Source of the DNA: Tsuneonella troitsensis
Lineage (GTDB): Bacteria > Pseudomonadota > Alphaproteobacteria > Sphingomonadales > Sphingomonadaceae
Reading direction: 5' to 3'
DNA length: 64,000 bases
NCBI RefSeq assembly: GCF_001441535.1
Contig: NZ_LMAU01000001.1
Location: forward strand, 620,001-684,000
The notes beneath the pieces were generated by a model. The model searched no databases. It was not told the DNA's origin and saw only the letters and a list, made by a program, of their open reading frames with translations. Of this stretch, positions 1 to 64,000 are shown one piece after another (position 1 is the stretch's first letter; the number at the start of each line of letters is the position of its first letter). Position numbers and translations under genes: made by a program.

Positions 1-480
1 CAGCGCCGGGACGATCTTCTGGATCGCCATCATGACCGGGAAATTCCACGGCACGATGCCGCCCACCACGCCCACGGGCACGCGACGGGTGCGCGACAGG
101 CGCGTATCGTCGTCCTGGTTCACCACTTCGTCGAGCTTCAGGGTCGATTGCGCGGCAGCAAGACCGGCGGCACCGTGAATCTCCATCTGGGCCTGCGCGT
201 GCGGCTTGCCCTGTTCGGTGGTGAGCAGGCGAAACAGTTCGTCGGCATTGGCCTTGATCGCTCCGGCGATGCCCTGGACCACGGCCTGGCGTTCCTCGAA
301 CGAGGTCTTGCGCCAGGTCTTGAACGCCTTGCGCGCCGCGGCGACCGCGCGGTCGAGTTCGTCCGGCCCGCAGGCGGGCACCAGGCCGACGACCTGCTCG
401 TTCGCGGGGTTGAGCACCTCAAGCGTCGCGTCCGTGGTGACGAGTTCGCCGTCGATGAGGCAAGGGTAGGTCTGGGTCAT
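1..480 (-). CDS. Aldehyde dehydrogenase family protein, N-terminal 160 residues (3' end outside window)
   Basis: NAD(P)-dependent oxidation of an aldehyde to its acid is the family reaction; the substrate cannot be told. The reading frame starts at an ATG (478-480) as MTQTYPCLIDGEL and runs off the left edge. It has the family's N-terminal opening (NPANEQVVGLVP), the RAVAAARKAFKTWRKTS helix region and the nucleotide-binding entry motif GGIVPWNFPVMMA near residue 145. The catalytic Glu and Cys lie in the missing part, so activity cannot be judged. It is transcribed away from the dienelactone hydrolase-like gene at 669. The 188 bases between them hold no other gene. Family assignment is firm; subfamily is not. 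Confidence 0.9.
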   Translation of the reverse strand, partial: MTQTYPCLIDGELVTTDATLEVLNPANEQVVGLVPACGPDELDRAVAAARKAFKTWRKTSFEERQAVVQGIAGAIKANADELFRLLTTEQGKPHAQAQMEIHGAAGLAAAQSTLKLDEVVNQDDDTRLSRTRRVPVGVVGGIVPWNFPVMMAIQKIVPAL

Positions 481-668
481 TGGGTCTCTCCCGTAAGGCG
501 GGCTGCCGAAAGCGCCCGGCCGATTCGAATCCGGTTGTGGGCTGCAACCTAACATGGCCAGCCGCCTCGCCAATGGCTATTGCGGCAATGCGTGCGAGAC
601 GGTCTGGACGAGGCCGGACGCGATGCTAGGCTGGCAGCCGACGGGACCCAGTATGAGGACGCGAACCG

Positions 669-1523
669 ATGTGCGATGAAGACCAGATGACGGCATTCGA
701 AGGCAAGGGATTGAGCCGGCGCCAGTTCGCCGCGACCGGCGCGTTCGCGGGGCTTGCCGCCTGCACATCGATGGACCCGGCGGGCGATGCCGCGCTGACC
801 GAACGAATGGTCTCTGTCGCGACACCGGACGGGACGGCCGAAGCGTTCTTCGTACACCCAGGGAAGGCTGCACCTGCCGTCATCCTCTGGCCCGACATCG
901 CCGGTTTGCGCGAGGCGAAGAAGGCGATGGCGCGGCGCCTTGCCGCTAGCGGTTACGCGGTCCTCGTTCCCAATCCCTACTACCGCGACGTGCCGTGGGC
1001 CCAGTTCAGCGATTTTGCGGATTTCCAGGCGAAGAAGGGCTTCGAGAAGGTCGGCCCGTGGCGTGCCAAGGCGACGGCGCCGGATGCGGTCAATCGCGAC
1101 GCCAAGGCGATGATCGCCTGGCTCGATAGCCAGAGCGCGGTCGACAAGAAGCGCGGCATCGGCAACCAGGGTTACTGCATGGGCGGCCCCTACACCGTCT
1201 ATACCGCGGCGGCGGTTCCGGGCCGGGTCAAGGCAGCGGCGAGCTTCCACGGCGGCGGCCTTGCGACCGACAAGCCGACCAGCCCGCACCTGATGCTTCA
1301 GAAGGACGCCGGCTACCTGATCGCGATTTCCGAAGACGACGACGCCAAGCAGCCCGAGGCCAAGACGATCCTGCGGCAGGCCGCCGACCGGACGGGCGCC
1401 TTCGCCGAGATCGAGGTCTATCCAGCCAAGCACGGCTGGTGCGTGCCCGACAGCCCCGTCTACGACGCGGCGCAGGCCGACCGCGCGTGGGGCAGGTTGC
1501 TGGCGCTCTACGAAAGGCTCTAG
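669..1523 (+). CDS. Dienelactone hydrolase family protein, exported (Tat-type lipoprotein signal)
   Basis: An alpha/beta hydrolase of the dienelactone hydrolase family, 284 residues. The N-terminus has a twin-arginine motif (SRRQFAATG) followed by a hydrophobic stretch ending in LAAC, so export by Tat and lipidation at Cys are likely. The nucleophile is the Cys in GYCMGG (about residue 170) and the catalytic His is in KHGWC (about 255); an acidic run (EDDD, about 222-225) probably supplies the Asp. These are the classic DLH triad residues. The ATG at 669 has a weak GAGG 10 bases upstream; an in-frame ATG at 687 is an alternative. The stop lies 4 bases from the convergent aldo/keto reductase stop. 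Substrate is unknown. Confidence 0.85.
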   Translation: MCDEDQMTAFEGKGLSRRQFAATGAFAGLAACTSMDPAGDAALTERMVSVATPDGTAEAFFVHPGKAAPAVILWPDIAGLREAKKAMARRLAASGYAVLVPNPYYRDVPWAQFSDFADFQAKKGFEKVGPWRAKATAPDAVNRDAKAMIAWLDSQSAVDKKRGIGNQGYCMGGPYTVYTAAAVPGRVKAAASFHGGGLATDKPTSPHLMLQKDAGYLIAISEDDDAKQPEAKTILRQAADRTGAFAEIEVYPAKHGWCVPDSPVYDAAQADRAWGRLLALYERL

Positions 1524-1527
1524 GCCG

Positions 1528-2517
1528 TCAGGCGAAATCCTCGGTATCGATCGAGGCCTGCATCGACGGGCTGTAGCGCGGGCCGCTGACGGTCTCCTGG
1601 CTGATCAGCGCCCCGGCCTCGTCCAACACGGCAGCGGGAATATCCAGCGACAACGTCGCGAAGTTTTCCTCGAGGTGCGCGATGCTGGTCGTGCCGGGGA
1701 TGGCATGAACGTGCGGCCCTTGCGCCAGGACCCACGCGAGGGCGAGCTGGCCGGGGGCAAGCCCGTTGCGTTCGGCCAGTGCCTCGAAACGAGCGATGAG
1801 CGCCCGATTGGCGGGCCAGTGTTCGGAAGAGAAACGCGGCATCCCGGCGCGTATGTCGCGCGCGCCGAACTGCGGCTCGTCTCCCAATTCGCCGCCCAGC
1901 GCTCCGCGCGCCACCGGAGAGAACGCCACGAACGCGATCCCCAGCTCGCGGGTGGTTTCCAAAACGGCGATTTCCGGCTGGCGCGTCCAGAGCGAATATT
2001 CGGTCTGGACAGCTGCCATCGGGTGGACGGCGTGTGCCTCGCGGATGTGGGCGGCGCTCCATTCGGATACGCCGTATCCCCCGATCTTGCCCGCCTCGAT
2101 AGCGCGGGCGAGCGCGCCGACCATGTCCTCGATCGGCACCTTCGGATCGAACCGGTGCATGTAGAACAGGTCGATCCGGTCGGTCTGCAGGCGCGCCAGG
2201 CTCTCTTCGATCGAGCGGGTCATCGCGTCGGGCGAGCAGTCGATCCCGCGCCGCTCGCCTTCGACGACGATGCCGGTCTTGCTTGCCAGCAGGTAAGAAC
2301 CGCGCCGGTCCGCGATCGCTTCGCCGATGAGGGATTCGTTGCGGCCGAGGCCGTATATGTTCGACGTGTCGAGATGGTCGTAACCCAGCTCGATCGCCCG
2401 TTCCAGCAGGCGGATCTTGTCGGCGTGGGGCGGCGGATCGCCGTAGGCCCACGACAGGTTCATGCAGCCGAGGCCGATCGGCGCGACCGAACGGCCGGCG
2501 AGTGTGCGTTTGTCCAT
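1528..2517 (-). CDS. Aldo/keto reductase
   Basis: NADPH-dependent carbonyl reductase of the AKR superfamily, 329 residues, cytoplasmic. The full catalytic tetrad is visible: Asp50, Tyr55 (DTSNIYG), Lys80 (LLASKTG) and His121 (FYMHRF). The C-terminal cofactor region reads IPGTTSIAHLEEN, as in YajO/Tas-type members. The start was set at MDKRTLAGRSVAPIGLG because the family always begins just before this strand; the frame stays open upstream but that stretch looks like non-coding sequence. The next gene on the same strand (TonB-dependent receptor, stop at 2549) lies 31 bases upstream, so the two may be co-transcribed. Substrate unknown. Confidence 0.9.
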   Translation of the reverse strand: MDKRTLAGRSVAPIGLGCMNLSWAYGDPPPHADKIRLLERAIELGYDHLDTSNIYGLGRNESLIGEAIADRRGSYLLASKTGIVVEGERRGIDCSPDAMTRSIEESLARLQTDRIDLFYMHRFDPKVPIEDMVGALARAIEAGKIGGYGVSEWSAAHIREAHAVHPMAAVQTEYSLWTRQPEIAVLETTRELGIAFVAFSPVARGALGGELGDEPQFGARDIRAGMPRFSSEHWPANRALIARFEALAERNGLAPGQLALAWVLAQGPHVHAIPGTTSIAHLEENFATLSLDIPAAVLDEAGALISQETVSGPRYSPSMQASIDTEDFA

Positions 2518-2548
2518 CGCCGGCGACGCTAGACCGCGGCCGCGCGGA

Positions 2549-4645
2549 TTAGAAGTTGCCGCGCACCGAGACCTGGAAAATCGGTCCGATAGACCGGTCC
2601 CGGCTTTCCACGAAAGCGATCGGGCTCGCGCCGCGAAGACCGGTGTAGACGGTGCGTTCGCGCCGGGACCGTGCGCCGAGGACATTGTTCACTTCGGCCC
2701 GCACGGTCAGCCCCATCACGTCCTTGTGCTCCACGAACACGCCCGCGAACCACGGGCCCTCCCACGCGCGATCCACCTCGTTTCGGCGGTAGCGGGGCAG
2801 CACGTAGTTGTGGCTGGCATAGGCGCCCCAGGCCCAGTCGGTGTCCGGCACGTCGTGCCGCAACGTGGCAAACGCCTGACGGGTGACGAAGCCCCGCCAC
2901 TGGCGGATTTCGCCGGTGAACGGATCGCGCAGGCGCGAAGTCTGCAACACGAACGTGGCGTCGAGCCGCAGGCCCTTCAGCCCGGCTGGATCGAACTTGA
3001 TCGTGCTGGTCGAAACGATCGCGGCAGCCCAAGTCTTGTCGATGTTGCCGATCGACTGTCCGGTGCCGATCGGGATCACGTCCACGTAATCGGACACGTC
3101 GCGATAGACGAGGCGGACCTGCTGCGATCCCCAGGCGCCGAGGTTCTTGTTGATCTCGCCCTCGAAGCTCCAGTCCTGTTGGGGCCTCAGGTCGGTGTTG
3201 CCCGAGTTGACGTTGCCGTCGTTGAGGAATGCGCGGGCGAGGAAGTCGTAGAACGACAGCTGCAGGACCCGGCGCCTGATCTTGAGCGACATGTCCAGCG
3301 TGTCGCTCGGCTTCCACGCGAGCGACAGCGTGCCCTTGGGCCGGAAGAAACTGCGCGTCAGGCCGTTCGCGCCGGTCTGCGTGATCGTCGAGTGTTCGGC
3401 GCCTCCGACGATCTGGAACGACAGCGTATCGGTGAGCGGCCGCCCGAAGCTGAGCATCGCTTCGTAGCGGTCTTCCCGGACGCCTCCGGTGCCGCCGGGG
3501 AAGGGCGACCAGACGAAGTCTCCCGCCGGGTCCAGCGTCGCGATACTGGCGACGTTGTCGAGCGTGTTGAAGGCCGCTTCGCCCGAAAGCTGCCAGTCGC
3601 CCCCCAGCATCTTCCAGCTGTATTCGCCGCGGGCGATCGTTTCGCCGAGGTCCCCGGTCTGGGCGTACCCGTCCCCGATTGCGGGGCTGCCATCGGCGAA
3701 CTCGCTGACGATCTCCTGCCGATAGGGTTCGCGGCTGAAACGGCGCAGGCCGATGGCTTTCAGGCGTCCCGGTCCCAGGCCGAACTCGTAATCGCCGCCG
3801 ATCTCGTAGTTCCAGGTATCGTTGCGGTCCTTCACCGTCCGGACCTGCTCGGGTAGGCCGGGCGACGTCCGCACGCCGATCTCGTCGTAATGGTTGTAGG
3901 TCCGTTGGTAGTGCCCGTTGAGATGGGCGACTGCGCCGGTTGCGCCCGTGTGGGTCAGCTTCCCAGACAGCTTGGGCGCATCGTAGTTGTTGGTCCACAC
4001 GTCGTCGCGGGTTTCGATTATCGCGCCCGTGCCGTCGCGGATCAGCGTGATGCCGCCCGCCGCACTGCGACCGGCCTGGTTGTTGTCGAGGCCGACCTCG
4101 TATTCGAGCGCTCCGCTGCGCCCGCTGACGGATACGGCACCTCGGGTGAACAACGGATCGGCGAAGCGCGCGCGGGCTTCTCCCGTCCAACTGAACTGGC
4201 CCGTGAGGGCGCTGGTGGACTTGTAGACCACGTTGGCCACCTGGCCCGACAGTCCCGGAAGGTCGAGCGTGGCGCCGTCGACGATCTCGATCCGCTCGAC
4301 GTTGGCTGCGGGGATGCGCGAAAGGAGCGTGCCGAGGTCGTCCGATTTGGTGGACGGTCGCTGCCCGTTGAACAGGACGTTGCCGGTCGCCTGGCCGAGC
4401 CCCCGCAGGTTCTCGCTGTCGCGAATCTGGAAGCCGGGTACCTGTCGCAGCATGTCGGCGGCGGTTCGAGGCGCAAACTGGGCGAAGTCGGCCGGCAGGT
4501 AGGTCATGCGCCCACTGGCTTCGGCAGCAGGTTGCACGGCTTCCGTCGATGATGGGACGCTGCCTTCCGATGACGTGGGCTGTGCCAGCGCAGGCGACGC
4601 GAGCGTCGACGACACCAGCATCGAAGCGGTCAAGGCCAATCTCAT
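2549..4645 (-). CDS. TonB-dependent outer-membrane receptor
   Basis: A 698-residue beta-barrel receptor that would import a bulky ligand across the outer membrane using TonB energy. The N-terminus is a signal peptide ending SPALAQ. The plug domain covers about residues 45-165 (RTAADMLRQVPGFQIRD; RIEIVDGATLDLPGLSGQVANV), followed by an aromatic-rich barrel that ends QVSVRGNF with the terminal Phe typical of BamA substrates. The C-terminal blocks resemble Sphingomonad receptors of unknown ligand. No operator or Fur box was recognised upstream. The ligand is undetermined; its neighbours (aldo/keto reductase, dienelactone hydrolase) do not clearly decide it. Confidence 0.9.
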   Translation of the reverse strand: MRLALTASMLVSSTLASPALAQPTSSEGSVPSSTEAVQPAAEASGRMTYLPADFAQFAPRTAADMLRQVPGFQIRDSENLRGLGQATGNVLFNGQRPSTKSDDLGTLLSRIPAANVERIEIVDGATLDLPGLSGQVANVVYKSTSALTGQFSWTGEARARFADPLFTRGAVSVSGRSGALEYEVGLDNNQAGRSAAGGITLIRDGTGAIIETRDDVWTNNYDAPKLSGKLTHTGATGAVAHLNGHYQRTYNHYDEIGVRTSPGLPEQVRTVKDRNDTWNYEIGGDYEFGLGPGRLKAIGLRRFSREPYRQEIVSEFADGSPAIGDGYAQTGDLGETIARGEYSWKMLGGDWQLSGEAAFNTLDNVASIATLDPAGDFVWSPFPGGTGGVREDRYEAMLSFGRPLTDTLSFQIVGGAEHSTITQTGANGLTRSFFRPKGTLSLAWKPSDTLDMSLKIRRRVLQLSFYDFLARAFLNDGNVNSGNTDLRPQQDWSFEGEINKNLGAWGSQQVRLVYRDVSDYVDVIPIGTGQSIGNIDKTWAAAIVSTSTIKFDPAGLKGLRLDATFVLQTSRLRDPFTGEIRQWRGFVTRQAFATLRHDVPDTDWAWGAYASHNYVLPRYRRNEVDRAWEGPWFAGVFVEHKDVMGLTVRAEVNNVLGARSRRERTVYTGLRGASPIAFVESRDRSIGPIFQVSVRGNF

Positions 4646-4908
4646 GCAATCCTCCCCTCGGCCCCGAAAACCGTCCCCTTATCAGCCCCCTAGGGAAGCC
4701 GGCCGGGTTCGGCCCGCCGACCTCGACGAGGGGGACCGTCGGGTCGATGGATGACGGATTTACGGACGAACTGCCGATGCCGGCGGACGAACGGCCCGAT
4801 CCGATGATTCAATGAAGCGGCGCTCGATTTCCGCCGATCGCGGTCCGGTTTTCCTTGCTAGGAAGGCGGCGGGCTATACGATGCCGGAAGAGGCAGGAGG
4901 TGTTCGAC

Positions 4909-5913
4909 ATGGGTTCGCTGATCACGCTGGCGCTCGTCGTCGTCGTATTGTTCATCTTCGTGTTGTCGTCGATCAAGGTGGTGCGGCAGGGGTACGTTTA
5001 TACGATCGAGCGGCTTGGCAAGTTCACCAAGTCGGCCGATCCCGGCATGCACATCATCATCCCCTTCGTCGACCGGGTCGGCCAGAAGGTGAACATGATG
5101 GAGCAGGTGCTCGATATTCCGGGCCAGGAAATCATCACCCGCGACAATGCGATGGTCGGCGTCGACGCGGTAGTCTTCTTCCAGGTGCTCGACGCGGGCA
5201 AGGCCGCCTACGAGGTGCACAACCTCTACGGCGCGATCATGGCGATCACGACGACCAACCTGCGCACGGTCATGGGCTCGATGGACCTCGACGAGACGCT
5301 GTCGAAGCGCGACGAGATCAACGCTCGTCTGCTGGGCGTGGTCGATCACGCCACTTCGCCATGGGGCGTCAAGATCACGCGCGTTGAGATCAAGGACATC
5401 CGCCCGCCGCTCGACATCTCTGAAGCGATGGCCCGACAGATGAAGGCCGAGCGCCTCAAGCGCGCCGAAATCCTCGAGGCGGAGGGCGAGCGTGCCAGCC
5501 GCATCCTGCGCGCCGAGGGCGAAAAGCAGTCCGCCATCCTGTCCGCCGAGGGCAAGAAGGAAGCCGCATTCCGCGACGCCGAAGCGCGCGAGCGTGCCGC
5601 GGAGGCCGAAGCGCAGGCGACTCGCGCCGTCAGCGACGCCATCGCGCAGAGTGGCAGCCAGGCGATCAACTACTTCATCGCGCAGGAATACACGAAAGCG
5701 GTCGCCAAGTTCGCAACTAGCCCGAATGCCAAGACGATCCTGTTCCCGGTCGAAGCGACGCAGTTGATCGGCTCGCTGGGCGGCATCGGCGAACTGGTGC
5801 GCGAGGTCGTGAAGCCGGGCGACGTGACGACGCCGACACCGGACCAGGCGGGCGTCGCGCTCCCGCACCAGCGTTCGCGCAGCGCGGTTCCGCGCACAGG
5901 CGGCGAGGCATAG
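4909..5913 (+). CDS. qmcA: SPFH/band-7 membrane protein, QmcA/stomatin-like
   Basis: A 334-residue stomatin/prohibitin homologue, probably forming membrane-anchored oligomeric rings that support membrane protein quality control. One N-terminal transmembrane segment (about 3-22) precedes the SPFH domain ([16 protein letters not shown] onward, about 25-190) and a long Ala/Glu/Lys/Arg-rich coiled coil (about 190-260). The start MGSLITL was chosen because AGGAGG lies 7-8 bases upstream and it puts the anchor at the terminus. It is followed after 10 bases by an NfeD-type protein, the classic partner; the two surely form an operon. E. coli QmcA is of similar length. Confidence 0.92.
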
Positions 5914-5923
5914 GGCGCACACG

Positions 5924-6433
5924 ATGGACTGGCTTGGAGACTTCGACGCCTACTGGGCCTGGTTCGCGCTCGGCCTGGTCCTCGCGGGGCTCGAGATGGT
6001 CGTTCCCGGCGTTTATCTCTTCTGGCTCGCGCTCGCCGCGCTGGCGACGGGAGCGCTGACTTTTGCGTTCGATCCCGGGGTGCCGCTGCAGATCGTCAAC
6101 TTCGTGTTCCTGTCGCTGATCATCGTGTTCAGCGCCAAACGGATCCTGAGGGAGCAGCCGATCGCGAGTTCCGATCCCCTGATGAACAACCGCATGGGCC
6201 GGCTTGTCGGCCAGACCGGCACGGTCGCGGTGGCCATCGAGCACGGCGAGGGCCGCGTGCGGCAGGGCGACAGCGAGTGGTCGGCCCGCGGGCCGGAGCT
6301 TGCCGCCGGCACCCGGGTCCGCATCACGGGATTCGATGGCGGCACGCTGATCGTGGAGCCGCTCACCCTGATCGCCGGCGCGGGGAGCGATCTGGAGGTC
6401 GACGGAGGCACTGCCGCACCTACGGGCGACTGA
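5924..6433 (+). CDS. NfeD family membrane protein (partner of the SPFH protein)
   Basis: A 169-residue short-type NfeD protein. Two or three hydrophobic segments (about 12-85) anchor it in the inner membrane; the C-terminal third (MGRLVGQTGTVAV... GTRVRITGFDGGTLIVEPL) is the OB-fold NfeD domain. Short NfeD proteins act with the stomatin/QmcA encoded next to them in membrane maintenance; the protease domain of long NfeD is absent here, as expected. The gene starts 10 bases after the qmcA stop. The next gene is convergent, ending 17 bases downstream. Confidence 0.9.
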   Translation: MDWLGDFDAYWAWFALGLVLAGLEMVVPGVYLFWLALAALATGALTFAFDPGVPLQIVNFVFLSLIIVFSAKRILREQPIASSDPLMNNRMGRLVGQTGTVAVAIEHGEGRVRQGDSEWSARGPELAAGTRVRITGFDGGTLIVEPLTLIAGAGSDLEVDGGTAAPTGD

Positions 6434-6450
6434 CGCCCGATCAAGACTGC

Positions 6451-7395
6451 CTAGCCTGCGATCTTGTCGTTGAACCGGCCATGCTTGCGATGGCGCACCA
6501 TCCAGCGGTCGAGAAACAGGCCGAGAGGCCGCGGTGCGATCCCTAGCTCCTTCATCCCTGGCAGATTGCCCGACGGACGGTTCCCCGCCTTGAGCAAAGT
6601 CCACTGATCGGTGTTCATCGGCGTACCCGGCAGCATCGCGAACACCGCAGAAGCGCCATCGGGGACGTTGATGAAGGTGCGTTCGCGGAATTGCGCCCTG
6701 GCGATCCTCTCGTTGAGGTCGCGCATCGTGATCGCCTCGGGTCCGGCAATCTCGTAGGTCTTGCCGCCGTGCCGTGCGGGATCGGCGAGCGCCGCGACGA
6801 CCGCGGCCGCCGCATCGTCGACATAGAGCGGCTGGACCGGCGCATTCGGCGCGAACACCGGGAGGATCGGCATCTTGGCGATCAACCCGGCGAACATCTG
6901 GATGAAGTTGTCGTCCTCTCCGAATACGATCGAGGGACGCAGGATAGTCGCATTCGGATAGGCGGCGAGCACCCCGGTTTCGCTCTCGGCCTTGGCGCGG
7001 GCATATCCCGCCAGCGATTCGGGATCGGCACCGATGGCGCTGACGTGGACGAGCGCCGCGCATCTCGCATCGGCAGCGGCTTGCGCCACGTTGCGCGCGC
7101 TGCCCGCGATGGCTTTCATCAGGTCGCCGGAGAACGTGCCGACGAGGTTCACCACGGCATCGGCGCCGGCCACTGCGGCGGCCGCGCTTGCCGGACGGGT
7201 CGCGTCGCACTTCGCGAACTGAAGCTGCCCCAGTTGCGCGAGCGGCTTGAGGTCAAACGCCTTGTGCGGATTGCGGCTGGCGATGCGAACCCGCGCGCCA
7301 TGCGCCAGCAGCGCCTGGGCAACGTGGTCGCCGAGGAAGCCGCTGCCGCCGATGACTGCCACCAGCTTGCCGTTCAGGGTATGAGTCTGAGCCAT
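6451..7395 (-). CDS. NAD(P)-binding epimerase-like protein, complex I NDUFA9 family
   Basis: A 314-residue atypical short-chain dehydrogenase. The Rossmann motif GGSGFLGDHVA lies at about 16-26; the central part has VVNLVGTF, VHVSAIGAD and LRPSIVFGEDDNFIQMFA, typical of the NDUFA9-like subfamily conserved in alphaproteobacteria and mitochondria. In mitochondria NDUFA9 is a complex I subunit; bacterial homologues may be assembly-related or act as general NAD(P)H-binding proteins. The classical YxxxK site is altered here to the YARAKAE segment (Y and K four apart), so cofactor binding is expected and catalysis is uncertain. The gene is oriented away from tRNA-Leu, 148 bases from it, and is the last chromosomal gene before the island. 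Confidence 0.88.
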   Translation of the reverse strand: MAQTHTLNGKLVAVIGGSGFLGDHVAQALLAHGARVRIASRNPHKAFDLKPLAQLGQLQFAKCDATRPASAAAAVAGADAVVNLVGTFSGDLMKAIAGSARNVAQAAADARCAALVHVSAIGADPESLAGYARAKAESETGVLAAYPNATILRPSIVFGEDDNFIQMFAGLIAKMPILPVFAPNAPVQPLYVDDAAAAVVAALADPARHGGKTYEIAGPEAITMRDLNERIARAQFRERTFINVPDGASAVFAMLPGTPMNTDQWTLLKAGNRPSGNLPGMKELGIAPRPLGLFLDRWMVRHRKHGRFNDKIAG

Positions 7396-7543
7396 AGTGT
7401 CCTGCTTCGAATTGCGCGCCGGCCCTGCCGCAAACGGGGCAATGTATCAACGGCCAAGCGAAGCCACGTTGACAAGTCCGCAGCCCCTCCGTATCGGCGC
7501 CCCCCTACCCGGCAGCCACTCCACGATGGATGGTTGCTACCGT

Positions 7544-7630
7544 GCCCAGATGGCGGAATTGGTAGACGCACCAGCTTCAGGTGCTGGCGCTCGCAAGGGC
7601 GTGGAGGTTCGAGTCCTCTTCTGGGCACCA
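7544..7630 (+). tRNA. tRNA-Leu, anticodon CAG
   Basis: An 87-base class II tRNA. The acceptor stem pairs GCCCAGA (7544-7550) with TCTGGGC (7620-7626); a discriminator A and an encoded CCA end the gene. The anticodon stem is CCAGC/GCTGG with loop TTCAGGT, placing anticodon CAG at 7578-7580. The long variable arm (GGCGCTCGCAAGGGCGTGG region) and T-loop GGTTCGAGTCC are those of tRNA-Leu. The integrase gene lies 187 bases downstream in the same direction, and an imperfect copy of the 3' end is at 34521-34539, so this is the attachment gene of the adjacent island. Confidence 0.97.
7611..7630 (+). repeat. Candidate left attachment site (attL), 3' end of tRNA-Leu
   Basis: The sequence GAGTCCTCTTCTGGGCACCA ends the tRNA. 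Fourteen bases (GAGTCCTCTTCTGG) recur exactly at 34521-34534, followed by GCACCA here against CACCA there (one G fewer). A tRNA 3' end is the usual target of this class of integrase. Confidence 0.65.
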
Positions 7631-7708
7631 TTTGTTCTTTCGCTGACGTTCGTCAGTGGATTCACAAACCCATTGGAATATGGTACAAAATCCTCGGATT
7701 TGATCGCT

Positions 7709-7797
7709 GGCGTTCGCCTGCGTCCGTTTACGACCTTGGGGGCTCTGGGGGCCTTTTTTGCCCGAGGCCCCATCCGTAAACGGACTCGCAAAACGCC
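7709..7797. repeat. Nested imperfect palindrome between tRNA-Leu and integrase
   Basis: Three inverted pairs are nested: GGCGTT (7709-7714) with AACGCC (7792-7797); GTCCGTTTACG (7722-7732) with CGTAAACGGAC (7775-7785), an exact 11-base pair; and GGGGCCT (7748-7754) with AGGCCCC (7765-7771). The inner loop contains a T run. The whole folds into an 89-base hairpin ending 20 bases before the integrase start codon. It could be integrase arm sites, a folded leader or a terminator protecting the integrase from tRNA read-through. Confidence 0.8.
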
Positions 7798-7817
7798 ACT
7801 TTTCGAGGTGAGGCCCC

Positions 7818-9008
7818 ATGGCGTTGACCGATCTTCAGCTGAAGCAAGCGACTCCACGCGAGCGCGACTGGAAGCTCTCCGACGGCGGGGGGCTATACAT
7901 TCTCATTCGCACCAACGGCTCTAAGTTGTGGCGCATGAAGTACCGCCAGGACGGCCGGGAAAAGAAATTGACCTTCGGGCGCTATCCCGAGGTAGGCCTG
8001 CGCGAGGCGCGCCTTAAGCGCGACGAAGCCCGGGTCGAGATCGGCCGGGGCGGTGATCCGGCCCGGCGCAAGCGTGAGGAAAAGATCGCCGCCTATATTC
8101 GCGCTGGCGACACGTTCGAATCGGTTGCGCACGACTTCATCGCCAAACGCGAGGTCGAGGGGCTGGCGATGGCCACTCTGGTCAAAATGAACTGGCTGGC
8201 TGCCGTGCTGAACAAATCGATCGGCAAGCGCCCGATCGCCGAAATCTCTCCCCACGAGATGCTCAGCGTACTCAAGAAGCACGAGCACGAAGGCAATTAC
8301 GAAAAAGCGCGGCGCCTGCGCAGCTTCGCCTCTCGGGTGTTTCGTTTCGGGGTGGCAACGCTACGCTGCGAACATGATCCCTGTGCGCCGCTTCAAGGGG
8401 CGTTGATCGCACCGAAAGCGAAGCACTATGCGGCGATCACCGATCCCGCGGAGCTCGGCGGTTTGTTGCGGGCGATCGACAAGTACGAAGGCAACTACAC
8501 CACTCGCTTTGCCCTCCAAATCGCGCCTCACGTGTTTGTGCGCCCGGGCGAGCTGCGGCACGCCGAGTGGGACGAGCTCGACATTGCAGCATCAGTATGG
8601 CGGATCCCGGCTGGGAAGATGAAGTCACGGCGCCCGCATGCGGTGCCGCTTTCGCGCCAAGTGCTCGCGATCATCGAGCAGATCCGAACCGTGAATGGCG
8701 GGTCGCGGTTCGTCTTTCGGTCGATGCATGCGCGTGGTCGGCCGATGAGCGAGAACACGGTCAACGCAGCGCTCAGGCGCATGGGATACTCGGGCGACGA
8801 GATGACCGCTCATGGTCTGCGCGCGACTGCGTCCACGTTGCTCAACGAGTCTGGTTTGTGGAGCCACGATGCAATCGAGCGGGCGCTCGCGCACCAAGAT
8901 CACAATGCCATCCGCGGCATCTATCACCGGGGTCAGCATTGGGATGAGCGCGTGCGCATGGCGCAGTGGTGGAGCGATTATCTCGACCAATTGCGCGGCG
9001 CCCAATGA
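7818..9008 (+). CDS. int: Tyrosine recombinase, P4-type island integrase
   Basis: A 396-residue site-specific recombinase that would integrate and excise the island at tRNA-Leu. The N-terminal DUF4102-type arm-binding domain (about 1-95) includes DGGGLYILI and KKLTFGRYPEVGL; the SAM-like core-binding domain spans about 100-190; the catalytic domain follows. Catalytic residues visible are the Arg of RPGELR, His332/Arg335 (HGLR), His359 (ALAHQ) and Tyr369 (GIYHRG), followed by the usual RMAQWWSDYLD tail. All are intact, so it is probably active. It lies directly downstream of the tRNA in the same orientation and is preceded by the nested palindrome. Confidence 0.95.
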   Translation: MALTDLQLKQATPRERDWKLSDGGGLYILIRTNGSKLWRMKYRQDGREKKLTFGRYPEVGLREARLKRDEARVEIGRGGDPARRKREEKIAAYIRAGDTFESVAHDFIAKREVEGLAMATLVKMNWLAAVLNKSIGKRPIAEISPHEMLSVLKKHEHEGNYEKARRLRSFASRVFRFGVATLRCEHDPCAPLQGALIAPKAKHYAAITDPAELGGLLRAIDKYEGNYTTRFALQIAPHVFVRPGELRHAEWDELDIAASVWRIPAGKMKSRRPHAVPLSRQVLAIIEQIRTVNGGSRFVFRSMHARGRPMSENTVNAALRRMGYSGDEMTAHGLRATASTLLNESGLWSHDAIERALAHQDHNAIRGIYHRGQHWDERVRMAQWWSDYLDQLRGAQ

Positions 9009-9011
9009 GGT

Positions 9012-9284
9012 TCATGCGTCTTCTTTGACCCTCGTCAGAGCTGCGGTGAAGGCCTCGTCGGCGGGTTCGATCTTGGTGAAACGCCACGCATGCCATCCGA
9101 CCGCCGGCGGCCAGTGATCGAGATCCTCCAGTTCAACGCCGAAGTGTGGGCCGCTCGAGCTTATGCTGGCGACACGATAAGCCCGGCCAGCCTTTACCCA
9201 GGGCTCACCGATCCGAATGATTTTCTCCGGAAGGGGCTTGTCGTTGATGCAGATGACGAGGTCGCCGGGTGCAAACGGATGCAT
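9012..9284 (-). CDS. Hypothetical protein, small phage-associated type
   Basis: A 90-residue soluble protein beginning MHPFAPGDLVICINDKP, with a beta-rich first part containing GEPWVKAGRAYRVASI and WHAWRFTKIEPADE near the end. Short proteins with this GDLV...GRxYRV...WRFxKI layout are common in alphaproteobacterial phages and islands; no function is known to me. The start was chosen because GGAGAAG lies upstream at good spacing; the frame stays open further upstream but without a ribosome site. It converges on the integrase, with stops 3 bases apart. Confidence 0.7.
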   Translation of the reverse strand: MHPFAPGDLVICINDKPLPEKIIRIGEPWVKAGRAYRVASISSSGPHFGVELEDLDHWPPAVGWHAWRFTKIEPADEAFTAALTRVKEDA

Positions 9285-9588
9285 ATGGTCTTCTCCACGT
9301 GTCGGCAGGAGAAGGCTTGCGATGTCGCTCGAGACGCCCGCTTGATTGCCGCTCGGCCACATCTCCCCTTGGGGAAACCACCTTACCCGGGCGGGCAGGT
9401 TGGTGAGGGCTGAAGCCCCGCTCCTGATGCTGTCTTATCCTTAGCATACCAATGAATCCGGGTGCAACCGCGCCGATTCAAACAGTCAGCACGACATCCC
9501 GCGAGAGTCGTTCGCGTCCCGAGTGTATGGAGTGAACAACACACTCCCCGCCTGACCTATTCTTCTCGGATCAGCAGCGGAGAATACC
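9285..9588. other. Gene-free stretch between the small hypothetical and the AlpA-like gene
   Basis: No credible coding sequence was seen on either strand. It must hold the divergent promoters of the gene at 9284 and of the AlpA-like/primase pair. A weak 6-base hairpin (GGAGTG 9529-9534, CACTCC 9542-9547) precedes the latter and may be an operator, but it is too short to assign. Confidence 0.5.
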
Positions 9589-9771
9589 ATGCGCCGGTTT
9601 GAACAGCTTCTCGTTTCGGTCGAAGACGCCAGAGCCATGCTCGGGAACATAGGAAGAACAAATCTGTATGCGATGTTGTCGAGGGGCGAGCTCGAGAGCC
9701 GCAAACTCGGCAAACGGCGCCTCGTCCTGGTTGCCTCAATTAGGCGTTTGATTGACAGCGCGCAGGATTAG
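9589..9771 (+). CDS. AlpA/excisionase-like helix-turn-helix protein
   Basis: A 60-residue protein: VSVEDARAMLGNIGRTNLYAML is a MerR/AlpA-type helix-turn-helix and GELESRKLGKRRLVL is the following wing, the layout of Xis and AlpA proteins. These bind att arms to steer excision or activate island genes. GGAGAAT lies just upstream of the ATG. The primase gene starts 2 bases after its stop, so the two are co-transcribed and excision may be linked to replication. Confidence 0.8.
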   Translation: MRRFEQLLVSVEDARAMLGNIGRTNLYAMLSRGELESRKLGKRRLVLVASIRRLIDSAQD

Positions 9772-9773
9772 AC

Positions 9774-12056
9774 ATGACCGAACAACTGGGTGCCGGCCTC
9801 GAGCAATGGCACCACTGGAGCATCACCCTCGGGCTGGCCGAGCATCTGCTGCCCGTGGTGGTCAACCCCGACGCGCCAATCTCGCCTGACAGCAACATGA
9901 AGGCGCTGGGCAAGACGCCCAGCCGCTACAACTACAAGCACGAGGTCTCTGGGTTCGCGAAGTGGACCGACCACCGCGCGACGCTCAAGGAGATCGGCAA
10001 GTGGGAGCTGGAAGAGGACTACGGCATCTGCATGCAGAGCCGCGAGGGCGGGCTGCGCGCGATCGACATCGACGTGCCGGGGACCAAGCGCAGCCGCAAG
10101 ATCGTCGAGCACATCGAAGGGCACTTCCCGCACCTGAAGTTCTACCGCCGGTCGCGTGAGCGCACCGGGAAGGTCCTGCTGCCGTTCAGGCTCGAGGGGC
10201 TGCTCACGAAGCGGGTGCTCAAGGTCAATGGCGGCATCATCGAGGTGCTCGGCGATGGCCAGCAGTGGATCGCCGAGGGGGCGTACGTCAAGGACGGCAA
10301 GGTCGACGGGCGCTACCTGTGGCCGGCTGGCCGGCCGGAAGTGATCGAGGACGTGCCGGTGCTCACGATGGAGCAGCTCGAGGACCTGTGCGAGGTGCTG
10401 GCCATGCTCTTCGAAGAGGGCGACGACGGCTGGTCGATCGCGCGCGAGCGGCGCACGGGGCTGGGCGAGTACAAGGGACCGCCGCGTGACGACGAGATCG
10501 GCGCGTGGCTGATCGAGAACTGGGAGATCACGGGTGACAAGGGCGACGGCACGCTGTTCGTGCGCTGCCCGTGGATCGACGGGCACAGCGGCGACAGCGG
10601 GCCGAGCGAAACGCAATACGCGCTTCCAGGCAATGGCTTCGGCAGAGGCCACTTCAAGTGCCTGCACGCCTCGTGCCAGCAGCGAACCGATGGCGAATTC
10701 CTAGAAGAAATGGGATTTAAGCACGATTTAAGCGACGCGCCGGACCTGCCGGACGTCGATGCTGGTAAGAGGGACAGTTTGGATCTGGCGCTACCTCGCC
10801 GAGGGCAGCGGGAAGCGCCTAAGTTCCTCCTGAATCGAAGCGGGCGCAAGGAAAGCCGGGTCTACAACCACGAGCTGTTCCTTCAATGCTCCGAGCTGTG
10901 TGGCATTCAGATCGCGTGGGACAACTTCACCGCGGCAATCGTATGGTCATCGGCGGGAGATGCAGTCGGTGAGGAACACTGGAAATCGTTCAGTGATGAG
11001 CACTACGCGCGGATCGTGCGCCAGATGGATAGAAACGGGTTCGTAGCGCAGGCCGCTTCCTCGATCCGGCCGGCAGTTTACTCAGTAGCGAGGCAGCGTC
11101 CGATCGACACGGCCATCGAGTGGGCACGGCGGCTACCGGAGTGGGACGGGATTTCGAGGATCGAAACTTTCCTACCTACTTATTTCAAAACCGAAGATCG
11201 GCATTATACGCGTTCAGTAAGTCGCTACATGTGGACCGCCCAAGCAGGGCGACTCCTCGACCCGGGCTGTCAGGCTGACATGGTGCCAATCTTTGTCAGT
11301 GCGCAGGGCACGCGCAAGACTTCGGCGATCCGGGCTCTGGCGCCAAGCATAACGATGTTCACGGACGTCAACCTCCTGGATCGGGACGACAACACTATTC
11401 GGAAGATGCGCGGCAAGTTGGTGCTCGAGCTGGACGAACTCCGAGGATTGCGAGGCCGGGCAGCGGAAGACGTGAAGAGCTTCATTACTCGCCGTGAAGA
11501 GGAGTGGGTGCCTAAGTACCAAGAGTTCACGAAGACATTCAAACGACGTTTTGTGATGTATGGATCCACTAACGACGACGATTTCCTTGGCGATCCTACC
11601 GGAGAACGGCGCTATCTGCCTGTGGAGGTAGGTGTCGCAGCTCAGATCGACGTGGAAGCAATTGAGCGAGACCGGCTGCAGCTGTGGGGAGAGGCAATCT
11701 TTCTGTGGCAGCGGGATGGAATCGCATGGGAGGAAGCTCAACGGCTCGCGATTAAAGAGCACGAACGCTTCAAGAGTTGCGATGAGTGGATCCCCCTGGT
11801 CGCTGAGTGGGCATTGTGTCCTGGTGGCTTGAGTGACCCTCACGCGTCGCCCTGCGACATGCCCTACAAGTGGCGAATTTCAGACGCACTGGCAGGGGCC
11901 GTCAATATTAGCCGGGCTACCAAGGCTGACGAGATGCGGATGAGCAAGGTCTTGACAGCAATGGGAGCAGTGAAGCGAAAAACGAACGGTTACTCTCAGT
12001 GGCACCTGGACCGATTTTCCGCACATAGCCGAATCTCGCCAAACGCTGACGGTTGA
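9774..12056 (+). CDS. VapE-type primase-helicase (phage-satellite replication protein)
   Basis: A 760-residue replication protein. The N-terminal third resembles a prim-pol domain (GICMQSREGGLRAIDIDVPG near residue 85-105). A CxxxC pair (CLHASC, about 300) may be a zinc element. The C-terminal half is a virulence-associated E (PF05272-type) ATPase: VRQMDRNGF, Walker A-like AQGTRKTSAIRALAP (about 508-522), LVLELDELRG as Walker B, and GSTNDDDFLGDPTGERRYLPVEV (about 597-619), the family's sensor block. The P-loop has Arg where canonical loops have Gly before Lys. Such proteins start replication of satellite elements. It is co-transcribed with the AlpA-like gene. A perfect 22-base inverted repeat follows within 100 bases. 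Confidence 0.85.
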   Translation: MTEQLGAGLEQWHHWSITLGLAEHLLPVVVNPDAPISPDSNMKALGKTPSRYNYKHEVSGFAKWTDHRATLKEIGKWELEEDYGICMQSREGGLRAIDIDVPGTKRSRKIVEHIEGHFPHLKFYRRSRERTGKVLLPFRLEGLLTKRVLKVNGGIIEVLGDGQQWIAEGAYVKDGKVDGRYLWPAGRPEVIEDVPVLTMEQLEDLCEVLAMLFEEGDDGWSIARERRTGLGEYKGPPRDDEIGAWLIENWEITGDKGDGTLFVRCPWIDGHSGDSGPSETQYALPGNGFGRGHFKCLHASCQQRTDGEFLEEMGFKHDLSDAPDLPDVDAGKRDSLDLALPRRGQREAPKFLLNRSGRKESRVYNHELFLQCSELCGIQIAWDNFTAAIVWSSAGDAVGEEHWKSFSDEHYARIVRQMDRNGFVAQAASSIRPAVYSVARQRPIDTAIEWARRLPEWDGISRIETFLPTYFKTEDRHYTRSVSRYMWTAQAGRLLDPGCQADMVPIFVSAQGTRKTSAIRALAPSITMFTDVNLLDRDDNTIRKMRGKLVLELDELRGLRGRAAEDVKSFITRREEEWVPKYQEFTKTFKRRFVMYGSTNDDDFLGDPTGERRYLPVEVGVAAQIDVEAIERDRLQLWGEAIFLWQRDGIAWEEAQRLAIKEHERFKSCDEWIPLVAEWALCPGGLSDPHASPCDMPYKWRISDALAGAVNISRATKADEMRMSKVLTAMGAVKRKTNGYSQWHLDRFSAHSRISPNADG

Positions 12057-12649
12057 AACCGATCAATCACATCAGGGCGACTGTGGGGCGGCCGCAAGGC
12101 GACCTCGAGACCTACCGGTGTGATTGAAAAGATTGCTGGCAGGGAGGCCAGGGAGACCAGGGCAGCTTATTTTCACTAATATGCAGGACTAGTGCGGTAT
12201 TGAACTGGCGCGGGAAGGCACGAGAAAAATGCTCGCCCTGGTCTCCCTGGCCTCCCCATTGATCTGCGTTGCTTCATCTTTCCAACCATCACGACCCCGC
12301 CAAGTCGCTAACAGCCATTCATGAATCCCTCAGAGCGCGGTGTTGCTGGGGCCTGGTCAGGGGCTTCCAGCGCGTGGGCCACCACTTCACCGCCTCAGTA
12401 GGGGGTACCGCTGCAGGACTCAAACCTAACACGTACTGAAAACATTACGGTAAATTGGTTTGTCTCACCCGACGCTACCGGAAGAAAACCAGTCCGACGC
12501 CGCTCGATTTTGCGGCGACGCCGTTTCACTGGTGAAGACGATCTGCGCCGACAACCGTCGCCGATGCTTTTCATCCTCAGCGATGCATGGAGTGGGCGGT
12601 GCGCGTGATTTCGAATGAGTGAGGGGCCGCAGACCCCTCACCCAAGCCG
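12057..12649. other. Gene-free 0.6 kb after the primase
   Basis: No reading frame with a ribosome site or recognisable protein was found. It holds the 22-base inverted repeat (12142-12256) and then about 390 bases without visible structure, more AT-rich than the core genome. It may include the replication origin of the element or the junction between the primase module and the cargo. Confidence 0.5.
12142..12256. repeat. Perfect 22-bp inverted repeat with 71-base spacer, candidate origin or hairpin
   Basis: The left arm (12142-12163, starting GGGAGGCCAGGGAGACC) is the exact reverse complement of the right arm (12235-12256, starting GCCCTGGTCTCCC). Each arm also contains internal near-repeats (GAGGCCAGG/GAGACCAGG), so it may be two iterons per arm. 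The AT-richer 71-base spacer contains CACTAATATGCAGGACTAGTG, itself partly palindromic. The position just downstream of a VapE-type primase suggests replication initiation; a terminator is less likely since no T run follows. Confidence 0.85.
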
Positions 12650-13141
12650 TCAAAAGCCGCGGACGATTGCGAGTGAGACCACGGGGTTCGGAACTCCACG
12701 AGCTGCCCACTTGGCATTCTGCTCACGGGCACGCGATTTGACTTCGGCGAGCAGTCGGTCGATTTCCCGCTGATCGTCCGCGATGACGATTGCCGCCTCT
12801 ACCAGCTGGTTGGGCTGAGCGCCGTCGAACATCGGGTGCAGCGATTTGATCTTGCTGATCGTCTGCCGTCCTACACGATCCAAATTGGGTGCGTGCATTC
12901 CAGTCCTTACGGTAGTGATGTTCTGGGGCTTGCCCGTCTTGTCGCAGGTGAACCGGACATAGGTGACGCCGGTTTCGCTCCGCGAGATGTTAACTCGCTC
13001 CAGCGCGGAATCGACGCTGCGTGACGTGCTCTCCACCCAACTCGGGAGAGAGGGATTGCCTGTCACTACCATTTGCTGGGGCTTGGCGGACACGGACGTG
13101 GCGAGACATGCCGCAAAAGCGGCTAATACCAGCTTGTTCAT
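12650..13141 (-). CDS. Exported hypothetical protein, TonB C-terminal-like domain
   Basis: A 163-residue protein with a clear signal peptide (MNKLVLAAFAACLATSVSA, cleavage after ALA-type SVSA). The central part (ETGVTYVRFTCDKTGKPQNITTVRTG ... ISKIKSLHPMFDGAQPNQLVEAAIVIADD) resembles the TonB C-terminal fold found in many exported Sphingomonad proteins. There is no transmembrane anchor other than the signal, so it is probably a free periplasmic domain rather than a working TonB. The C-terminal helix is charged. It stands alone with its promoter in the AT-rich gap 13142-13503. Function unknown. Confidence 0.75.
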   Translation of the reverse strand: MNKLVLAAFAACLATSVSAKPQQMVVTGNPSLPSWVESTSRSVDSALERVNISRSETGVTYVRFTCDKTGKPQNITTVRTGMHAPNLDRVGRQTISKIKSLHPMFDGAQPNQLVEAAIVIADDQREIDRLLAEVKSRAREQNAKWAARGVPNPVVSLAIVRGF

Positions 13142-13503
13142 AAGTAAGGTTCCCTCTGCTGAGCGAAATGCGATGCAAAAAGACCAGCGGGTCGAGCGAC
13201 CCGTGCGACCTTATGAGAACCGTTGGTCGAGACCAGATATCGTGAGGCAAACTATGAGCGCAATCCTGCGAATCGCCGAAGCGAGAATGTTCGGATAAAC
13301 GCCATGTGACATCACGATAATTTGTTATCTTGACTGAGATTGCGGAGTTAACTGCATAAAAGTCAGTGACTAAGATTTACAATATTTTGTCACCTCTTTG
13401 TCGTTTGTACTATTGAGAGATTCGCTCGCATAGTATCCGGTGATCCGTCAGACCTTGTGCCAATGGGTTAATAGGTGGCCGATCAGCTACTGCACATCAC
13501 GCG
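13142..13503. other. AT-rich gene-free stretch between two minus-strand genes
   Basis: No coding sequence was seen. Bases 13300-13440 are clearly AT-richer than the surroundings (long runs of A/T around TTTGTTATCTTGACTG and TTACAATATTTTGTC) and probably contain the promoter of the gene at 13141. No palindromic operator was recognised. Confidence 0.5.
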
Positions 13504-15471
13504 TCATCGCACGAGCGAGTTTTCGGCCTCGGTCTTACAGTCATAGGTCAATTTGGGATCTGCGCAGAAGTCCGGCCACTCGCGCCGTGCGATCCAACTC
13601 TCGACGTGTCCGATCTCTTTCATTTTGGCGAAGAAACGCCGATCTCGGCGCATCCCGCTAGCATCAGGCCAAAAGAGGGTGGCGACTCCCCTTGCATCGC
13701 GGGGAGCGCGCTCGAGCCATGCGAACCCCCGCTCTAGATCGCCCATGCGCACCGCTGAGAAGGCATTGTACCATGCCTCCTTGGAATCCTTGGCAAAGGC
13801 CGCTGACGCAAAGCGATCGAAAGCCGCCCAGTTCAACTGGCTTGGCGCCGCGCGCCACTGCAGCTCGAAGCGCTGGCGTGTGGCAAGCGACGGATTGACC
13901 GGGGGGTCGCGGTCGAAGGCGGTAAGGGCCCGGATCGGATCGTTCTGGTAGAAGAGGATGGCGTTACGTGTGTATCCGGTGTTGTGGCTGTCGTTCCAGA
14001 TGCGCTTGACCTGGGCATCAAGCCGGGCCGCTTCGTCCAGCTCCCCGGCTCCCAGCAGTGCGAGCAGTTGGGCCTGCGCCGCAAAATAGCTGTTGGGCTC
14101 AAGGGCACTCGCCCTTTGCGCGGGATCCACAGCGGCGCGGACGTATCCCAGTTCGGCAAGCGCGCGCGAATACCGGGCAAGCAGTCCCGAGTGCTCCGGG
14201 TCGCGGCGCACTCCCTCCTCCAGCATGGGCATCGCTGGTCGCCCCGTCAGCTCGGACGCGGCGGCCATGGCCTGATGGGCCAACCCCGAGTCCGGATCGA
14301 TCGACAGGGCCTCGCGTGCCTGACGCTCCGCCTCGATTGCCAGTGCCGAGCGTTGCTCGGGGGTGGCATGGGCGAGGTTTGCGGTGGCGAGGGCCAGACA
14401 TGCCCAGCTTGCCGCACTGTCGGGGCGTCGAGCCACGATCTGCTTGGCGAGGCTATGCGCGCGGGGCCAGTCGAACGCCTCGACCGCGTCGCAGGCCGCG
14501 AGGTAGAGGCGCTTGCTCACCGGATCACCCAAGTCGCCCGAGGACCGATGCAGTCCGCAGCGAAGGACGCCGGCTATCCCGTATGCAGCCCGCTCGCGCA
14601 CGATGGCGGGCGCGAGTCCCGTGAACTCCCTGGCCCAGACGACAGCGCCGTTCAGCCTGTCGACCAATTGGACTTGGGCCGAGTGTTCAGTCGAATCGGC
14701 GGCCGGGGTGTATGAAACTTTGAGGGACAGGTCGGGCGCGGTCGATCCCCCCGGCTCAACCAATGTCAGAGCGGTCATGGGGCTCATCAACCGCGAAATT
14801 TCAGCGTTGAGGTCGCTTGCAAAACCCACAGTGCCGCGGCTGGCGGTCACGGGCTCGATCGTCATCGCCAGAGTGTCTTGCGACCGGGGGATCATTGCCG
14901 AACCGAGCAGCGCTGCGATGGCGACTGTTACCGCCACCGCGGTCGCATGAACGCCGCGGCCAGTCCGGGGCGCGATTTCGGCAATCTGCCGCCCGGCTTC
15001 GTCCCCCGGTTCGATAGCACCGGCGGCGACCTGCAATCGGTAGCCGACCTTGGGAATGGTCTCGATCGCAACCGCGTCTCCCGCCACAGCGGACAGGTGT
15101 CGGCGCAGGATCGAGATGATGCGGTTGACCGCGTCGTCGCCGACTATCCTGCGATCCCAGCATTCCGAGACGAGATCGTCGCGACTGCATGGTACCTCGC
15201 CGGAGCGGGCCAGTGCGACCAGCACCTGCATGACCAGCGGCTCGACGAGCGCCTGCTTTCCGCCCGTGCCGACCAGCTTTCGCAGGGCCGGTTCGACGGT
15301 TATCGGGCCGACGGTGAACATCCTGAGATGCGCCAGCGGCTCCGGCCCTCGCAGGTGCCGGGAAGGGTAGTCGAACGGTGTCTGCTCGATGTTCACCCCG
15401 CCGCCTCCAGTAGAAACGAACGCCTGCGTCATACCACATTGGCGGCGAACAGTATAAAATCGTTGAGACAT
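13504..15471 (-). CDS. Winged-helix DNA-binding protein with TPR-like C-terminus (CadC-like architecture)
   Basis: A 655-residue regulator. An OmpR/PhoB-type winged helix lies at about 50-150 (FTVGPITVEPALRKLVG ... PKVGYRLQ). A single hydrophobic segment follows (about 176-194, ATAVAVTVAIAALLGSAMI), then an adenylate-cyclase-associated/TPR-type periplasmic domain (RPDSAASWACLALATANLAHA; IDPDSGLAHQAMAAASELTG). This is the one-component layout of CadC and ToxR: DNA binding in the cytoplasm, sensing outside. The first ATG has no good ribosome site; ATGs at 15432 and about 15321 are alternatives. It is divergent from the beta-propeller gene at 15576, with 104 bases between, and probably controls it. 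Ligand unknown. Confidence 0.8.
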   Translation of the reverse strand: MSQRFYTVRRQCGMTQAFVSTGGGGVNIEQTPFDYPSRHLRGPEPLAHLRMFTVGPITVEPALRKLVGTGGKQALVEPLVMQVLVALARSGEVPCSRDDLVSECWDRRIVGDDAVNRIISILRRHLSAVAGDAVAIETIPKVGYRLQVAAGAIEPGDEAGRQIAEIAPRTGRGVHATAVAVTVAIAALLGSAMIPRSQDTLAMTIEPVTASRGTVGFASDLNAEISRLMSPMTALTLVEPGGSTAPDLSLKVSYTPAADSTEHSAQVQLVDRLNGAVVWAREFTGLAPAIVRERAAYGIAGVLRCGLHRSSGDLGDPVSKRLYLAACDAVEAFDWPRAHSLAKQIVARRPDSAASWACLALATANLAHATPEQRSALAIEAERQAREALSIDPDSGLAHQAMAAASELTGRPAMPMLEEGVRRDPEHSGLLARYSRALAELGYVRAAVDPAQRASALEPNSYFAAQAQLLALLGAGELDEAARLDAQVKRIWNDSHNTGYTRNAILFYQNDPIRALTAFDRDPPVNPSLATRQRFELQWRAAPSQLNWAAFDRFASAAFAKDSKEAWYNAFSAVRMGDLERGFAWLERAPRDARGVATLFWPDASGMRRDRRFFAKMKEIGHVESWIARREWPDFCADPKLTYDCKTEAENSLVR

Positions 15472-15575
15472 CGGAAGGAAATCAGGGAAACATCAGGATT
15501 TCCCGAAACGCGTGGTGCACCGTTGCCCAGTGAAAGTGCCCTCCGGCACTCGACTATCAGGGAAGGATCCGCGCT

Positions 15576-16508
15576 GTGGCCAAGCAAAAAACTCCATTCA
15601 TTTCATCCTGCCACGCCCGCCAGTTGGCGGTGCTGACCGCCGCACTGTCACCCTTTATCGTCGGCGGGGCTCTCGTGGCCAAGGAATACGGCGACTGGAG
15701 CACCCCAGTGAGCGCCGAGATCGGATCGGACGTCGATCTCAACACGGCCTCCAATGATGGTTGCCCCATTCTCTCGCCCGACGGACTGAGCCTTTTCATG
15801 GCCAGCAACCGTCCGGGTAGCCAGAGTCTCGATATCTGGGTGGCGAAGCGCGATCGCACCGACGAAGGGTGGGGCAAACCCGAGAGGCTGCCTGCTCCGG
15901 TCAACTCGGAAACGGACGATTTCTGTCCGACGCCTGTACGCGGGAACCGGCTGTTCTTTGTCAGCAGGCGCGATGAAGCGAATGGCGACATCTACTCGAC
16001 CCGGCTCACGAAAGATGGCTGGGAAGCGCCTGTGCGCTTGGGGCCGAACATCAATGGGAGCGCGCAGGAATGGAGCCCGTCCTATTTCGAGGACGATCAG
16101 GGGCGACCCGTTCTGTACTTCTCCAGCACGCGAAGCGGCAGGCAGGAGATTTATGCCAGCGTGAACTGGGGCCCGGCCAAGAAAGTCGCCGAACTCAGCC
16201 CGGATTCAAGCGATGCGGCACGCCCCAATGTCCGTCGCGACGGCCGCGAGATCGTCTTTGACTCGACGAGATCGCCCAACCTTGGCGGTCCCGATGTCTG
16301 GGTAGCCACCCGCCCGTCAACGAGTGCGAGTTGGTCGGCACCCCAGCACCTGGCTGGCGTCAGCAGCGCCGCAGCAGACACGCGGGCGTCGTTGTCGTGG
16401 GACGGCACGATCATGATGGTCGGCTCGGGCCGAGCTGGGAACGAGGGACCCGCGGATATCTACGTCACCCGCCGGCCGCGGCTGACCGGGATGGGATCTA
16501 AGGAATGA
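15576..16508 (+). CDS. Exported WD40-like (PD40/TolB-type) beta-propeller protein
   Basis: A 310-residue protein with an N-terminal hydrophobic segment (about 15-30, LAVLTAALSPFIVGGAL) acting as signal or anchor. The rest consists of repeated PD40 blades: CPILSPDGLSLFMASNR, FCPTPVRGNRLFFVSRR, EWSPSYFEDDQGRPVLYFSS, ARPNVRRDGREIVFDSTR and ASLSWDGTIMMVGS. It would sit in the periplasm as a binding or sensing propeller. The start GTG/ATG region is 104 bases from the divergent winged-helix gene. Its TGA overlaps the ATG of the next small gene (ATGA), so they are translationally coupled. Function unknown; likely partner of the flanking regulators. Confidence 0.8.
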   Translation: MAKQKTPFISSCHARQLAVLTAALSPFIVGGALVAKEYGDWSTPVSAEIGSDVDLNTASNDGCPILSPDGLSLFMASNRPGSQSLDIWVAKRDRTDEGWGKPERLPAPVNSETDDFCPTPVRGNRLFFVSRRDEANGDIYSTRLTKDGWEAPVRLGPNINGSAQEWSPSYFEDDQGRPVLYFSSTRSGRQEIYASVNWGPAKKVAELSPDSSDAARPNVRRDGREIVFDSTRSPNLGGPDVWVATRPSTSASWSAPQHLAGVSSAAADTRASLSWDGTIMMVGSGRAGNEGPADIYVTRRPRLTGMGSKE

Positions 16509-16828
16509 TGAGAATGGCCATCCTGGGGGTCATGGGCGTGTTTCTGGGCCTGCTTGTAGTAGCGGTCTCTGGACCGGGTTCGAGTGAATCGACGGCTGAA
16601 GCCGATCATGGTCAGGCGTTGGGCGGTGCCGATTTCGCTGATCGCATCGGGTTGGATCCGCTGCCGATTGGCGACGACGAACATGAGCCGCCGGCAACCG
16701 GTCCATATCCGCGCGGGCCAAGCCCAAGCACCTGGCCGGACGATCTAAATCCATCGGCGCCAAGAGGCCGCGATGCGGGGATCTGGGGAGAACCCGCTCA
16801 GTTCGCACCTACTGATCCCGTCAGTTAG
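16505..16828 (+). CDS. Small single-pass membrane or exported protein, Pro-rich
   Basis: A 107-residue protein. One hydrophobic segment (about 4-23, MAILGVMGVFLGLLVVAVSG) is followed by an acidic then Pro/Gly-rich extracytoplasmic tail (DDEHEPPATGPYPRGPSPSTWP). The gene overlaps the beta-propeller stop by 4 bases (ATGA) and is followed after 10 bases by the zinc-knuckle winged-helix gene, so a three-gene operon is likely. No family recognised. The overlap, and a codon usage like its neighbours, support it as real. Confidence 0.6.
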   Translation: MMRMAILGVMGVFLGLLVVAVSGPGSSESTAEADHGQALGGADFADRIGLDPLPIGDDEHEPPATGPYPRGPSPSTWPDDLNPSAPRGRDAGIWGEPAQFAPTDPVS

Positions 16829-16838
16829 CGAGGAGGCA

Positions 16839-17279
16839 ATGAGAATGCACTGTTGTCCCAATTGCGGCAGCAACCTGGGTGCACTTGAGCCAGTCGAGTT
16901 CGGCAATGTCGCCATTGATGAAGATGGCACAATCATTCTCGATGGCCGAAGGGTCCGTCTCACCCGCACGCTCTACAGAGTCGCAGAGTGCATAATACGA
17001 GCGCGAGGAAGAGGGGTTACGAGAGACATCCTTGCCGCGCGCTTGGATAGCGACGTCTTCGACGGCTCGATCAAGAAGTACATCGAGCGCGTTCGTAGCA
17101 GCTTTAGGGCAATCGACCCGGGCTTCGATCAGATCCGGTCGCTGCACGGATTTGGCGCGTACTGCTGGCGATTTCGAGCGGCTCGAATCAGCACGACGCT
17201 TTCGAGGAGTGCGGATGTACGGAGCACAACCCTCGGAGGGCAAGCCTCTGGCGGAGCGGTACTGGGGTTCGGCCAGTAA
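16839..17279 (+). CDS. Winged-helix (OmpR/PhoB-type) protein with N-terminal Cys knuckle
   Basis: A 146-residue protein beginning MRMHCCPNCGSNLGALEP. Cys5/6 and Cys9 form a CxxC knuckle; a winged helix follows (about 20-115: IILDGRRVRLTRTLYRVAECIIRARGRGVTRDIL ... KYIERVRSSFRAIDPGF ... HGFGAYCWRF). There is no receiver domain. Similar short proteins occur in Sphingomonad prophages and islands. GAGGAGG lies 5 bases before the ATG; the ATG two codons on is an alternative start. The last 30 residues are low-complexity and may be non-native. It is the third gene of the propeller operon and, with the divergent CadC-like gene, the second winged-helix protein of the cluster. Confidence 0.75.
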   Translation: MRMHCCPNCGSNLGALEPVEFGNVAIDEDGTIILDGRRVRLTRTLYRVAECIIRARGRGVTRDILAARLDSDVFDGSIKKYIERVRSSFRAIDPGFDQIRSLHGFGAYCWRFRAARISTTLSRSADVRSTTLGGQASGGAVLGFGQ

Positions 17280-17377
17280 ATATGGCGTCGCTGGCGGTGG
17301 CGGCAATAGTGGTCCGGCTCGTTTCTACCTAGATGGCTTCTTGTGCGCGATGTCGTCCAGCATGTGACGTCATCCCA

Positions 17378-18582
17378 TCAAATCCCGTCCGCTTTTGGCC
17401 GGAATAACATGGGACCGTAGACGAACAGATAAACGGCGAACGCTGCACCCCAGGCAAGCGCCGAGACCTGCATTCCTGGTGTGAAATCGAAGAGCCCCAG
17501 CGGAGCTAGCACCCTTAGGGCGGCTCCTACGGTCACGAGCGTGTAAAGAAGTACCGTTGGCGCATCAGCGCGAAGTTGATGACCGGTGTGCCCGAGAGTG
17601 GCCCGCGTCATCACCGCGAGGATCATCGTGGCCATGGCCCCCGAGGTCAACGCGTGGATCGCGGCAGAGCGCGGGACGATGTCGCCGAGTATCGAAACTG
17701 CCAGGAGCGCGAGGCCGATAGGAATCCACAGATAACCGACGTGGAGTATCAGGACGAGGGGATCCCGCGCGGCCCGCACACCGCTCCAGCGCGCTAGTCG
17801 CACTGTCTGGAATACGGCAGCGGCCCCAAGCAAGATTCCCGCGAAAAGGGCATTCGGTGCGGCTACCCAGACCAGAAGAGCGGCACCCGTGAGGACGAGC
17901 GTAGCGATATCGTACCTTGTCGGCTGACCCGGCAGTCCTTCACGTACGCCGTTTCGAGAGAGCCAGTTGCGCGTGAACGAAGGGATGATCCTACCCCCGA
18001 TCAGCGAGATCATCAGCACAATCACCGCGAGACCGGCGCGCCATCCCAGCCCCTCGTCGGCGACGAACCCGAGCGCGACACCGTGGTCTACCGCGTTGGC
18101 CACGCCGAGCATCATGACCAGCGCCACCACCGGCAAGTTGCGGTTTTTCGCCGCAAGCACTTCGCGTGCCGCGAGCGCTGCGAGCACGACATAAAAGCCG
18201 ACATCGATCACGAACGCCGCCATTCCGATCGTTGCCGACCAAAGCACTGCCGCGCGTCCCGCGACCCATAACAGGAGCAAGGCCAACAGGGGCCGCCCGG
18301 CGATAGGCAGTCTGCCGGTCCAGTTGGGAATCGCCGTAAGGAGAAACCCCGCAACGACCGCTCCGACGAATCCGAACAGCATCTCGTGACGATGCCAGGA
18401 CAGAGGATCGAACGCGCTGGGTAGAGTCACCGTCCCGGCCAAGGCCATGAGCCACAGGGTGAGTGCGATGATCGCCCAGGCAGCGCCGCCGAAAAAGGTC
18501 TGAAGCCTCCGCGCAGGAAGGCCGGCGACGCCGCCATCCGGGCGCGGCGCAGAGCCAGCATGCGCTCACCTCGGGTCAACAC
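17378..18582 (-). pseudogene. nnrS: NnrS family heme/copper membrane protein, frameshifted near the 5' end
   Basis: NnrS proteins are multi-pass membrane proteins linked to nitric oxide stress and cbb3/denitrification loci. The frame from 18448 down encodes about 356 residues with some 11 transmembrane segments and conserved motifs (SWHRHEMLFGFVGAVVAGFLLTA, GRIIPSFTRNWLS, LTSGAMATMILAVMTRATLGHTG). The true N-terminus is in another frame: from a GTG at 18580-18582 with AAGGGAG upstream it reads ERMLALRRARM...FLRGGFRPF, typical of NnrS, then must slip at the A5 run 18492-18496 to continue FGGAAWAIIALTLW. One more A would restore a single frame. Either a real frameshift, a phase-variable tract or a sequencing error. 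It is the last gene of the cco-hemN operon. Confidence 0.75.
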
Positions 18583-18639
18583 CAGCAAATCTCCCTTGGC
18601 AGTTTATTCAAGGTCTCGCCCCTGACCGCGTCTGCTCGA

Positions 18640-18915
18640 TCAAGTCGAAGCATCGGTCACGGCGTTCGCATCGCCTCCTATGACAAAGACCCAGATCAGC
18701 GCGCACGCTATCCAACCAGTGTTGAAGATCGCCAGCGCGAGCCACACCGCGGACGTTGGCGCACGCCGCCTTCCCGGGCCGGGGACCAACTCGCCTTCGT
18801 GTCTACCCGATACCATCCGCACCACGTCGCGCATGTGAAGCAGCAGCCAGAGGCCCGCGCCGAGACTGATTATTGCGAAAAGGCCCAAGAGGGCGGGAAA
18901 AAACCAGAGGGGCAC
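18640..18915 (-). CDS. Small two-helix membrane protein between hemN and nnrS
   Basis: A 91-residue protein with two transmembrane segments (about 4-26, FFPALLGLFAIISLGAGLWLLL, and about 62-82, LALAIFNTGWIACALIWVFVI) separated by a basic loop. The start is a GTG at 18913-18915 preceded by AGGAAAGGA; the longer in-frame extension has no ribosome site and would overlap hemN. It lies 19 bases after the hemN stop and about 57 bases before nnrS, in the same operon. No named family is recognised; a role in cbb3 biogenesis or NO metabolism is only an inference from position. Confidence 0.65.
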   Translation of the reverse strand: MPLWFFPALLGLFAIISLGAGLWLLLHMRDVVRMVSGRHEGELVPGPGRRRAPTSAVWLALAIFNTGWIACALIWVFVIGGDANAVTDAST

Positions 18916-18934
18916 CGAAAGTCCTTTCCTAATC

Positions 18935-20257
18935 TCAAACCGCCGAGCTGAACCTCTGGAGCGATTGCTCCCGATAGGGGTCGAACAGGGCCGCGATCGT
19001 ACGCACGTAAGGCAGCCCATCAGGTGCAATCGACAGATGGCCTTGCTCGAGCGTTGCGAGGTTGCGCATAATGAACGGACGAAGGGTTTCGGCCACCTCG
19101 GTCTCGAGCAAGGGCGGGAGCGTGGCGCGCCCCTGACAGAGCAACTGCTCGATGATCCGCCCGCGCATCGCGTCGCCAGGCGACCGCAATATCCCTCGCC
19201 GAGCTGCGGCCTGGCCTTGCGAAACCATCATCCGATAGCGGCCGCTGTTCTTCTCGTTCTGCGCCAACAAGTGCGGGAACGCGCTGATTGCGGAGGCGCC
19301 GAGTCCAATAAGGTTGGGCGCGTCATCGTCCGTAAAGCCCTGGAAGTTGCGGCGCAGGTTGCCTTCGAGCGTTGCGTGGGCCAGCGGGTCGCCGCCGGGG
19401 CGAGCGAAGTGGTCGAAACCTACCGGTACGTAGCCGTGTGTGCACAGGTAAGCGTAGCCGAGCCAAGCCATCGCGAAGCGCTCCGCTTGGGCTGGCAGCC
19501 GGGTCGCGTCGATCACGCGCTGGCGCGGCACGATGTGCGGCACATGCGCGTAGCCGAAAAGGGCAATGCGATCGGCGCCGAGCACCCGGGTACGCTGAAG
19601 GCTGTCCAGCACATCGTCACGCGACTGGCCGGGCAGGCCATACATCAGATCGAAATTGAGCGAAGTCACGCCGGCACTCCGAAGCCAGTCAACCGCTTGG
19701 ACGATCAGGTCTTCGCTCTGCACCCGTCCGATCGCCTCCTGACAATGCACCGCGAACGTCTGCACACCGAGGCTCGCGCGCTCGATCCCGATCGACTTGA
19801 TCGTTGCGGCCCACTCGGCCGTTATCGTGCGAGGATCGAGCTCGATCGAGAACACCGGATTGTCCAGACGAAAACGGATCGTCAGGTCATCGACCAGCCG
19901 GACGAAGTCGGTTGGCGTGATCGCATTCGGGCTACCCCCGCCAAAGGTCACGCGACGAACGCGCGCGCCCGCCGGTATGCGATTCGAAACGACCGCGATC
20001 TCGCGATGAAGCGCAGCGAGGTATGAATCTAGCCGCTGGCGGCGCCCCGCCGCACCGGTGTTGCAGCCGCAATAGTGGCAAATCTTCTCGCAGAACGGAA
20101 TGTGAAGGTAGAGCGACACATCCCCCTCAAGGTCTTCGAGCGCGGCCGGGTAGAGCGCGGCGTCGATGTCCCTGAACTCGGCAGCTGTCGGGAAGCTGGT
20201 GTAGCGTGGGACCGGCGTTTGGAGCAGCTCAGGGTAATACGGCCAGCCTGCGGTCAT
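18935..20257 (-). CDS. hemN: Oxygen-independent coproporphyrinogen III oxidase (radical SAM)
   Basis: Converts coproporphyrinogen III to protoporphyrinogen IX without oxygen, so heme for cbb3 oxidase can be made under microaerobic conditions. The 440-residue protein has the radical SAM cluster motif at Cys56, Cys60, Cys63 plus Cys65 (FCEKICHYCGC), the GGGSPN SAM motif, and the HemN C-terminal region (QGFTDDDAPNLIGLGASAIS). These are HemN proper, not the HemW paralogue. The ATG overlaps the ccoS stop by 4 bases, so it is part of the cco operon, an arrangement common in FNR-controlled respiratory clusters. Confidence 0.95.
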   Translation of the reverse strand: MTAGWPYYPELLQTPVPRYTSFPTAAEFRDIDAALYPAALEDLEGDVSLYLHIPFCEKICHYCGCNTGAAGRRQRLDSYLAALHREIAVVSNRIPAGARVRRVTFGGGSPNAITPTDFVRLVDDLTIRFRLDNPVFSIELDPRTITAEWAATIKSIGIERASLGVQTFAVHCQEAIGRVQSEDLIVQAVDWLRSAGVTSLNFDLMYGLPGQSRDDVLDSLQRTRVLGADRIALFGYAHVPHIVPRQRVIDATRLPAQAERFAMAWLGYAYLCTHGYVPVGFDHFARPGGDPLAHATLEGNLRRNFQGFTDDDAPNLIGLGASAISAFPHLLAQNEKNSGRYRMMVSQGQAAARRGILRSPGDAMRGRIIEQLLCQGRATLPPLLETEVAETLRPFIMRNLATLEQGHLSIAPDGLPYVRTIAALFDPYREQSLQRFSSAV

Positions 20258-20406
20258 GGCGTCTCGTCCTCTTCGTCGATCAGGATGCGATTGGCGGCGC
20301 CGTCGAGGTCCTCGAATTGTCCATTGCGCATCGCCCAGAAAAACACGCCAAGCCCGGCTAGGCCCATGAGCAGGGCAAGCGGGATGAGGACGGCCAGCCC
20401 GCTCAT
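20254..20406 (-). CDS. ccoS: cbb3-type cytochrome oxidase assembly protein CcoS
   Basis: A 50-residue protein: MSGLAVLIPLALLMGLAGLG, one transmembrane helix at about 4-25, then FFWAMRNGQFEDLDGAANRIL and an acidic tail. The WAxxxGQFDDLxxxxxRIL signature is diagnostic of CcoS, required to insert heme/copper cofactors into CcoN. Its ATG overlaps the ccoI stop and its TGA overlaps the hemN ATG, so translation is coupled on both sides. Confidence 0.95.
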   Translation of the reverse strand: MSGLAVLIPLALLMGLAGLGVFFWAMRNGQFEDLDGAANRILIDEEDETP

Positions 20407-22526
20407 CGGGCGGACCTTGCGAGGCGGAGCGAATTGGCGACCACTACAAGTGAGCTCGTCGACATCGCCAAGGCGGCGATCAGGGGAGTCACCAGTCCAG
20501 CGAGAGCGAGCGGCACGGCAAGCAGGTTATAGCCGATCGCGAAGACGAAATTCTGCCGCACTACCACCATGCACCGCCGGGCCACTCTGACCGCGATCAC
20601 GACGGGCATCAGTCTCTCACCGATGAACACCGCGTCGGCCGCCTGCTGGCTGGCGTCGCTCGCAGTGCCGGGCGCGATCGAAGCATGAGCCGCAGCCAAC
20701 GCAGGGCCATCGTTGAGCCCGTCGCCAACCATGAGCGGGCGGTGCCCCTCGCTGTTCAGCGCCTCGAGGAGGGCGAGCTTTTGCGCCGGAATCATCGACC
20801 CGGTGCCCGCGATGCCCAGCTCGCGTGCGACCGCACTTACGGCGGCTTCGGCATCACCCGAGGAAATCGAGACGGAAATGCCCATGGCTTTCAACGCGTC
20901 GACTGTACTTCTCGCGTCCACGCGAAGCCCGTCGTGGAACGCGATCGCCGTTTCGGTGGCGCCAATGCGCAGGGTCACGCCCATCTCACCGGGTAAACCC
21001 CTCGGTCGCTCCAGAGCGACCTTTACCCCATCGGCGGTGCCGTGCAGTCCGGTTCCGGCGAGCTCCCTGACATCTACTACGGCCGCGGGGACGATGCTGT
21101 GGGCGAGCAGCGTCTTCGCCAGTCCAACACTCAGCGGATGCCGGCTGTGTTGGGCGAGTGCGAGTGCGATGGATTTTGCACGTGCGTCGAGATTTCCAAC
21201 AAGCGCCCTGGGTTCTCCCAGGGTCAGCGTCCCGGTCTTGTCGAACAGCGCCACATCCACTTCGGCGAGCCGTTCCAGTGCGCTGCCGTCCTTGACCAGC
21301 AGGCCTTTCCTGATCAGCGCTCCGGACGCCACGACTTGCGCCGCGGGCACCGCCAGTCCCATCGCGCAGGGGCATGTGATGATGAGAACCGCGATTGCGA
21401 TCACCAGAGACTGGTGCCAGCCAGCCCCGGCGAGCATCCAGCCGGCGAACGCGAGCGCCGCCAACGCGTGAACTGCTGGCGCGTACAGCCGGGAGGCCCT
21501 GTCGGCGATGCGGACGTAGCGGCTCCGCGACTGGCCAGCCTCGTCCATAAGCCGGGCGATCTCGGCAATCGCGGTATCGCCCGCGACCGCGGTTATCCGC
21601 ACCCGTAAGGGATCAAGCAGGTTGATCGCACCGGCGTGGACAATCTCTCCCTCCTTGACCGGCTGTGGCGCGCTTTCGCCGGTCAGCATGGCATTGTCGA
21701 TTGCGCCCCTGCCGCTTTCGACGATGCCGTCCGCTGCAAGAGCCTCACCTGCCGCGATCAGCATAAGCATCCCGGGTTCAAGACGAGCGGCTTCTATCCG
21801 CCGTAGCGAGCCGTCGGGCTGGACTACCCCCGCGCTGCGGCCCATTCGTCCGAGCAGTGCTCCCATTCCCGCTCGGGTGCGACTGCGCATCGATGCATCG
21901 AGCGCACGGCCTGCAAGGAGAAAGAACAACAGCATCACCGCGCCGTCGAAGTAGGCGTGCGCACCTCCGATGGCGGTCTCGTACACGCTCAGCGCGGTGG
22001 CGAGCAGCACGCCGATCGAAATCGGCACGTCCATGTTGGTGCGGCCGCGACGCAGCGCGGTAAGCGCAGAAGCAAAGAACGGCCGACCCGAGTAGGCAAC
22101 CACCGGAAGTGCGATCAGCGCAGACAGCCAGTGGAATACGTCGCGAGTTGCCCCACTGGCGCCCGACCAGACGCTTACGGACAGCAGCATGATATTCATC
22201 ATTCCGAACCCCGCGACGCCCAAAGCGCGGATGAGCGTGCGGGCCTCGTGGTCCTCCTCCTCGCGGAAACTCATGATTGCAGGATGGGCCTCGAAACCGA
22301 GGTTGCGAAGCGCCTCGGTCAGCGCACTTTCGTCAAGGGAGGGCTCATGGCGCACCGTGACCCTTTTGGCGGACAGATTGACCCGCGCCGCCGAGACTCC
22401 GACAACATCGCCTAGACCGCGCTCGATCTTGGCGATGCATGCCGCGCAACGCATGCTGGGCACCGTGAAGCGAGTTACTTCAAGTGCTTGCGAGGTCTCC
22501 GCCGCGATGGTCACGGGCGCGTTCAT
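20403..22526 (-). CDS. ccoI: Copper-transporting P-type ATPase CcoI/FixI
   Basis: A 707-residue P1B-type ATPase that supplies copper for CcoN. The N-terminal heavy-metal domain has MRCAAC (Cys27, Cys30). The membrane motif CPC (IITCPCAMGLAVP), the actuator TGES, the phosphorylation site DKTGT and the hinge GDGLNDGPAL are all present. The CcoI rather than CopA subtype is assigned from its place between ccoH and ccoS, with 4-base overlaps at both ends. Localisation: inner membrane, exporting Cu(I) to the periplasmic face for oxidase assembly. Confidence 0.95.
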   Translation of the reverse strand: MNAPVTIAAETSQALEVTRFTVPSMRCAACIAKIERGLGDVVGVSAARVNLSAKRVTVRHEPSLDESALTEALRNLGFEAHPAIMSFREEEDHEARTLIRALGVAGFGMMNIMLLSVSVWSGASGATRDVFHWLSALIALPVVAYSGRPFFASALTALRRGRTNMDVPISIGVLLATALSVYETAIGGAHAYFDGAVMLLFFLLAGRALDASMRSRTRAGMGALLGRMGRSAGVVQPDGSLRRIEAARLEPGMLMLIAAGEALAADGIVESGRGAIDNAMLTGESAPQPVKEGEIVHAGAINLLDPLRVRITAVAGDTAIAEIARLMDEAGQSRSRYVRIADRASRLYAPAVHALAALAFAGWMLAGAGWHQSLVIAIAVLIITCPCAMGLAVPAAQVVASGALIRKGLLVKDGSALERLAEVDVALFDKTGTLTLGEPRALVGNLDARAKSIALALAQHSRHPLSVGLAKTLLAHSIVPAAVVDVRELAGTGLHGTADGVKVALERPRGLPGEMGVTLRIGATETAIAFHDGLRVDARSTVDALKAMGISVSISSGDAEAAVSAVARELGIAGTGSMIPAQKLALLEALNSEGHRPLMVGDGLNDGPALAAAHASIAPGTASDASQQAADAVFIGERLMPVVIAVRVARRCMVVVRQNFVFAIGYNLLAVPLALAGLVTPLIAALAMSTSSLVVVANSLRLARSAR

Positions 22527-22969
22527 TCGACCGGCTCCTGCTTGGACCAGCGCCGGCCCTGCGCCTCGATATGCAGGCGAATGGTCCAGCGCCCATTCCC
22601 GACCGGCGTGTCTGAAGCGAAGTGGCCCGGTGCGACTTCGGTGAAGGTCAGCGCGGTGGTTTCTGGCTTTCCGAGCGGGCGCCGCAGCGTAGCTTCGACC
22701 GTGGCTCCGGTGGGAACCGACTTGGTCGCGATGTCGATCACACCATCGTCGTTACGCCTTACATCGGCCGCCCAGCCTAACGCATTCTGCCGATCGGCTT
22801 CCTGAAGCCAGCCGTTGAACTTCTGGCTCGCGACATAGGAGTTTTCGACCACGACCCCGCCAAAGCCGCGCGTGGCGAGCGACGCCATGAACAGGTTGAC
22901 CGCGACGACCACACCAAACCCGGCGACCAGGATGATCGCCATTTGCCGCCCGGTGAACTCGCGCCTCAT
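22523..22969 (-). CDS. ccoH: cbb3 oxidase assembly protein CcoH/FixH
   Basis: A 148-residue single-pass membrane protein with an N-terminal helix (about 8-29, MAIILVAGFGVVVAVNLFMA) and a periplasmic beta-domain (VENSYVASQKFNGWL...ALGWAADV...GHFASDTPVGNGRWTIRLHIEAQG), matching FixH. It stabilises the CcoNOP complex during assembly. The stop overlaps the ccoI ATG and its start overlaps the ccoG stop (both ATGA), in the canonical G-H-I-S order. Confidence 0.93.
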   Translation of the reverse strand: MRREFTGRQMAIILVAGFGVVVAVNLFMASLATRGFGGVVVENSYVASQKFNGWLQEADRQNALGWAADVRRNDDGVIDIATKSVPTGATVEATLRRPLGKPETTALTFTEVAPGHFASDTPVGNGRWTIRLHIEAQGRRWSKQEPVE

Positions 22970-24540
22970 CCGTCCTCACCCGGTGCGGAAAAGCGGGTTT
23001 CTTCGAGCGCGGTTTCGCGTTGCTCATCCTGCGAAGTGACGCGGAAGCTGAAGTCTTGGGCCGGAGTGCCCCGGGGAACCGCGACATAAGCGCGCACCGC
23101 GCGGGTCTGGTCGGCAGGGACACTGATCATCTGTCTTGGCGCGGCACCTCCGCGCCCGATTGTGTCGGTCCATATGACCGCGCCGGGCAGCCCTTCGATT
23201 GCCACTTCCATATCGCGCGGGCGCCCTTCCATATTGCGGAGCCTCAGCGTGTAGGCGTTGCGCACCGAACCGTCGCTCATGAGCATGAAGGGCGGGTTCC
23301 TGTCAGGCGAAACGGTCAGGTCCGTGCGGGTGCGAGTGCCAAGCGCGAACAGCATGGCGGCCCCGATGCTGCCCCAGATCAGGGAATAGGCGACCGTCCG
23401 CGGGCGCAGCAGAGTTCGCCATGGCGAGCGCGGGGTCTCGCCCCTTGCCTCCCGCTCGCAGTCCTCGAGCGTCGCGTAGTCGATCAGGCCGCGCGGACGA
23501 CCGACCTCAGCCATCACCCGGTCGCACGCGTCGATGCACAGGGCGCACGTGATGCAACCGATTTGGGGTCCCTCGCGGATATCGATCCCTGTCGGGCAGA
23601 CGGCCACGCATTGCAGGCAGTCGATGCAGTCCCCGAAGTGAGCGGGATCCTTTTCCGCCTTCTTGACGCTGCCCCTTGGTTCGCCGCGCCAGTCCTTGTA
23701 CGTGACGAGAAGCGACTTTTCGTCGAGCATTGCCGACTGGATGCGGGGCCATGGGCACATGTAGATGCACACCTGTTCCCGCATGAATCCACCCAAGGTG
23801 AAGGTCGTCAGAGTGAGGATGCCAACGGTCATGTAAGCCACGGGATCAGCCTCGCCCGCGAAGAACTCCCGCAGCAGTGTCGGCGCGTCGGCGAAGTAGA
23901 GGATCCACGCCCCGCCGGTCACGAGGCTGACGAGCAGGTAGATCGACCACTTGAAGCTGCGCTTGGCGATCTTTCCTGGCCCCCAAGGCGCTTGGTCGAG
24001 GCGAATGCGGGCATTGCGGTCGCCGTCCACGAAGCGGTCGATGTGCTGGAACAGATCGGTCCACACCGTCTGCGGGCAGGCATAGCCGCACCACGCGCGG
24101 CCCACCGCGCTGGTTACCAGGAACAACCCGATTCCCGCCATGATCAGCAAACCCGCGACGAAGTAGAACTCGTGCGGCCAGATCTCGATGTCGAACATGT
24201 AGAAGCGTCGGTTGGCTATATCGACCAACACCGCCTGGTCCGGCGCGTAGGCACCGCGGTTCCACCGTATCCACGGCGTCACGTAATAGATGCCCAAGGC
24301 GACCAGCATCACGAGCCACTTGAATCTGCGGAATGGCCCGTCGATGCGCTTATTGTGGACGCGCTTGCGCTTCTCGAACAGTTTTTGCGGCAGGTGCTGG
24401 CGGGGTGGTTGGTGCGGCTCGTGCCGGTGAGTTGAAGCTTCCGGCCCCGCGACGGCACTGCTTACCGGTTCGTTGGTTTTCGGGATGCCGTCCTCGGCGA
24501 CCGAACGCCCCTTGATGATGGGGTCCTCAGGGTTGTTCAT
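22966..24540 (-). CDS. ccoG: Cytochrome c oxidase accessory protein CcoG (RdxA/FixG)
   Basis: A 524-residue membrane iron-sulfur protein, thought to reduce copper for oxidase assembly. About five transmembrane segments, a polyferredoxin region with two cluster motifs (CIDCLQCVAVCPTG and CITCALCIDACD) and the C-terminal Ig-like periplasmic domain (FMLMSDGSVRNAYTLRLRNM) are seen; Cys pairs GYACPQTVW and CIYMCPWPR are also typical. The start MNNPEDPIIKG overlaps the ccoP stop by 14 bases; a longer frame upstream is inside ccoP and less likely. Confidence 0.93.
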   Translation of the reverse strand: MNNPEDPIIKGRSVAEDGIPKTNEPVSSAVAGPEASTHRHEPHQPPRQHLPQKLFEKRKRVHNKRIDGPFRRFKWLVMLVALGIYYVTPWIRWNRGAYAPDQAVLVDIANRRFYMFDIEIWPHEFYFVAGLLIMAGIGLFLVTSAVGRAWCGYACPQTVWTDLFQHIDRFVDGDRNARIRLDQAPWGPGKIAKRSFKWSIYLLVSLVTGGAWILYFADAPTLLREFFAGEADPVAYMTVGILTLTTFTLGGFMREQVCIYMCPWPRIQSAMLDEKSLLVTYKDWRGEPRGSVKKAEKDPAHFGDCIDCLQCVAVCPTGIDIREGPQIGCITCALCIDACDRVMAEVGRPRGLIDYATLEDCEREARGETPRSPWRTLLRPRTVAYSLIWGSIGAAMLFALGTRTRTDLTVSPDRNPPFMLMSDGSVRNAYTLRLRNMEGRPRDMEVAIEGLPGAVIWTDTIGRGGAAPRQMISVPADQTRAVRAYVAVPRGTPAQDFSFRVTSQDEQRETALEETRFSAPGEDG

Positions 24541-25447
24541 CGACCTGAATTTCCGGGTCTTTGGCGACCTCCACGAAATCTTCGCCTCCCCCGAGGGAAT
24601 GAACATAAGCGGCGAGCATCTTGATCGTCACGGGATCAAGTCTGCGTTCCCATTTAGGCATCATGCCCATGCGGGGATCGAGGATCTGGCGCGCGACATC
24701 TTCGCGCGCGCTTCCGTAAAGCCAGATCGCATCGTTAAGTGCCGGGGCCCCTTGGGCCCGATCTCCCCCGCCGGCAGGTCCATGGCAAACCACGCAGTTG
24801 TCGGCATAGATCTGCGCGCCGGCAGCGGTGGGTGGTGCCTTACCACTGAGTGAGAGGACGTGGCTTACCAATTCGTTCAGTTGAGCTGGCTCGAATACAC
24901 CTTCGTATGGCGGCATAGCGCTCATGCGGGTCTTGTCGTGGGCCTGCTGGCGGATGCCGTGGGTGATCGTGTACTCGATCGCCCTCAGGTCACCGCCCCA
25001 CAGCCAGTCGTCGTCGTTGAGGTTGGGATAACCGGGGCTGCCGGCTGCACCCGAGCCGTGACATTGGACGCAATTGACGAGAAACGCAGCGCGGCCGCCC
25101 GCTACCGCCTGCGCCATCAAAGGGCTGTTGTCGGGGAGGCGCTCGATCGGAATTTGGGACAGCGCCTCGCGTACCGTCTGTCGGGACTGATCGGCGACGC
25201 GCATCTCTTGGGCGAGCTGGCCGCGGCTGGACCAGCCAAGGACACCTTCCGTGCCTCTTTCTATCAACGGCCAGGCCGGATAGAGGACGATGTAGACCAC
25301 ACCCCAGATGATCGTGAGGTACAAGGTCCATAACCACCACCGCGGCATGGGTGTGTCGAGTTCCTCGATACCGTCCCACTCATGGCCGACGGTCTCGGTC
25401 CCGGTGGGCAGGTCGATGCGTTTGCCGCTCGGGCGCTCATTCGCCAT
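24527..25447 (-). CDS. ccoP: cbb3 oxidase diheme cytochrome c subunit CcoP
   Basis: A 306-residue electron-entry subunit. The N-terminus has the CcoP signature (HEWDGIEELDTPMPRWWLW), one transmembrane helix (about 37-57) and two c-type heme motifs, CVQCH (126-130) and CVVCH (218-222), with distal Met ligands in later loops (MSAMPPYEG, MGMMPKW). It receives electrons from the periplasmic cytochrome c pool and passes them to CcoO/CcoN. The ATG overlaps the ccoQ coding end by 11 bases. Confidence 0.96.
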   Translation of the reverse strand: MANERPSGKRIDLPTGTETVGHEWDGIEELDTPMPRWWLWTLYLTIIWGVVYIVLYPAWPLIERGTEGVLGWSSRGQLAQEMRVADQSRQTVREALSQIPIERLPDNSPLMAQAVAGGRAAFLVNCVQCHGSGAAGSPGYPNLNDDDWLWGGDLRAIEYTITHGIRQQAHDKTRMSAMPPYEGVFEPAQLNELVSHVLSLSGKAPPTAAGAQIYADNCVVCHGPAGGGDRAQGAPALNDAIWLYGSAREDVARQILDPRMGMMPKWERRLDPVTIKMLAAYVHSLGGGEDFVEVAKDPEIQVDEQP

Positions 25448-25601
25448 CGTCTTGATCCTTGAAGATCGAATGCGCAGCATTGTGGTTGTGTGTGCGGGCC
25501 CCGGGCCGGAAGGGCCAGGCACACAGGCCAAGGAAGATGACGAAGATAGCTACCAGCGCGTAGCTGTCGGCGAAGTGCCGAAGCTGCTCGTACAAGCTCA
25601 T
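25437..25601 (-). CDS. ccoQ: cbb3 oxidase small subunit CcoQ/FixQ
   Basis: A 54-residue protein ([20 protein letters not shown]...), one transmembrane helix at about 14-31, then the CcoQ tail ([20 protein letters not shown]). CcoQ stabilises the interaction of CcoP with the CcoNO core. Its start overlaps the ccoO stop by 4 bases and its stop lies inside the ccoP start region, as in other ccoNOQP operons. Confidence 0.93.
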
Positions 25602-26401
25602 CGTCCCTTCTCCTCGGCGAGTTCCTCGAGTGGTGCGGCACTGTCGAAGTCCACGAGCGTGCCAAGCATCTGCAAATAAGCGACCAGCGCGTCCATCTCG
25701 GTCAGCCGTTCCGGGTCGCCATCGAAATCGCGGACTTGCGCCTTGGGATAGCGCTCGGTCAGATCGCCCGCGTCGAGGTCAATACTGGCCTGGGCCCGCA
25801 GGTCGTGGCTCGCCAGCGAAACATCCCTATCGCTGTAGGGCACGCCTACTCGTTGGAGTGCCCGGAGCGTCGCCTCGGCGTCGGTGTCGATATCGGTGTC
25901 TGCCAGGAAGCTGTACTGGGGCATGACGCTTTCGGGCACGACGCTCTGCGGGTCCTTGAGATGCTGCACGTGCCACTCGTCGGAATAGCGCCCGCCTACG
26001 CGCGCGAGGTCTGGCCCGGTACGCTTGGAGCCCCATTGGAATGGGTGGTCGTACATGCTCTCGGCGGCGAGGCTGTAGTGGCCGTAGCGCTCGACCTCGT
26101 CCCGGAAGGGCCGGATCATCTGGCTGTGGCAAAGATAGCAGCCTTCGCGGACGTAGATGTCCCGGCCGGCCTGCTCGAGCGGGGTGTAGGGGCGCATACC
26201 CTCCACTTTCTCGATGGTATTGTCGATCCAGAACAGCGGAGCGATCTCGACGATGCCGCCAATCGACACCGCGATCAGCGTGCCGAGGGCAAGTAGCGAG
26301 ACGTTCCGCTCCAGTCGCTTGTGGCCGGTGACTGGGACCCTGACCTCGGTCGGCTCCACGACCATGCGCCGCTCGCCGGGAAGGTTCGAATGCGTGCTCA
26401 T
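25598..26401 (-). CDS. ccoO: cbb3 oxidase monoheme cytochrome c subunit CcoO
   Basis: A 267-residue membrane-anchored cytochrome c. One transmembrane segment (about 34-58) is followed by [17 protein letters not shown], with the heme motif CYLCH at 88-92, then the family block [41 protein letters not shown]. The distal Met is in SVMPQYSFL. The start [12 protein letters not shown] overlaps the ccoN stop (ATGA); the frame stays open far upstream inside ccoN, but that is a shadow. Confidence 0.96.
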
Positions 26402-28071
26402 GCTTGAGGCTCTCTGATCGCGGTGGCGAGGATGGGGCGGTCTGCGGCTGGATCGTAGGTGGCATCGGACATCGGCGCCTCGCTCCGAAGCCGTCCCGCC
26501 AGCGTCATCCAGACGTTGTAGGTCATCACCCCAGCGCCGATCAGGTATAGGATCCCTCCGAACGCGCGCATCAGGTACATCGGGTGAAGCGCTGCGACCG
26601 TGTCGACGAAGCTGTTCACAAGATAGCCGTCCGGTCCGTACTCGCGCCACATCAGGCCTTGGGTGATCCCGGCCACCCACATGCTCGCGGCGTAGAAGAC
26701 GATACCGATGGTCGCGAGCCAGAAGTGCCAATTGATCATGCGCAGTGAGTACATTCGATCGCGCTTCCACAGTCTCGGCACGAGGTAGTAGACCGCAGCG
26801 AACGTAATCAGCCCGTTCCACCCCAGAGCGCCGGCGTGAACGTGACCGATCGTCCAGTCAGTGTAGTGGGATAGGCTGTTGACCGCCTTGATCGACAGCA
26901 TAGGCCCTTCGAAGGTGGCCATGCCGTAGAACGCCAGCGCAACCACCATCATACGGATGATCGGATCGGTGCGAACTTTGTCCCAGGCGCCGTTGAGGGT
27001 CATCAGGCCGTTGATCATGCCGCCCCAGCTCGGCATCCACAGCACAACCGAAAACACCATGCCCAGCGTCTGCGCCCAGTCGGGCAGCGCCGTGTAATGC
27101 AGGTGGTGCGGTCCGGCCCAGATGTAGAGGAAGATCAGCGACCAGAAGTGAATGATCGAAAGGCGGTACGAATAGACTGGCCGCTCGGCTTGCTTGGGCA
27201 CGAAGTAGTACATCATCGCCAGAAAGCCGGCGGTGAGGAAGAATCCGACAGCATTATGCCCGTACCACCACTGGGTGAGCGCATCCTGCACTCCAGCAAA
27301 CGCGCTGTAGCTGCGTGATCCCAGGAAGCTGACGGGCACCGCCAGATTGTTGACGATGTGAAGCATCGCGATCGTCAGGATGAACGCGAGGTAGAACCAG
27401 TTGGCGACGTAGATATGCGGCTCGTGACGGCGCACGATGGTGCCGATGAACACGGCAGCGTAGGCGACCCAGACTATCGTCAGCCAGATGTCGACGTACC
27501 ACTCGGGTTCGGCATACTCGCGGCTCTGCGTCACCCCGAGCAGGTATCCCGAGGCGGCGAGCACGATGAACAGCTGGTAGCCCCAGAACACAAACCGGGC
27601 GAGGGCGGGGAAGGCTAGCTGGGTACGGCAGGTGCGCTGCACGACGTAGAAGCTCGTCGCGATCAGTGCGTTGCCGCCGAACGCGAAGATCACCGCGCTG
27701 GTGTGCAGCGGCCGGGCGCGACCGAAGGTCAAGTATGGTTCGAAATTCAGCGCGGGGTACGCGAGTTGAAGGGCGATGAAGACCCCTGCGAGCAGGCCAA
27801 CCATGCCCCAGAACATTGTCGCGATTACGCCCCAGCGCACCGGATCGTCGTCATACCGGGACGGCTCCTCGGGCATGCGGAAAAACCCTTGAGCTTTACC
27901 CAGGGGATCGAATCGCCCGGCTGACATGGTGAGCAGGAGCAAGGCGACCCCCGCGATGATACCGGCATGCGCCGCATACGCCGCGTCCTTCGCCACGGCG
28001 GCGGCGGCGATCGCAAGGATCAGCACCGCAAACCACAGACCCGCCCTGAAAAGAGCCGCTTCAGCTTGCAT
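26398..28071 (-). CDS. ccoN: cbb3-type cytochrome c oxidase catalytic subunit I CcoN
   Basis: The proton-pumping, oxygen-reducing subunit of a high-affinity oxidase, 557 residues with about 13-14 transmembrane segments. Heme and copper ligand motifs are seen: [32 protein letters not shown] (CuB His), AGPHHLHY, and [11 protein letters not shown] near the C-terminus. An N-terminal two-helix extension (about 5-45) before the [15 protein letters not shown] block is longer than in many homologues. The start is at [11 protein letters not shown] with GGAGAT upstream. It is first in an 11-gene operon running to nnrS. A FNR/FixK box lies 52 bases upstream (28123-28136). Confidence 0.97.
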
Positions 28072-28122
28072 GGAAATCTCCGTCGGTTTCCAGTGTGCTA
28101 GGGACTTCGGATCACACCTGCA

Positions 28123-28136
28123 TTGATCTGGCTCAA
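28123..28136 (-). promoter_or_regulatory. FNR/FixK box upstream of ccoN
   Basis: TTGATCTGGCTCAA matches the FNR/FixK consensus TTGAT-N4-ATCAA at nine of ten fixed bases. It is centred about 58 bases upstream of the ccoN start codon, suitable for class II or I activation, and overlaps the last codons of the upstream fixK-like gene by 4 bases. Confidence 0.8.
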
Positions 28137-28867
28137 ATTTGACTAGATTGTTTGATGAGATGGCCAGCACATGCAGCAAGCGCGGCAAGATCAAGCAAGC
28201 GAATCGTTGAGCGGCCAGCGGTTTCGATCAACCCGTCGCCGCGAAGATCACCGAGTTGCCGGCTGATCGTCTCGATCGTTAGACCCAGGCTGTCGGCAAT
28301 GTCGCGCCGGGACATCGGCAAATGCAGAACGCACCTATTGCCCTCGGGTAAGCCAATCCGATCTGCCATCGAGATCAGGAAGCAAGCCACGCGCTCACGC
28401 GCGGTCTTGCGCCCTATTACGATCGATTTCTCCCTCGACCGACGGAGCGAGGTATACGCCGAACAAACGATCCGCCCCATCATCGCTGGATGCTCATGAG
28501 CAACGCTGAGGAGCTCGCCGGCTGGGAAGACGATTGCTTCAGATGCTCGTAGCGCAAGTAGTGCATAGGCATGGGCGCGCGGTGCGGGAACCGAAATCAA
28601 GTCGCCCGCGAAGTGAAAAGCGACCACTTGTTCGCGATCTTGCGAGGCAAATGCCACCAGCTTTGCCGCCCCGGAAGCGAGATAGACGAGCGTGTCTTCC
28701 GACTCCTCGGCAACGATCGATCCGCCGCTTGCGACGATGCGCAGTCGGCCTAACGCTTCGAACTGAGCCAAAACCTCATCCGCCGCAACGGAAGGTAGCA
28801 TCCCTGCTCTGAACGCCTCGAAGGCGCAGGATGCCGCTTCGTTCGGTAGGGGGGAGGGGTGGCGCAT
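28133..28867 (-). CDS. Crp/Fnr family regulator, FixK-like (no N-terminal Fe-S cysteines)
   Basis: A 244-residue Crp/Fnr regulator. The cyclic nucleotide-binding-like fold spans about 30-150 and the helix-turn-helix is [21 protein letters not shown] (185-205), with the E-SR recognition residues used to read TTGAT half-sites. There is only one Cys near the N-terminus (Cys14), so it lacks the four-Cys FNR cluster and would be controlled by its own expression, as FixK is. A FNR box (28901-28914) sits 34 bases upstream of the ATG. It is next to ccoN in the same direction, 62 bases upstream. Confidence 0.88.
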
Positions 28868-28900
28868 GGCTTCGCTTGGCCGTGCCGCGCGTCGGCGTCA

Positions 28901-28914
28901 TTGATCTGCGTCAA
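28901..28914 (-). promoter_or_regulatory. FNR box upstream of the fixK-like gene
   Basis: TTGATCTGCGTCAA matches TTGAT-N4-ATCAA at nine of ten fixed positions. It is 34 bases upstream of the fixK-like ATG and downstream of the fnr-like stop, so it would serve the fixK-like gene: either activation by FnrL or autoregulation. Confidence 0.75.
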
Positions 28915-28963
28915 CGGCACCGTCTCATATACAATACGCATGCGAATTTCTGTCGGCGGAATC

Positions 28964-29650
28964 TTAGCCCGCGCGCACTGCCAGCTCGGCAGGTCTGAGG
29001 ATGGCGACCTGCCGGCGCGACTGGAGATCGATCAGACCCTCCATCTTCATCTTGCTGAAGAGACGACTGACAGTTTCAATGGTCAGCCCGAGCACGTCAG
29101 CGATCTGCTGACGCGAGAGAGGCATGGTAAGACTGGAGGGCTCCGCGCGTTCTGCGGTCTCTAACAGGAAGCTAGCCAGCTTCTGCTCCGCGGTCATCCG
29201 GCCGAGCAGAAGCATCCAGCGGCGAGTGCGGTCGAGTTCCTTGAGCGTACGTTCGAGGAGCTTGTGTTCGAGCCGAGGATGTTCGCGCGCAAAACGGTCA
29301 AAGTCAGTGCGCTGGAATATGCATACCTCCGCCTCGGTGAGCGCCTGAACCCCATAAGGCGTGATTTGGCCGAATGGACGGCCGACGAAATCGGATGGAT
29401 AAACCAGCCCCAGGATCTGCTCCTTGCCGTCGGAGGTCTGCGTCGAGAGCTTGAGGACTCCTCGGACGACATTGGCGACGATGATTGCCTCGTCGCCTTC
29501 CCACAGGAGTTGTTCGCCCGCGGCCAGGTTGCGGCGGCGGCCGATTGAATTGAGCACCTGAATCTCATCTTGATCGAGGTCCGCGCAGATCGCTCGGCTG
29601 CGCACAACGCAGGCCTGGCAAAAATGGGCCTCTTGTGTGACGTCGGTCAT
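28964..29650 (-). CDS. fnrL: Crp/Fnr family oxygen-sensing regulator with four-Cys Fe-S motif (FnrL-like)
   Basis: A 228-residue FNR homologue. Cys11, Cys14 and Cys22 (FCQACVVRSRAIC) plus Cys110 (AEVCIF) match the ligands of the oxygen-labile [4Fe-4S] cluster in FNR and FnrL, so it should dimerise and bind TTGAT-type boxes when oxygen is low. The helix-turn-helix is LSRQQIADVLGLTIETVSRLF. The ATG at 29648-29650 (MTDVTQEAHF) was preferred over a GTG six codons upstream because the family starts close to the first Cys. It is in series with the fixK-like gene and the cco operon, forming a likely regulatory cascade. Confidence 0.9.
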   Translation of the reverse strand: MTDVTQEAHFCQACVVRSRAICADLDQDEIQVLNSIGRRRNLAAGEQLLWEGDEAIIVANVVRGVLKLSTQTSDGKEQILGLVYPSDFVGRPFGQITPYGVQALTEAEVCIFQRTDFDRFAREHPRLEHKLLERTLKELDRTRRWMLLLGRMTAEQKLASFLLETAERAEPSSLTMPLSRQQIADVLGLTIETVSRLFSKMKMEGLIDLQSRRQVAILRPAELAVRAG

Positions 29651-29841
29651 GAGTTGCGCTCTATACACCTACGGTCCGAGTGCCAATCACCGCAGTGCCA
29701 CGGCCCTCTTGTCACTTGTCGGACAGAATAGCGATTATGGACCTGTGATTACGGGAGCGATCAGGAGCGGTCTCATTAGATGAACTTTTTTCACTCGGTG
29801 GTCGGAACAGTTTGCAACGGAGCTTAGTCACTTTCTTCAAG

Positions 29842-29867
29842 GGAACGAACCGCGTGGGAGTCACGTT
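29842..29867 (+). promoter_or_regulatory. Candidate sigma-EcfG promoter for the hemerythrin gene
   Basis: GGAAC (29842-29846), 17 bases, CGTT (29864-29867) exactly matches the alphaproteobacterial EcfG general-stress consensus GGAAC-N16/17-CGTT. The predicted start site is about 15 bases before the ATG at 29890, leaving room only for the GAGGAG ribosome site. Confidence 0.6.
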
Positions 29868-29889
29868 GGCCAGTCAGAGGAGACTGACC

Positions 29890-30387
29890 ATGGCTACCAA
29901 GGCAGATACCGACGCAACACATATCCTGGCCGCCGACCATCGCAAGGTGGAGGACTTGTTCTCGAAGTACGAAGGTGCGTCGGGTGTGAAGGCGAAGGCA
30001 GAGATCGCAAACCAGATCTGTAACGAACTCAAAATCCACACCGTCATCGAGGAAGAGATTTTCTACCCTGCGCTCGAGGGCAAGATCGACGACGATCTCC
30101 TGAAAGAGGCATACGTTGAGCACGATGGCGCCAAGATGCTCGTCAACGAGATCGCGGCGGGATCACCCGATGAAGAATTCTACGATGCGAAGGTGACAGT
30201 GCTCAAGGAGCAGATCGAGCACCACGTGAAAGAGGAAGAGAAGCAGCACGAGAACATGTTCCAGCAAGCTCGTGCGGCGAATGTTGACCTCGATGCGCTG
30301 GGGCAGCAGATGCTCGCACGTAAGGAAGACCTGATGGTGCTTGCCGAAGGGGAAGGTCTCCCGCCGGCAGAAATGCGAACCACCTGA
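29890..30387 (+). CDS. Hemerythrin-domain protein
   Basis: A 165-residue four-helix protein of the hemerythrin HHE family, cytoplasmic. Candidate di-iron ligands are His17 (DHRKVEDLF), His50 and Glu54 (HTVIEEEIFYPAL), His78 (EHDGAK), His112 and Glu116, His120 (HHVKEEEKQHENMF). Such proteins bind oxygen or nitric oxide, or protect against iron/oxidative stress. The ATG has GAGGAGA 7 bases upstream and follows a match to the EcfG stress promoter. It is divergent from fnrL; its place next to the cbb3/nnrS set fits handling of O2 or NO. Ligand is inferred only. Confidence 0.9.
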   Translation: MATKADTDATHILAADHRKVEDLFSKYEGASGVKAKAEIANQICNELKIHTVIEEEIFYPALEGKIDDDLLKEAYVEHDGAKMLVNEIAAGSPDEEFYDAKVTVLKEQIEHHVKEEEKQHENMFQQARAANVDLDALGQQMLARKEDLMVLAEGEGLPPAEMRTT

Positions 30388-30404
30388 CTAGCCAAAGCCG
30401 ACAG

Positions 30405-30435
30405 GCCCCCGACAGCGGAATTTGCGGTTGGGGGC
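30405..30435 (+). terminator. Possible terminator hairpin after the hemerythrin gene
   Basis: GCCCCC (30405-30410) pairs with GGGGGC (30430-30435), with partial pairing inward, starting 18 bases after the stop. No T run follows, so it is weak as an intrinsic terminator. Confidence 0.35.
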
Positions 30436-30491
30436 TCTGTGGCGCCTCACCCTCTCAGCTCCGCCAGCATTTGTAACCGCGTCGCTACCTG

Positions 30492-30692
30492 TCAAAATCC
30501 TTCAAGGAATGACAGGTCCGCAATTTTCTTGCCGTCCTCGAAAACAACCGCTCGGCGCTTGTTGGGAATGGCGTCCAGGCGCGATATGGCGACGTCGGAT
30601 GCAGGGGCATCGAACTCGATATCCTCGGATTGGTCGTCATATCCGTGATTAAGGCGGATCAGGTAGTGATGATATCCGCGCGTCAAATGCAT
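30492..30692 (-). CDS. Small hypothetical protein
   Basis: A 66-residue soluble protein (MHLTRGYHHYLIRLNHGYDD...), acidic in the middle, ending DGKKIADLSFLEGF. GGAGGAG lies 8 bases before the ATG, which is the main reason to accept it. It looks like a short beta-rich protein with no recognised family. It converges on the hemerythrin gene. Similar very short proteins are frequent in general-stress clusters of Sphingomonads, but no promoter motif was found here. Confidence 0.5.
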   Translation of the reverse strand: MHLTRGYHHYLIRLNHGYDDQSEDIEFDAPASDVAISRLDAIPNKRRAVVFEDGKKIADLSFLEGF

Positions 30693-30876
30693 GGCCGCGA
30701 CTCCTCCGCGCGTCCGATGGCCAAGTCCGACGAGCTAAGACGGGCGTCGAATCTAGCCCGCAAGGACTGTATTCCGTCGATCTTGCGGCCTCGGACAGCG
30801 CGGGTTGTCTTGGGGGCACCTTGGCCGTCCTCTGCGGGCCTTGCCTTGGTTTTGCGGCGCTAAAGTTCTAAATTGC

Positions 30877-31110
30877 TCATGATTGAGCTGGCGAAGCTTT
30901 TTTGCGAGCGGGCTTAGCGGCGGACCTTCGGTCCGAGTACGTCTTGATAGCATATCCGCCGGCCGCTGCGGCCAGAATTCCGGGAATGCCGAAGCGGCGA
31001 GCCAACGCCACCGAAGCCACGCCCATGAGTGCTCCGCCAGGCTCACTCACGCCGCGACGTCTTTTTGCAGCCTTTGCACCGACAATCCCACCCAGGATTT
31101 TTCCTAACAT
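30877..31110 (-). CDS. Small glycine-rich membrane-associated protein, probable stress protein
   Basis: A 77-residue protein. The N-terminus (MLGKILGGIVGAKAAKRRRG) has a short glycine-zipper-like hydrophobic stretch and a basic cluster; a second hydrophobic part (about 44-58, IPGILAAAAGGYAIK) and a Lys/Ala-rich tail follow. AAGGAGA precedes the ATG. A near-consensus EcfG promoter lies upstream (31133-31158). Function unknown; a membrane-associated general-stress protein is an inference. Confidence 0.65.
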   Translation of the reverse strand: MLGKILGGIVGAKAAKRRRGVSEPGGALMGVASVALARRFGIPGILAAAAGGYAIKTYSDRRSAAKPARKKASPAQS

Positions 31111-31460
31111 CTCAAGTCTCCTTTGATCTTAAGACGCCTCAGGCACGCCCAGGGTTCCTGATTGTGGTAAGTTGGGTGACGCCGTGCCTGCTCATCCGCG
31201 TAGTGACCTCTTCTCATCGCTGTGCTGCGCAGCCAGGCTCCCCGCGAATGATCCATGTTTTCGGCAAATAGCTCACGTGACAACTGTGGAAGCACTAGAG
31301 AGAAAGCCTGCCAACACCGGGAACGATCCCATTGAAGGCGCCGCGCCCGATGGTAATCAAATCCCGTGGGGCAATGGGATTGACGCCCGGTCGTCGCATT
31401 TCATCTGCTGCTTGCTGGTTTGCCGCCTCCACATCATGATGTGCGCGGGGAGGCCATGAA
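31111..31460. other. Gene-free stretch upstream of the P1 peptidase
   Basis: Apart from the EcfG-like promoter near its left end, no convincing gene was found. Short open frames on both strands lack ribosome sites and resemble no protein I know. The right end should carry the promoter of the peptidase gene at 31461. Confidence 0.5.
31133..31158 (-). promoter_or_regulatory. Candidate sigma-EcfG promoter for the small membrane protein
   Basis: On the minus strand GGAAC (31158-31154), 17 bases, CGTC (31136-31133): one mismatch from the EcfG consensus GGAAC-N16/17-CGTT. It lies 23 bases upstream of the ATG at 31110, with the same geometry as the match at 29842. Confidence 0.5.
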
Positions 31461-32702
31461 ATGAAGAGTTTTTCTGCGTCAATGCAAACGGTACTCGGTA
31501 CCGCACTCGGAGCTGCCATGCTGACTGGGGTTGCTCAAGCCGATCCGCGGGAGCACGAGTTGAATTTGCCGATTGGCGGCGAGCCGGGCCCCCTTAATGC
31601 AATCACCGATGTTCCGGGTGTCGAAGTGGGCCACTCAACCATCATCTCTGGTGAAGGTCTTCTGGTTCCTGGAAAAGGGCCCGTGCGCACAGGGGTGACG
31701 GTCGTTCTGCCGCGAGGCAGAGAAAACGCCGATCCTGTTTTTGGTGCCTGGTTCACACTCAACGGCAATGGAGAGATGACGGGGACGACTTGGCTGGAGG
31801 AGGGTGGATTCCTTGAGGGCCCGATCGGCATTACCAACACGCATAGTGTCGGCGTGGTTCGCGACGCGATCATCGCTCACGAGGTCAATCGAGAAGGTGC
31901 ACTCCAGCCCTTTTGGCTTCCCGTCGTGGCAGAGACGTACGATGGCGTCTTGAACGACATAAACGGTTTTCATGTAAAGCCCGAGCATGTCGAAGAGGCG
32001 TTGGAGAGCGCACGTGGGGGCGCCGTGCCTGAAGGTAACGTAGGCGGCGGCACTGGCATGATGTGCCTGGGCTTCAAGGGAGGCATCGGAACAGCATCTC
32101 GAAAAGTCACTCAACGCGCTGGAGGTTACACCGTGGGCGTACTTGTCCAATGCAACTTTGGGCGGCGGCGAGACTTGAGAATAGCGGGCGTGCCCGTTGG
32201 GGAAGCCATATCAGGCCACGATCCATGCCTCACACGGGTATTTCCAGAAACGCGGGAGCTTGCCGCGCGCATAGGTATCTGCGGGGAGCGTAAAGTCGAA
32301 GGTAGTGAGCAGCGAGAGCTTGGATCAATTATCGCGGTGGTTGCGACGGATGCTCCGCTATTACCACATCAACTTAAGCGGCTGGCAACTCGTGTATCAT
32401 TGGGAGTCGGGCGTCAGGGTGGTTACGCAGGAAACGGCTCCGGCGACATCTTCGTCGCTTTTTCGACAGCCAATGAAAACAGTTGGGCCTCACCTGAGGC
32501 GACCATCACAATGTTGTCTAATGATCGCCTAGATCAGTTATTTACTGCGACGGTGCATGCGACCGAGGCAGCTATAACGAACGCAATGCTAGCTGCCGAG
32601 ACAATGACTGGTGCGAACGGAGTCCGCGTCCACGAACTACCTGTGGGCCAAATGATGGAAGTGATGCGAATGCACAATCGCGTGCCGGAAACTGATAACT
32701 AG
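31461..32702 (+). CDS. P1 (S58) family peptidase, DmpA/BapA-like aminopeptidase, exported
   Basis: A 413-residue Ntn-hydrolase-fold aminopeptidase with a signal peptide (about 1-27, ending GVAQA). The autocatalytic cleavage site is visible as Gly288-Ser289 in RELGSIIAVVATDAP; Ser289 becomes the N-terminal nucleophile of the beta chain. Other family blocks: LNAITDVPGVEVGHST, GITNTHSVG, VPEGNVGGGTGMMC and RRRDLRIAGVPVGE. These enzymes remove L-, D- or beta-amino acids from short peptides in the periplasm. It lies near the right end of the island, convergent with a serine beta-lactamase-family gene. Confidence 0.9.
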   Translation: MKSFSASMQTVLGTALGAAMLTGVAQADPREHELNLPIGGEPGPLNAITDVPGVEVGHSTIISGEGLLVPGKGPVRTGVTVVLPRGRENADPVFGAWFTLNGNGEMTGTTWLEEGGFLEGPIGITNTHSVGVVRDAIIAHEVNREGALQPFWLPVVAETYDGVLNDINGFHVKPEHVEEALESARGGAVPEGNVGGGTGMMCLGFKGGIGTASRKVTQRAGGYTVGVLVQCNFGRRRDLRIAGVPVGEAISGHDPCLTRVFPETRELAARIGICGERKVEGSEQRELGSIIAVVATDAPLLPHQLKRLATRVSLGVGRQGGYAGNGSGDIFVAFSTANENSWASPEATITMLSNDRLDQLFTATVHATEAAITNAMLAAETMTGANGVRVHELPVGQMMEVMRMHNRVPETDN

Positions 32703-32909
32703 GGTGGTAACGGCGTATCGTCTCGCGTGAGTGAGGCACGGCCCCGCGGTTTCGGCAGCTGGTCGATGAGGCCTGACAATTCGGCCACGGCCAAGTGCAC
32801 CTGACGATCTGGCGAGGACCAGTTCGATCGTCGTAGCCAATCATCGTCGAGGTGCACATCATCCCCGTTTATAGATGAGGCTTGCATGAGCCCTGGAGAT
32901 CGCAGCCGA

Positions 32910-34298
32910 TCAGTTGGGCCGCAACACTTTTAAACGGCCGGCTCCATCAGAGATCGCGAGGAATTCAGCTGTCTTCCGTGAGAACCGGACCTGATAGGTT
33001 CGAGTGATATCGTCGCCGCTTGCTCGCTCCGAGAGCAGGGTCACCGACCGGACCGGACCCACCCCTGCAAGGTACGCCTTTCCGAACGTCGAGCGAAGCG
33101 GCTCGAGCGCGCGGGAGCCTTGCGCCTCGGTAGTCGGGTCGAGCGTGTCGAGCGCGAGCCTGAAGCGCCTTGCGATTTCGGGCTTTTGATCGGGTAACGC
33201 GGCGACGGGAGGCTCGGGCAGGTATAGATCGACAATTCGCTCGGCCAGCAGCGGATAAAACGTCTGCGCATTGGTAAGCGCGATCACCGTAATTCCTTTC
33301 GAAGGTATCCGGATGATGTCGGCGAGCGCTGGCCCACCGCTGTGGCCGACCACGGGGACCCCTCGGTAATTCTTGACCGTCCAGCCTATCGCGAAGCCCG
33401 CTTTTGAACCGTCCGGGAGAGTCGCAGGCATGGTCAGTTCCTGCATGCTGGCAAGCGAGATCAACTCTCCCCGATCGAGCGCAGCGCTGAACCGGGCAAG
33501 GTCTCGCGCAGTTGAGTACAGGCCCCCGGCACCGTAACCAAGCGGCTCGAAAAAGAACTCGCTGGTTCGCTGCCGCTTTCCATCCCAGGCATAGATCGAT
33601 GAGCGCTTGGTAAGCACTTCGCCCGTGCGAACTCCGTCGTCTTCGTCAGCCATGGCGAACCCGGTTGCTGCCATGCCAAGCGGCCCCGTGATTTCGGTGC
33701 GAAGGATCTCTGGCAACGACGTGCCGGTTGCTTTCTCGAGTACCGCGCGGAGGATTGTGAAGTCCGTGAAGCCATATCGCGCCTCGCTACCCGGCTTGTA
33801 CGCAAGGGGACGCTTCATCGCAGCGGCAACGGTGTCACCAACCGTCTTCGGCCTCGGCTCCCCCAGGTTCTCATCAAGACCGGAGGTGTGATTGGCGAGC
33901 ATGCGAACCGTGATAGAACGCCAACTCTCAGGTGCTTCGTCGAAGAAGTGGGATATCGGCTGGTCCAGCGTCAGCCGCCTCTGCTCGACAAGTCTCATCA
34001 AGGCGACAGCGGTGAATATCTTCGTGGCGGAGGCAAGTTGGAAACGAGTATCCGGATCAACCCTCGCGTTCCATTCGAGGTTCGCCAGGCCGTACCCTGA
34101 GAGCTTGGTGACCTCCCCGTTCTGAACTACCGCCACTGCAACTCCAGGAAGGTTGCTGGCGTCCATCTGGTCGGTGACGATCATGTCGATGTGATCTGAC
34201 TGCTGGACTGAAGCTTCCGCGGGCTTCGCTTGCAGAGGATCAGTCAGTGAGGTTGCCCAGCAGAGCGAAGCAAGGCAAAGAATGGTGAATCTGGTCAT
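32910..34298 (-). CDS. Serine hydrolase, beta-lactamase/esterase (class C-like) family, exported
   Basis: A 462-residue protein with a signal peptide (about 1-25). The SxxK motif is Ser90-Ala-Thr-Lys93 (FQLASATKIFTAVAL); the Tyr motif is Tyr175 in ARYGFTDF instead of the usual YxN; the third motif is HSGG (VVGHSGGPALADI). This pattern fits the wide EstB/D-aminopeptidase/FmtA-like family, so antibiotic hydrolysis should not be assumed. A C-terminal domain of about 100 residues (ARRFRLALDTLDP...) follows. The start MTRFTILCLASLC was chosen because the signal begins there. It is the last gene before the putative attR. Confidence 0.85.
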   Translation of the reverse strand: MTRFTILCLASLCWATSLTDPLQAKPAEASVQQSDHIDMIVTDQMDASNLPGVAVAVVQNGEVTKLSGYGLANLEWNARVDPDTRFQLASATKIFTAVALMRLVEQRRLTLDQPISHFFDEAPESWRSITVRMLANHTSGLDENLGEPRPKTVGDTVAAAMKRPLAYKPGSEARYGFTDFTILRAVLEKATGTSLPEILRTEITGPLGMAATGFAMADEDDGVRTGEVLTKRSSIYAWDGKRQRTSEFFFEPLGYGAGGLYSTARDLARFSAALDRGELISLASMQELTMPATLPDGSKAGFAIGWTVKNYRGVPVVGHSGGPALADIIRIPSKGITVIALTNAQTFYPLLAERIVDLYLPEPPVAALPDQKPEIARRFRLALDTLDPTTEAQGSRALEPLRSTFGKAYLAGVGPVRSVTLLSERASGDDITRTYQVRFSRKTAEFLAISDGAGRLKVLRPN

Positions 34299-34520
34299 CG
34301 CTCTTTCAACAACACGCCATCCGCTGATCACGGTTAGCGAGAATAGATGGAGACACGACTTTCGTCGATGAGTGGCGGGGATAGGCCCTTAGATTGCGCG
34401 ATTCGCTCCATCAGGACTCGAACCCTATTCACTCGTTGGGTCGTGGGGCCTCGGTCGGGGCTCAGTTCAAGATCGCAAAAACAGAAATCTAACGAAATCA
34501 ATTTGTTGAGAGTTGAGAGT

Positions 34521-34539
34521 GAGTCCTCTTCTGGCACCA
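34521..34539 (+). repeat. Candidate right attachment site (attR), imperfect copy of the tRNA-Leu 3' end
   Basis: GAGTCCTCTTCTGGCACCA matches the end of tRNA-Leu (7611-7630) with one G missing in the GGGC tract. The first 14 bases are exact, which is very unlikely by chance in 64 kb. No other tRNA-like sequence adjoins it. It separates the exported hydrolase genes from the pectin locus. Confidence 0.6.
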
Positions 34540-34590
34540 AGTTATTACAAGAAATGCCGATCGATAGAGAATCGCCCGGAGGGCGACCGT

Positions 34591-35937
34591 CTACATAAGC
34601 GAGACGTGGCGGTAACCTGCCCAGATCGGGTCAGCGGATTCCGTCTCGCTAAGGCAGCGCTTGACTACTTGAGCCGTGCCACCGCTCGACATGAGGCCCA
34701 TTAGTTCTGCGCCAAAGGGATCGTTGACGAAGCGGCGGTCATTAAGATGCCACAGCCAGGCCTCGAAACCTGTCGAAATGGCGGAGTGGTCGAGGCCTTT
34801 GCGGGACAAGTCTACTATGGTGTCGAGCCAGCGCTGGGGTATCTTCTGGGTGCCATCCATGGCGATTTGGTCGAGACGATGGCGCAATGCGGGGTCAGCG
34901 AAACGGCGGAAGAGCGCATCGGCATATGCGGCGAGGTCCTGCCCCTTTGCCGGCGAGATTGTTGGCAGCGCTTCGCGGCGCATCAGGCACTCGGCCAGTT
35001 CGCGCAGCGCCGGATCGCCGACCGCTTCGTGGACGTATTCGTAACCTGCACGAAGTCCGCAATAGGCCAGCAGCGAGTGAGCGCCGTTCAGCATGCGGAG
35101 CTTGGCAGTCTCGTACGGCGTCACGTCTGCGACGATTTTGGCGCCATGCCGTTCCCAAACAGGGCGAGGGCCTGCAAAGTGGTCCTGAATGACCCACTGG
35201 CTGAACGGTTCGGTGAAGGTGGCGCCTGCATCCTGCATACCGATCCGCTCCTCGATCTGGCCAAGATCGGCGGCACTTGTGCGCGGAACGATACGGTCGA
35301 TCATCGTCGACGGAACGCGACACTCACTATCGAACCACTTTCGCAGCGCGGGATCCTCAGTCTCCAGCCACTGACGAACGAGCTCGGCCAGCACACCGCC
35401 GTTGTCGGCAAGGTTGTCGCACGGCAGGATGGTCACGCCCGGCAATCCGGCGGCACGGCGCGCAGCAAGGCCGCTTGCAAGCAGGGGATAGAAGGTCTCA
35501 CGGGCCTTCGCCCTGTCGAGGCGATTGCCATCGCCGCGCGCATATCCCTTCTCGGTGACTGTCAGCGAAACGATGTGGCATGCCTTGTCGGCAATCCGGG
35601 CGATGACCTGTTCGGCCTGGCTCGGTGCGAACAGGACTTCGCGGACCGCGCCGATCAAACGCGTCGACGCCGTGTCGCCGGTGCGTTCAGTCAGGGTGTA
35701 AAGGCCGTCTTGCGGATTGATCTGCTCCGACACCGCGGGTGAGCGTAAGGACACGCCGCAAATCAGCCAGTTTCGGTCACCCGCTGAGAGGGCGAGGTCA
35801 GTGTACCAAGCTTGGTGTGCCCGGTGAAAGGCTCCGATCCCGAAATGGACGATACCGATCGCCTGGCTGTCGCGATCGTAACCTCCGCGTAAAACGTCAT
35901 CGGGAAGGCAATCTGCAGTCTTGGTGCAAAGCCTCAC
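34591..35937 (-). CDS. uxuB: Mannitol dehydrogenase family uronate reductase (UxuB-like; fructuronate or tagaturonate reductase)
   Basis: A 448-residue NAD-dependent reductase of a keto-uronate. The N-terminal Rossmann region (IGIVHFGIGAFHRAHQAWYTD, about 27-47) and the catalytic KLRMLNGAHS block (Lys279, Asn284, His287) are intact. Sequence style is UxuB, but the locus has altronate dehydratase (UxaA) and no mannonate dehydratase, so it may act on tagaturonate to give altronate. The start is a GTG at 35935-35937 overlapping the uxaC stop (GTGA); a longer frame upstream lies inside uxaC. It forms an operon with uxaC behind the LacI site at 37400. Confidence 0.88.
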   Translation of the reverse strand: MRLCTKTADCLPDDVLRGGYDRDSQAIGIVHFGIGAFHRAHQAWYTDLALSAGDRNWLICGVSLRSPAVSEQINPQDGLYTLTERTGDTASTRLIGAVREVLFAPSQAEQVIARIADKACHIVSLTVTEKGYARGDGNRLDRAKARETFYPLLASGLAARRAAGLPGVTILPCDNLADNGGVLAELVRQWLETEDPALRKWFDSECRVPSTMIDRIVPRTSAADLGQIEERIGMQDAGATFTEPFSQWVIQDHFAGPRPVWERHGAKIVADVTPYETAKLRMLNGAHSLLAYCGLRAGYEYVHEAVGDPALRELAECLMRREALPTISPAKGQDLAAYADALFRRFADPALRHRLDQIAMDGTQKIPQRWLDTIVDLSRKGLDHSAISTGFEAWLWHLNDRRFVNDPFGAELMGLMSSGGTAQVVKRCLSETESADPIWAGYRHVSLM

Positions 35938-37334
35938 AGGCGATAGGCCTTCTTGACGAGGTTGTAAGCGAGGTCCCGGGCTGTTTCGGCCGCTTCCCAA
36001 TCCTCCATCCGGTGTTCCGCCACCAGCTGTGCGAGGAAGCCGCAATCGATCCGCCGTGCCACGTCGTGGCGAGCCGGGATCGACAGGAAAGCGCGCGTAT
36101 CGTCGTTGAATCCGACAGTATTTTGGAAACCTGCCGTCTCGGTGGTCATCAGGCGGAACCGACGCATTCCTTCTGGGCTATCGTGAAACCACCAGGCCGG
36201 ACCCAGCTTGAGGCACGGATAATGTCCCGCCAGCGGCGCGAGCTCGCGGGCATAAGTGCTTTCGTCCAGCGTAAAGACGATGATCGAGAGGCCTGCCTCG
36301 TTGCCGTACTTTCCGAGCAGAGGGCGCAGGGCATGGACGTAGTCGGTGCGGGTCGGGATGTCGGCGCCCTTGTCGCGGCCGAAGGCTTCGAACAGGTGGC
36401 GGTTATGGTTGCGGAACGAACCGGGGTGTATCTGCATCACCAGTCCGTCATCGAGGCTCATCCCGGCCATCTCGGTCAGCATCTGGGCACGGAACAACTC
36501 GGCATCCGCTCCGCTCGCATCTCCGCCCTTGATCCTGTCGAACAAGGCTGCAGCCTCTATCTGCGAGAGGTCCGCTGTTGCGGCGCTGGGATGGCCATGG
36601 TCAGTCGAGGTCGCACCCATCTCGGCGAAAAATGACCGTCGTTTGCGGTGCGCCGCGAGATAGCCCTGCCATACGAAACAGTCTTCCCCCGTCAGTTCGG
36701 AGAACTGTTTCAAGTTGTCGGAGAAACCCTCGAATTCCGGATCTACGACTGGATCGGGGCGGTAGGCGGTAATGACGCGACCGGCCCATTTGCTCTCGCG
36801 CATGGTCCGATGGTGTTCGAGCGTGTCCAGTGGGCTTTCGGTGGTTGCCAGCAACTCGATGCCATATCGGTCGAACAAGGCACGAGGCCGGAATTCATCA
36901 CTCTGGAGCGCGTCGCTAATTGTGTCGAAGTAAAAATCGGCTGTCTCGCCGTCGAGCCGCACATCGATGCCGAACGCCTCGGCGAACACCCAGTCGAGCC
37001 ACATCCGGCTTGGCGTCCCGCGGAACAGGTGGAAATTCTCTGCAAGGATGCGCCAGGCCGCGCGCGGATCCGCTTTGTGACTGCCGATCCCAAGATCCTC
37101 GAGCCGGATGCCTTGCGAATAGAGCATGCGGAACAGGTAGTGGTCGGGCGCCAGAAGCAGCTCGGTTGCATTGCCGAAGGGCTCGTTGCTGGCAAACCAC
37201 TGCGGATCGGTGTGCCCGTGTGGGCTGACAATGGGAAGTCCGGCAACCTCGCGATACAGCACCTGCGCTATTGCGCGCGTGTTCGGGTCAGCGGGCAAGA
37301 GACGATCAGGGTGGAGGGTGAGAGGTAGCGGCAT
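35934..37334 (-). CDS. uxaC: Uronate (glucuronate/galacturonate) isomerase
   Basis: A 466-residue amidohydrolase-fold enzyme that isomerises D-galacturonate to tagaturonate and D-glucuronate to fructuronate. Metal-site residues His39 and His41 are in SPHGHTDPQWFASN; further family blocks are FRGTPSRMWLDWVF, TTESPLDTLEHH, GYLAAHRKRRSFF and GPAWWFHDSPEGMRRF. Length agrees with E. coli UxaC. The start MPLPLTLHPDRLL is fixed by the family; the frame remains open upstream across the operator and is not coding there. First gene of the uxaC-uxuB operon; operator 66 bases upstream. Confidence 0.95.
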   Translation of the reverse strand: MPLPLTLHPDRLLPADPNTRAIAQVLYREVAGLPIVSPHGHTDPQWFASNEPFGNATELLLAPDHYLFRMLYSQGIRLEDLGIGSHKADPRAAWRILAENFHLFRGTPSRMWLDWVFAEAFGIDVRLDGETADFYFDTISDALQSDEFRPRALFDRYGIELLATTESPLDTLEHHRTMRESKWAGRVITAYRPDPVVDPEFEGFSDNLKQFSELTGEDCFVWQGYLAAHRKRRSFFAEMGATSTDHGHPSAATADLSQIEAAALFDRIKGGDASGADAELFRAQMLTEMAGMSLDDGLVMQIHPGSFRNHNRHLFEAFGRDKGADIPTRTDYVHALRPLLGKYGNEAGLSIIVFTLDESTYARELAPLAGHYPCLKLGPAWWFHDSPEGMRRFRLMTTETAGFQNTVGFNDDTRAFLSIPARHDVARRIDCGFLAQLVAEHRMEDWEAAETARDLAYNLVKKAYRL

Positions 37335-37399
37335 GGGTGTGCTTTCAAAGGCGGGCCGGAGCGCACTTTCGCCGTTCGTTGTCGCGGCCGCGCGATTGT

Positions 37400-37413
37400 G
37401 GTAACCGGTGTCA
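37400..37413. promoter_or_regulatory. LacI-family operator in the uxaC/uxaA divergent promoter
   Basis: GGTAACCGGTGTCA, one of five near-identical sites in the pectin locus. It lies midway between the divergent uxaC (ATG at 37334) and uxaA (ATG at 37482), so one repressor site can control both directions. Confidence 0.8.
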
Positions 37414-37481
37414 ATGCGATGGATTGCATGATTTCCCGGAGTGATCAACCGGCACTCCACGAATAGGACAACGACAGGCAA

Positions 37482-38993
37482 ATGAACGAAGAGGGTGCGC
37501 TTCGCACATTGATGCCGGACTGCTGGCGATGCCATGACGCCGATACGGTTGGGATCGCGCTCATCGATCTGGCGGCAGGGAACGTCGTTACTGTCGCAGG
37601 CCAGCGGTTGTCCCTGCAAGACGCCATCCCTTCAGGACACAAGTTCGCCCTTGTCGATCATTCTGCGGGTGAGCCTGTCGTGCGGTATGGGGAGCCAATC
37701 GGGCGAGCGACCGCTTCGATCGTGGTCGGGGCTCACGTCCATTCCCACAACCTCGCAACTGCTCTGGCCGGAGAACAAAGCTACGCCGCAAGCGACCTTG
37801 CGCCGGGCGAGGTCATGGCAAAGCCCCTTGGGCAGTGGCTCGGATATCGGCGCGCGGACGGACGGTATGCGACGCGCAACGAAATCTGGCTGCTACCTAC
37901 TGTGGGCTGTGTTGCACCTCTCGTCGAACTGGTCGCACGTGAGGCGCAGGTGCGCCACGCGGGAAAGGTGGATGCGATCGTTGGGTTTGGGCACCCCCAT
38001 GGCTGCTCACAATTAGGAGATGATCTTGCAGGCACCCGAGCGGTTCTTGCGGCTCTTTGCGATAACCCCAATGCCGGAGGCGTGGTGCTTGTCGGGCTGG
38101 GATGCGAATCGAACCAGCTAGACGATCTCGTAGCGCTCGTGCCCGAACGGAGCCGTCTGAAACTCCGCGTAATGCGGGCGCAGGACCCCGGTGACGAAAT
38201 GGCGCGCGCCATGGCTATGGTCGACGAGTTGGTGGAGGAACTGGCCCCGCTACGGCGCGGGCCGGCGCCTGCCTCTGCTTTGACGGTTGGTCTCAAATGT
38301 GGTGGCTCGGATGCGCTGTCCGGCCTTACTGCGAACCCGATGCTTGGCCGGTTGAGCGACCGGGTCGCGGCGAGCGGCGGAAAGCTTATCCTGACAGAGA
38401 TACCGGAAATCTTCGGTGCCGAAGATGCATTGCTCGGTCGCGCTACGTCGGACCGTGTGTTCGAGGCCGCAGGAATGCTGCTCAACCGGTTCAAGCGCTA
38501 CTTCCTCGACCAGGGCGAGCCGGTGTCCGAAAACCCTTCGCCGGGAAATATTGCTGGAGGTATCACGACGCTTGAAGAAAAGTCGCTCGGCGCGGTGCAG
38601 AAGGCAGGCAAGGCACCGCTCGCTGATGTGATCCACTATGGCGGCACCGCCAGCGAGCCCGGTGTCACGCTGCTGGAGGCACCGGGCAACGACGCAGTCT
38701 CGTCGACCGCGCTCGCCGCAGCAGGTGCGACGGTGATCCTCTTCACAACCGGCCGGGGCACACCGCTCGGCTTCCCGGTTCCGACTGTGAAAGTGTCTTC
38801 GAACACGGCGCTCGCCCTGTCGAAGGCCGGTTGGATTGATTTCGACGCAGGCTGCGCATTGGCCGATGGGGCCGAGGCGGTCAGCGACAGGTTCTCCGAT
38901 TATGTCCTCGAGGTTGCAAGTGGGCGGATGACTGCCGCCGAACGCAGCGGCCAGCGCGTCATATCGGTCTGGAAGCGGGGAGTGACTCTCTAG
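37482..38993 (+). CDS. uxaA: Altronate dehydratase
   Basis: A 503-residue iron-dependent dehydratase that converts D-altronate to 2-keto-3-deoxygluconate. An N-terminal SAF domain (about 20-95, with GAHVHSHNLAT) precedes the main domain, which shows KCGGSDALSGLTANP, LTEIPEIFGAED, SPGNIAGGITTLEEKSLG and GRGTPLGFPVPTVKVSSNT, all UxaA/GarD signatures. Product feeds KdgK encoded at 50769. It is divergent from uxaC across a shared LacI site and convergent with the TRAP transporter operon. Confidence 0.95.
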   Translation: MNEEGALRTLMPDCWRCHDADTVGIALIDLAAGNVVTVAGQRLSLQDAIPSGHKFALVDHSAGEPVVRYGEPIGRATASIVVGAHVHSHNLATALAGEQSYAASDLAPGEVMAKPLGQWLGYRRADGRYATRNEIWLLPTVGCVAPLVELVAREAQVRHAGKVDAIVGFGHPHGCSQLGDDLAGTRAVLAALCDNPNAGGVVLVGLGCESNQLDDLVALVPERSRLKLRVMRAQDPGDEMARAMAMVDELVEELAPLRRGPAPASALTVGLKCGGSDALSGLTANPMLGRLSDRVAASGGKLILTEIPEIFGAEDALLGRATSDRVFEAAGMLLNRFKRYFLDQGEPVSENPSPGNIAGGITTLEEKSLGAVQKAGKAPLADVIHYGGTASEPGVTLLEAPGNDAVSSTALAAAGATVILFTTGRGTPLGFPVPTVKVSSNTALALSKAGWIDFDAGCALADGAEAVSDRFSDYVLEVASGRMTAAERSGQRVISVWKRGVTL

Positions 38994-38996
38994 GCG

Positions 38997-40283
38997 TCAC
39001 TCGCCACCCAGGACGCTTGGCAGCCAAAGTGACAGCGCCGGGACGTAGCTGACGATGATGAGCGCTGCGATCAACGTAAGATAGAACGGCCAGATCGTCT
39101 TCACGAGGGTCGTGACCGGGATTTTGCCCACCGCGGAGCCCACGAACAGTACCGATCCCACAGGTGGTGTAACCAGACCGATCCCCAGGTTCAGCATCAT
39201 GATGATCCCGAAGTGAACCGGATCGACACCCACGTCCATCGCCACCGGAAGGAAGATTGGCGTCGTGATCACGATCAGCGGCGCCATGTCCATGAAGGTC
39301 CCGAGGGCCAGCAGCATCAGGTTGATGACCAGCAGCGTCAGAATCGGATTTTCAGTGATGAACCCGATCAACGCGCCTAGTGCCGCGGGCACCTCTAGCA
39401 GCGCCAGTGTAAATCCGAATGCGGTTGCCGCAGCGATGATGAACAGCACCATCGAAGCCGTGCGCACGGACTTGCCCGCTGCCTCCCAGGTGCCACGCCA
39501 GCCCAGGCTGCGATAGACAAGCGTTCCGACAAGCAGCGTATAGACCACTGCCACAGCCGAACTTTCGGTGGGGGTGAAGAACCCGCTGAGGATGCCGCCC
39601 ATGATGATTACTGCTGTCATCAGTCCGGGGATGGCATAGGCCGCGGCGCGGATGAATGCGCGCCAGCCGGGGAACTCTCCCATCGGCAGGTTTCGGCGGC
39701 GCGCCACCAGCCATGCCATGAACATCAGCATGAAGCCCGTCAGCAGGCCCGGAAACACGCCCGCGAGGAACAGGTCGCCGATCGACACGCCGATGCCCGA
39801 TGCGGCGGAATAGATGATCATGTTGTGCGACGGCGGGATCAGAAGGCCGACGATCGCAGCCGTGACGGTCACGTTCACAGCGTAGTCGCCAGGGTAGCCC
39901 TTGTCCTTCATCAGGGGCACCATCGTCGATCCTATGGCAGAGGCGCTGGCGATGGCCGAACCGGACACCGCGCCGAACATCATCGAAGCCCCGACATCGA
40001 CGATGCCAAGACCACCTCTGACCCGGCCGACGGCGGCATCCGCTACTCGCACCAGCCGCTCGGCAATGCCCGCCCGGTACATCAGGTCTCCCGCGAATAT
40101 GAAGAACGGGATCGCCATCAGGGTAAATACGCTGATGCCCGAGGCGATGCGCTGCACCGCCACGATCGGCGGGATGCCCATGGCAAGGAAGCAAGCCAAT
40201 GCCGAGCCGAAGAGGGAATATCCCACTGGCACTCCGATCAGGAGCAGAAGGAACAGCACACCGAACAGGACCAGTAGTTCCAT
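38997..40283 (-). CDS. dctM: TRAP transporter large permease (DctM)
   Basis: The 428-residue 12-helix transport subunit of a sodium-driven TRAP system. Family blocks: IPFFIFAGDLMYRAGIAERLV, GASMMFGAVSGSAIASASAIGS, IGLLIPPSHNMIIYS-type (VGLLIPPSHNM) and GFFTPTESSAVAV. It is last in the dctPQM set; its ATG overlaps the dctQ stop. In this locus it most likely imports galacturonate or unsaturated oligogalacturonate. Confidence 0.95.
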   Translation of the reverse strand: MELLVLFGVLFLLLLIGVPVGYSLFGSALACFLAMGIPPIVAVQRIASGISVFTLMAIPFFIFAGDLMYRAGIAERLVRVADAAVGRVRGGLGIVDVGASMMFGAVSGSAIASASAIGSTMVPLMKDKGYPGDYAVNVTVTAAIVGLLIPPSHNMIIYSAASGIGVSIGDLFLAGVFPGLLTGFMLMFMAWLVARRRNLPMGEFPGWRAFIRAAAYAIPGLMTAVIIMGGILSGFFTPTESSAVAVVYTLLVGTLVYRSLGWRGTWEAAGKSVRTASMVLFIIAAATAFGFTLALLEVPAALGALIGFITENPILTLLVINLMLLALGTFMDMAPLIVITTPIFLPVAMDVGVDPVHFGIIMMLNLGIGLVTPPVGSVLFVGSAVGKIPVTTLVKTIWPFYLTLIAALIIVSYVPALSLWLPSVLGGE

Positions 40284-40768
40284 CAGTGTGTCTCCTCTTC
40301 ACCATGAGGCTCCACGGGATGGGTTCCGCTCATGATCTGTGGCAGCGCGAACAGTGCCATGAGCAACCCTGAGACAGGCAGCGGGATGTAGGCGACCGAA
40401 CGGCTTATCCCGAGCGATGGGACCACGTTTCCGCGCACCAGCCAGCACAGCTGAAGTCCATACACCAGCAGGACAAGGCCCAGGAGGGCGACAACCAAGG
40501 CCACCAGGCGAAGGATCGGCTTGGCCCGCTCACCCAGCTTCTCCTCCAGCAGGGCGATTCGGATGTGAAACCCTTCGTGGACCCCGGCTGCGGCCGCGAA
40601 CATGACATACCAGATCATCAGGATCAGCGAAGCCTGCTCGGTCCATGACGGGCTGGCATCCAGAATGAATCGCCCGAAGACTTGCCATCCCACGATCGCT
40701 GTCATGGCCAGCAGCCCCGCCGCGCCGAAGCCTATCAGCCAGCGGGATACCGTGTCTGCCATGGTCAT
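40283..40768 (-). CDS. dctQ: TRAP transporter small permease (DctQ)
   Basis: A 161-residue four-helix protein (helices at about 12-30, 45-62, 85-105, 128-146) with the DctQ pattern WQVFGRFILDASPSWTEQASLILMIW. It joins the binding protein to the DctM channel. The start MTMADTVSRW overlaps the dctP stop (ATGA); a longer frame upstream lies inside dctP and is not real. Confidence 0.92.
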   Translation of the reverse strand: MTMADTVSRWLIGFGAAGLLAMTAIVGWQVFGRFILDASPSWTEQASLILMIWYVMFAAAAGVHEGFHIRIALLEEKLGERAKPILRLVALVVALLGLVLLVYGLQLCWLVRGNVVPSLGISRSVAYIPLPVSGLLMALFALPQIMSGTHPVEPHGEEETH

Positions 40769-41769
40769 GCCTCCCTCATGGCGAGAATTCGTTCCACCAC
40801 GGATTTCTGTTCGCTGCTCGTAACGAATTGGTCCCAGACCGGGCGCATGAGCGCAGCGAACGGTGCCTGGTCCATCTCGTTCACTTGCACTTTCGATTGG
40901 GCGATCGTGTTCATTGCCTCGGTTACCCGGCGGTCCCACAGGCGCCGCATCTCGACGACCGAAGCCTTGGCAGCCTCGCGCACCAGCGCCTGATCGGGCA
41001 GGGAGAGCTTGTCCCAACCGATCTTGCTCATCACGAAGGCTTCCGGCGTCAACAGATGGCCCGTCAGGCTTAGGTAGCTCGCAACTTCGTAGTGTCGCTC
41101 CCCAAGAAAAGTCGGCCAGTTGTTCTCCGCGCCGTCGATCACGCCTTGTGCAAGCGACTGGTAGATTTCGCCGAACGGGATAGGCACCGCGTTCGCGCCA
41201 AGTGCATTGACCATGGCGACATAAAGGTCCGATGCGGGCACCCGCATCTTCAGGCCCTGCATGTCCTCTGGGGTCACAATCGGCCGCCGCGCATTGTAGA
41301 AGTTGCGGGCTCCGGAATCGTAAATGGCGAGGCCGATGAGCCCGTGCTTCTCCATAGACGCGAGGACTTCGTCGCCCACTTCGCTGTCGACGACGCGCCG
41401 CATGTGGTCGACTGAATCGAACACAAATGGCAGCGAAAACGGCAGGGTCATCGGCTCGGTCGAATTGAGCGGCGCAAAGTTTACCCGGTTGAAGTCGATC
41501 CCGCCAAAGCTCGTAATCTCGAGAGTGTCGGTTTCATTCCCGAGCTGTCCGCCTGCGAACACCTTGATGCCGATGCGCCCATCGGTCTTTTCAGACAGAT
41601 AACGGCCCATGAACTCGACCGCGCTAACCGTGGGATAGTCGGCCGGATGCGCGTCTGCACTTGTCAGAAGCCCGGACATGACAGGTTTGCATGCAGGCAG
41701 GGCCGCGATCGCTCCCAGCGATATTGCGCCCCCGATCAGTCCCCGCCGCGTGGCATGGAATGCAGTCAT
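40765..41769 (-). CDS. dctP: TRAP transporter substrate-binding protein (DctP), Tat/lipoprotein-type signal
   Basis: A 334-residue periplasmic solute receptor. The N-terminus has ATRRGLIGGAISLG and LPAC, so it is probably lipid-anchored. The DctP signature is seen in FAGGQLGNETDTLEIT, LKMRVPASDLYVAMVNALGANAVPIPFGEIYQSLAQGVIDGAENNW. The Arg in KMRVP binds the substrate carboxylate in this family, in line with a uronate ligand. The start overlaps the GH43 stop, tying transporter to enzyme expression. Confidence 0.93.
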   Translation of the reverse strand: MTAFHATRRGLIGGAISLGAIAALPACKPVMSGLLTSADAHPADYPTVSAVEFMGRYLSEKTDGRIGIKVFAGGQLGNETDTLEITSFGGIDFNRVNFAPLNSTEPMTLPFSLPFVFDSVDHMRRVVDSEVGDEVLASMEKHGLIGLAIYDSGARNFYNARRPIVTPEDMQGLKMRVPASDLYVAMVNALGANAVPIPFGEIYQSLAQGVIDGAENNWPTFLGERHYEVASYLSLTGHLLTPEAFVMSKIGWDKLSLPDQALVREAAKASVVEMRRLWDRRVTEAMNTIAQSKVQVNEMDQAPFAALMRPVWDQFVTSSEQKSVVERILAMREA

Positions 41770-43403
41770 CCGGCGATAAACTCCTGTCCGTCATCCAGCG
41801 CGGTAAAGCGGAAATCGCGGAACTTTGCAGCGCCGGGCCCTGCGGCGTAGAGGCCAGGCCGAAGCATGAGGAAGCCTCCACGAACGTTGTGGTGATAACC
41901 CGACACTTCCATTCCACGGTCGAAGCGATGCCATGTCTTGCCGCCATCACCGCTGGTGTCGTAGGTCACGATATGGCGATTGTTCGTCACGCGAATGCGC
42001 ATGCGGCTGCCGTGCGGATTGACCGGCCGCCCGCGCTCGATCCCGTACTGATGAGTGACGAAACGGTCGATATCGAAGCCGAGACCGCAATAGAGCTTGT
42101 CGTCGTAGAACAGGATGAGCCCGGCCCGTCCGTGCGGCGGGATCTCGACGTCGCACTCGAAGCGGTAGCTGCGATCGCCCGCTGTGAGCAGCAGTGGCGA
42201 CCCGCTTGATGGAGCATCGCCCTTGCCGGCGAAGTGGAGGACGCCGCCTTCGGTCCGGACGCGCGATGCTTCGTCGGGTGCGGGACGGAAGAAGGCCCAC
42301 TTGCTTCCCAATGCCAGCGGCCCGGAGAAGTCGTCGGTAAGTGCGATGCCGTGGGGCAGGACATCGCCATCGGCTGGTTTCGCGATCGGTCGAGACAGAT
42401 CGCCGCCGGTCATCTCGAACCAGCCATCGGGAGTGAACCGAACCGGGTCGAGCAGGCACTGCCTGCCGAGCGTCCAGAAGCCGTTCTCGAAGCCGTGATA
42501 GAGGGACCACCAACTGCCGTCGGGCGCCTCGACCAGCGATGCGTGCCCCCGTGACCACCAAGCCTCATCCATCGACTTCGTACGTACGATCGGATTGCCC
42601 GGATGGTGCTCCCACGGACCATGCAGTGAGCGGGACCGTGCAGCGATGACCATGTGGCCCGTCGGTGGCCCGGCCGTACCCCCGACGGCCGTGATCATGT
42701 AGTACCACTCGCCGACCTGGTGGATCTTGGGCCCTTCGGGCGAGAACCCCTCGACGATCCAGTCGGACGGATAGCGCCACGGATCGTAGACATGCTCAAC
42801 TTCACCCGCGAGCGAGAGGTTGTCGTCCGACAGTCGCACGCGGTCACCGCCCGACAGGAATAGCCACTTGCTGCCGTCCTCGGCCACCGCGTGACACGGG
42901 TCGATATGGTTAGGCAGACCCAGTGGAACAGGATCGCTCCACGGTCCTTCGACCCGGTCGGCCCACGTCGCGAAAATGTCGTTCTGCGGTTCGGCCTTGA
43001 CCGGAATATAGAGAAGATACCGCCCGCTATCCTTGTGGAGGCTGGGAGCCCATACTGACCCGATGTTGCGATGAAGTGCGGGTTTCAACGGACGCCAGTT
43101 CACCAGGTCTCGTGAATGCCAGATCGTCAGTCCGGGGTAGGCGTCGAAGGTAGAGAACGTGACGTAGTAATCGTCCCCGTCCTTGAGCACTGCCGGATCG
43201 GGCCGGTCGCCGGAAAGCACTGGATTGAGGAATGTCCCGTCGCCGAGATCGGGAATACGCTGGTTGTCGAACCCGCGCCTGACTTGAACGATTCCCTTTG
43301 GCGCGGAAGTGGGCGTGGCGGACGCCAATTGACTGCGCGCCGCGACCGACGCGACGCCGAAGGCGCCGGCTCCGGCAATGAGGGTGCGCCTGTCGCTGCG
43401 CAT
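41766..43403 (-). CDS. Glycoside hydrolase family 43 protein, Tat-exported
   Basis: A 545-residue enzyme, likely an arabinosidase, xylosidase or exo-galactosidase acting on pectin side chains. The N-terminus has RSDRRTLIAGAGAFGV (Tat). The five-bladed propeller shows the catalytic base Asp69 (SGDRPDPAVLKD), the pKa modulator Asp168 (NHIDPC) and the acid Glu223 (SPEGPKI). A C-terminal beta-sandwich of about 190 residues (from GIALTDDFSGPLALGSKW) is of the GH43 C2/DUF1349 type. The ATG overlaps the stop of the upstream esterase; a longer frame upstream is not needed. Exact sugar specificity cannot be read. Confidence 0.9.
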   Translation of the reverse strand: MRSDRRTLIAGAGAFGVASVAARSQLASATPTSAPKGIVQVRRGFDNQRIPDLGDGTFLNPVLSGDRPDPAVLKDGDDYYVTFSTFDAYPGLTIWHSRDLVNWRPLKPALHRNIGSVWAPSLHKDSGRYLLYIPVKAEPQNDIFATWADRVEGPWSDPVPLGLPNHIDPCHAVAEDGSKWLFLSGGDRVRLSDDNLSLAGEVEHVYDPWRYPSDWIVEGFSPEGPKIHQVGEWYYMITAVGGTAGPPTGHMVIAARSRSLHGPWEHHPGNPIVRTKSMDEAWWSRGHASLVEAPDGSWWSLYHGFENGFWTLGRQCLLDPVRFTPDGWFEMTGGDLSRPIAKPADGDVLPHGIALTDDFSGPLALGSKWAFFRPAPDEASRVRTEGGVLHFAGKGDAPSSGSPLLLTAGDRSYRFECDVEIPPHGRAGLILFYDDKLYCGLGFDIDRFVTHQYGIERGRPVNPHGSRMRIRVTNNRHIVTYDTSGDGGKTWHRFDRGMEVSGYHHNVRGGFLMLRPGLYAAGPGAAKFRDFRFTALDDGQEFIAG

Positions 43404-44404
43404 CAACCTAGGCCGCAACTGCGGGACCAAGCCCGCCAGAGGTTCGGCCATGCCTCAACCGGTTTCCCAGTCGCCTTTCGCAAACCGAAGCCATGCCCGC
43501 CGTGCTCGAACAGATGCATCTCAGTTCTAATGCCGCGCGCCTTCAGTGCGGCGCGCAGGAGCAGGCTATTCTCGACGGGAACCACATCGTCGTCCTCTGC
43601 GTGGAGGATAAAGAACGGCGGTGCATCCTTCGGAACGTTGCGGTCGGGCGAATGCGTAGTTTCGAGCGACGGTGTTGGGTTCGCGCCAAGCAGTCGCTCG
43701 CGCGAGCCGGGATGCGCTTCTGGCAGGCGCATGGACACAACCGGATAGATCGGTGCCGCGCAGACGGGCTTCGCACTCAGCTTGTCCGCGTCGTCTATGG
43801 GATGATATGTCTGGGCCGCGAAACGAGTGCCGAGGTCAGCGCACAAGTGGCCGCCGGCCGAAAAGCCCATTGCTGCGACCCGTTCTGGATCCACGGCATA
43901 GTCGTCATGCTTGAAGCGGATCAGCCGCATTGCTCTTTGCGCATCCGACAGACAGACGTCCGGGCCCGCCGCCCAACCATCATAAGGTAGGCGATAGAAC
44001 AGCACGAACGCAGCGAACCCGCGCGCCGTCAGCCAGCGCGCCATTTCATAGCCTTCCTTGTCGACGACGACGTGACGATAGCCCCCGCCCGGGATGAGCA
44101 GGACCGCGGCACCATTGGGGCGGTCCGGTCGGAACACGGCCATGCGCGGCACAGCAATGCCCGCCACCGCTCGATCGGTCACAAGCGTGTCGTCAGACCG
44201 TTCGGTCACCTGTTCGATGGGGCGCGATGCAGGCATTCCGGGCGCGCCACCTGGCCACAGGTCGATCGTCTCGACCGGCTGGGGCAAGCCAGGCGGCGAT
44301 GCTCCGCTTACGGATGGCGGAGCAGTTTGTGCCGAAACCCTACTTGTACCCAGGATCGAAAGCACGAGACCCGCGCCAAGGATAGATCTGCGATCATTCC
44401 TCAT
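43403..44404 (-). CDS. Alpha/beta hydrolase, probable carbohydrate acetylesterase, exported
   Basis: A 333-residue hydrolase of the BD-FAE/xylan-acetylesterase-like group. Signal peptide at about 1-25 (with DRRSILGAG). Oxyanion motif IPGGGYRH, nucleophile Ser182 (GFSAGGH), Asp in HAEDDDVVPV and His in EHGGHGFG complete the triad. In this operon it would deacetylate pectin or hemicellulose oligosaccharides. It follows the TonB-dependent receptor gene by 38 bases and overlaps the GH43 start. Confidence 0.88.
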   Translation of the reverse strand: MRNDRRSILGAGLVLSILGTSRVSAQTAPPSVSGASPPGLPQPVETIDLWPGGAPGMPASRPIEQVTERSDDTLVTDRAVAGIAVPRMAVFRPDRPNGAAVLLIPGGGYRHVVVDKEGYEMARWLTARGFAAFVLFYRLPYDGWAAGPDVCLSDAQRAMRLIRFKHDDYAVDPERVAAMGFSAGGHLCADLGTRFAAQTYHPIDDADKLSAKPVCAAPIYPVVSMRLPEAHPGSRERLLGANPTPSLETTHSPDRNVPKDAPPFFILHAEDDDVVPVENSLLLRAALKARGIRTEMHLFEHGGHGFGLRKATGKPVEAWPNLWRAWSRSCGLG

Positions 44405-44442
44405 GCACGGGCCTCGCTCGCTCGACGTCTATTGGAAAATGA

Positions 44443-47301
44443 TCAGTACTTGACCCGCGCACCAAACAGGATGGTGCGGCCGAAATGGTTGTTCTCGTAG
44501 TTCCGGTCAGCATCGAAATCTGTGAAGCGATAGCGATACTCGTCGGTCAGGTTGTTTCCTTCTACAGAAAGCTCCAGCCATTCGAGGAGCTTGTACCGCA
44601 TCGACGCATCGATATTGGTTGTTGCGCCGTACCCTTCAAAGATATTTCCGGTGCCCGAGTTAGCGTCGATGTAGCGGCTCCGATAGCTCGCCGACACACG
44701 AGCGCTGAACCGGCCGTCATCGTAATAGAGCGTACCGTTGTATGCTCGCTTGGAAACGCCGAAGAGCGTCGCGTTGCGCGTCGTCGTGACCAGCGGGCCT
44801 CCGGGGACGACTGCAGGACCCTGAACGGTGTAATCGGCATCCGAACTGATGAATGTCGCATTGGCGAGAATGCCGAAATTCTTGATGACGCCCGCTTCGG
44901 TGAATGCGCTGAACGGTATTTGTGCGGCAAGTTCCACGCCCTTGAGCGTGGCCCCTTCGCCGTTGATCTGCGAGGAAACGACGTAAATCTGGCCCGGATC
45001 GTAATTGATGTAGGCGGGAGAACTGGTCGCCAAAGCACTTCGGTCGAGACCTAGTTGCGGTAACGTCGCGAGATAGGACCCTGAAACGGGAAAGCTGACG
45101 ATCTTCTTGATGAAGCCAGCAACAGAAAGGATGGCCTGCGGAGCGAAATACCATTCGATCGAAGCGTCGAAATTCGTCGCCCGGTAAGGATTGAGGAACG
45201 GATTTCCGAAAGTCGCTCGCAAATTGAACCCGTCGACGGAACCCGCGGGATTGAGATTCCCCAGAGATGGCCGGGTCATCACCTTGCCGACCGCCCCGCG
45301 CACGATGAGGTCTTCCGTCGGATAGAATGCGATGTTGCCCGATGGCAGCCAGTCATCGTAGGTCCGGCGCACGTTCACGCCGTTCGATGCCTGCGAGTAC
45401 TGGATCGTCTTAACGTAGCGAGTTCCGAAGTTGCCCGCGTATTCAAGGCCGAATAGGTCACCCTTGAAATCGAACTGGAAGTATCCTCCCTTGGTGGTTT
45501 CACGGACTTGCCTGGTGTTGCCCGCATCGACCCGCGGAGTGCGGCCATATAGTCCGGTAAACGCGGTGGTCGCTTCTAGGTTGGGGATGAGCCATTCCGT
45601 GGTCGTTCCGCTAGGCTGACCCGCGTTGCCCAACGTGAAGAGCTCCGAAAGCGCCTCCGTAACCGGAAAACCGTAGACTGCGGTTGGGCCAAACAGGCTT
45701 GATGGCGAACAGGCGATTGTTCCGGACGTACTCGTTACGAGGCTCGTGCCGCCGTTGCCGCAGACCACCGTATCGCGTTGAAAGGCTTCACTGGCGAAAT
45801 CAAACCGCCGCCACACCGCGCCTGCCTTTACCGTGAAGCCTTCTGCAATGTCCCATTCGGTACGCAACTGGGCGGTCTTGAAGCGATTGGTGACGTTGGA
45901 GGGGCGATCGCGGATTTCTGCGAGCTGGAACGTAGACGGACTGGTCACGCTCGGAGTTCCGAACGACAGCAACGGGAATGCCATATCCGTATAGTCGAAC
46001 TTGTATCCCTGCGAATCGCGATCGTCGAAAACGATTGTCGTTTCCACGGGGATATCGGCGTTGGATTTCGAGATACCGCCGAGAGCGGTGATGCGGAAGG
46101 AATCACCGAGTTCCTGCTCTAGCTTTCCGCCGAGCTGATAGAATTCGGTCGACGATTGGCGGAGGTAATGCTCCATCCGGACGTAGGCGTCGTTGAGAGT
46201 CGCCGAGATCATGTTGCCGTTGGCGTCATAAGTCGGATTGACTACGTCGATCGACCGCTCGAGCGAACGGAGGAGGACTTCGCCCCATTTTTCCTCACGA
46301 TCTTCCGTAAACCGGGAAAACAGACCGTCGAGCGAGATGGTCGTCGTGTCGGTGGGGGCGATTTGGAGTGAGCCGGTCACACCGAGCCGCTCACGGTCAT
46401 GACCGATCTCGCCATAGCGGGGAATGCGGGGGTGAAACGCGAGCGCTGCCTGATCGCACACGGCGCTTGGGCGATAGGTCCCACCAGTATTGGGAGAAGG
46501 CGTGGTGCTGGTTGCGCTTGTGTAGAAACAGGGTGTTCCGTTCACGCTGTCGAAGCGTGCCTGCGCCCAGCGAACGGTGTTGTTGCCTAGTTCGAGCGTG
46601 TTGGTCTTCGAATAGGCGACCGAGACGGCACCACCGATCGTACCGGCGTCGTTACGCCAGCTGAGCAGTCCGGCAACGCGCGGTCCTACGTTGTCGGAAA
46701 GATCGTTGTAGCTACCCACCAGTGAGAGCGCGCCGGTGAGTCCAGCCTTGCCTGCAAGCGGGTTCCCGGTGTTGAGGTCGACGACCGCCCCAAGCGAGCC
46801 TTCATCGAGGCTGGCTTCGGCCGTCTTATGAACGACCAAGCTGCTGAAGAGCTCCGATGCGAACACATTGAAGTCAAACGCGCGATCGCGGTTCGAGCTC
46901 GCGCCATCGGTGGAAGTAGCGATCGTCTCAAGCCCGTTCACCCTCACACGGGTAAACTGCGCGCCGAGGCCGCGAACTGTTATTGCGCGACCCTCGCCGC
47001 CGTCCCGTTGGATCGAAATGCCCGGTATGCGCTGGAGCGACTCCGCGAGGTTCTGGTCGGGGAACTTCGCGATGTCCTCGGCAACGATGACGTCGACCGC
47101 GGATACGCTGTTCTTCTTCACGTTTAGCGCGGCCTGGAGCGATTCGCGGAAGCCCGTCACGACGATGACGTTTTCTTCCGCCTCGACATCGGCAGTGGCA
47201 GTTGCAGTTGCTTCCTGACCCCAGGCTGCCTGAGGCGTGAGGACGGCACCGCCCAGCAACAAAGCCCACTTCATTCGCGAAACCGTACGCACGCTAGCCA
47301 T
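44443..47301 (-). CDS. TonB-dependent receptor for pectin-derived oligosaccharides (Caulobacter-type)
   Basis: A 952-residue outer-membrane receptor. Signal peptide about 1-29 (ending AAWG), a TonB-box-like EENVIVVTGFRESLQ, then the plug (about 55-180: DVIVAEDIAKFPDQNLAESLQRIPG, RAITVRGLGAQFTRVRVNG) and a long barrel ending FGARVKY. The FPDQNLAE motif marks the large carbohydrate-type receptor family of Caulobacterales and Sphingomonadales. It heads an operon with esterase, GH43 and TRAP genes. The LacI site TGACACCGGTTTCC lies 30 bases upstream. Confidence 0.93.
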   Translation of the reverse strand: MASVRTVSRMKWALLLGGAVLTPQAAWGQEATATATADVEAEENVIVVTGFRESLQAALNVKKNSVSAVDVIVAEDIAKFPDQNLAESLQRIPGISIQRDGGEGRAITVRGLGAQFTRVRVNGLETIATSTDGASSNRDRAFDFNVFASELFSSLVVHKTAEASLDEGSLGAVVDLNTGNPLAGKAGLTGALSLVGSYNDLSDNVGPRVAGLLSWRNDAGTIGGAVSVAYSKTNTLELGNNTVRWAQARFDSVNGTPCFYTSATSTTPSPNTGGTYRPSAVCDQAALAFHPRIPRYGEIGHDRERLGVTGSLQIAPTDTTTISLDGLFSRFTEDREEKWGEVLLRSLERSIDVVNPTYDANGNMISATLNDAYVRMEHYLRQSSTEFYQLGGKLEQELGDSFRITALGGISKSNADIPVETTIVFDDRDSQGYKFDYTDMAFPLLSFGTPSVTSPSTFQLAEIRDRPSNVTNRFKTAQLRTEWDIAEGFTVKAGAVWRRFDFASEAFQRDTVVCGNGGTSLVTSTSGTIACSPSSLFGPTAVYGFPVTEALSELFTLGNAGQPSGTTTEWLIPNLEATTAFTGLYGRTPRVDAGNTRQVRETTKGGYFQFDFKGDLFGLEYAGNFGTRYVKTIQYSQASNGVNVRRTYDDWLPSGNIAFYPTEDLIVRGAVGKVMTRPSLGNLNPAGSVDGFNLRATFGNPFLNPYRATNFDASIEWYFAPQAILSVAGFIKKIVSFPVSGSYLATLPQLGLDRSALATSSPAYINYDPGQIYVVSSQINGEGATLKGVELAAQIPFSAFTEAGVIKNFGILANATFISSDADYTVQGPAVVPGGPLVTTTRNATLFGVSKRAYNGTLYYDDGRFSARVSASYRSRYIDANSGTGNIFEGYGATTNIDASMRYKLLEWLELSVEGNNLTDEYRYRFTDFDADRNYENNHFGRTILFGARVKY

Positions 47302-47330
47302 GCAAACCTCCCCTTATGCAGCGGGGTCGG

Positions 47331-47344
47331 TGACACCGGTTTCC
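47331..47344. promoter_or_regulatory. LacI-family operator upstream of the pectin TonB-dependent receptor
   Basis: TGACACCGGTTTCC, reverse complement of GGAAACCGGTGTCA, lies 30 bases upstream of the receptor ATG (47301). A second copy 69 bases away (47400) faces the pectate lyase gene, so looping is possible. Confidence 0.85.
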
Positions 47345-47399
47345 TTGCGGGGCGCGAAAAGTGGCCCCGGTATGCATCCGACTCTCCAACCCCGATTTT

Positions 47400-47413
47400 G
47401 GTAACCGGTGTCA
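47400..47413. promoter_or_regulatory. LacI-family operator upstream of pectate lyase
   Basis: GGTAACCGGTGTCA, identical to the site at 37400. It lies 66 bases upstream of the pectate lyase ATG at 47479. Confidence 0.85.
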
Positions 47414-47478
47414 TTTATCATTGCCTCAGTGCGCCCGCTCTGTCAAGTTGAAGGCACAAGCATGGGAGAGAGGCCGAA

Positions 47479-48819
47479 ATGCATTCCCTTTTGACGCGTA
47501 TCACGTTGGTTTTACTGACAATTATTGTTAGCGCTGGCGGCGCTCTTGCCCACCCTGCAGATCCGACCGAAGGCGGTCGCGGGGGGCAGGTTGTCCGTGT
47601 CACGACGCTCGCAAAGGATGGTCCGGGAAGTCTCGCGGCGGCCTTGGCAACCAAGGGGAAGCGCATCATTGTGTTCGAAGTCGGGGGTGCGATCGACCTT
47701 CAGCGCAGCACCATCTCGATCACTGAGCCATTTGTCACAATCGCCGGTCAGACGGCTCCTTCGCCCGGCATTACGATCCTGCGCGGCGGTATCGATGTAA
47801 AAACCCACGACGTCAAAATGCAGCATATAAGGGTCATCACGGGCGCCGACGGCCAGGTGAAGCGCAGCGGGTGGGAGGCGGACGCCTTCTCGACTGCCGC
47901 AGCGGCGCGCGTTGTCGTAGAGAACTGCACATTCTTGTGGGCACTGGACGAAAACATGTCCGCTTCCGGACCTCGTTTCACCGGCAATACGGTGGCGGAA
48001 TGGCGAGCGGGGACCAGCCACGATATCGTCTTCCGACGGAATCTTGCAGCCGAAGGCCTCGCTGATTCGAGTCATCCTAAGGGCGAGCATTCGAAGGGTT
48101 CGCTGATCCACGACAACGCTACCGGAATCGTCTTCGATCGCAATGTGTGGGCTCACAATGTCGAGCGCAGCCCCTTGGTAAAGGGGGGCGCGCAGGTCCT
48201 CATGGTCAACAACCTCATCTACAATCCGCAGCACCGTGCGGTGCACTACAACCTGATGGATCTCGAATGGGCAGGACATGAACCAGTTACGGGGGAGATC
48301 ACTGCGATCGGCAACGTTATGCGCGGAGGTAACGACACCAACGAGGGGCTGCCATTCCTGATGCTGGGCGGCGTGGGCGACCTGGCCTATTACGGAAAGG
48401 ATAACCGCGCGGTAGACCGTCACGGAAAGGCGCTTCCAATGTTCGGTCGCTATGGCGAAACCGGGGCTCGCCTCATCGAAGCCGCCGCGCCGCTAGCCAG
48501 CATCGAGGGCTATGACGTCCTGCCAAGCGAAGCCGTGGAGACTACCCTTTTGGCAACCGTCGGTGCGCGGCCATGGGACCGGGGTAGCGAGGAAATCCGC
48601 GTCCTTTTCTTCATCGCGGAGGGCCGCGGCGACATTATCGACGACGAGAGCGAAGTGGGAGGGTATCCCATGATCGAGGCAACTGCCGCGCGCTTCGTTG
48701 CTGCCGACTGGGATATCGGCACGATGACTCCGAAATCGGGCATGTACCCGGGACAAAAGGTCGGTGCGCAAGAGCACCTGTCACCGCGCGACCGTGCAAT
48801 GCGAAGCGGGAGAAACTGA
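47479..48819 (+). CDS. Pectate lyase-like beta-helix protein (PL1 type), exported
   Basis: A 446-residue secreted enzyme that would cut polygalacturonate by beta-elimination. Signal peptide about 1-24 (ending GALAH). The right-handed beta-helix shows LAKDGPGSLAAALATKGKRIIVFEVGGAIDL, FVTIAGQTAPSPGITILRGG and HDIVFRRNLAAEGLADSSHPKGEHSKG, as in Sphingomonad pectate lyase annotations. GGGAGAGAGG lies upstream of the ATG. It is followed by a cupin gene after one base and preceded by the operator at 47400. Confidence 0.88.
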   Translation: MHSLLTRITLVLLTIIVSAGGALAHPADPTEGGRGGQVVRVTTLAKDGPGSLAAALATKGKRIIVFEVGGAIDLQRSTISITEPFVTIAGQTAPSPGITILRGGIDVKTHDVKMQHIRVITGADGQVKRSGWEADAFSTAAAARVVVENCTFLWALDENMSASGPRFTGNTVAEWRAGTSHDIVFRRNLAAEGLADSSHPKGEHSKGSLIHDNATGIVFDRNVWAHNVERSPLVKGGAQVLMVNNLIYNPQHRAVHYNLMDLEWAGHEPVTGEITAIGNVMRGGNDTNEGLPFLMLGGVGDLAYYGKDNRAVDRHGKALPMFGRYGETGARLIEAAAPLASIEGYDVLPSEAVETTLLATVGARPWDRGSEEIRVLFFIAEGRGDIIDDESEVGGYPMIEATAARFVAADWDIGTMTPKSGMYPGQKVGAQEHLSPRDRAMRSGRN

Positions 48820-48820
48820 C

Positions 48821-49216
48821 TTGCTTTGGCCAATCCTCCTGCTGATGCAGGCCCCGCCAATGGTGGTGATCGACGAGGCTGAGACAGTGGTGCGCGAGGC
48901 TCCGCCGCACGGCGCAATCGGCATGTCGACCGCTTATCGCATCAGCGACGCTGCTCCGCAGCCGCGCACCATGGAGTTTCGGCGACGGGTGCTTGATGTT
49001 GGTGCAGCGATCGGGGAGCACCCGATTGCGCACGACGAGGTGTATTACGTGACGGCCGGCAAGGGGGTAGTGACATCCGACGGCAAGGAAAGTGAGATCA
49101 CTGCTGGAATGGCGGCCTATCTCTACACGGGAGCGAATGTCGGTATTCGTCAGATCGGTAATGAGCCCCTGTCGATAATAATCGCGTATCCGGTCGCTGC
49201 GAAGTCAGGCCCCTGA
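48821..49216 (+). CDS. Cupin-domain protein, possible KdgF-like role
   Basis: A 131-residue cupin. GEHPIAHDEVYYVTAGKGVV carries candidate metal ligands His67, His71 and Glu73, and GMAAYLYTGANVGIRQIG is the second cupin motif. KdgF cupins speed opening of 4,5-unsaturated galacturonate to the linear keto form, and this gene directly follows pectate lyase, so that role is plausible but unproven. The first usable start is a TTG at 48821-48823 with GGGAG 8 bases upstream; ATGs at about 48845 and 48860 are alternatives. The N-terminus may be a weak signal peptide. Confidence 0.75.
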   Translation: MLWPILLLMQAPPMVVIDEAETVVREAPPHGAIGMSTAYRISDAAPQPRTMEFRRRVLDVGAAIGEHPIAHDEVYYVTAGKGVVTSDGKESEITAGMAAYLYTGANVGIRQIGNEPLSIIIAYPVAAKSGP

Positions 49217-49225
49217 GCCCAGATC

Positions 49226-50782
49226 CTAGCTGCCCGGCTGGATGTAAGGAGCCTTGGACCAGAGTTCGCGCTGCCACCCGCGCGGATCGTTCTCGGTAAT
49301 GATGCGGTCCTCTGCGATCATCAGGGTGGGGCGCTCGGGAAGGCGGTAGGGCTTCCAGTAAGGAAGATTCGGCGCTCCAGTACGGGCCAACCCTGCAAAT
49401 GCGCCCATCATTGCCCGACTAATTTCTCGCGCTCGTTCCCCGGTTCCCGAAAAACTACCCTCAGCATCCAGTGTTCCGAAAACATAAGGTAGGTCGTCGG
49501 TATGCGCTGCTCCTCGGTCCGGGTCGATTGGACTGGGACGGTCCAGTTGATAGACCCATGTCCGGGCTGCACCAGCGCGTGCGCGTTCGTCTGCTTCGAT
49601 CCATTGTCCAGGCCAGCTGCGCCCGTCGGTCGTCGCAGCGTAGAACACTTCGGTCGCGGACCATTCGGGAAAGTGTTGCCGATACTGCTCGACCACCCAT
49701 TCGGGCTTAAGGTCGATGCGAATCTGCGGAGCCAGTCGATCAGCGAGGTTCGACCAGTCTAGCCCGCTTAAAACCGGTCCCTTGGGGCTGATGAACGCGC
49801 GCGTTTCATCGGTCGTGTTGCCTAGGATCATCGGGATATCCCGGGATTGCGGCGCTGCATCGGGCCAGAAGGGGTGCCGCAGGAGGTTCTTCATGTCGAG
49901 CGTCGGCCCGAAGTAGATCCCTCCGCCGAGGATGGGATCGCGCGTCTGCAAACCTTCAAGTAGCCGTTCGACCGGCAGGGTCAGGAGGCTTTCCACGTCG
50001 GCCTCAGAGAGACCGAGATGGTTGAGGAGCGCCTGCGTGCGTTTCCATGCGTTGATCGGACCTTGCGCCGTCACCTGCTGGCCGCTCATCGTCGCAGCCG
50101 CATGAAACAACCCCTTGGCAGCGGGCATCGCCATCAGTGTCGCGATCTTCGCTCCTCCGCCCGATTGACCGAAAACCATCACGCGTCCGGGATCGCCACC
50201 GAAAGCGCCGATGTGGTCTCGGATCCATGCCAGCGCGCAGACAAGATCGAGTTGTCCCAAGTTGCCGCTGTCGCGAAATCGTTCGCCGAGTGGGGCCAGC
50301 CACCCATAACCGAACATGTTGAGGCGATGATTGACCGTGACCACTACGACGTCTTCGCTTGCTGCAAGGTAGGGGCCTTGCGTTACCGGATCGGTTACTG
50401 AGCCCCAGTTGTATGCCCCGCCGTGAAAGTAGACCATTACCGGACGCGCTGCGCGAGAGTCCGGATCGGGTGTCCAGATATTGAGGAACAGGCAGTCTTC
50501 GCTGATTTCGGGTGTGATTGGGCGGATTTGGGGCGCGAGCGGTCCAAACCGGTCGGCCCGCGAATGCGATGTCGGCAGGGACTCGCGGACGGGGGCTGCA
50601 AAGCGCGCCGCACGCGCATAGCGAATACCGAGAAACGCCGGAGTGCCACGATCGACGATGCCGCGCCAGGCCAACGCGCGGGGTTCTCGAGGGCCAGCGA
50701 GAAGCGGTGCGCCGAGCGCCAGCCCTCCACCGGCAGATCCAGCCAACATGGCTCGCCGACTGATCAGGTCAGCGACTGACAT
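49226..50782 (-). CDS. Carboxylesterase type B, Tat-exported
   Basis: A 518-residue serine esterase. The N-terminus (LISRRAMLAGSAGGGLALGAPLLA) is a Tat signal. Family motifs: SEDCLFLNIW, YFHGGAYNWGS oxyanion hole, nucleophile in VFGQSGGGAKI, and the acidic/His parts NTTDETRAF and AAHTDDLPYVF. It could remove methyl, acetyl or feruloyl groups from pectin. The start MSVADLISRR overlaps the kdgK stop by 14 bases; an ATG 12 codons upstream is an alternative. It is the last gene of the dhuI-kduD-kdgK operon, which supports a substrate-linked role. Confidence 0.9.
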   Translation of the reverse strand: MSVADLISRRAMLAGSAGGGLALGAPLLAGPREPRALAWRGIVDRGTPAFLGIRYARAARFAAPVRESLPTSHSRADRFGPLAPQIRPITPEISEDCLFLNIWTPDPDSRAARPVMVYFHGGAYNWGSVTDPVTQGPYLAASEDVVVVTVNHRLNMFGYGWLAPLGERFRDSGNLGQLDLVCALAWIRDHIGAFGGDPGRVMVFGQSGGGAKIATLMAMPAAKGLFHAAATMSGQQVTAQGPINAWKRTQALLNHLGLSEADVESLLTLPVERLLEGLQTRDPILGGGIYFGPTLDMKNLLRHPFWPDAAPQSRDIPMILGNTTDETRAFISPKGPVLSGLDWSNLADRLAPQIRIDLKPEWVVEQYRQHFPEWSATEVFYAATTDGRSWPGQWIEADERARAGAARTWVYQLDRPSPIDPDRGAAHTDDLPYVFGTLDAEGSFSGTGERAREISRAMMGAFAGLARTGAPNLPYWKPYRLPERPTLMIAEDRIITENDPRGWQRELWSKAPYIQPGS

Positions 50783-51794
50783 CGGCCCCGGTAGGATCGA
50801 ATGCATCGAGCTCGTCACGGGTCACGCAGAGTGAATCGCCGATGATGCCATGTTTAATTGCGGCGAGCGCGAGGCCGGTCTCGGCCATGGCACGCGCGTT
50901 GCCGCCGTCGAGCCACCGGAACACGACGCCGGCGGCAAAGGCGTCGCCGGTTCCGATGCGGTCGACGACTGGATCGATGCGGACTTCGTGGGTCTGCCAG
51001 TGATCGTCGCGCGAATCCACGCGACCGGCCAGCCGTTGCGCGGTCGCGCTTTCGACATGGCGAGCGGTAGAAGCGATTACCTGTAAGCGGGGGAAAGCCA
51101 CGAATGCCGCTTCGGCCGCTTCGCGTCGACGGTCGGGACTTTCTCCTGAGAACGTCTTGCCCAAAAGCAGGGAAATATCGCGATGATTGCCGATCAGGAT
51201 TGTCGCATCGCCAACCAATCGGGTCAGGATTTCGCGCGGGTTGCTGTCCCAAGAAACCCACAGGTTGGCGCGGTAATTTCCGTCGAAGCACACTGGCACT
51301 CCGGCGATCTTTGCGGCCGCGACGGCTGCCAGCGCCAAGTCAGATCCCGCGGGACCTAGTGAAGGTGTTATGCCTGACAGATGCAACAGACCCGCGCCAT
51401 CGAGAGCACCGGTAAAATCCAGATCACTGCCGCGCGCATTGGCAAATGCGCTGTTCGCGCGGTCATAAGTTACTCGACCGCCAATCGGACCCGACGGAGG
51501 TTCGAAGAAATAGAGGCCTAGCCGGCCCCGCGCATGCCTGATGTAGCCGGTGTCGACGCCCGCTTCACCAAGCGAGGCAATCGCACGGCGGCCAAGAGCG
51601 TTGTCGGGAAGCACGGTGAGCATACGGGATGGGCGTCCCAGTCCGGAAAGAGCAATGGCGACATTTGCCTCTGCCCCGCCGACGGCAAGGTCGAGTGAAC
51701 CCGTTCGCGAGAGCGGCACTCCTATCGGCGGCGAGAGGCGCAGAAGCATCTCCCCGAAACAGACGACCGGCTTCTGGTCGCCCGCCATTGTCAT
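50769..51794 (-). CDS. kdgK: 2-dehydro-3-deoxygluconokinase (PfkB family)
   Basis: A 341-residue sugar kinase that phosphorylates 2-keto-3-deoxygluconate, where both uronate branches of this locus meet. N-terminal CFGEMLLRLSPP and GGAEANVAIALSGLG, the substrate Arg/Tyr region (YFFEPPSG...VTYDRANSAF) and the PfkB signature RIGTGDAFAAG (base Asp284) are all seen. The ATG at 51794 overlaps the kduD stop (ATGA); two other in-frame ATGs lie within 18 bases. The KDPG aldolase that would follow is not in this window. Confidence 0.92.
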   Translation of the reverse strand: MTMAGDQKPVVCFGEMLLRLSPPIGVPLSRTGSLDLAVGGAEANVAIALSGLGRPSRMLTVLPDNALGRRAIASLGEAGVDTGYIRHARGRLGLYFFEPPSGPIGGRVTYDRANSAFANARGSDLDFTGALDGAGLLHLSGITPSLGPAGSDLALAAVAAAKIAGVPVCFDGNYRANLWVSWDSNPREILTRLVGDATILIGNHRDISLLLGKTFSGESPDRRREAAEAAFVAFPRLQVIASTARHVESATAQRLAGRVDSRDDHWQTHEVRIDPVVDRIGTGDAFAAGVVFRWLDGGNARAMAETGLALAAIKHGIIGDSLCVTRDELDAFDPTGADVSR

Positions 51795-52564
51795 CGTGCC
51801 AACCATCCGCCGTCGACCGCAAGAATGTGGCCCTGCACGTAGTCAGCCGCACGGCTCGCGAGGAAAACTGCGGCGCCCCCGATGTCCGACGGATCGCCCC
51901 AGCGCCCCTCGGGAATGCGCTCCAGAATTTGACGGCTGCGATCGGCATCGGCTTGCAGAGCCGCGGTATTGTTGGTCGCAATATATCCGGGTGCGATGGC
52001 GTTCACGTTGATGCCTTTCGAGGCCCATTCATTGGCAAGCAGTTTGGTGAGTCCGCCGACGCCGCTCTTCGATGCGGTGTAACTCGGCACGCGAATGCCA
52101 CCCTGGAAGGTCAGCATCGATGCAATGTTGATGACCTTGCCCCGCTCACCGGATTGGCTTGCCCAGCCGACCATGTGCCGACCCACCGCCTGCGACAGGA
52201 AGAACAGGACCTTGAGATTCGTATCGACTACGGCATCCCAATCCGCTTCGGAGAAATCGAGCGCGTCTTCCCGGCGGATGATACCGGCGTTGTTGACCAG
52301 GATGTCTATTTTGCCGAACGCGTCGACCGCTTGCGCGACCACGTCCGACACTGGTCCGATTGAAGACAGGTCCGCAGCGATCTCTATGGCCTGACGGCCC
52401 TCGGCTTCGACGAGGTCACGCGTCTCAGCTGCAGAACTGCGCCCGACGAGCGCAACATCGGCACCGGCCTTGGCCAATGCGACGGCGATGCCTTGTCCGA
52501 TCCCGGCGTTTGCGCCGGTCACGATTGCCTTGCGACCCGTCAGGTCGAACGGACTGTCTGCCAT
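51791..52564 (-). CDS. kduD: 2-dehydro-3-deoxy-D-gluconate 5-dehydrogenase (SDR family)
   Basis: A 257-residue short-chain dehydrogenase that reduces 2,5-diketo-3-deoxygluconate to KDG. The cofactor motif TGANAGIGQGIA (16-27), catalytic Ser149 (INIASML), Tyr162 and Lys166 (YTASKSG) and the KduD-type segments FQGGIRVPSYTASK and GYIATNNTAALQAD are present. It lies 23 bases after the RpiB-like isomerase and overlaps kdgK, the order expected for unsaturated uronate degradation. Confidence 0.94.
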   Translation of the reverse strand: MADSPFDLTGRKAIVTGANAGIGQGIAVALAKAGADVALVGRSSAAETRDLVEAEGRQAIEIAADLSSIGPVSDVVAQAVDAFGKIDILVNNAGIIRREDALDFSEADWDAVVDTNLKVLFFLSQAVGRHMVGWASQSGERGKVINIASMLTFQGGIRVPSYTASKSGVGGLTKLLANEWASKGINVNAIAPGYIATNNTAALQADADRSRQILERIPEGRWGDPSDIGGAAVFLASRAADYVQGHILAVDGGWLAR

Positions 52565-52587
52565 GCCAGCCTCCCCCTGCGAACCAA

Positions 52588-53220
52588 TCAGACCGAACGG
52601 AGATAGTCGCTGATAGCTGTGTCCTGTGAGTTGGCATAGAAAAGGTCGCTGAACCTGTCTCCGGCGATAGCGGACCGGAGAAGGTCCTTATCGACGTTCT
52701 TGAGGACGGTCAGCATGTCATGGCAGGCGGCCCCCTTCAGATCTTTCAGGATGCCGCGGTTCTTGCGCATGATTTCTGCGCGTTCCTTGGGATAACCGGA
52801 TCCGCCCTCGTTCTCGAAAATCTTGCGGTAGCAGTCCTGCAGATTGAGTTCCGCAGCCCAGCCAAAGCCCTTGGCATAAGGCATCGACATGCAGTTGCCG
52901 TCGTTGATCTGGCTGAAGAGGAAGGCGTCGGTCGGGTCGATCACCAAACCGCAGAACACGCCGGGCATCGAGTTGCATGCTAGCATGGAACCCATCCCGG
53001 TACCGCACCCGGTAACGACGAAATCGGCTGCCCCGGAATTGAGCAGGATTCCAGCCAGCAGGCCATTCATGACATACGTCAGCTGCGCCCCGTCTTCCGC
53101 AGTGTACATGCCGTAATGGTGCACCTCGTGGCCGAGCGGTTCGGCTACGGCGACCAGCGCATCTTGGATGATGCTGCTCTTGGCGGCCTGGCTGTTCTCG
53201 ATGACGAGCGCGATCTTCAT
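52588..53220 (-). CDS. RpiB/LacAB-family isomerase, probable DhuI-type unsaturated uronate isomerase
   Basis: A 210-residue isomerase of the RpiB family. The catalytic Cys72 is in VVTGCGTGMGSMLACN and the N-terminal MKIALVIENSQAAKSSIIQDAL loop is typical. In streptococci an RpiB-family enzyme (DhuI) replaces KduI and isomerises the linear unsaturated uronate product before a KduD-like dehydrogenase; the pairing with kduD here supports that. No KduI gene is present in the window. It is longer than RpiB itself (about 150 residues), also as in DhuI. GGAGAGAGG precedes the ATG. First gene of its operon, with the LacI site 67 bases upstream. Confidence 0.85.
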   Translation of the reverse strand: MKIALVIENSQAAKSSIIQDALVAVAEPLGHEVHHYGMYTAEDGAQLTYVMNGLLAGILLNSGAADFVVTGCGTGMGSMLACNSMPGVFCGLVIDPTDAFLFSQINDGNCMSMPYAKGFGWAAELNLQDCYRKIFENEGGSGYPKERAEIMRKNRGILKDLKGAACHDMLTVLKNVDKDLLRSAIAGDRFSDLFYANSQDTAISDYLRSV

Positions 53221-53287
53221 TGTGCCTCTCTCCGGCTCGCTGTGAGCCACTTTGAAAATTGGACCGGCTTCGCCTTTAGTGCCCGAA

Positions 53288-53301
53288 GGAAACCGGTGTC
53301 A
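53288..53301. promoter_or_regulatory. LacI-family operator upstream of the dhuI-kduD-kdgK operon
   Basis: GGAAACCGGTGTCA, 67 bases upstream of the isomerase ATG (53220). Same sequence as the sites at 47331 and 54483. Confidence 0.82.
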
Positions 53302-53315
53302 TTAATCCTTTTGCG

Positions 53316-53329
53316 GGAAACCGGACTGC
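53316..53329. promoter_or_regulatory. Degenerate second operator copy
   Basis: GGAAACCGGACTGC shares the first nine bases of the operator 28 bases further on, on the same helical face or nearly so. It may be an auxiliary weak site, or chance. Confidence 0.4.
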
Positions 53330-53345
53330 ATTTCAACCGTGCAGT

Positions 53346-54371
53346 TCAGTTTTCTACCGCCGGACGGGCAACCGACAACCGCTTGACGAGTTGAGCAGGG
53401 AAGCGGGCTCGCTGCGCCGCCTCGTCGGCAGGAGCTACAAGCTTGAGGGCCGCCGCCTTTCCCATTTCGCGGATCGGCCACCCGACTGTAGTCAGCGGGG
53501 GCCAGATATGGGCGGCAATCGGTGAATCGTCGAAACCAATGATCGACAGGTCTCTGGGCACGTGAATGTCGCGCTGCCGGGCGGCGTGCAGGGCCCCGGC
53601 CGCCATCTCGTCGTTGCTGCAGAAAATCGCGGTCGGTCGATCCTTTGAATCGAGCAATTCCCCCGCCGCAACCACGCCCGAATCGAAGCGATATGTTCCC
53701 TGAGCGATCGCACGAGGCGCGACTTCGAGCCCGTGCTTTAGCATGGCCCCCATGAAACCCTCTGCTCGCTCGTACGCAGACCGGAAACCCTCTGGCCCCT
53801 TGATAAGTCCAATCTTCCGATGACCCGATTCGACGAGGTAATCGACCGCGCTTTCAACCATCTCTCGGTCGTTGGATGCGACGACGTGTTCCTCATCGTC
53901 GAGCATCGCCGATCCCATCCGGACGTAACCGCAGCCCATCTCTCGGCAGAGTGCCGCAAGTTCGTCGTTCTCGGAGATCGGGGGAAGGATTAGCACTCCA
54001 TAGAGGCGTTGCTGCTCAAGGAAGTGGCGAATGTCGTCGAGCATTTTGGGTGAATGGCGATCCACTGGCCGCACGACGAGAGCGAACTCGGTTGTGCGAA
54101 TGGCATCGAGCACACCTTCCTGGAAGTTTAGCACTGTCTGCGCATTCGGGTTGTCGTGCAGCAGACCAAGCAGGAAATTCCGCCGCAAGGCTAGGGCCCG
54201 CGCTTGCGGATTCGGGACGTATCCAAGGTCGGCGATGACAGCCTCGATCTTTTCGCGCGTGTCCTTCTTGATGAGCGCCGACCGGTTGATCACTCTGCTG
54301 ACGGTCTTCTTCGACACGCCTGCCACACGAGCCACGTCGTTGATCGTCGGTGTCTTGTTGGAACTGGCCAT
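53346..54371 (-). CDS. LacI family transcriptional regulator of the pectin locus
   Basis: A 341-residue repressor. The N-terminal helix-turn-helix TINDVARVAGVSKKTVSRVIN (9-29) and hinge (ARALALRR) are classic; a periplasmic-binding-like sensor domain follows, with GFDDSPIAAHIWPPLTTV at the C-terminal third. It is the only LacI-type gene in the region, and the five 14-base palindromic sites around CCGG have the geometry of LacI operators. One site (54483) lies in its own promoter region, shared with the divergent FAH-family gene, so it is probably autoregulated. Inducer unknown; KDG or an unsaturated uronate intermediate is likely. Confidence 0.92.
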   Translation of the reverse strand: MASSNKTPTINDVARVAGVSKKTVSRVINRSALIKKDTREKIEAVIADLGYVPNPQARALALRRNFLLGLLHDNPNAQTVLNFQEGVLDAIRTTEFALVVRPVDRHSPKMLDDIRHFLEQQRLYGVLILPPISENDELAALCREMGCGYVRMGSAMLDDEEHVVASNDREMVESAVDYLVESGHRKIGLIKGPEGFRSAYERAEGFMGAMLKHGLEVAPRAIAQGTYRFDSGVVAAGELLDSKDRPTAIFCSNDEMAAGALHAARQRDIHVPRDLSIIGFDDSPIAAHIWPPLTTVGWPIREMGKAAALKLVAPADEAAQRARFPAQLVKRLSVARPAVEN

Positions 54372-54482
54372 GGCGCTTCCTTAGCACTGCTCCCAAGGAT
54401 GGGAGCATCCTTCGATGCGCCGTCCCCCACAATCGCGCGGAATGTTCGGCAGAATCGGCCGAGCGCCACGTAAAATCCCTTT

Positions 54483-54496
54483 TGACACCGGTTTCC
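54483..54496. promoter_or_regulatory. LacI-family operator between lacI-type gene and FAH-family gene
   Basis: TGACACCGGTTTCC, identical to the site at 47331. It is 112 bases upstream of the regulator ATG and 38 bases upstream of the FAH-family ATG. Confidence 0.82.
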
Positions 54497-54533
54497 TTTT
54501 TCGTCAAAACCGCCGCTGCATCAAGCAGTGGGG

Positions 54534-55319
54534 ATGGATCGAGTGACAGTCGAAGCGTGCGAAATCGCACAAGCGTTCGTCGATGCGCGACGCAGCGGCA
54601 CTGTACTCGAACGCTATCCGGGAGAGCGACCTGCCGACCTCGGTGCTGCATACCGCATCCAGGACAGCGCGCTTTCGATCTGGAACCGTGCGCTCGGCGG
54701 CTGGAAGGTCGGGAAGATCAATTCGCCTGAGGACCTGCTTCTGGGCGCCAATCGCCTTTCCGGGCCCGTTTTCGCAGACACCATTGAAACGTGTGGGACT
54801 ACACCGACTCCGTTCAGGATCTTCCACGGTGGCTTCGCGGCAGTCGAAGCCGAATTTATGCTGCGCGTCGGCGTCACCGAAGGCCCTGTGCCGGCGTCAC
54901 GCGAAGACGCGGTCCGGTGGATCGATGAAGTCCGCATTGGCATTGAAATAGCTTCGTCGCCATATGCTGCAATCAATGCTGACGGACCCTGCGTCACAAT
55001 TTCGGACCATGGCAACAACGCCGGCCTTCTTCTGGGTCCGACGGTCCCGTTCGATCTCTGGGCGGACCTTGACCAAGTCGAAGTCTCGATGGAGATCGAC
55101 GGTTCAATCGTGGGGCAGGCAACGACTGCGACGATGCTCGATGGACCATTCGGCGCAGCGGCGTTCCTGTTCGAAAACTTGCTAGAGCGTGGCATCATGC
55201 CGCAGGCAGGCTGGTGGATCTCGAGCGGGGCGATCACGGGTGTGCATCCAGTCTCAGGGAAGCAAGTTGCTCGCGCGCGCTTCAGTGGATTGGGGGAGGT
55301 ATCAGTCTCCACAGTTTGA
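54534..55319 (+). CDS. Fumarylacetoacetate hydrolase superfamily protein (2-keto-4-pentenoate hydratase-like)
   Basis: A 261-residue cytoplasmic enzyme. The hydratase-like N-terminal helices (EIAQAFVDARRSG; ADLGAAYRIQDSAL) are followed by WKVGKIN, the metal-binding EAEFML (Glu105, Glu107), EIASSPYAAINADG and LGEVSVSTV. The superfamily includes 2-keto-4-pentenoate hydratases and 2-keto-3-deoxy-sugar-acid dehydratases/hydrolases. With an operator 38 bases upstream and lacI divergent, it belongs to the pectin regulon, but no standard pectin step needs it. A side route for a 2-keto-3-deoxy acid is an inference. The ATG at 54534 was preferred over a GTG at 54528. Confidence 0.82.
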   Translation: MDRVTVEACEIAQAFVDARRSGTVLERYPGERPADLGAAYRIQDSALSIWNRALGGWKVGKINSPEDLLLGANRLSGPVFADTIETCGTTPTPFRIFHGGFAAVEAEFMLRVGVTEGPVPASREDAVRWIDEVRIGIEIASSPYAAINADGPCVTISDHGNNAGLLLGPTVPFDLWADLDQVEVSMEIDGSIVGQATTATMLDGPFGAAAFLFENLLERGIMPQAGWWISSGAITGVHPVSGKQVARARFSGLGEVSVSTV

Positions 55320-55422
55320 AGCGCAATTTGCATTCGCGGGTTGAGACTAAGTCCGTTTTCAGCATCCGATGGGACTATCTGCTGAAAGGCGCCGTGAGTT
55401 GCGGCCGAGAACTCCCCCTACG

Positions 55423-56493
55423 CTAGAAAACGGAATGGTCGCCCCGTTCCATCTCGGTTTCGCCGTCGATCAGAGTGCGATAATGGTCGAACAGCGTATC
55501 GTCCCCGGTCGATGGCGTAGCGGCCGCATCGTACGCTGCGGTCGCATGGTCGAAGACGAGCATGGACTCGGTCGCATAATATCGCCCGATGCGCGCAAGT
55601 TCGGCTTTGTCCGCCAGCGCTGGCGATACTTTTCCGAGAAAGCTCAATGCCGCGATAATCGCCTCGAGCAACTTGACGGGCACATGCCGGAAGCGCGGCT
55701 GGAGTCCGAGCAGTTCGAAGATCGCTTCGCCTTGCTGACGCGGTGTGATCGCTTCACCCGGGCCTCCGATTGGCAGGACCCGGTTGTGGCGGGTCTCGTC
55801 GAGCAGACACTCGGCCAGATAGCTGCCGAGGTCGGCATCGCTGATCGGCTTGCAGGCCGTCAACTTTCCATCGCCAAATAGTAGAAACGGCTTCCCCTTC
55901 ATTACCCGGTCGATCTGGCCCGACAGCGACTTGAAGAACGCAGTCGGCCTAACGATCGAATAGGTCAGGCCGGAGTTCACCAGTTCCTTTTCGAAGGCGA
56001 GCTTCGCCTTCTGGAATTCGAGACGCGGCTTCTGCACGCAAATGGCCGAAAGCAGGATGAACTGGGGGATGCGCGCGTCCTTGGCGACGGCCAGCGCTCC
56101 CATGTGCGCACGATAGTCGATCGCCCACGCATCTCCAGGCCTGCCCGTTCGCGATGCGAGACAACTGATCACAGCATCGAATGATTCGCCTGCAAGTCCA
56201 TCGGCCATCAGCGATGAAGGGTCGGTGGGGTCGCCAATTCGAACGGTGGCGCCGGAGAGCAGTTCGGCGATCGCACTTCGGTCCATTGTGCCGCCCGGCC
56301 CTGCATGCGCGCGTGTCAGACAGACCACCTCGTATTTGCGTTCAACCAGCGACCGCACTGTTGCACGACCGATCGTGCCAGTTGCACCGATGACAAAGAC
56401 GCGCCGACCGGTGGAAAACGCACCTGCGGCGTCTGCAGCGGACGAATTGCTGTTGGGCGTTTCGTTCTGATCCGGGGAGGCCGCGATGGTCAC
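55423..56493 (-). CDS. bciA: 3,8-divinyl (proto)chlorophyllide 8-vinyl reductase, BciA type
   Basis: A 356-residue NADPH-dependent reductase of bacteriochlorophyll synthesis. The Rossmann motif FVIGATGTIGRATVRSLVE (about 34-52) and long BciA blocks are seen: ISCLASRTGRPGDAWAIDY, LSAICVQKPRLEFQKAKLAFE, YSIVRPTAFFKSLSGQ, LTACKPISDADLGSYLAE and VLPIGGPGEAITPRQQGEAIF. The start is a GTG at 56491-56493 behind GGAGGG; the longer frame would overlap the tetR gene. No other photosynthesis gene is in the window. A general NmrA-like reductase is the alternative, but the match to BciA motifs is strong. Confidence 0.88.
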   Translation of the reverse strand: MTIAASPDQNETPNSNSSAADAAGAFSTGRRVFVIGATGTIGRATVRSLVERKYEVVCLTRAHAGPGGTMDRSAIAELLSGATVRIGDPTDPSSLMADGLAGESFDAVISCLASRTGRPGDAWAIDYRAHMGALAVAKDARIPQFILLSAICVQKPRLEFQKAKLAFEKELVNSGLTYSIVRPTAFFKSLSGQIDRVMKGKPFLLFGDGKLTACKPISDADLGSYLAECLLDETRHNRVLPIGGPGEAITPRQQGEAIFELLGLQPRFRHVPVKLLEAIIAALSFLGKVSPALADKAELARIGRYYATESMLVFDHATAAYDAAATPSTGDDTLFDHYRTLIDGETEMERGDHSVF

Positions 56494-56557
56494 TTCTTGC
56501 CCTCCCGTGCCTTCTTGGGCGGCCCGCAGATGATTACCAAAGGCTGCAATCGTACGC

Positions 56558-57190
56558 TCAATCGCAATCCTTGGCGTAGGCAAGACAAAACACTTCGACG
56601 GCGCCATCGATACGGCGGCGGTCAAGCTCGGGATCGGCGGGGAATGCGAAGCGTCGCTCGAGGTCCCCCATGCCCTTGCACATGGACGCGAATTGCTCGG
56701 CGGCGAGGACCGGGTCTTGAATCCGAAGTTCGCCCGCGTCGGCCATTGCCTTCAGTAGGCCGGCAAAGGCCTGGCGCATGCGATGCGGACCGGCAGCCAG
56801 AAAGGCCGCGCCGACTTCGGGTTCGTGCTCGGTTTCGGCAGCGATCCGGCGATCGAACTGCACCATTTCCGGTCGCGAAAGAAACGCGACCATGGCCTCG
56901 CCGATCGCATGAAGGCGTGTCCGCAGGCTCCCGCGTGGCAGGTCGCCAATATCGAAATGTCCGCGCAGCCGCTCGCATTCGCTCTCGACCGCCGCGACGA
57001 ACAAGGCCCGCTTGTCGCCGAAGTGGTTGTAGACGGTCACCTTGGACACGCCTGCATCCGCCGCGATCTGCTCGATCGAAGCGGCTGCGAATCCCCGATC
57101 GAAGAACTGCTGTCCGGCCGCGGCAACGATCGCCTCATACTTGGCCACGTCGGTCGGCCGGCCCTTTCGCGCGGGTTCTTCGCTTGACAA
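56558..57190 (-). CDS. TetR/AcrR family transcriptional regulator
   Basis: A 210-residue repressor. The helix-turn-helix is IEQIAADAGVSKVTVYNHFGDK (about 39-60); the C-terminal TetR_C domain binds an unknown ligand. It is divergent from an efflux ABC operon, and two 16-base palindromes of the form TGAAC-N6-GTTCA lie between them, the nearer one only 2 bases before its own ATG, so autorepression and control of the exporter are likely. bciA follows on the same strand after 64 bases; a link to it is not obvious. Confidence 0.92.
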   Translation of the reverse strand: MSSEEPARKGRPTDVAKYEAIVAAAGQQFFDRGFAAASIEQIAADAGVSKVTVYNHFGDKRALFVAAVESECERLRGHFDIGDLPRGSLRTRLHAIGEAMVAFLSRPEMVQFDRRIAAETEHEPEVGAAFLAAGPHRMRQAFAGLLKAMADAGELRIQDPVLAAEQFASMCKGMGDLERRFAFPADPELDRRRIDGAVEVFCLAYAKDCD

Positions 57191-57192
57191 AA

Positions 57193-57226
57193 TGAACGGC
57201 TCCGTTCAGTTGAACACTTGCGTTCA
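57193..57226. promoter_or_regulatory. Tandem TetR operators between tetR and the ABC exporter
   Basis: TGAACGGCTCCGTTCA (57193-57208) and TGAACACTTGCGTTCA (57211-57226) are two 16-base inverted repeats separated by 2 bases, sharing TGAAC-N6-GTTCA. They fill most of the 73-base space between the divergent start codons. Confidence 0.85.
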
Positions 57227-57263
57227 GTAATGGCCGTGTCGCCATGGGAAGGCAAGCGGGGCC

Positions 57264-58400
57264 ATGATCTGGATCGCGATCCGTATGCTAACGGGCGACG
57301 GGCAGAAATTCTATGGCTTGGTCTTCGGGATCGCCTTCTCGACCCTTTTGATAACCCAGCAGCTCACGATCTTCGTCAATCTGATCGAGCGCGGCGCCAG
57401 CTCCGTCTACAACGTCCCCACCGCCGACGTCTGGGTGATGGACGAGGTCAGCCGGACGACCGACGTCAATTACCCGATGGCGTCGACCGCGCTCGACAGG
57501 GTGCGCAGCGTCCCCGGCGTCGAATGGGCGGTCCCCCACCTGCGCGCCGGTGCTTCTGTCCGGTCGGGCGACGGGGATCTGGAAGGAGTTTCCATCGTAG
57601 GGGTGGACGATGCGACGCTCATCGGATTGCCCCTGCGCATGGTCACCGGCAGCGCCGACGTCCTGTCGCAGCCGGATAGTGTGATCATCGACGATGTGGG
57701 CGTTGCCCGCCTGTTCGAGGATGGCCGCAGCCCGATCGAAGAGAGGCTCGAACTCAACGACCAGCGTGCGGTGATCCGCGCGGTCGCCGATGCGATCCCG
57801 AGCTTTACCAGCCAGGTCACGCTCTACACTAAGTATAGCCAGGCGCTGCGCTATGTGCCCGGCACGCGCAACCGCCTGTCTTTCGTTCTCGTCGGCGCCT
57901 CACCGGGCGTCACCGCCGGCGAACTCGCCACCCGTATCGAAGCTGCGACGGGCCTGAGGGCGCGAACCCGCGACCAGTTCGCCCGCGACGGGGTAGACTT
58001 CATCATCCAGAATACCGGCATCCCACTTAACTTCGGGATCACCGTCGCACTCGGTTTCATCGTCGGGGTGGCGATCGTCGGGCTGACCTTCAGCCTGTTC
58101 ATCCGCGACAACATCAAGCAGTTCGGCGCGCTCAAGGCGATCGGCGTCACCAATGCCAAGATCGGCCGGATGGTCGCCGCGCAGGCAGGGCTAGTGGGCC
58201 TGATCGGATACGGCCTGGGCGTGGTCGGAACCGTCCTGTTCATCTGGAGCTTTTCCGCCAACCCGACCTTCAAGGGTTTCTACATCCCTTGGCAGATCCC
58301 GCTCATCAGCCTTGTCGCCGTCGCTTTGATCCTCGCGCTGACGGGCTGGCTGGCGCTGCGCAATGTCCTGCGGACAGAACCCGCGTCGGTGTTCAGGTGA
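57264..58400 (+). CDS. ABC transporter permease (DevC/FtsX-like)
   Basis: A 378-residue permease of the MacB/DevC class. One N-terminal helix (about 18-38), a large periplasmic domain (about 45-250, MacB-PCD-like: VPTADVWVMDEVSRTTDVNYPM) and three C-terminal helices (about 258-280, 308-330, 343-365) with VVGLTFSLFIRDNIKQFGALKAIGVTNAKIGRM give the FtsX topology. It would move a substrate from the periplasm or inner-membrane leaflet outward with its ATPase and adaptor partners. Its TGA overlaps the GTG of the ATPase gene. Confidence 0.9.
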   Translation: MIWIAIRMLTGDGQKFYGLVFGIAFSTLLITQQLTIFVNLIERGASSVYNVPTADVWVMDEVSRTTDVNYPMASTALDRVRSVPGVEWAVPHLRAGASVRSGDGDLEGVSIVGVDDATLIGLPLRMVTGSADVLSQPDSVIIDDVGVARLFEDGRSPIEERLELNDQRAVIRAVADAIPSFTSQVTLYTKYSQALRYVPGTRNRLSFVLVGASPGVTAGELATRIEAATGLRARTRDQFARDGVDFIIQNTGIPLNFGITVALGFIVGVAIVGLTFSLFIRDNIKQFGALKAIGVTNAKIGRMVAAQAGLVGLIGYGLGVVGTVLFIWSFSANPTFKGFYIPWQIPLISLVAVALILALTGWLALRNVLRTEPASVFR

Positions 58401-59143
58401 GCGGCGTTCTCCTCGACACCAGCGCCATCGGCGGCTGCAATCCCGCAGCGGCGATCTGCACACGCGGTGTCACCCGCGATTTCAAGGCTGGCCAGCAGAC
58501 CATCACCGTCCTCCACGGCATCGACCTCGATGTCCGCTCGGGCGAGCTGACCTATCTCGTCGGAGAAAGCGGCTCGGGCAAGACGACGCTCATATCGATC
58601 ATGTGCGGCATCCTCTGGCCGACTCTGGGCGAAGTTAAGGTGTTCGGCACGGATATCTATTCGCTCGGCGACACCGAACTGGTCGAGTTTCGCCTTAAGA
58701 ACATCGGCTTCATCTTCCAGCAGTACAACCTCATCCCCTCGATCGACGCGGCGAGCAACGCGGCGGTGCCGCTGATCGCGCAAGGCGTGGATCGAAACGA
58801 AGCCCGTGAGCGCGCCGTTGCCATGCTCGAACGGCTCAACATCGGTAACCAGGCCGCCAAGCTGCCGAACCAGCTTTCCGGAGGACAGCAGCAGCGCGTC
58901 GCCATCGCCCGCGCGCTGGTCCACGAACCGCGTCTCGTCGTGTGCGACGAACCGACCGCTGCGCTCGATGCGGCCTCAGGGCGGCGGGTCATGGACTTGC
59001 TCCGCGACGTGGCGGTCGCCGCCGACCGTGCCTGCATCATCGTGACGCACGACAACCGGATCTTCGATCTCGCCGACCGCATCCTCGTGCTCGAGGACGG
59101 ACGGATCACGCATGACGGCAAGCATATGCCCGAAGGACACTGA
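58397..59143 (+). CDS. ABC transporter ATP-binding protein (DevA/LolD-like)
   Basis: A 248-residue ATPase. Walker A GESGSGKTT (56-64), signature LSGGQQQR (160-167) and Walker B LVVCDEPTAALD (180-191) are intact, in the MacB/LolD subgroup order. It starts with a GTG overlapping the permease stop (GTGA). An N-terminal extension of about 20 residues (LLDTSAIGGCNPAAAICTRG) precedes the usual fold. Energises the exporter encoded around it. Confidence 0.93.
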   Translation: MSGVLLDTSAIGGCNPAAAICTRGVTRDFKAGQQTITVLHGIDLDVRSGELTYLVGESGSGKTTLISIMCGILWPTLGEVKVFGTDIYSLGDTELVEFRLKNIGFIFQQYNLIPSIDAASNAAVPLIAQGVDRNEARERAVAMLERLNIGNQAAKLPNQLSGGQQQRVAIARALVHEPRLVVCDEPTAALDAASGRRVMDLLRDVAVAADRACIIVTHDNRIFDLADRILVLEDGRITHDGKHMPEGH

Positions 59144-59144
59144 A

Positions 59145-60128
59145 ATGGTCATCGACTGGAGAAATCTCAGCATCTCGCGTCAGATACTGCCCGCCATCGC
59201 GGTCATCGGACTTGTGATTGCTGCGCTGTTCATCTTCTCGGGTCTGCCCGATCGTGCGCTCGCGGAACCGGAGAGAGAACCTGCGCGAGCCCCTGCGGAC
59301 CTGGCGAACAAGGCGCGTGTCGCCGGCTCGGGCGTAGTCGAACCGTCGAGCGAACTGATCCAGGTCGGATCGGCGGTCTCGGGCCTGGTCACCGATGTCC
59401 GCGTCGATCCCGGGGACAGGGTTTTGGCAGGGCAGGTGCTGTTCGTTGTCGATGATCGGATCGCCCGATCGATCCTGCGCGAAGCCGATGCGGCGATCGT
59501 CCAGGCGCGCGCTGCGATTTCCGAGGCGCGCTCGGCCCGCACGACCGCAGCCCGGCAATTGGCGCTGTACCGCAGCGTGGATGATCCTGCCGCCGTGAGC
59601 CGTGCCGAAGTGATCCGTGCTGAAGGAGAGGCTTCGGCGGCCAATGAGCGGCTGCGGCTCGCCCAGGCGCAACTCCAGGCGGCCCAGGCCCGCGCTGCGT
59701 CCGCTCGCACGGAGATCGACCGCCTCGTCGTGCGCGCGCCGATCGCAGGAGAAATCCTGACGGTGAACATCCGCAAGGGAGAGTTCGTGAGTACGCAAGG
59801 GGGCGGTAACGCGCAGGCCTTCATCGAGATGGGCCAGACGCAGCCGCTGCACGTGCGCATCGACATTGACGAGGAGCAGGCGCCGCGCGTCGCACTCGGC
59901 AAGCCGGCCACCGTATCGCCGCGCGGAGCGGCGGAGCGTCAGGTCCGCGCGAACTTCGTTCGTGCCGAGCCGCTCGTGGTACCCAAGCGGTCCTTGACGA
60001 ACAGTGCGGCAGAGCGCGTCGACGTGCGGGTTCTCCAGGTGATCTACGAGTTGCCGGCTTCAGATGGCCTGTTCCGCGTGGGCCAGCAGGTCGATGCGTA
60101 CATTCCGGCCGGGAGCGCCGCCAAGTGA
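59145..60128 (+). CDS. Periplasmic adaptor (HlyD/DevB-type membrane fusion protein)
   Basis: A 327-residue adaptor with one N-terminal helix (about 14-33). The lipoyl halves (SGVVEPSSELIQVGSAVSGLVTDVRVDPGDRVLAGQVLFVVD; RLVVRAPIAGEILTVNIRKGEFV) flank a coiled-coil hairpin (about 105-185, Ala/Arg/Glu-rich). It would bridge the inner-membrane pump and the outer-membrane channel encoded next. GAAGGACA precedes the ATG, one base after the ATPase stop. Confidence 0.92.
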   Translation: MVIDWRNLSISRQILPAIAVIGLVIAALFIFSGLPDRALAEPEREPARAPADLANKARVAGSGVVEPSSELIQVGSAVSGLVTDVRVDPGDRVLAGQVLFVVDDRIARSILREADAAIVQARAAISEARSARTTAARQLALYRSVDDPAAVSRAEVIRAEGEASAANERLRLAQAQLQAAQARAASARTEIDRLVVRAPIAGEILTVNIRKGEFVSTQGGGNAQAFIEMGQTQPLHVRIDIDEEQAPRVALGKPATVSPRGAAERQVRANFVRAEPLVVPKRSLTNSAAERVDVRVLQVIYELPASDGLFRVGQQVDAYIPAGSAAK

Positions 60129-61540
60129 AGCGTCGGACGGCTCTCGTCGCCGTCGGCTCGTTGGCGCTGGGGGCGTGCGTAGCAGGCCCGCCTGCGGAAA
60201 TCGCAACGCCGTCGCCGACGCTACCGGAAACGTACCTGTTTACCCCGGGCGAGGGGGCGGGTGGTGCGTTGGCAAACCTGCTTCCCGGCAATGATCCTGC
60301 CTTCACAGCGCTTGCAAGCCAGGCCCTCGCCGCCTCGCCCACCCTTGGGGAGGCGATGGCGCGACTGGAGCAGGCGCGCGCAGGGGCAGACGGTGCGCGA
60401 GCCGAGCGGATGCCCGATATCGGCGCCAATGCCTCGGTAACCGGTACGCGCACCAATCCTGCCCAGTTTTCGTCGAGCCTGCCGCCGGGCATTGCGATCG
60501 ACACCGAACGGGTCGCATATGGTGCGAACCTGACCGCTCGATGGGATCCTGATATCTTCGGTCGACTCAGGGCTCAGGAGCGCGTTGCTCTGGCGCGGGT
60601 CGATGCGGCCGACGCATCGGCCGCTGCCGTGCGCATCGCCCTGCTGTCGGAGATCGCTGCAAGCGTCATCGACTCGCGCACGCTCGATGCGCGCGAGGCG
60701 GCGATCCGGGAGGATGTCGCCGCCGCCGAGAGCCTCGCGCGCCTGTCCCTCGTCCGCGAGCGCGCCGGTATCGCGCCGGGGTTCGACCGGGTGCGGGCTG
60801 AGAGCGCCGCAGCCGCTTCGCGCAGCAGGCTCGTCGCGCTCGAGAGCGAGCGGGCAAGGATCGTCGGGCGGCTCGTCACCCTCACGGCTCTCGGAGGCTC
60901 GGTCGTTCGAGCGGCGCTATCGCCATTATCTGCCCCCGATACGCTCCCGGCCGCTCCGCCGACGCTTCCGTCGGCCTTGCTCCTGAACCGGCCCGATATC
61001 GTCTCCGCTGCTGCAAACCTGCGGGCCGAGGACGCCGATCTTGCTGCGTCTGCACGGCGGCGCTTCCCGTCGTTCGGTTTGTCCGGAGCGGTCGGGCTGC
61101 TCGCCTATGGTCTGGGCAACCTGTTCAACACCGGTTCGCTGGTGGGGTCGCTCGGCGCGACGATTGCCGGCCCGCTCCTGGATTTCGGGCGGATCGAGGC
61201 GGAGATCGCCGGGGCCGAGGCGAGCAAGAAAGCGGCCTTCGAAGCCTATCGCGGAACCGTCTATACGGCTCTGGGCGACGCAGAGGCGGCCTATGGACTG
61301 GTCGCCGCGGCCGATCGCGAAGCTGCGGCGGCGGCGGACGAAGCTTCGAGCCTCGGTCGCGCCGCCGCTCTTGCCGAAACGCGCCAGCGGGCCGGCCTGG
61401 CCGATTTCCTCACCGTTCTGGAAGCCCGCCGGGCGGCCGATGCGAGCGGCGAACGCGCCGCCGCGGCGTTGGGCAGAGCCCGGCGCGCGCGCGTCCTGCT
61501 GTGGCAGGCGCTGGGCGGCGGGCCCGTACCCGCGAGCTAG
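60125..61540 (+). CDS. Outer-membrane efflux lipoprotein (NodT/OprM family)
   Basis: A 471-residue TolC-like channel subunit. The signal ends GSLALGAC with a lipobox Cys, so it is lipid-anchored. Two OEP repeats follow: LGEAMARLEQARAGADGARAERMPDIGANASVTGTRTN and RPDIVSAAANLRAEDADLAASARRRFPSFGLSG, with the second hairpin ending LADFLTVLEARRAAD. It starts at a GTG overlapping the adaptor stop and completes a tripartite exporter. An OMF joined to a DevBCA-type pump rather than RND genes is less usual. Substrate unknown. Confidence 0.93.
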   Translation: MKRRTALVAVGSLALGACVAGPPAEIATPSPTLPETYLFTPGEGAGGALANLLPGNDPAFTALASQALAASPTLGEAMARLEQARAGADGARAERMPDIGANASVTGTRTNPAQFSSSLPPGIAIDTERVAYGANLTARWDPDIFGRLRAQERVALARVDAADASAAAVRIALLSEIAASVIDSRTLDAREAAIREDVAAAESLARLSLVRERAGIAPGFDRVRAESAAAASRSRLVALESERARIVGRLVTLTALGGSVVRAALSPLSAPDTLPAAPPTLPSALLLNRPDIVSAAANLRAEDADLAASARRRFPSFGLSGAVGLLAYGLGNLFNTGSLVGSLGATIAGPLLDFGRIEAEIAGAEASKKAAFEAYRGTVYTALGDAEAAYGLVAAADREAAAAADEASSLGRAAALAETRQRAGLADFLTVLEARRAADASGERAAAALGRARRARVLLWQALGGGPVPAS

Positions 61541-61692
61541 AATCCGCGCGAAATCGTAGCAGCGCGAAAGGGATCGATTTGCCTCATGTCGAGGCAACCT
61601 GCGCGAAGGGCTTGACGAAAACTCTCAATTTCCCAAACCTTGCGCGGGGATCGCATGGTTACGAACGCCGGCCTTGGCCGGATGGGGGGCAG

Positions 61693-63291
61693 ATGAGCAC
61701 CATGCAGGAAAGCACTATCGGCCATGTCGTCGGCACCGACGGCATCAAGGCCATGTGCAGCATCGACAATGCGACCCTTGCCGAAATCCGCGCGCGGATC
61801 GGCGGGGATACCGACAATACCTCGATCGGCGCGATCGTGCGGATTTCGGTCAGCGGGACCGACGTGTTCTGCGGCCTCGTCGAACTGGCGCGGGACCATG
61901 ACGATCCGGGCCGCTCGCTGGCCGAGCTCGAATACATCGGCGAGGGCGTTCACGATGCCAGCGGCGCGCTGGTCGGGTTCAGCCGCGGCGTGTCGTCGTT
62001 TCCGCAACCCGGCGATCCCGCGCGGCTGGCGACCGAGGAAGAGCTGGCGATCATCTTCGCGCCGCCGGACCTGCCGCACATCCAGTTCGGCACCGTCTAT
62101 CCCACGCGCGGCGTGCGGGCGCCGGTGCTGTTCGACAACCTGCTGAGCCGCCACTTCGCCATCGTCGGCTCGAGCGGGTCGGGCAAGTCGACTACCGTGT
62201 CCCTGCTGCTCGACCGGATCGTCGGGCGCGCCGGGCACGGCCACGTCGTCATCTTCGATCCCCACGGCGAATATGCCCACGCGTTCGGCGATGCGGCGCA
62301 GGTGTGGGACGTGTCCAACCTCGCCATGCCGTACTGGGCGATGAACCTGGACGAACATTGCGAGGCGTTCATCGCCGCCGGCGACGACCGCACGGTCGAC
62401 GCCAACATCTTGGCCAAGGTCCTGCTCCGCGCGAGGCAGCGCAACATCCATGCCGAGGCGCCGGGCCGGATCACCGCCGACACACCGATATCCTACCAGC
62501 TCAAGGACCTGACCGACGCGCTGGAAGAGGAAGCGGGCCGCCTCGAGAAGCTCGCCGATGCATCGCGCTACACGCACCTGCGGCTGACGATCGAGCAGTT
62601 CTTCCACGACCGGCGCTACAACTTCATCTTCAACGCCGAGCATGCCGGAGCGTCGCTGCAGAAGCTGCTGGGCGACATCCTGCGCATTCCCAACGCGGGC
62701 AAGCCGATCTCGATCATCGACCTGGCCGGCGTGCCGACCGAGATCGTCAACGTCGTCGTCGCCACGCTGACGCGGCTGATCCTGGACTATGCCATCTGGG
62801 CCCCCCGTGCGGAGCGGGCGCCGATCCTGCTCGTCTGCGAAGAGGCGCACCGGTACTTGCCCCGGCACATGAACGAAGCGACCCGCTCGGTCCGCACCCA
62901 GCTCGAGCGCGTGGCGCGCGAGGGGCGCAAGTACGGCGTTTGCCTCGGTCTCGTATCGCAGCGCCCATCGGAACTGTCGGACACCGCGCTGTCGCAGTGC
63001 GGGACGCTGATCTCGCTGCGGCTCAACAACCAGTCCGACCAGGACCACCTGATCGCCGCGCTGTCGGAAGGCGCGCGCAGCCTGGCAGGCTCGGTCGGCG
63101 CGCTGCGCAACCGCGAATGCGTGATCAGCGGAGAGGGCGTGCCGATCCCCATGCGCGTGCGGATCGACGAGCTGGAAGTGGAAAAGCGACCTGCCTCCGA
63201 AGACCCCTCGTTCAGCGACCGCTGGTCCCATGACCGCGCCGATTCGGCGCTGCTGGACACGACCGTACGCCGCTGGCGGGTCGATCGGTGA
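61693..63291 (+). CDS. HerA-like DUF87 ATP-binding protein
   Basis: A 532-residue hexameric FtsK/HerA-superfamily ATPase. An N-terminal HAS-barrel (about 5-125, DNTSIGAIVRISVSGTDVFCGLVELARD) precedes Walker A GSSGSGKST (159-167), the IFDPHGEYAHAF motif, Walker B with LLVCEEAHRYLP (about 379-390) and the SQRPSELSDTALSQCGTLISLRL arginine-finger region. HerA works with the NurA nuclease in DNA end processing, but no nurA or sir2 partner is visible next to it. Alphaproteobacterial members stand alone like this one and their role is unclear. GGGGGGCAG lies before the ATG; a longer frame upstream is unsupported. Confidence 0.9.
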   Translation: MSTMQESTIGHVVGTDGIKAMCSIDNATLAEIRARIGGDTDNTSIGAIVRISVSGTDVFCGLVELARDHDDPGRSLAELEYIGEGVHDASGALVGFSRGVSSFPQPGDPARLATEEELAIIFAPPDLPHIQFGTVYPTRGVRAPVLFDNLLSRHFAIVGSSGSGKSTTVSLLLDRIVGRAGHGHVVIFDPHGEYAHAFGDAAQVWDVSNLAMPYWAMNLDEHCEAFIAAGDDRTVDANILAKVLLRARQRNIHAEAPGRITADTPISYQLKDLTDALEEEAGRLEKLADASRYTHLRLTIEQFFHDRRYNFIFNAEHAGASLQKLLGDILRIPNAGKPISIIDLAGVPTEIVNVVVATLTRLILDYAIWAPRAERAPILLVCEEAHRYLPRHMNEATRSVRTQLERVAREGRKYGVCLGLVSQRPSELSDTALSQCGTLISLRLNNQSDQDHLIAALSEGARSLAGSVGALRNRECVISGEGVPIPMRVRIDELEVEKRPASEDPSFSDRWSHDRADSALLDTTVRRWRVDR

Positions 63292-63658
63292 GCCGGCCGG
63301 AAGGTCGATTTCACCGAGGGCATATCACACTGTCACAGTGTCAGGAGGGGAAGGTCTCGGCTTCGTACGATTAGCCCCTCTGGCGGACATTTGGGGCCTG
63401 AAACTGAATGCGGAGGCTATGCTATCATCCATCGGCGATGACACATTGCTGCACTATATGAAAGGACGCCTGCGGCCTCCCCTTACCGTTCGGAACCGTT
63501 CGGAAATTAACTGCGCCCTATTCTGCAAGGGTCCGATATAAAGAGTTGGCGAAAAGTGCGGTCGAATGTCGTCCCAGCCAGCGTTGGCGTAGCCGCAGCT
63601 AAGGCGATGCGGGCGAACCACGCAAAGGCAGAGACCACTCGCGGTCCCATCGAAAAAC
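63292..63658. other. Gene-free stretch with a 15-bp palindrome
   Basis: No gene was seen between the HerA-like and PAP2 stops (converging genes). At 63327-63341 ACACTGTCACAGTGT is a perfect 7+1+7 palindrome 35 bases after the HerA-like stop; it might be an operator, a transcript end or chance. The remainder has no recognisable structure. Confidence 0.5.
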
Positions 63659-64000
63659 TCATGCGTAGGACAGTCCTCCACCCGACTCACCTTCTTCCCG
63701 CCGGGTCCCGACGCGGCGGGTGGCGTCTACCATCCACGAAGATGCAAGCCAGATCGCGACGGTCAGGGGCGCCGATACGATACCGTCGATCGCATAATGC
63801 CAACCTAAATGCACCGATCCCAACATGATCGTCGCGGCGAACACGATTGCGAGGGTTTTGACCCAAGGACGGGCACCCGTCACGAAAGCGATCACAACCC
63901 CCAAAGTGGCAGTCGCCACATGGAGCGATGGCATTGCAGAGATTCCCGTGCCCAGTGCTCCCGTTCCGGAATTGGCGGAGAGATACTCCATCGCTTTGAA
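63659..64000 (-). CDS. PAP2-family phosphatase, C-terminal part (5' end outside window)
   Basis: The last 114 residues or so of a membrane phosphatase. The PAP2 motifs are seen in SAMPSLHVATATLG (second motif, catalytic His) and SVHLGWHYAIDGI (third motif, His and Asp), with transmembrane segments around them and a charged tail (DATRRVGTRREEGESGGG). This layout fits the PAP2_3/inositol phosphotransferase-like group, which acts on lipid phosphates. The frame is open at the right edge (in frame before MEYLSANSG), so the start is not in the window. Confidence 0.88.
   Translation of the reverse strand, partial: FKAMEYLSANSGTGALGTGISAMPSLHVATATLGVVIAFVTGARPWVKTLAIVFAATIMLGSVHLGWHYAIDGIVSAPLTVAIWLASSWMVDATRRVGTRREEGESGGGLSYA

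Follow-up and report, generated by a model that had tools for sequence, protein, structure and literature searches.

Membrane-tethered one-component regulators are common, and CadC of E. coli and ToxR-like regulators combine an N-terminal OmpR-type winged helix, a single transmembrane segment, and a C-terminal sensor half. A signal-supplying partner is known for few such regulators (PMC9214523). The co-component systems ToxR/ToxS and VtrA/VtrC are described as obligate periplasmic heterodimers (PMC9214523). We describe here a locus in a window of 64,000 nucleotides (the whole stretch of DNA that was analysed) from Tsuneonella troitsensis, in which genes for a CadC-like regulator and a putatively exported PD40 beta-propeller adjoin each other (Table 1). 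The window regulator has the domain order of CadC and ToxR-like regulators, but differs from CadC of E. coli in its TPR-like sensor half and in the adjoining propeller gene. As in ToxR/ToxS and VtrA/VtrC (PMC9214523), a membrane-tethered winged-helix regulator and a putatively exported partner are encoded adjacently, whereas the partner is by sequence a PD40 propeller and not a lipocalin-like domain. Moreover, the same-operon downstream partner gene of these systems is replaced by a divergent gene in the window and by variable order and orientation elsewhere. The recurrence of the regulator-propeller pair suggests that the two proteins may form a sensing partnership of a new kind, directed from outside to inside; among the literature matches listed, no title or abstract start dealt with a CadC-/ToxR-type regulator together with a PD40 propeller, and none with the CxxC family encoded next to the pair.

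Table 1. Features of the window, and regulators beside propeller homologues at further loci
Feature	Position or loci	Strand	Remark
tRNA-Leu(CAG)	7544-7630	+	Probable attachment site of the island carrying the cluster
Tyrosine integrase, Arm-DNA-binding domain, P4-type	7818-9008	+	Domain matches
VapE-type primase/helicase of integrated element	9774-12056	+	Domain matches
CadC-like one-component regulator	13504-15471	-	655 aa
Divergent intergenic region	15472-15575		104 nt between regulator and propeller
PD40 beta-propeller, putatively exported	15576-16508	+	310 aa, GTG start; PD40 2.2e-13
Small Pro-rich protein, single-pass or exported	16505-16828	+	107 aa; orphan
CxxC and OmpR-type winged-helix protein	16839-17279	+	Receiver-less; small-family member
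tRNA-Leu 3' end, second copy minus one G	34521-34539	+	Probable right attachment site
CadC-type regulator beside propeller	L175, L181, L184, L237, L238
SARP/BTAD-type regulator beside propeller	L178, L179, L234, L235, L236

All four genes that the original prediction had combined into one signalling device were present, as judged from open reading frames and domain matches, and its description of both winged-helix proteins as receiver-less was borne out, with no Pfam receiver match in the 655-aa regulator and no receiver domain in the CxxC protein. The OmpR-type winged helix of the regulator (residues 77-146) matched Pfam Trans_reg_C at 2.5e-10 (40.7 bits, cut-off 26.2); the TPR matches were weak and under cut-off. 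The E. coli CadC DNA-binding domain (5ju7) was matched at 1.8e-10, and the regulator falls outside the E. coli CadC equivalog of NCBIfam (41 bits vs the curated 400). A simple Kyte-Doolittle hydropathy scan gave residues 176-194 as its sole transmembrane segment, between the DNA-binding and sensor halves. The C-terminal TPR half would be periplasmic, and the central part may be TolB-N-like. The nearest relative of this TPR half was an unlinked SARP-type protein (L101, 4.6e-52).

The propeller contains about five PD40 repeats by eye. Its C63 and C117 are conserved, and all 23 propeller genes, that of the window included, encode two cysteines spaced 52-58 residues apart; together with N-termini that by eye resemble signal sequences, this cysteine pair fits an exported protein, and on the basis of its N-terminus the propeller is probably periplasmic. 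PD40 repeats are shared with CHU_0125 (1.2e-20), PorE (4.5e-16), and TolB (2.6e-6) in NCBIfam, but all scores are far under the curated cut-offs and the two conserved cysteines set the window protein apart; TolB identity was rejected (26.6 bits vs 343 for the curated equivalog). No OmpA or TolB N-terminal domain was matched in the 310-aa protein (Pfam/NCBIfam), no solved-structure relative of the family profile was detected at E 0.01, no plasmid-borne homologue was found, and a single-sequence model was too poor for use (pLDDT 43.6). The GC content at codon positions 2/3 (regulator 0.52/0.75, propeller 0.56/0.74, CxxC gene 0.53/0.64, small gene 0.56/0.59) indicates a coding bias that is clear in regulator and propeller, fair in the CxxC gene, and weak in the small gene.

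Recurrence of the pair was assessed with close propeller homologues (E <= 1e-35) from a wider search of 395 other genomes of the order, in which at most five candidates were scored per genome. This search gave 13 further propeller loci across 11 genomes, to which 8 loci (9 propeller genes) were added from the genus of one genome, G192 (71 genomes), yielding 21 further loci, all within the same bacterial family; these 21 omit the remote PD40 matches of the first search and four loci weaker than 1e-35 (L166, L004, L167, and L168), and include one propeller split across two frames (L187). Ten of the 21 have a winged-helix-TPR regulator immediately next to the propeller, CadC-type at five loci and SARP/BTAD-type at five, the latter sharing the single transmembrane segment followed by a TPR half but differing from the CadC type in DNA-binding head, BTAD domain, and convergent layout. 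From the regulator background per genome (7-14 Trans_reg_C and 0-8 BTAD matches), 0.22 adjacencies would be expected among the 21. The corresponding P of 5e-15 assumes independent loci, with L234/L235 and L237/L238 being near copies, and a rough grouping of the loci gave 5 of 13 (P = 1.5e-7); the BTAD counts possibly miss some SARP-type genes, and the SARP-type category was introduced post hoc, once such genes were seen beside propellers. Frame-broken regulator genes at L234 and L238 were counted as neighbours unrepaired (at L234 the piece adjoining the propeller is in a different frame from the scored piece), and the regulator of L236 is cut by a contig end. The first co-occurrence search had covered 97 other close genomes, 10 of which gave remote PD40 relatives, and these had no winged-helix regulator beside them (short loci; 12 contexts, each at most 20 kb long); its result is a false negative, as the wider search recovered true homologues. 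One of the remote contexts (L090) held a weak winged-helix match 7 kb off.

The reading that we tentatively prefer, at somewhat less than even confidence, is that the pair consists of a membrane-tethered one-component regulator with the exported propeller as its periplasmic partner. Export, topology, physical contact, signalling direction, binding sites, and co-transcription are all features that we infer: the CadC-like winged helix would be cytoplasmic and the TPR half periplasmic, the exported propeller would bind an envelope or external ligand or state, the TPR half would read the propeller, and the regulator would then switch promoters in the common 104-nt gap and probably others too. The small and CxxC genes would be passengers on the same transcript, or would supply a second local regulator, outside the conserved part. 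One propeller family adjoins different winged-helix-TPR regulators, carrying CadC-type or SARP-type heads, and a broader and more doubtful proposal is that several unrelated families of winged-helix-TPR regulators in sphingomonad-type Alphaproteobacteria use an exchangeable exported propeller as their periplasmic co-sensor. If so, co-component signalling would include a propeller class, whose conserved module is the sensor partner and not the DNA-binding head.

Adjacency alone does not imply contact between propeller and regulator, and independent occurrence, which the original prediction had named as a reason to abandon its model, was found in part. At 11 of the 21 further loci the propeller has neither a CadC- nor a SARP-type neighbour (L241 has a LuxR-type regulator upstream, which was not counted), and of the 37 matches that the regulator search gave outside the window 35 lack a propeller, the 37 including two without a winged helix by the profiles used (L203 and L204) and one at a contig end (L216). 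Neither protein therefore needs the other, which counts against the co-sensor reading, but with 10 of 21 propellers adjoining a regulator, a propeller sensor with a TPR regulator as output remains a live hypothesis.

The main rival, almost as likely as the periplasmic-partner reading, is that the propeller is an output: the regulator would sense alone and control the neighbouring gene for an exported propeller with an envelope job. A divergent gene adjoining a regulator is the classic target-gene layout, and the divergent (window, L181, L237, and L238) and tandem (L175 and L184 only) CadC-type pairs resemble local-target layouts; the rarity of a propeller beside these regulators (2 of 37) points the same way. 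In contrast, all five SARP-type pairs are convergent and have no promoter region common to both genes, and several regulator lineages meet one propeller family. Because the pairs differ in layout (three forms) and in DNA-binding head (two kinds), they offer material on which a protein-level partnership can be told apart from plain local regulation. In the gap of the window, direct ATCAGG repeats (15481, 15492, and 15556, with the first two spaced 11 bp apart) are a candidate operator for which the evidence is weak, since 0.41 chance occurrences of the 17-nt pattern, picked post hoc and with one mismatch allowed, are expected in the window; no sigma-70-like promoter was found there.

Phylogenetic analysis bears on the exchange of partners. 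Propeller-linked CadC-type winged helices were dispersed over a 34-member tree (5 changes, with equally low counts in 148 of 500 shuffles) and, as judged from this tree, are not one lineage; a Tat-like tally of the regulators left out 4 of 34 (3 without a transmembrane-like stretch, 1 unparsed). Both deep clades of the propeller tree contain CadC links, and the SARP links lie together in one of the two, indicating that the kind of partner changed and the TPR regulator was retained. The linked state was somewhat clustered in this tree (5 changes, with equally low counts in 19 of 500 shuffles), so that the 10 adjacency cases represent fewer independent events. The linked TPR halves weakly resembled that of the window (best domain E 5.6e-12 for SARP-type and 9e-8 for CadC-type), a resemblance that generic TPR similarity could produce.

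An accidental assembly of four unrelated genes as island cargo is unlikely for the pair and is the default for the small and CxxC genes. An integrase/primase module flanks the cluster on one side and cbb3-oxidase genes on the other, and the cluster probably belongs to a 26.9-kb island at the tRNA-Leu gene (two such 3'-end matches occurred in 0 of 100 shuffles); DNA behind tRNA-Leu in the two species without an integrase at that site matched nowhere in the window, so that the right border is defined by the repeat alone. Moreover, the same four genes were found together in no other genome searched, and the two additional genes are unlinked to the pair elsewhere. Against accident stands the adjacency at 10 of 21 loci vs 0.22 expected. 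Co-occurrence elsewhere was recovered for propeller and winged-helix-TPR regulator and not for the small and CxxC genes. The attractive picture of a four-gene system therefore needs correction, since the latter two fall outside the pair and look like local island additions.

The small protein has the claimed ATGA overlap with the propeller stop and a hydrophobic N-terminal stretch followed by a Pro-rich tail, and gave no Pfam/NCBIfam match at E up to 1. Pro-rich lipoprotein-like genes lie 3' of the propeller at L184 and L241; a common Pro-rich partner was rejected, as their products and the small protein of the window were mutually unrelated by BLASTP. The full device originally predicted, with the propeller sensing, the small membrane protein relaying, and both winged-helix proteins as outputs, is very improbable: the propeller, small, and CxxC genes have starts that overlap or lie close together, which suggests a single transcript, and the CxxC family elsewhere often adjoins genes for exported-looking proteins, but comparative support for a relay with two outputs was nil. 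The small protein has no convincing homologue among the 395 other genomes, where 3 weak matches (best E 4e-4) had neither propeller nor CadC gene around them, and none at the 21 further propeller loci. At all 15 further CxxC loci the neighbours are other genes, with no propeller-family or CadC gene, and at propeller loci just two winged-helix domains matched the CxxC protein (L180 and L240), each over 6 kb away from the propeller.

The CxxC protein probably starts at ATG 16839, which has AGGAGG just upstream and is a better start than the ATG at 16773 of the ORF list; homologues align from close to this position. No phage, plasmid, or viral relatives were matched, and named family members come from Erythrobacter, Porphyrobacter, and Altererythrobacter. 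One CxxC is conserved in 17 of 17 rows (window, 15 loci, and one duplicate); a zinc ribbon was rejected, with no second conserved cysteine pair in these rows and 12.5 bits vs 22 for Zn_ribbon_TFIIB. Trans_reg_C scored 22 bits, short of the 26.2 cut-off. An AlphaFold2 model from five sequences (mean pLDDT 62.6, moderate confidence) predicts the OmpR/PhoB element order of a four-strand N-terminal sheet, three helices, and a C-terminal hairpin, and its top Foldseek matches were response regulators and effector domains of the OmpR/PhoB family (E from 1.6e-5), including PrrA and PhoB (1.6e-5 to 7e-5).

The four genes of the cluster were present as originally predicted, with small corrections: a CadC-like regulator and, divergent from it across a gap of 104 nt, a tight run of three genes encoding a PD40 propeller, a small Pro-rich protein and a CxxC winged-helix protein. 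The Cys-knuckle label proposed for the last of these was fair, but a complete zinc ribbon was not, because the protein holds a single conserved CxxC; in its structure model, built from a five-sequence input, the order of elements is that of OmpR/PhoB. A separate small protein, encoded between the primase and regulator genes, looks exported and has a weak TonB_C-like match, below the cut-off.

Features of the cluster and of the surrounding tRNA-Leu region
Feature	Position	Strand	Remarks
tRNA-Leu(CAG)	7544-7630		upstream of integrase
tRNA-Leu 3' end repeat, first copy	7611-7630
tRNA-Leu 3' end repeat, second copy	34521-34539		lacks one G
Integrase	7818-9008		behind tRNA-Leu(CAG)
VapE primase	9774-12056		behind integrase
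Inverted repeat	12142-12163 / 12235-12256		perfect, 22 nt, spacing 71 nt
Small exported-looking protein	12650-13141	minus
Regulator	13504-15471	minus	OmpR-type winged helix, one TM, TPR-like half
PD40 propeller	15576-16508	opposite to regulator
Small Pro-rich protein	16505-16828		ATGA overlap with propeller gene
CxxC winged-helix protein	start 16839, most likely

The PD40 proteins found among 97 close relatives were all remote, and those inspected had no regulator next to them. A wider search, covering 396 genomes of the order and 71 genomes in the genus of genome G192, yielded 21 loci with 22 propeller genes outside the window that matched over most of their length. A winged-helix-TPR regulator directly adjoins the propeller at 10 of these loci, versus 0.22 expected from the per-genome match counts (7-14 for Trans_reg_C, 0-8 for BTAD); propeller and TPR regulator travel together. 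The neighbour is of the CadC type in divergent (L181, L237, L238) or tandem (L175, L184) orientation, or of the SARP/BTAD type, with another DNA-binding head and a BTAD domain, in convergent orientation (L178, L179, L234, L235, L236). The other 11 loci lack such a neighbour, one of them having a LuxR-type regulator upstream. Counted by regulators the link is loose: 2 of 37 regulator matches outside the window have a propeller beside them (L175 and L181, both in G192).

The six propeller-linked members of a 34-sequence tree of CadC-type winged helices did not group together as a clade (5 changes; 148 of 500 shuffles needed no more). In the midpoint-rooted propeller tree, CadC links occur in both deep clades, the window propeller is the first branch in one of them, and the SARP links fall within a subgroup of that same clade; the label 'linked' required 5 changes overall (19 of 500 shuffles as low). 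Together with the varied layouts, these trees indicate that the propeller retained a winged-helix-TPR neighbour, or acquired one anew, while DNA-binding head and gene orientation changed. Residues C63 and C117 (window numbering) are invariant in 15 aligned propeller genes, and a cysteine pair spaced by 52-58 residues occurs in 23/23.

Domain make-up and recurrent adjacency are established; for the steps beyond them we tentatively favour a periplasmic partnership, in which the presumably exported propeller would be contacted and its signal read by the TPR half of the regulator, predicted to lie on the same side of the membrane, and the regulator would control promoters within the 104-nt gap as well as others. 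A close rival, rated nearly as probable, is that the propeller is a local target of the regulator; the convergent pairs count only mildly against it. The putative working of the partnership may be likened to that of ToxR/ToxS and VtrA/VtrC, but the pair is no member of that type as defined in PMC9214523, because the partner family differs and operon order is not kept. Its winged helix and TM place the regulator in the broad ToxR/CadC-like class; with a score of 41 bits against a cut-off of 400, it lies outside the E. coli CadC equivalog. The main text of a survey of membrane-tethered regulators (PMC10269533) does not contain the terms propeller, WD40, TPR or tetratricopeptide.

The other two members of the proposed four-gene device do not accompany the pair. 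Searching 395 other genomes gave three matches to the small Pro-rich protein (E 4e-4 to 6.8e-4), and neither a propeller nor a CadC gene lay close to any of them. In the order, 11 of the 395 other genomes searched have the CxxC family, at 12 loci in all, and a genome-contig search gave four loci, one of which (L141) duplicates an order-search locus, giving 15 distinct loci outside the window, including Altererythrobacter (G026). All 15 encode CxxCG plus winged helix, and none has a propeller-family or CadC gene in its context; CadC-profile matches were weak and confined to the CxxC genes themselves. At L146 and L150 a PD40-repeat protein of ~1,140 aa lies 5-6 kb from the CxxC gene, unmatched by the propeller profile. 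Nine loci (L139, L142, L144, L145, L147, L149, L151, L152, L153) have nearby a DUF4331 pair, a TPR protein and a gene which we take to be HupE-like, and seven of the nine also an ECF sigma factor and RskA-like anti-sigma gene (Pfam was run on one member each). This association persists although the CxxC gene varies in position and orientation within the cluster. Two further loci lie near ferritin-like genes and two near DUF1800/DUF1501 (in each case one Pfam-tested, one by eye), one has the CxxC gene behind a lipoprotein-like gene without Pfam match, and one has no evident neighbour.

A TM-like stretch is present in 30 winged-helix-TPR regulators of the CadC type (loci L175, L181, L184, L189, L102 and L202-L238). 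In 25 of these 30, versus 57/400 control windows of 20 residues, RR immediately precedes a segment of weak hydrophobicity that is often rich in Gly/Ala; 22 of the 30 fit a stricter Tat-like pattern, and the window regulator lacks the motif. These segments are possibly internal Tat signal anchors, which could allow export of the TPR half in folded form; the positive-inside rule could be a partial cause of the RR excess.

The tRNA-Leu 3' end recurs as an imperfect direct repeat, and two such matches arose in 0/100 shuffles; the cluster therefore probably lies on an island of ~26.9 kb bounded by these repeats. Further cargo comprises NnrS, a HemN-like radical-SAM protein, cbb3 oxidase genes, two Crp-type regulators and hemerythrin. 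A second NnrS copy, 71% identical, is present on another contig of the same genome. The 22-nt inverted repeat is located in the intergenic stretch that follows the primase gene. An empty site for the right border was sought in two species without integrase at the tRNA, whose downstream DNA had no match in the window. Since the left flank and tRNA are kept in 10/10 other genomes of the genus, with an integrase relative behind the tRNA in eight (one partial), the site is an integration hot spot; the propeller had no match in these 10 genomes. At the same site in another species (L122, 6251-8194), a gene resembles, by eye, a TIR-domain/TPR protein.
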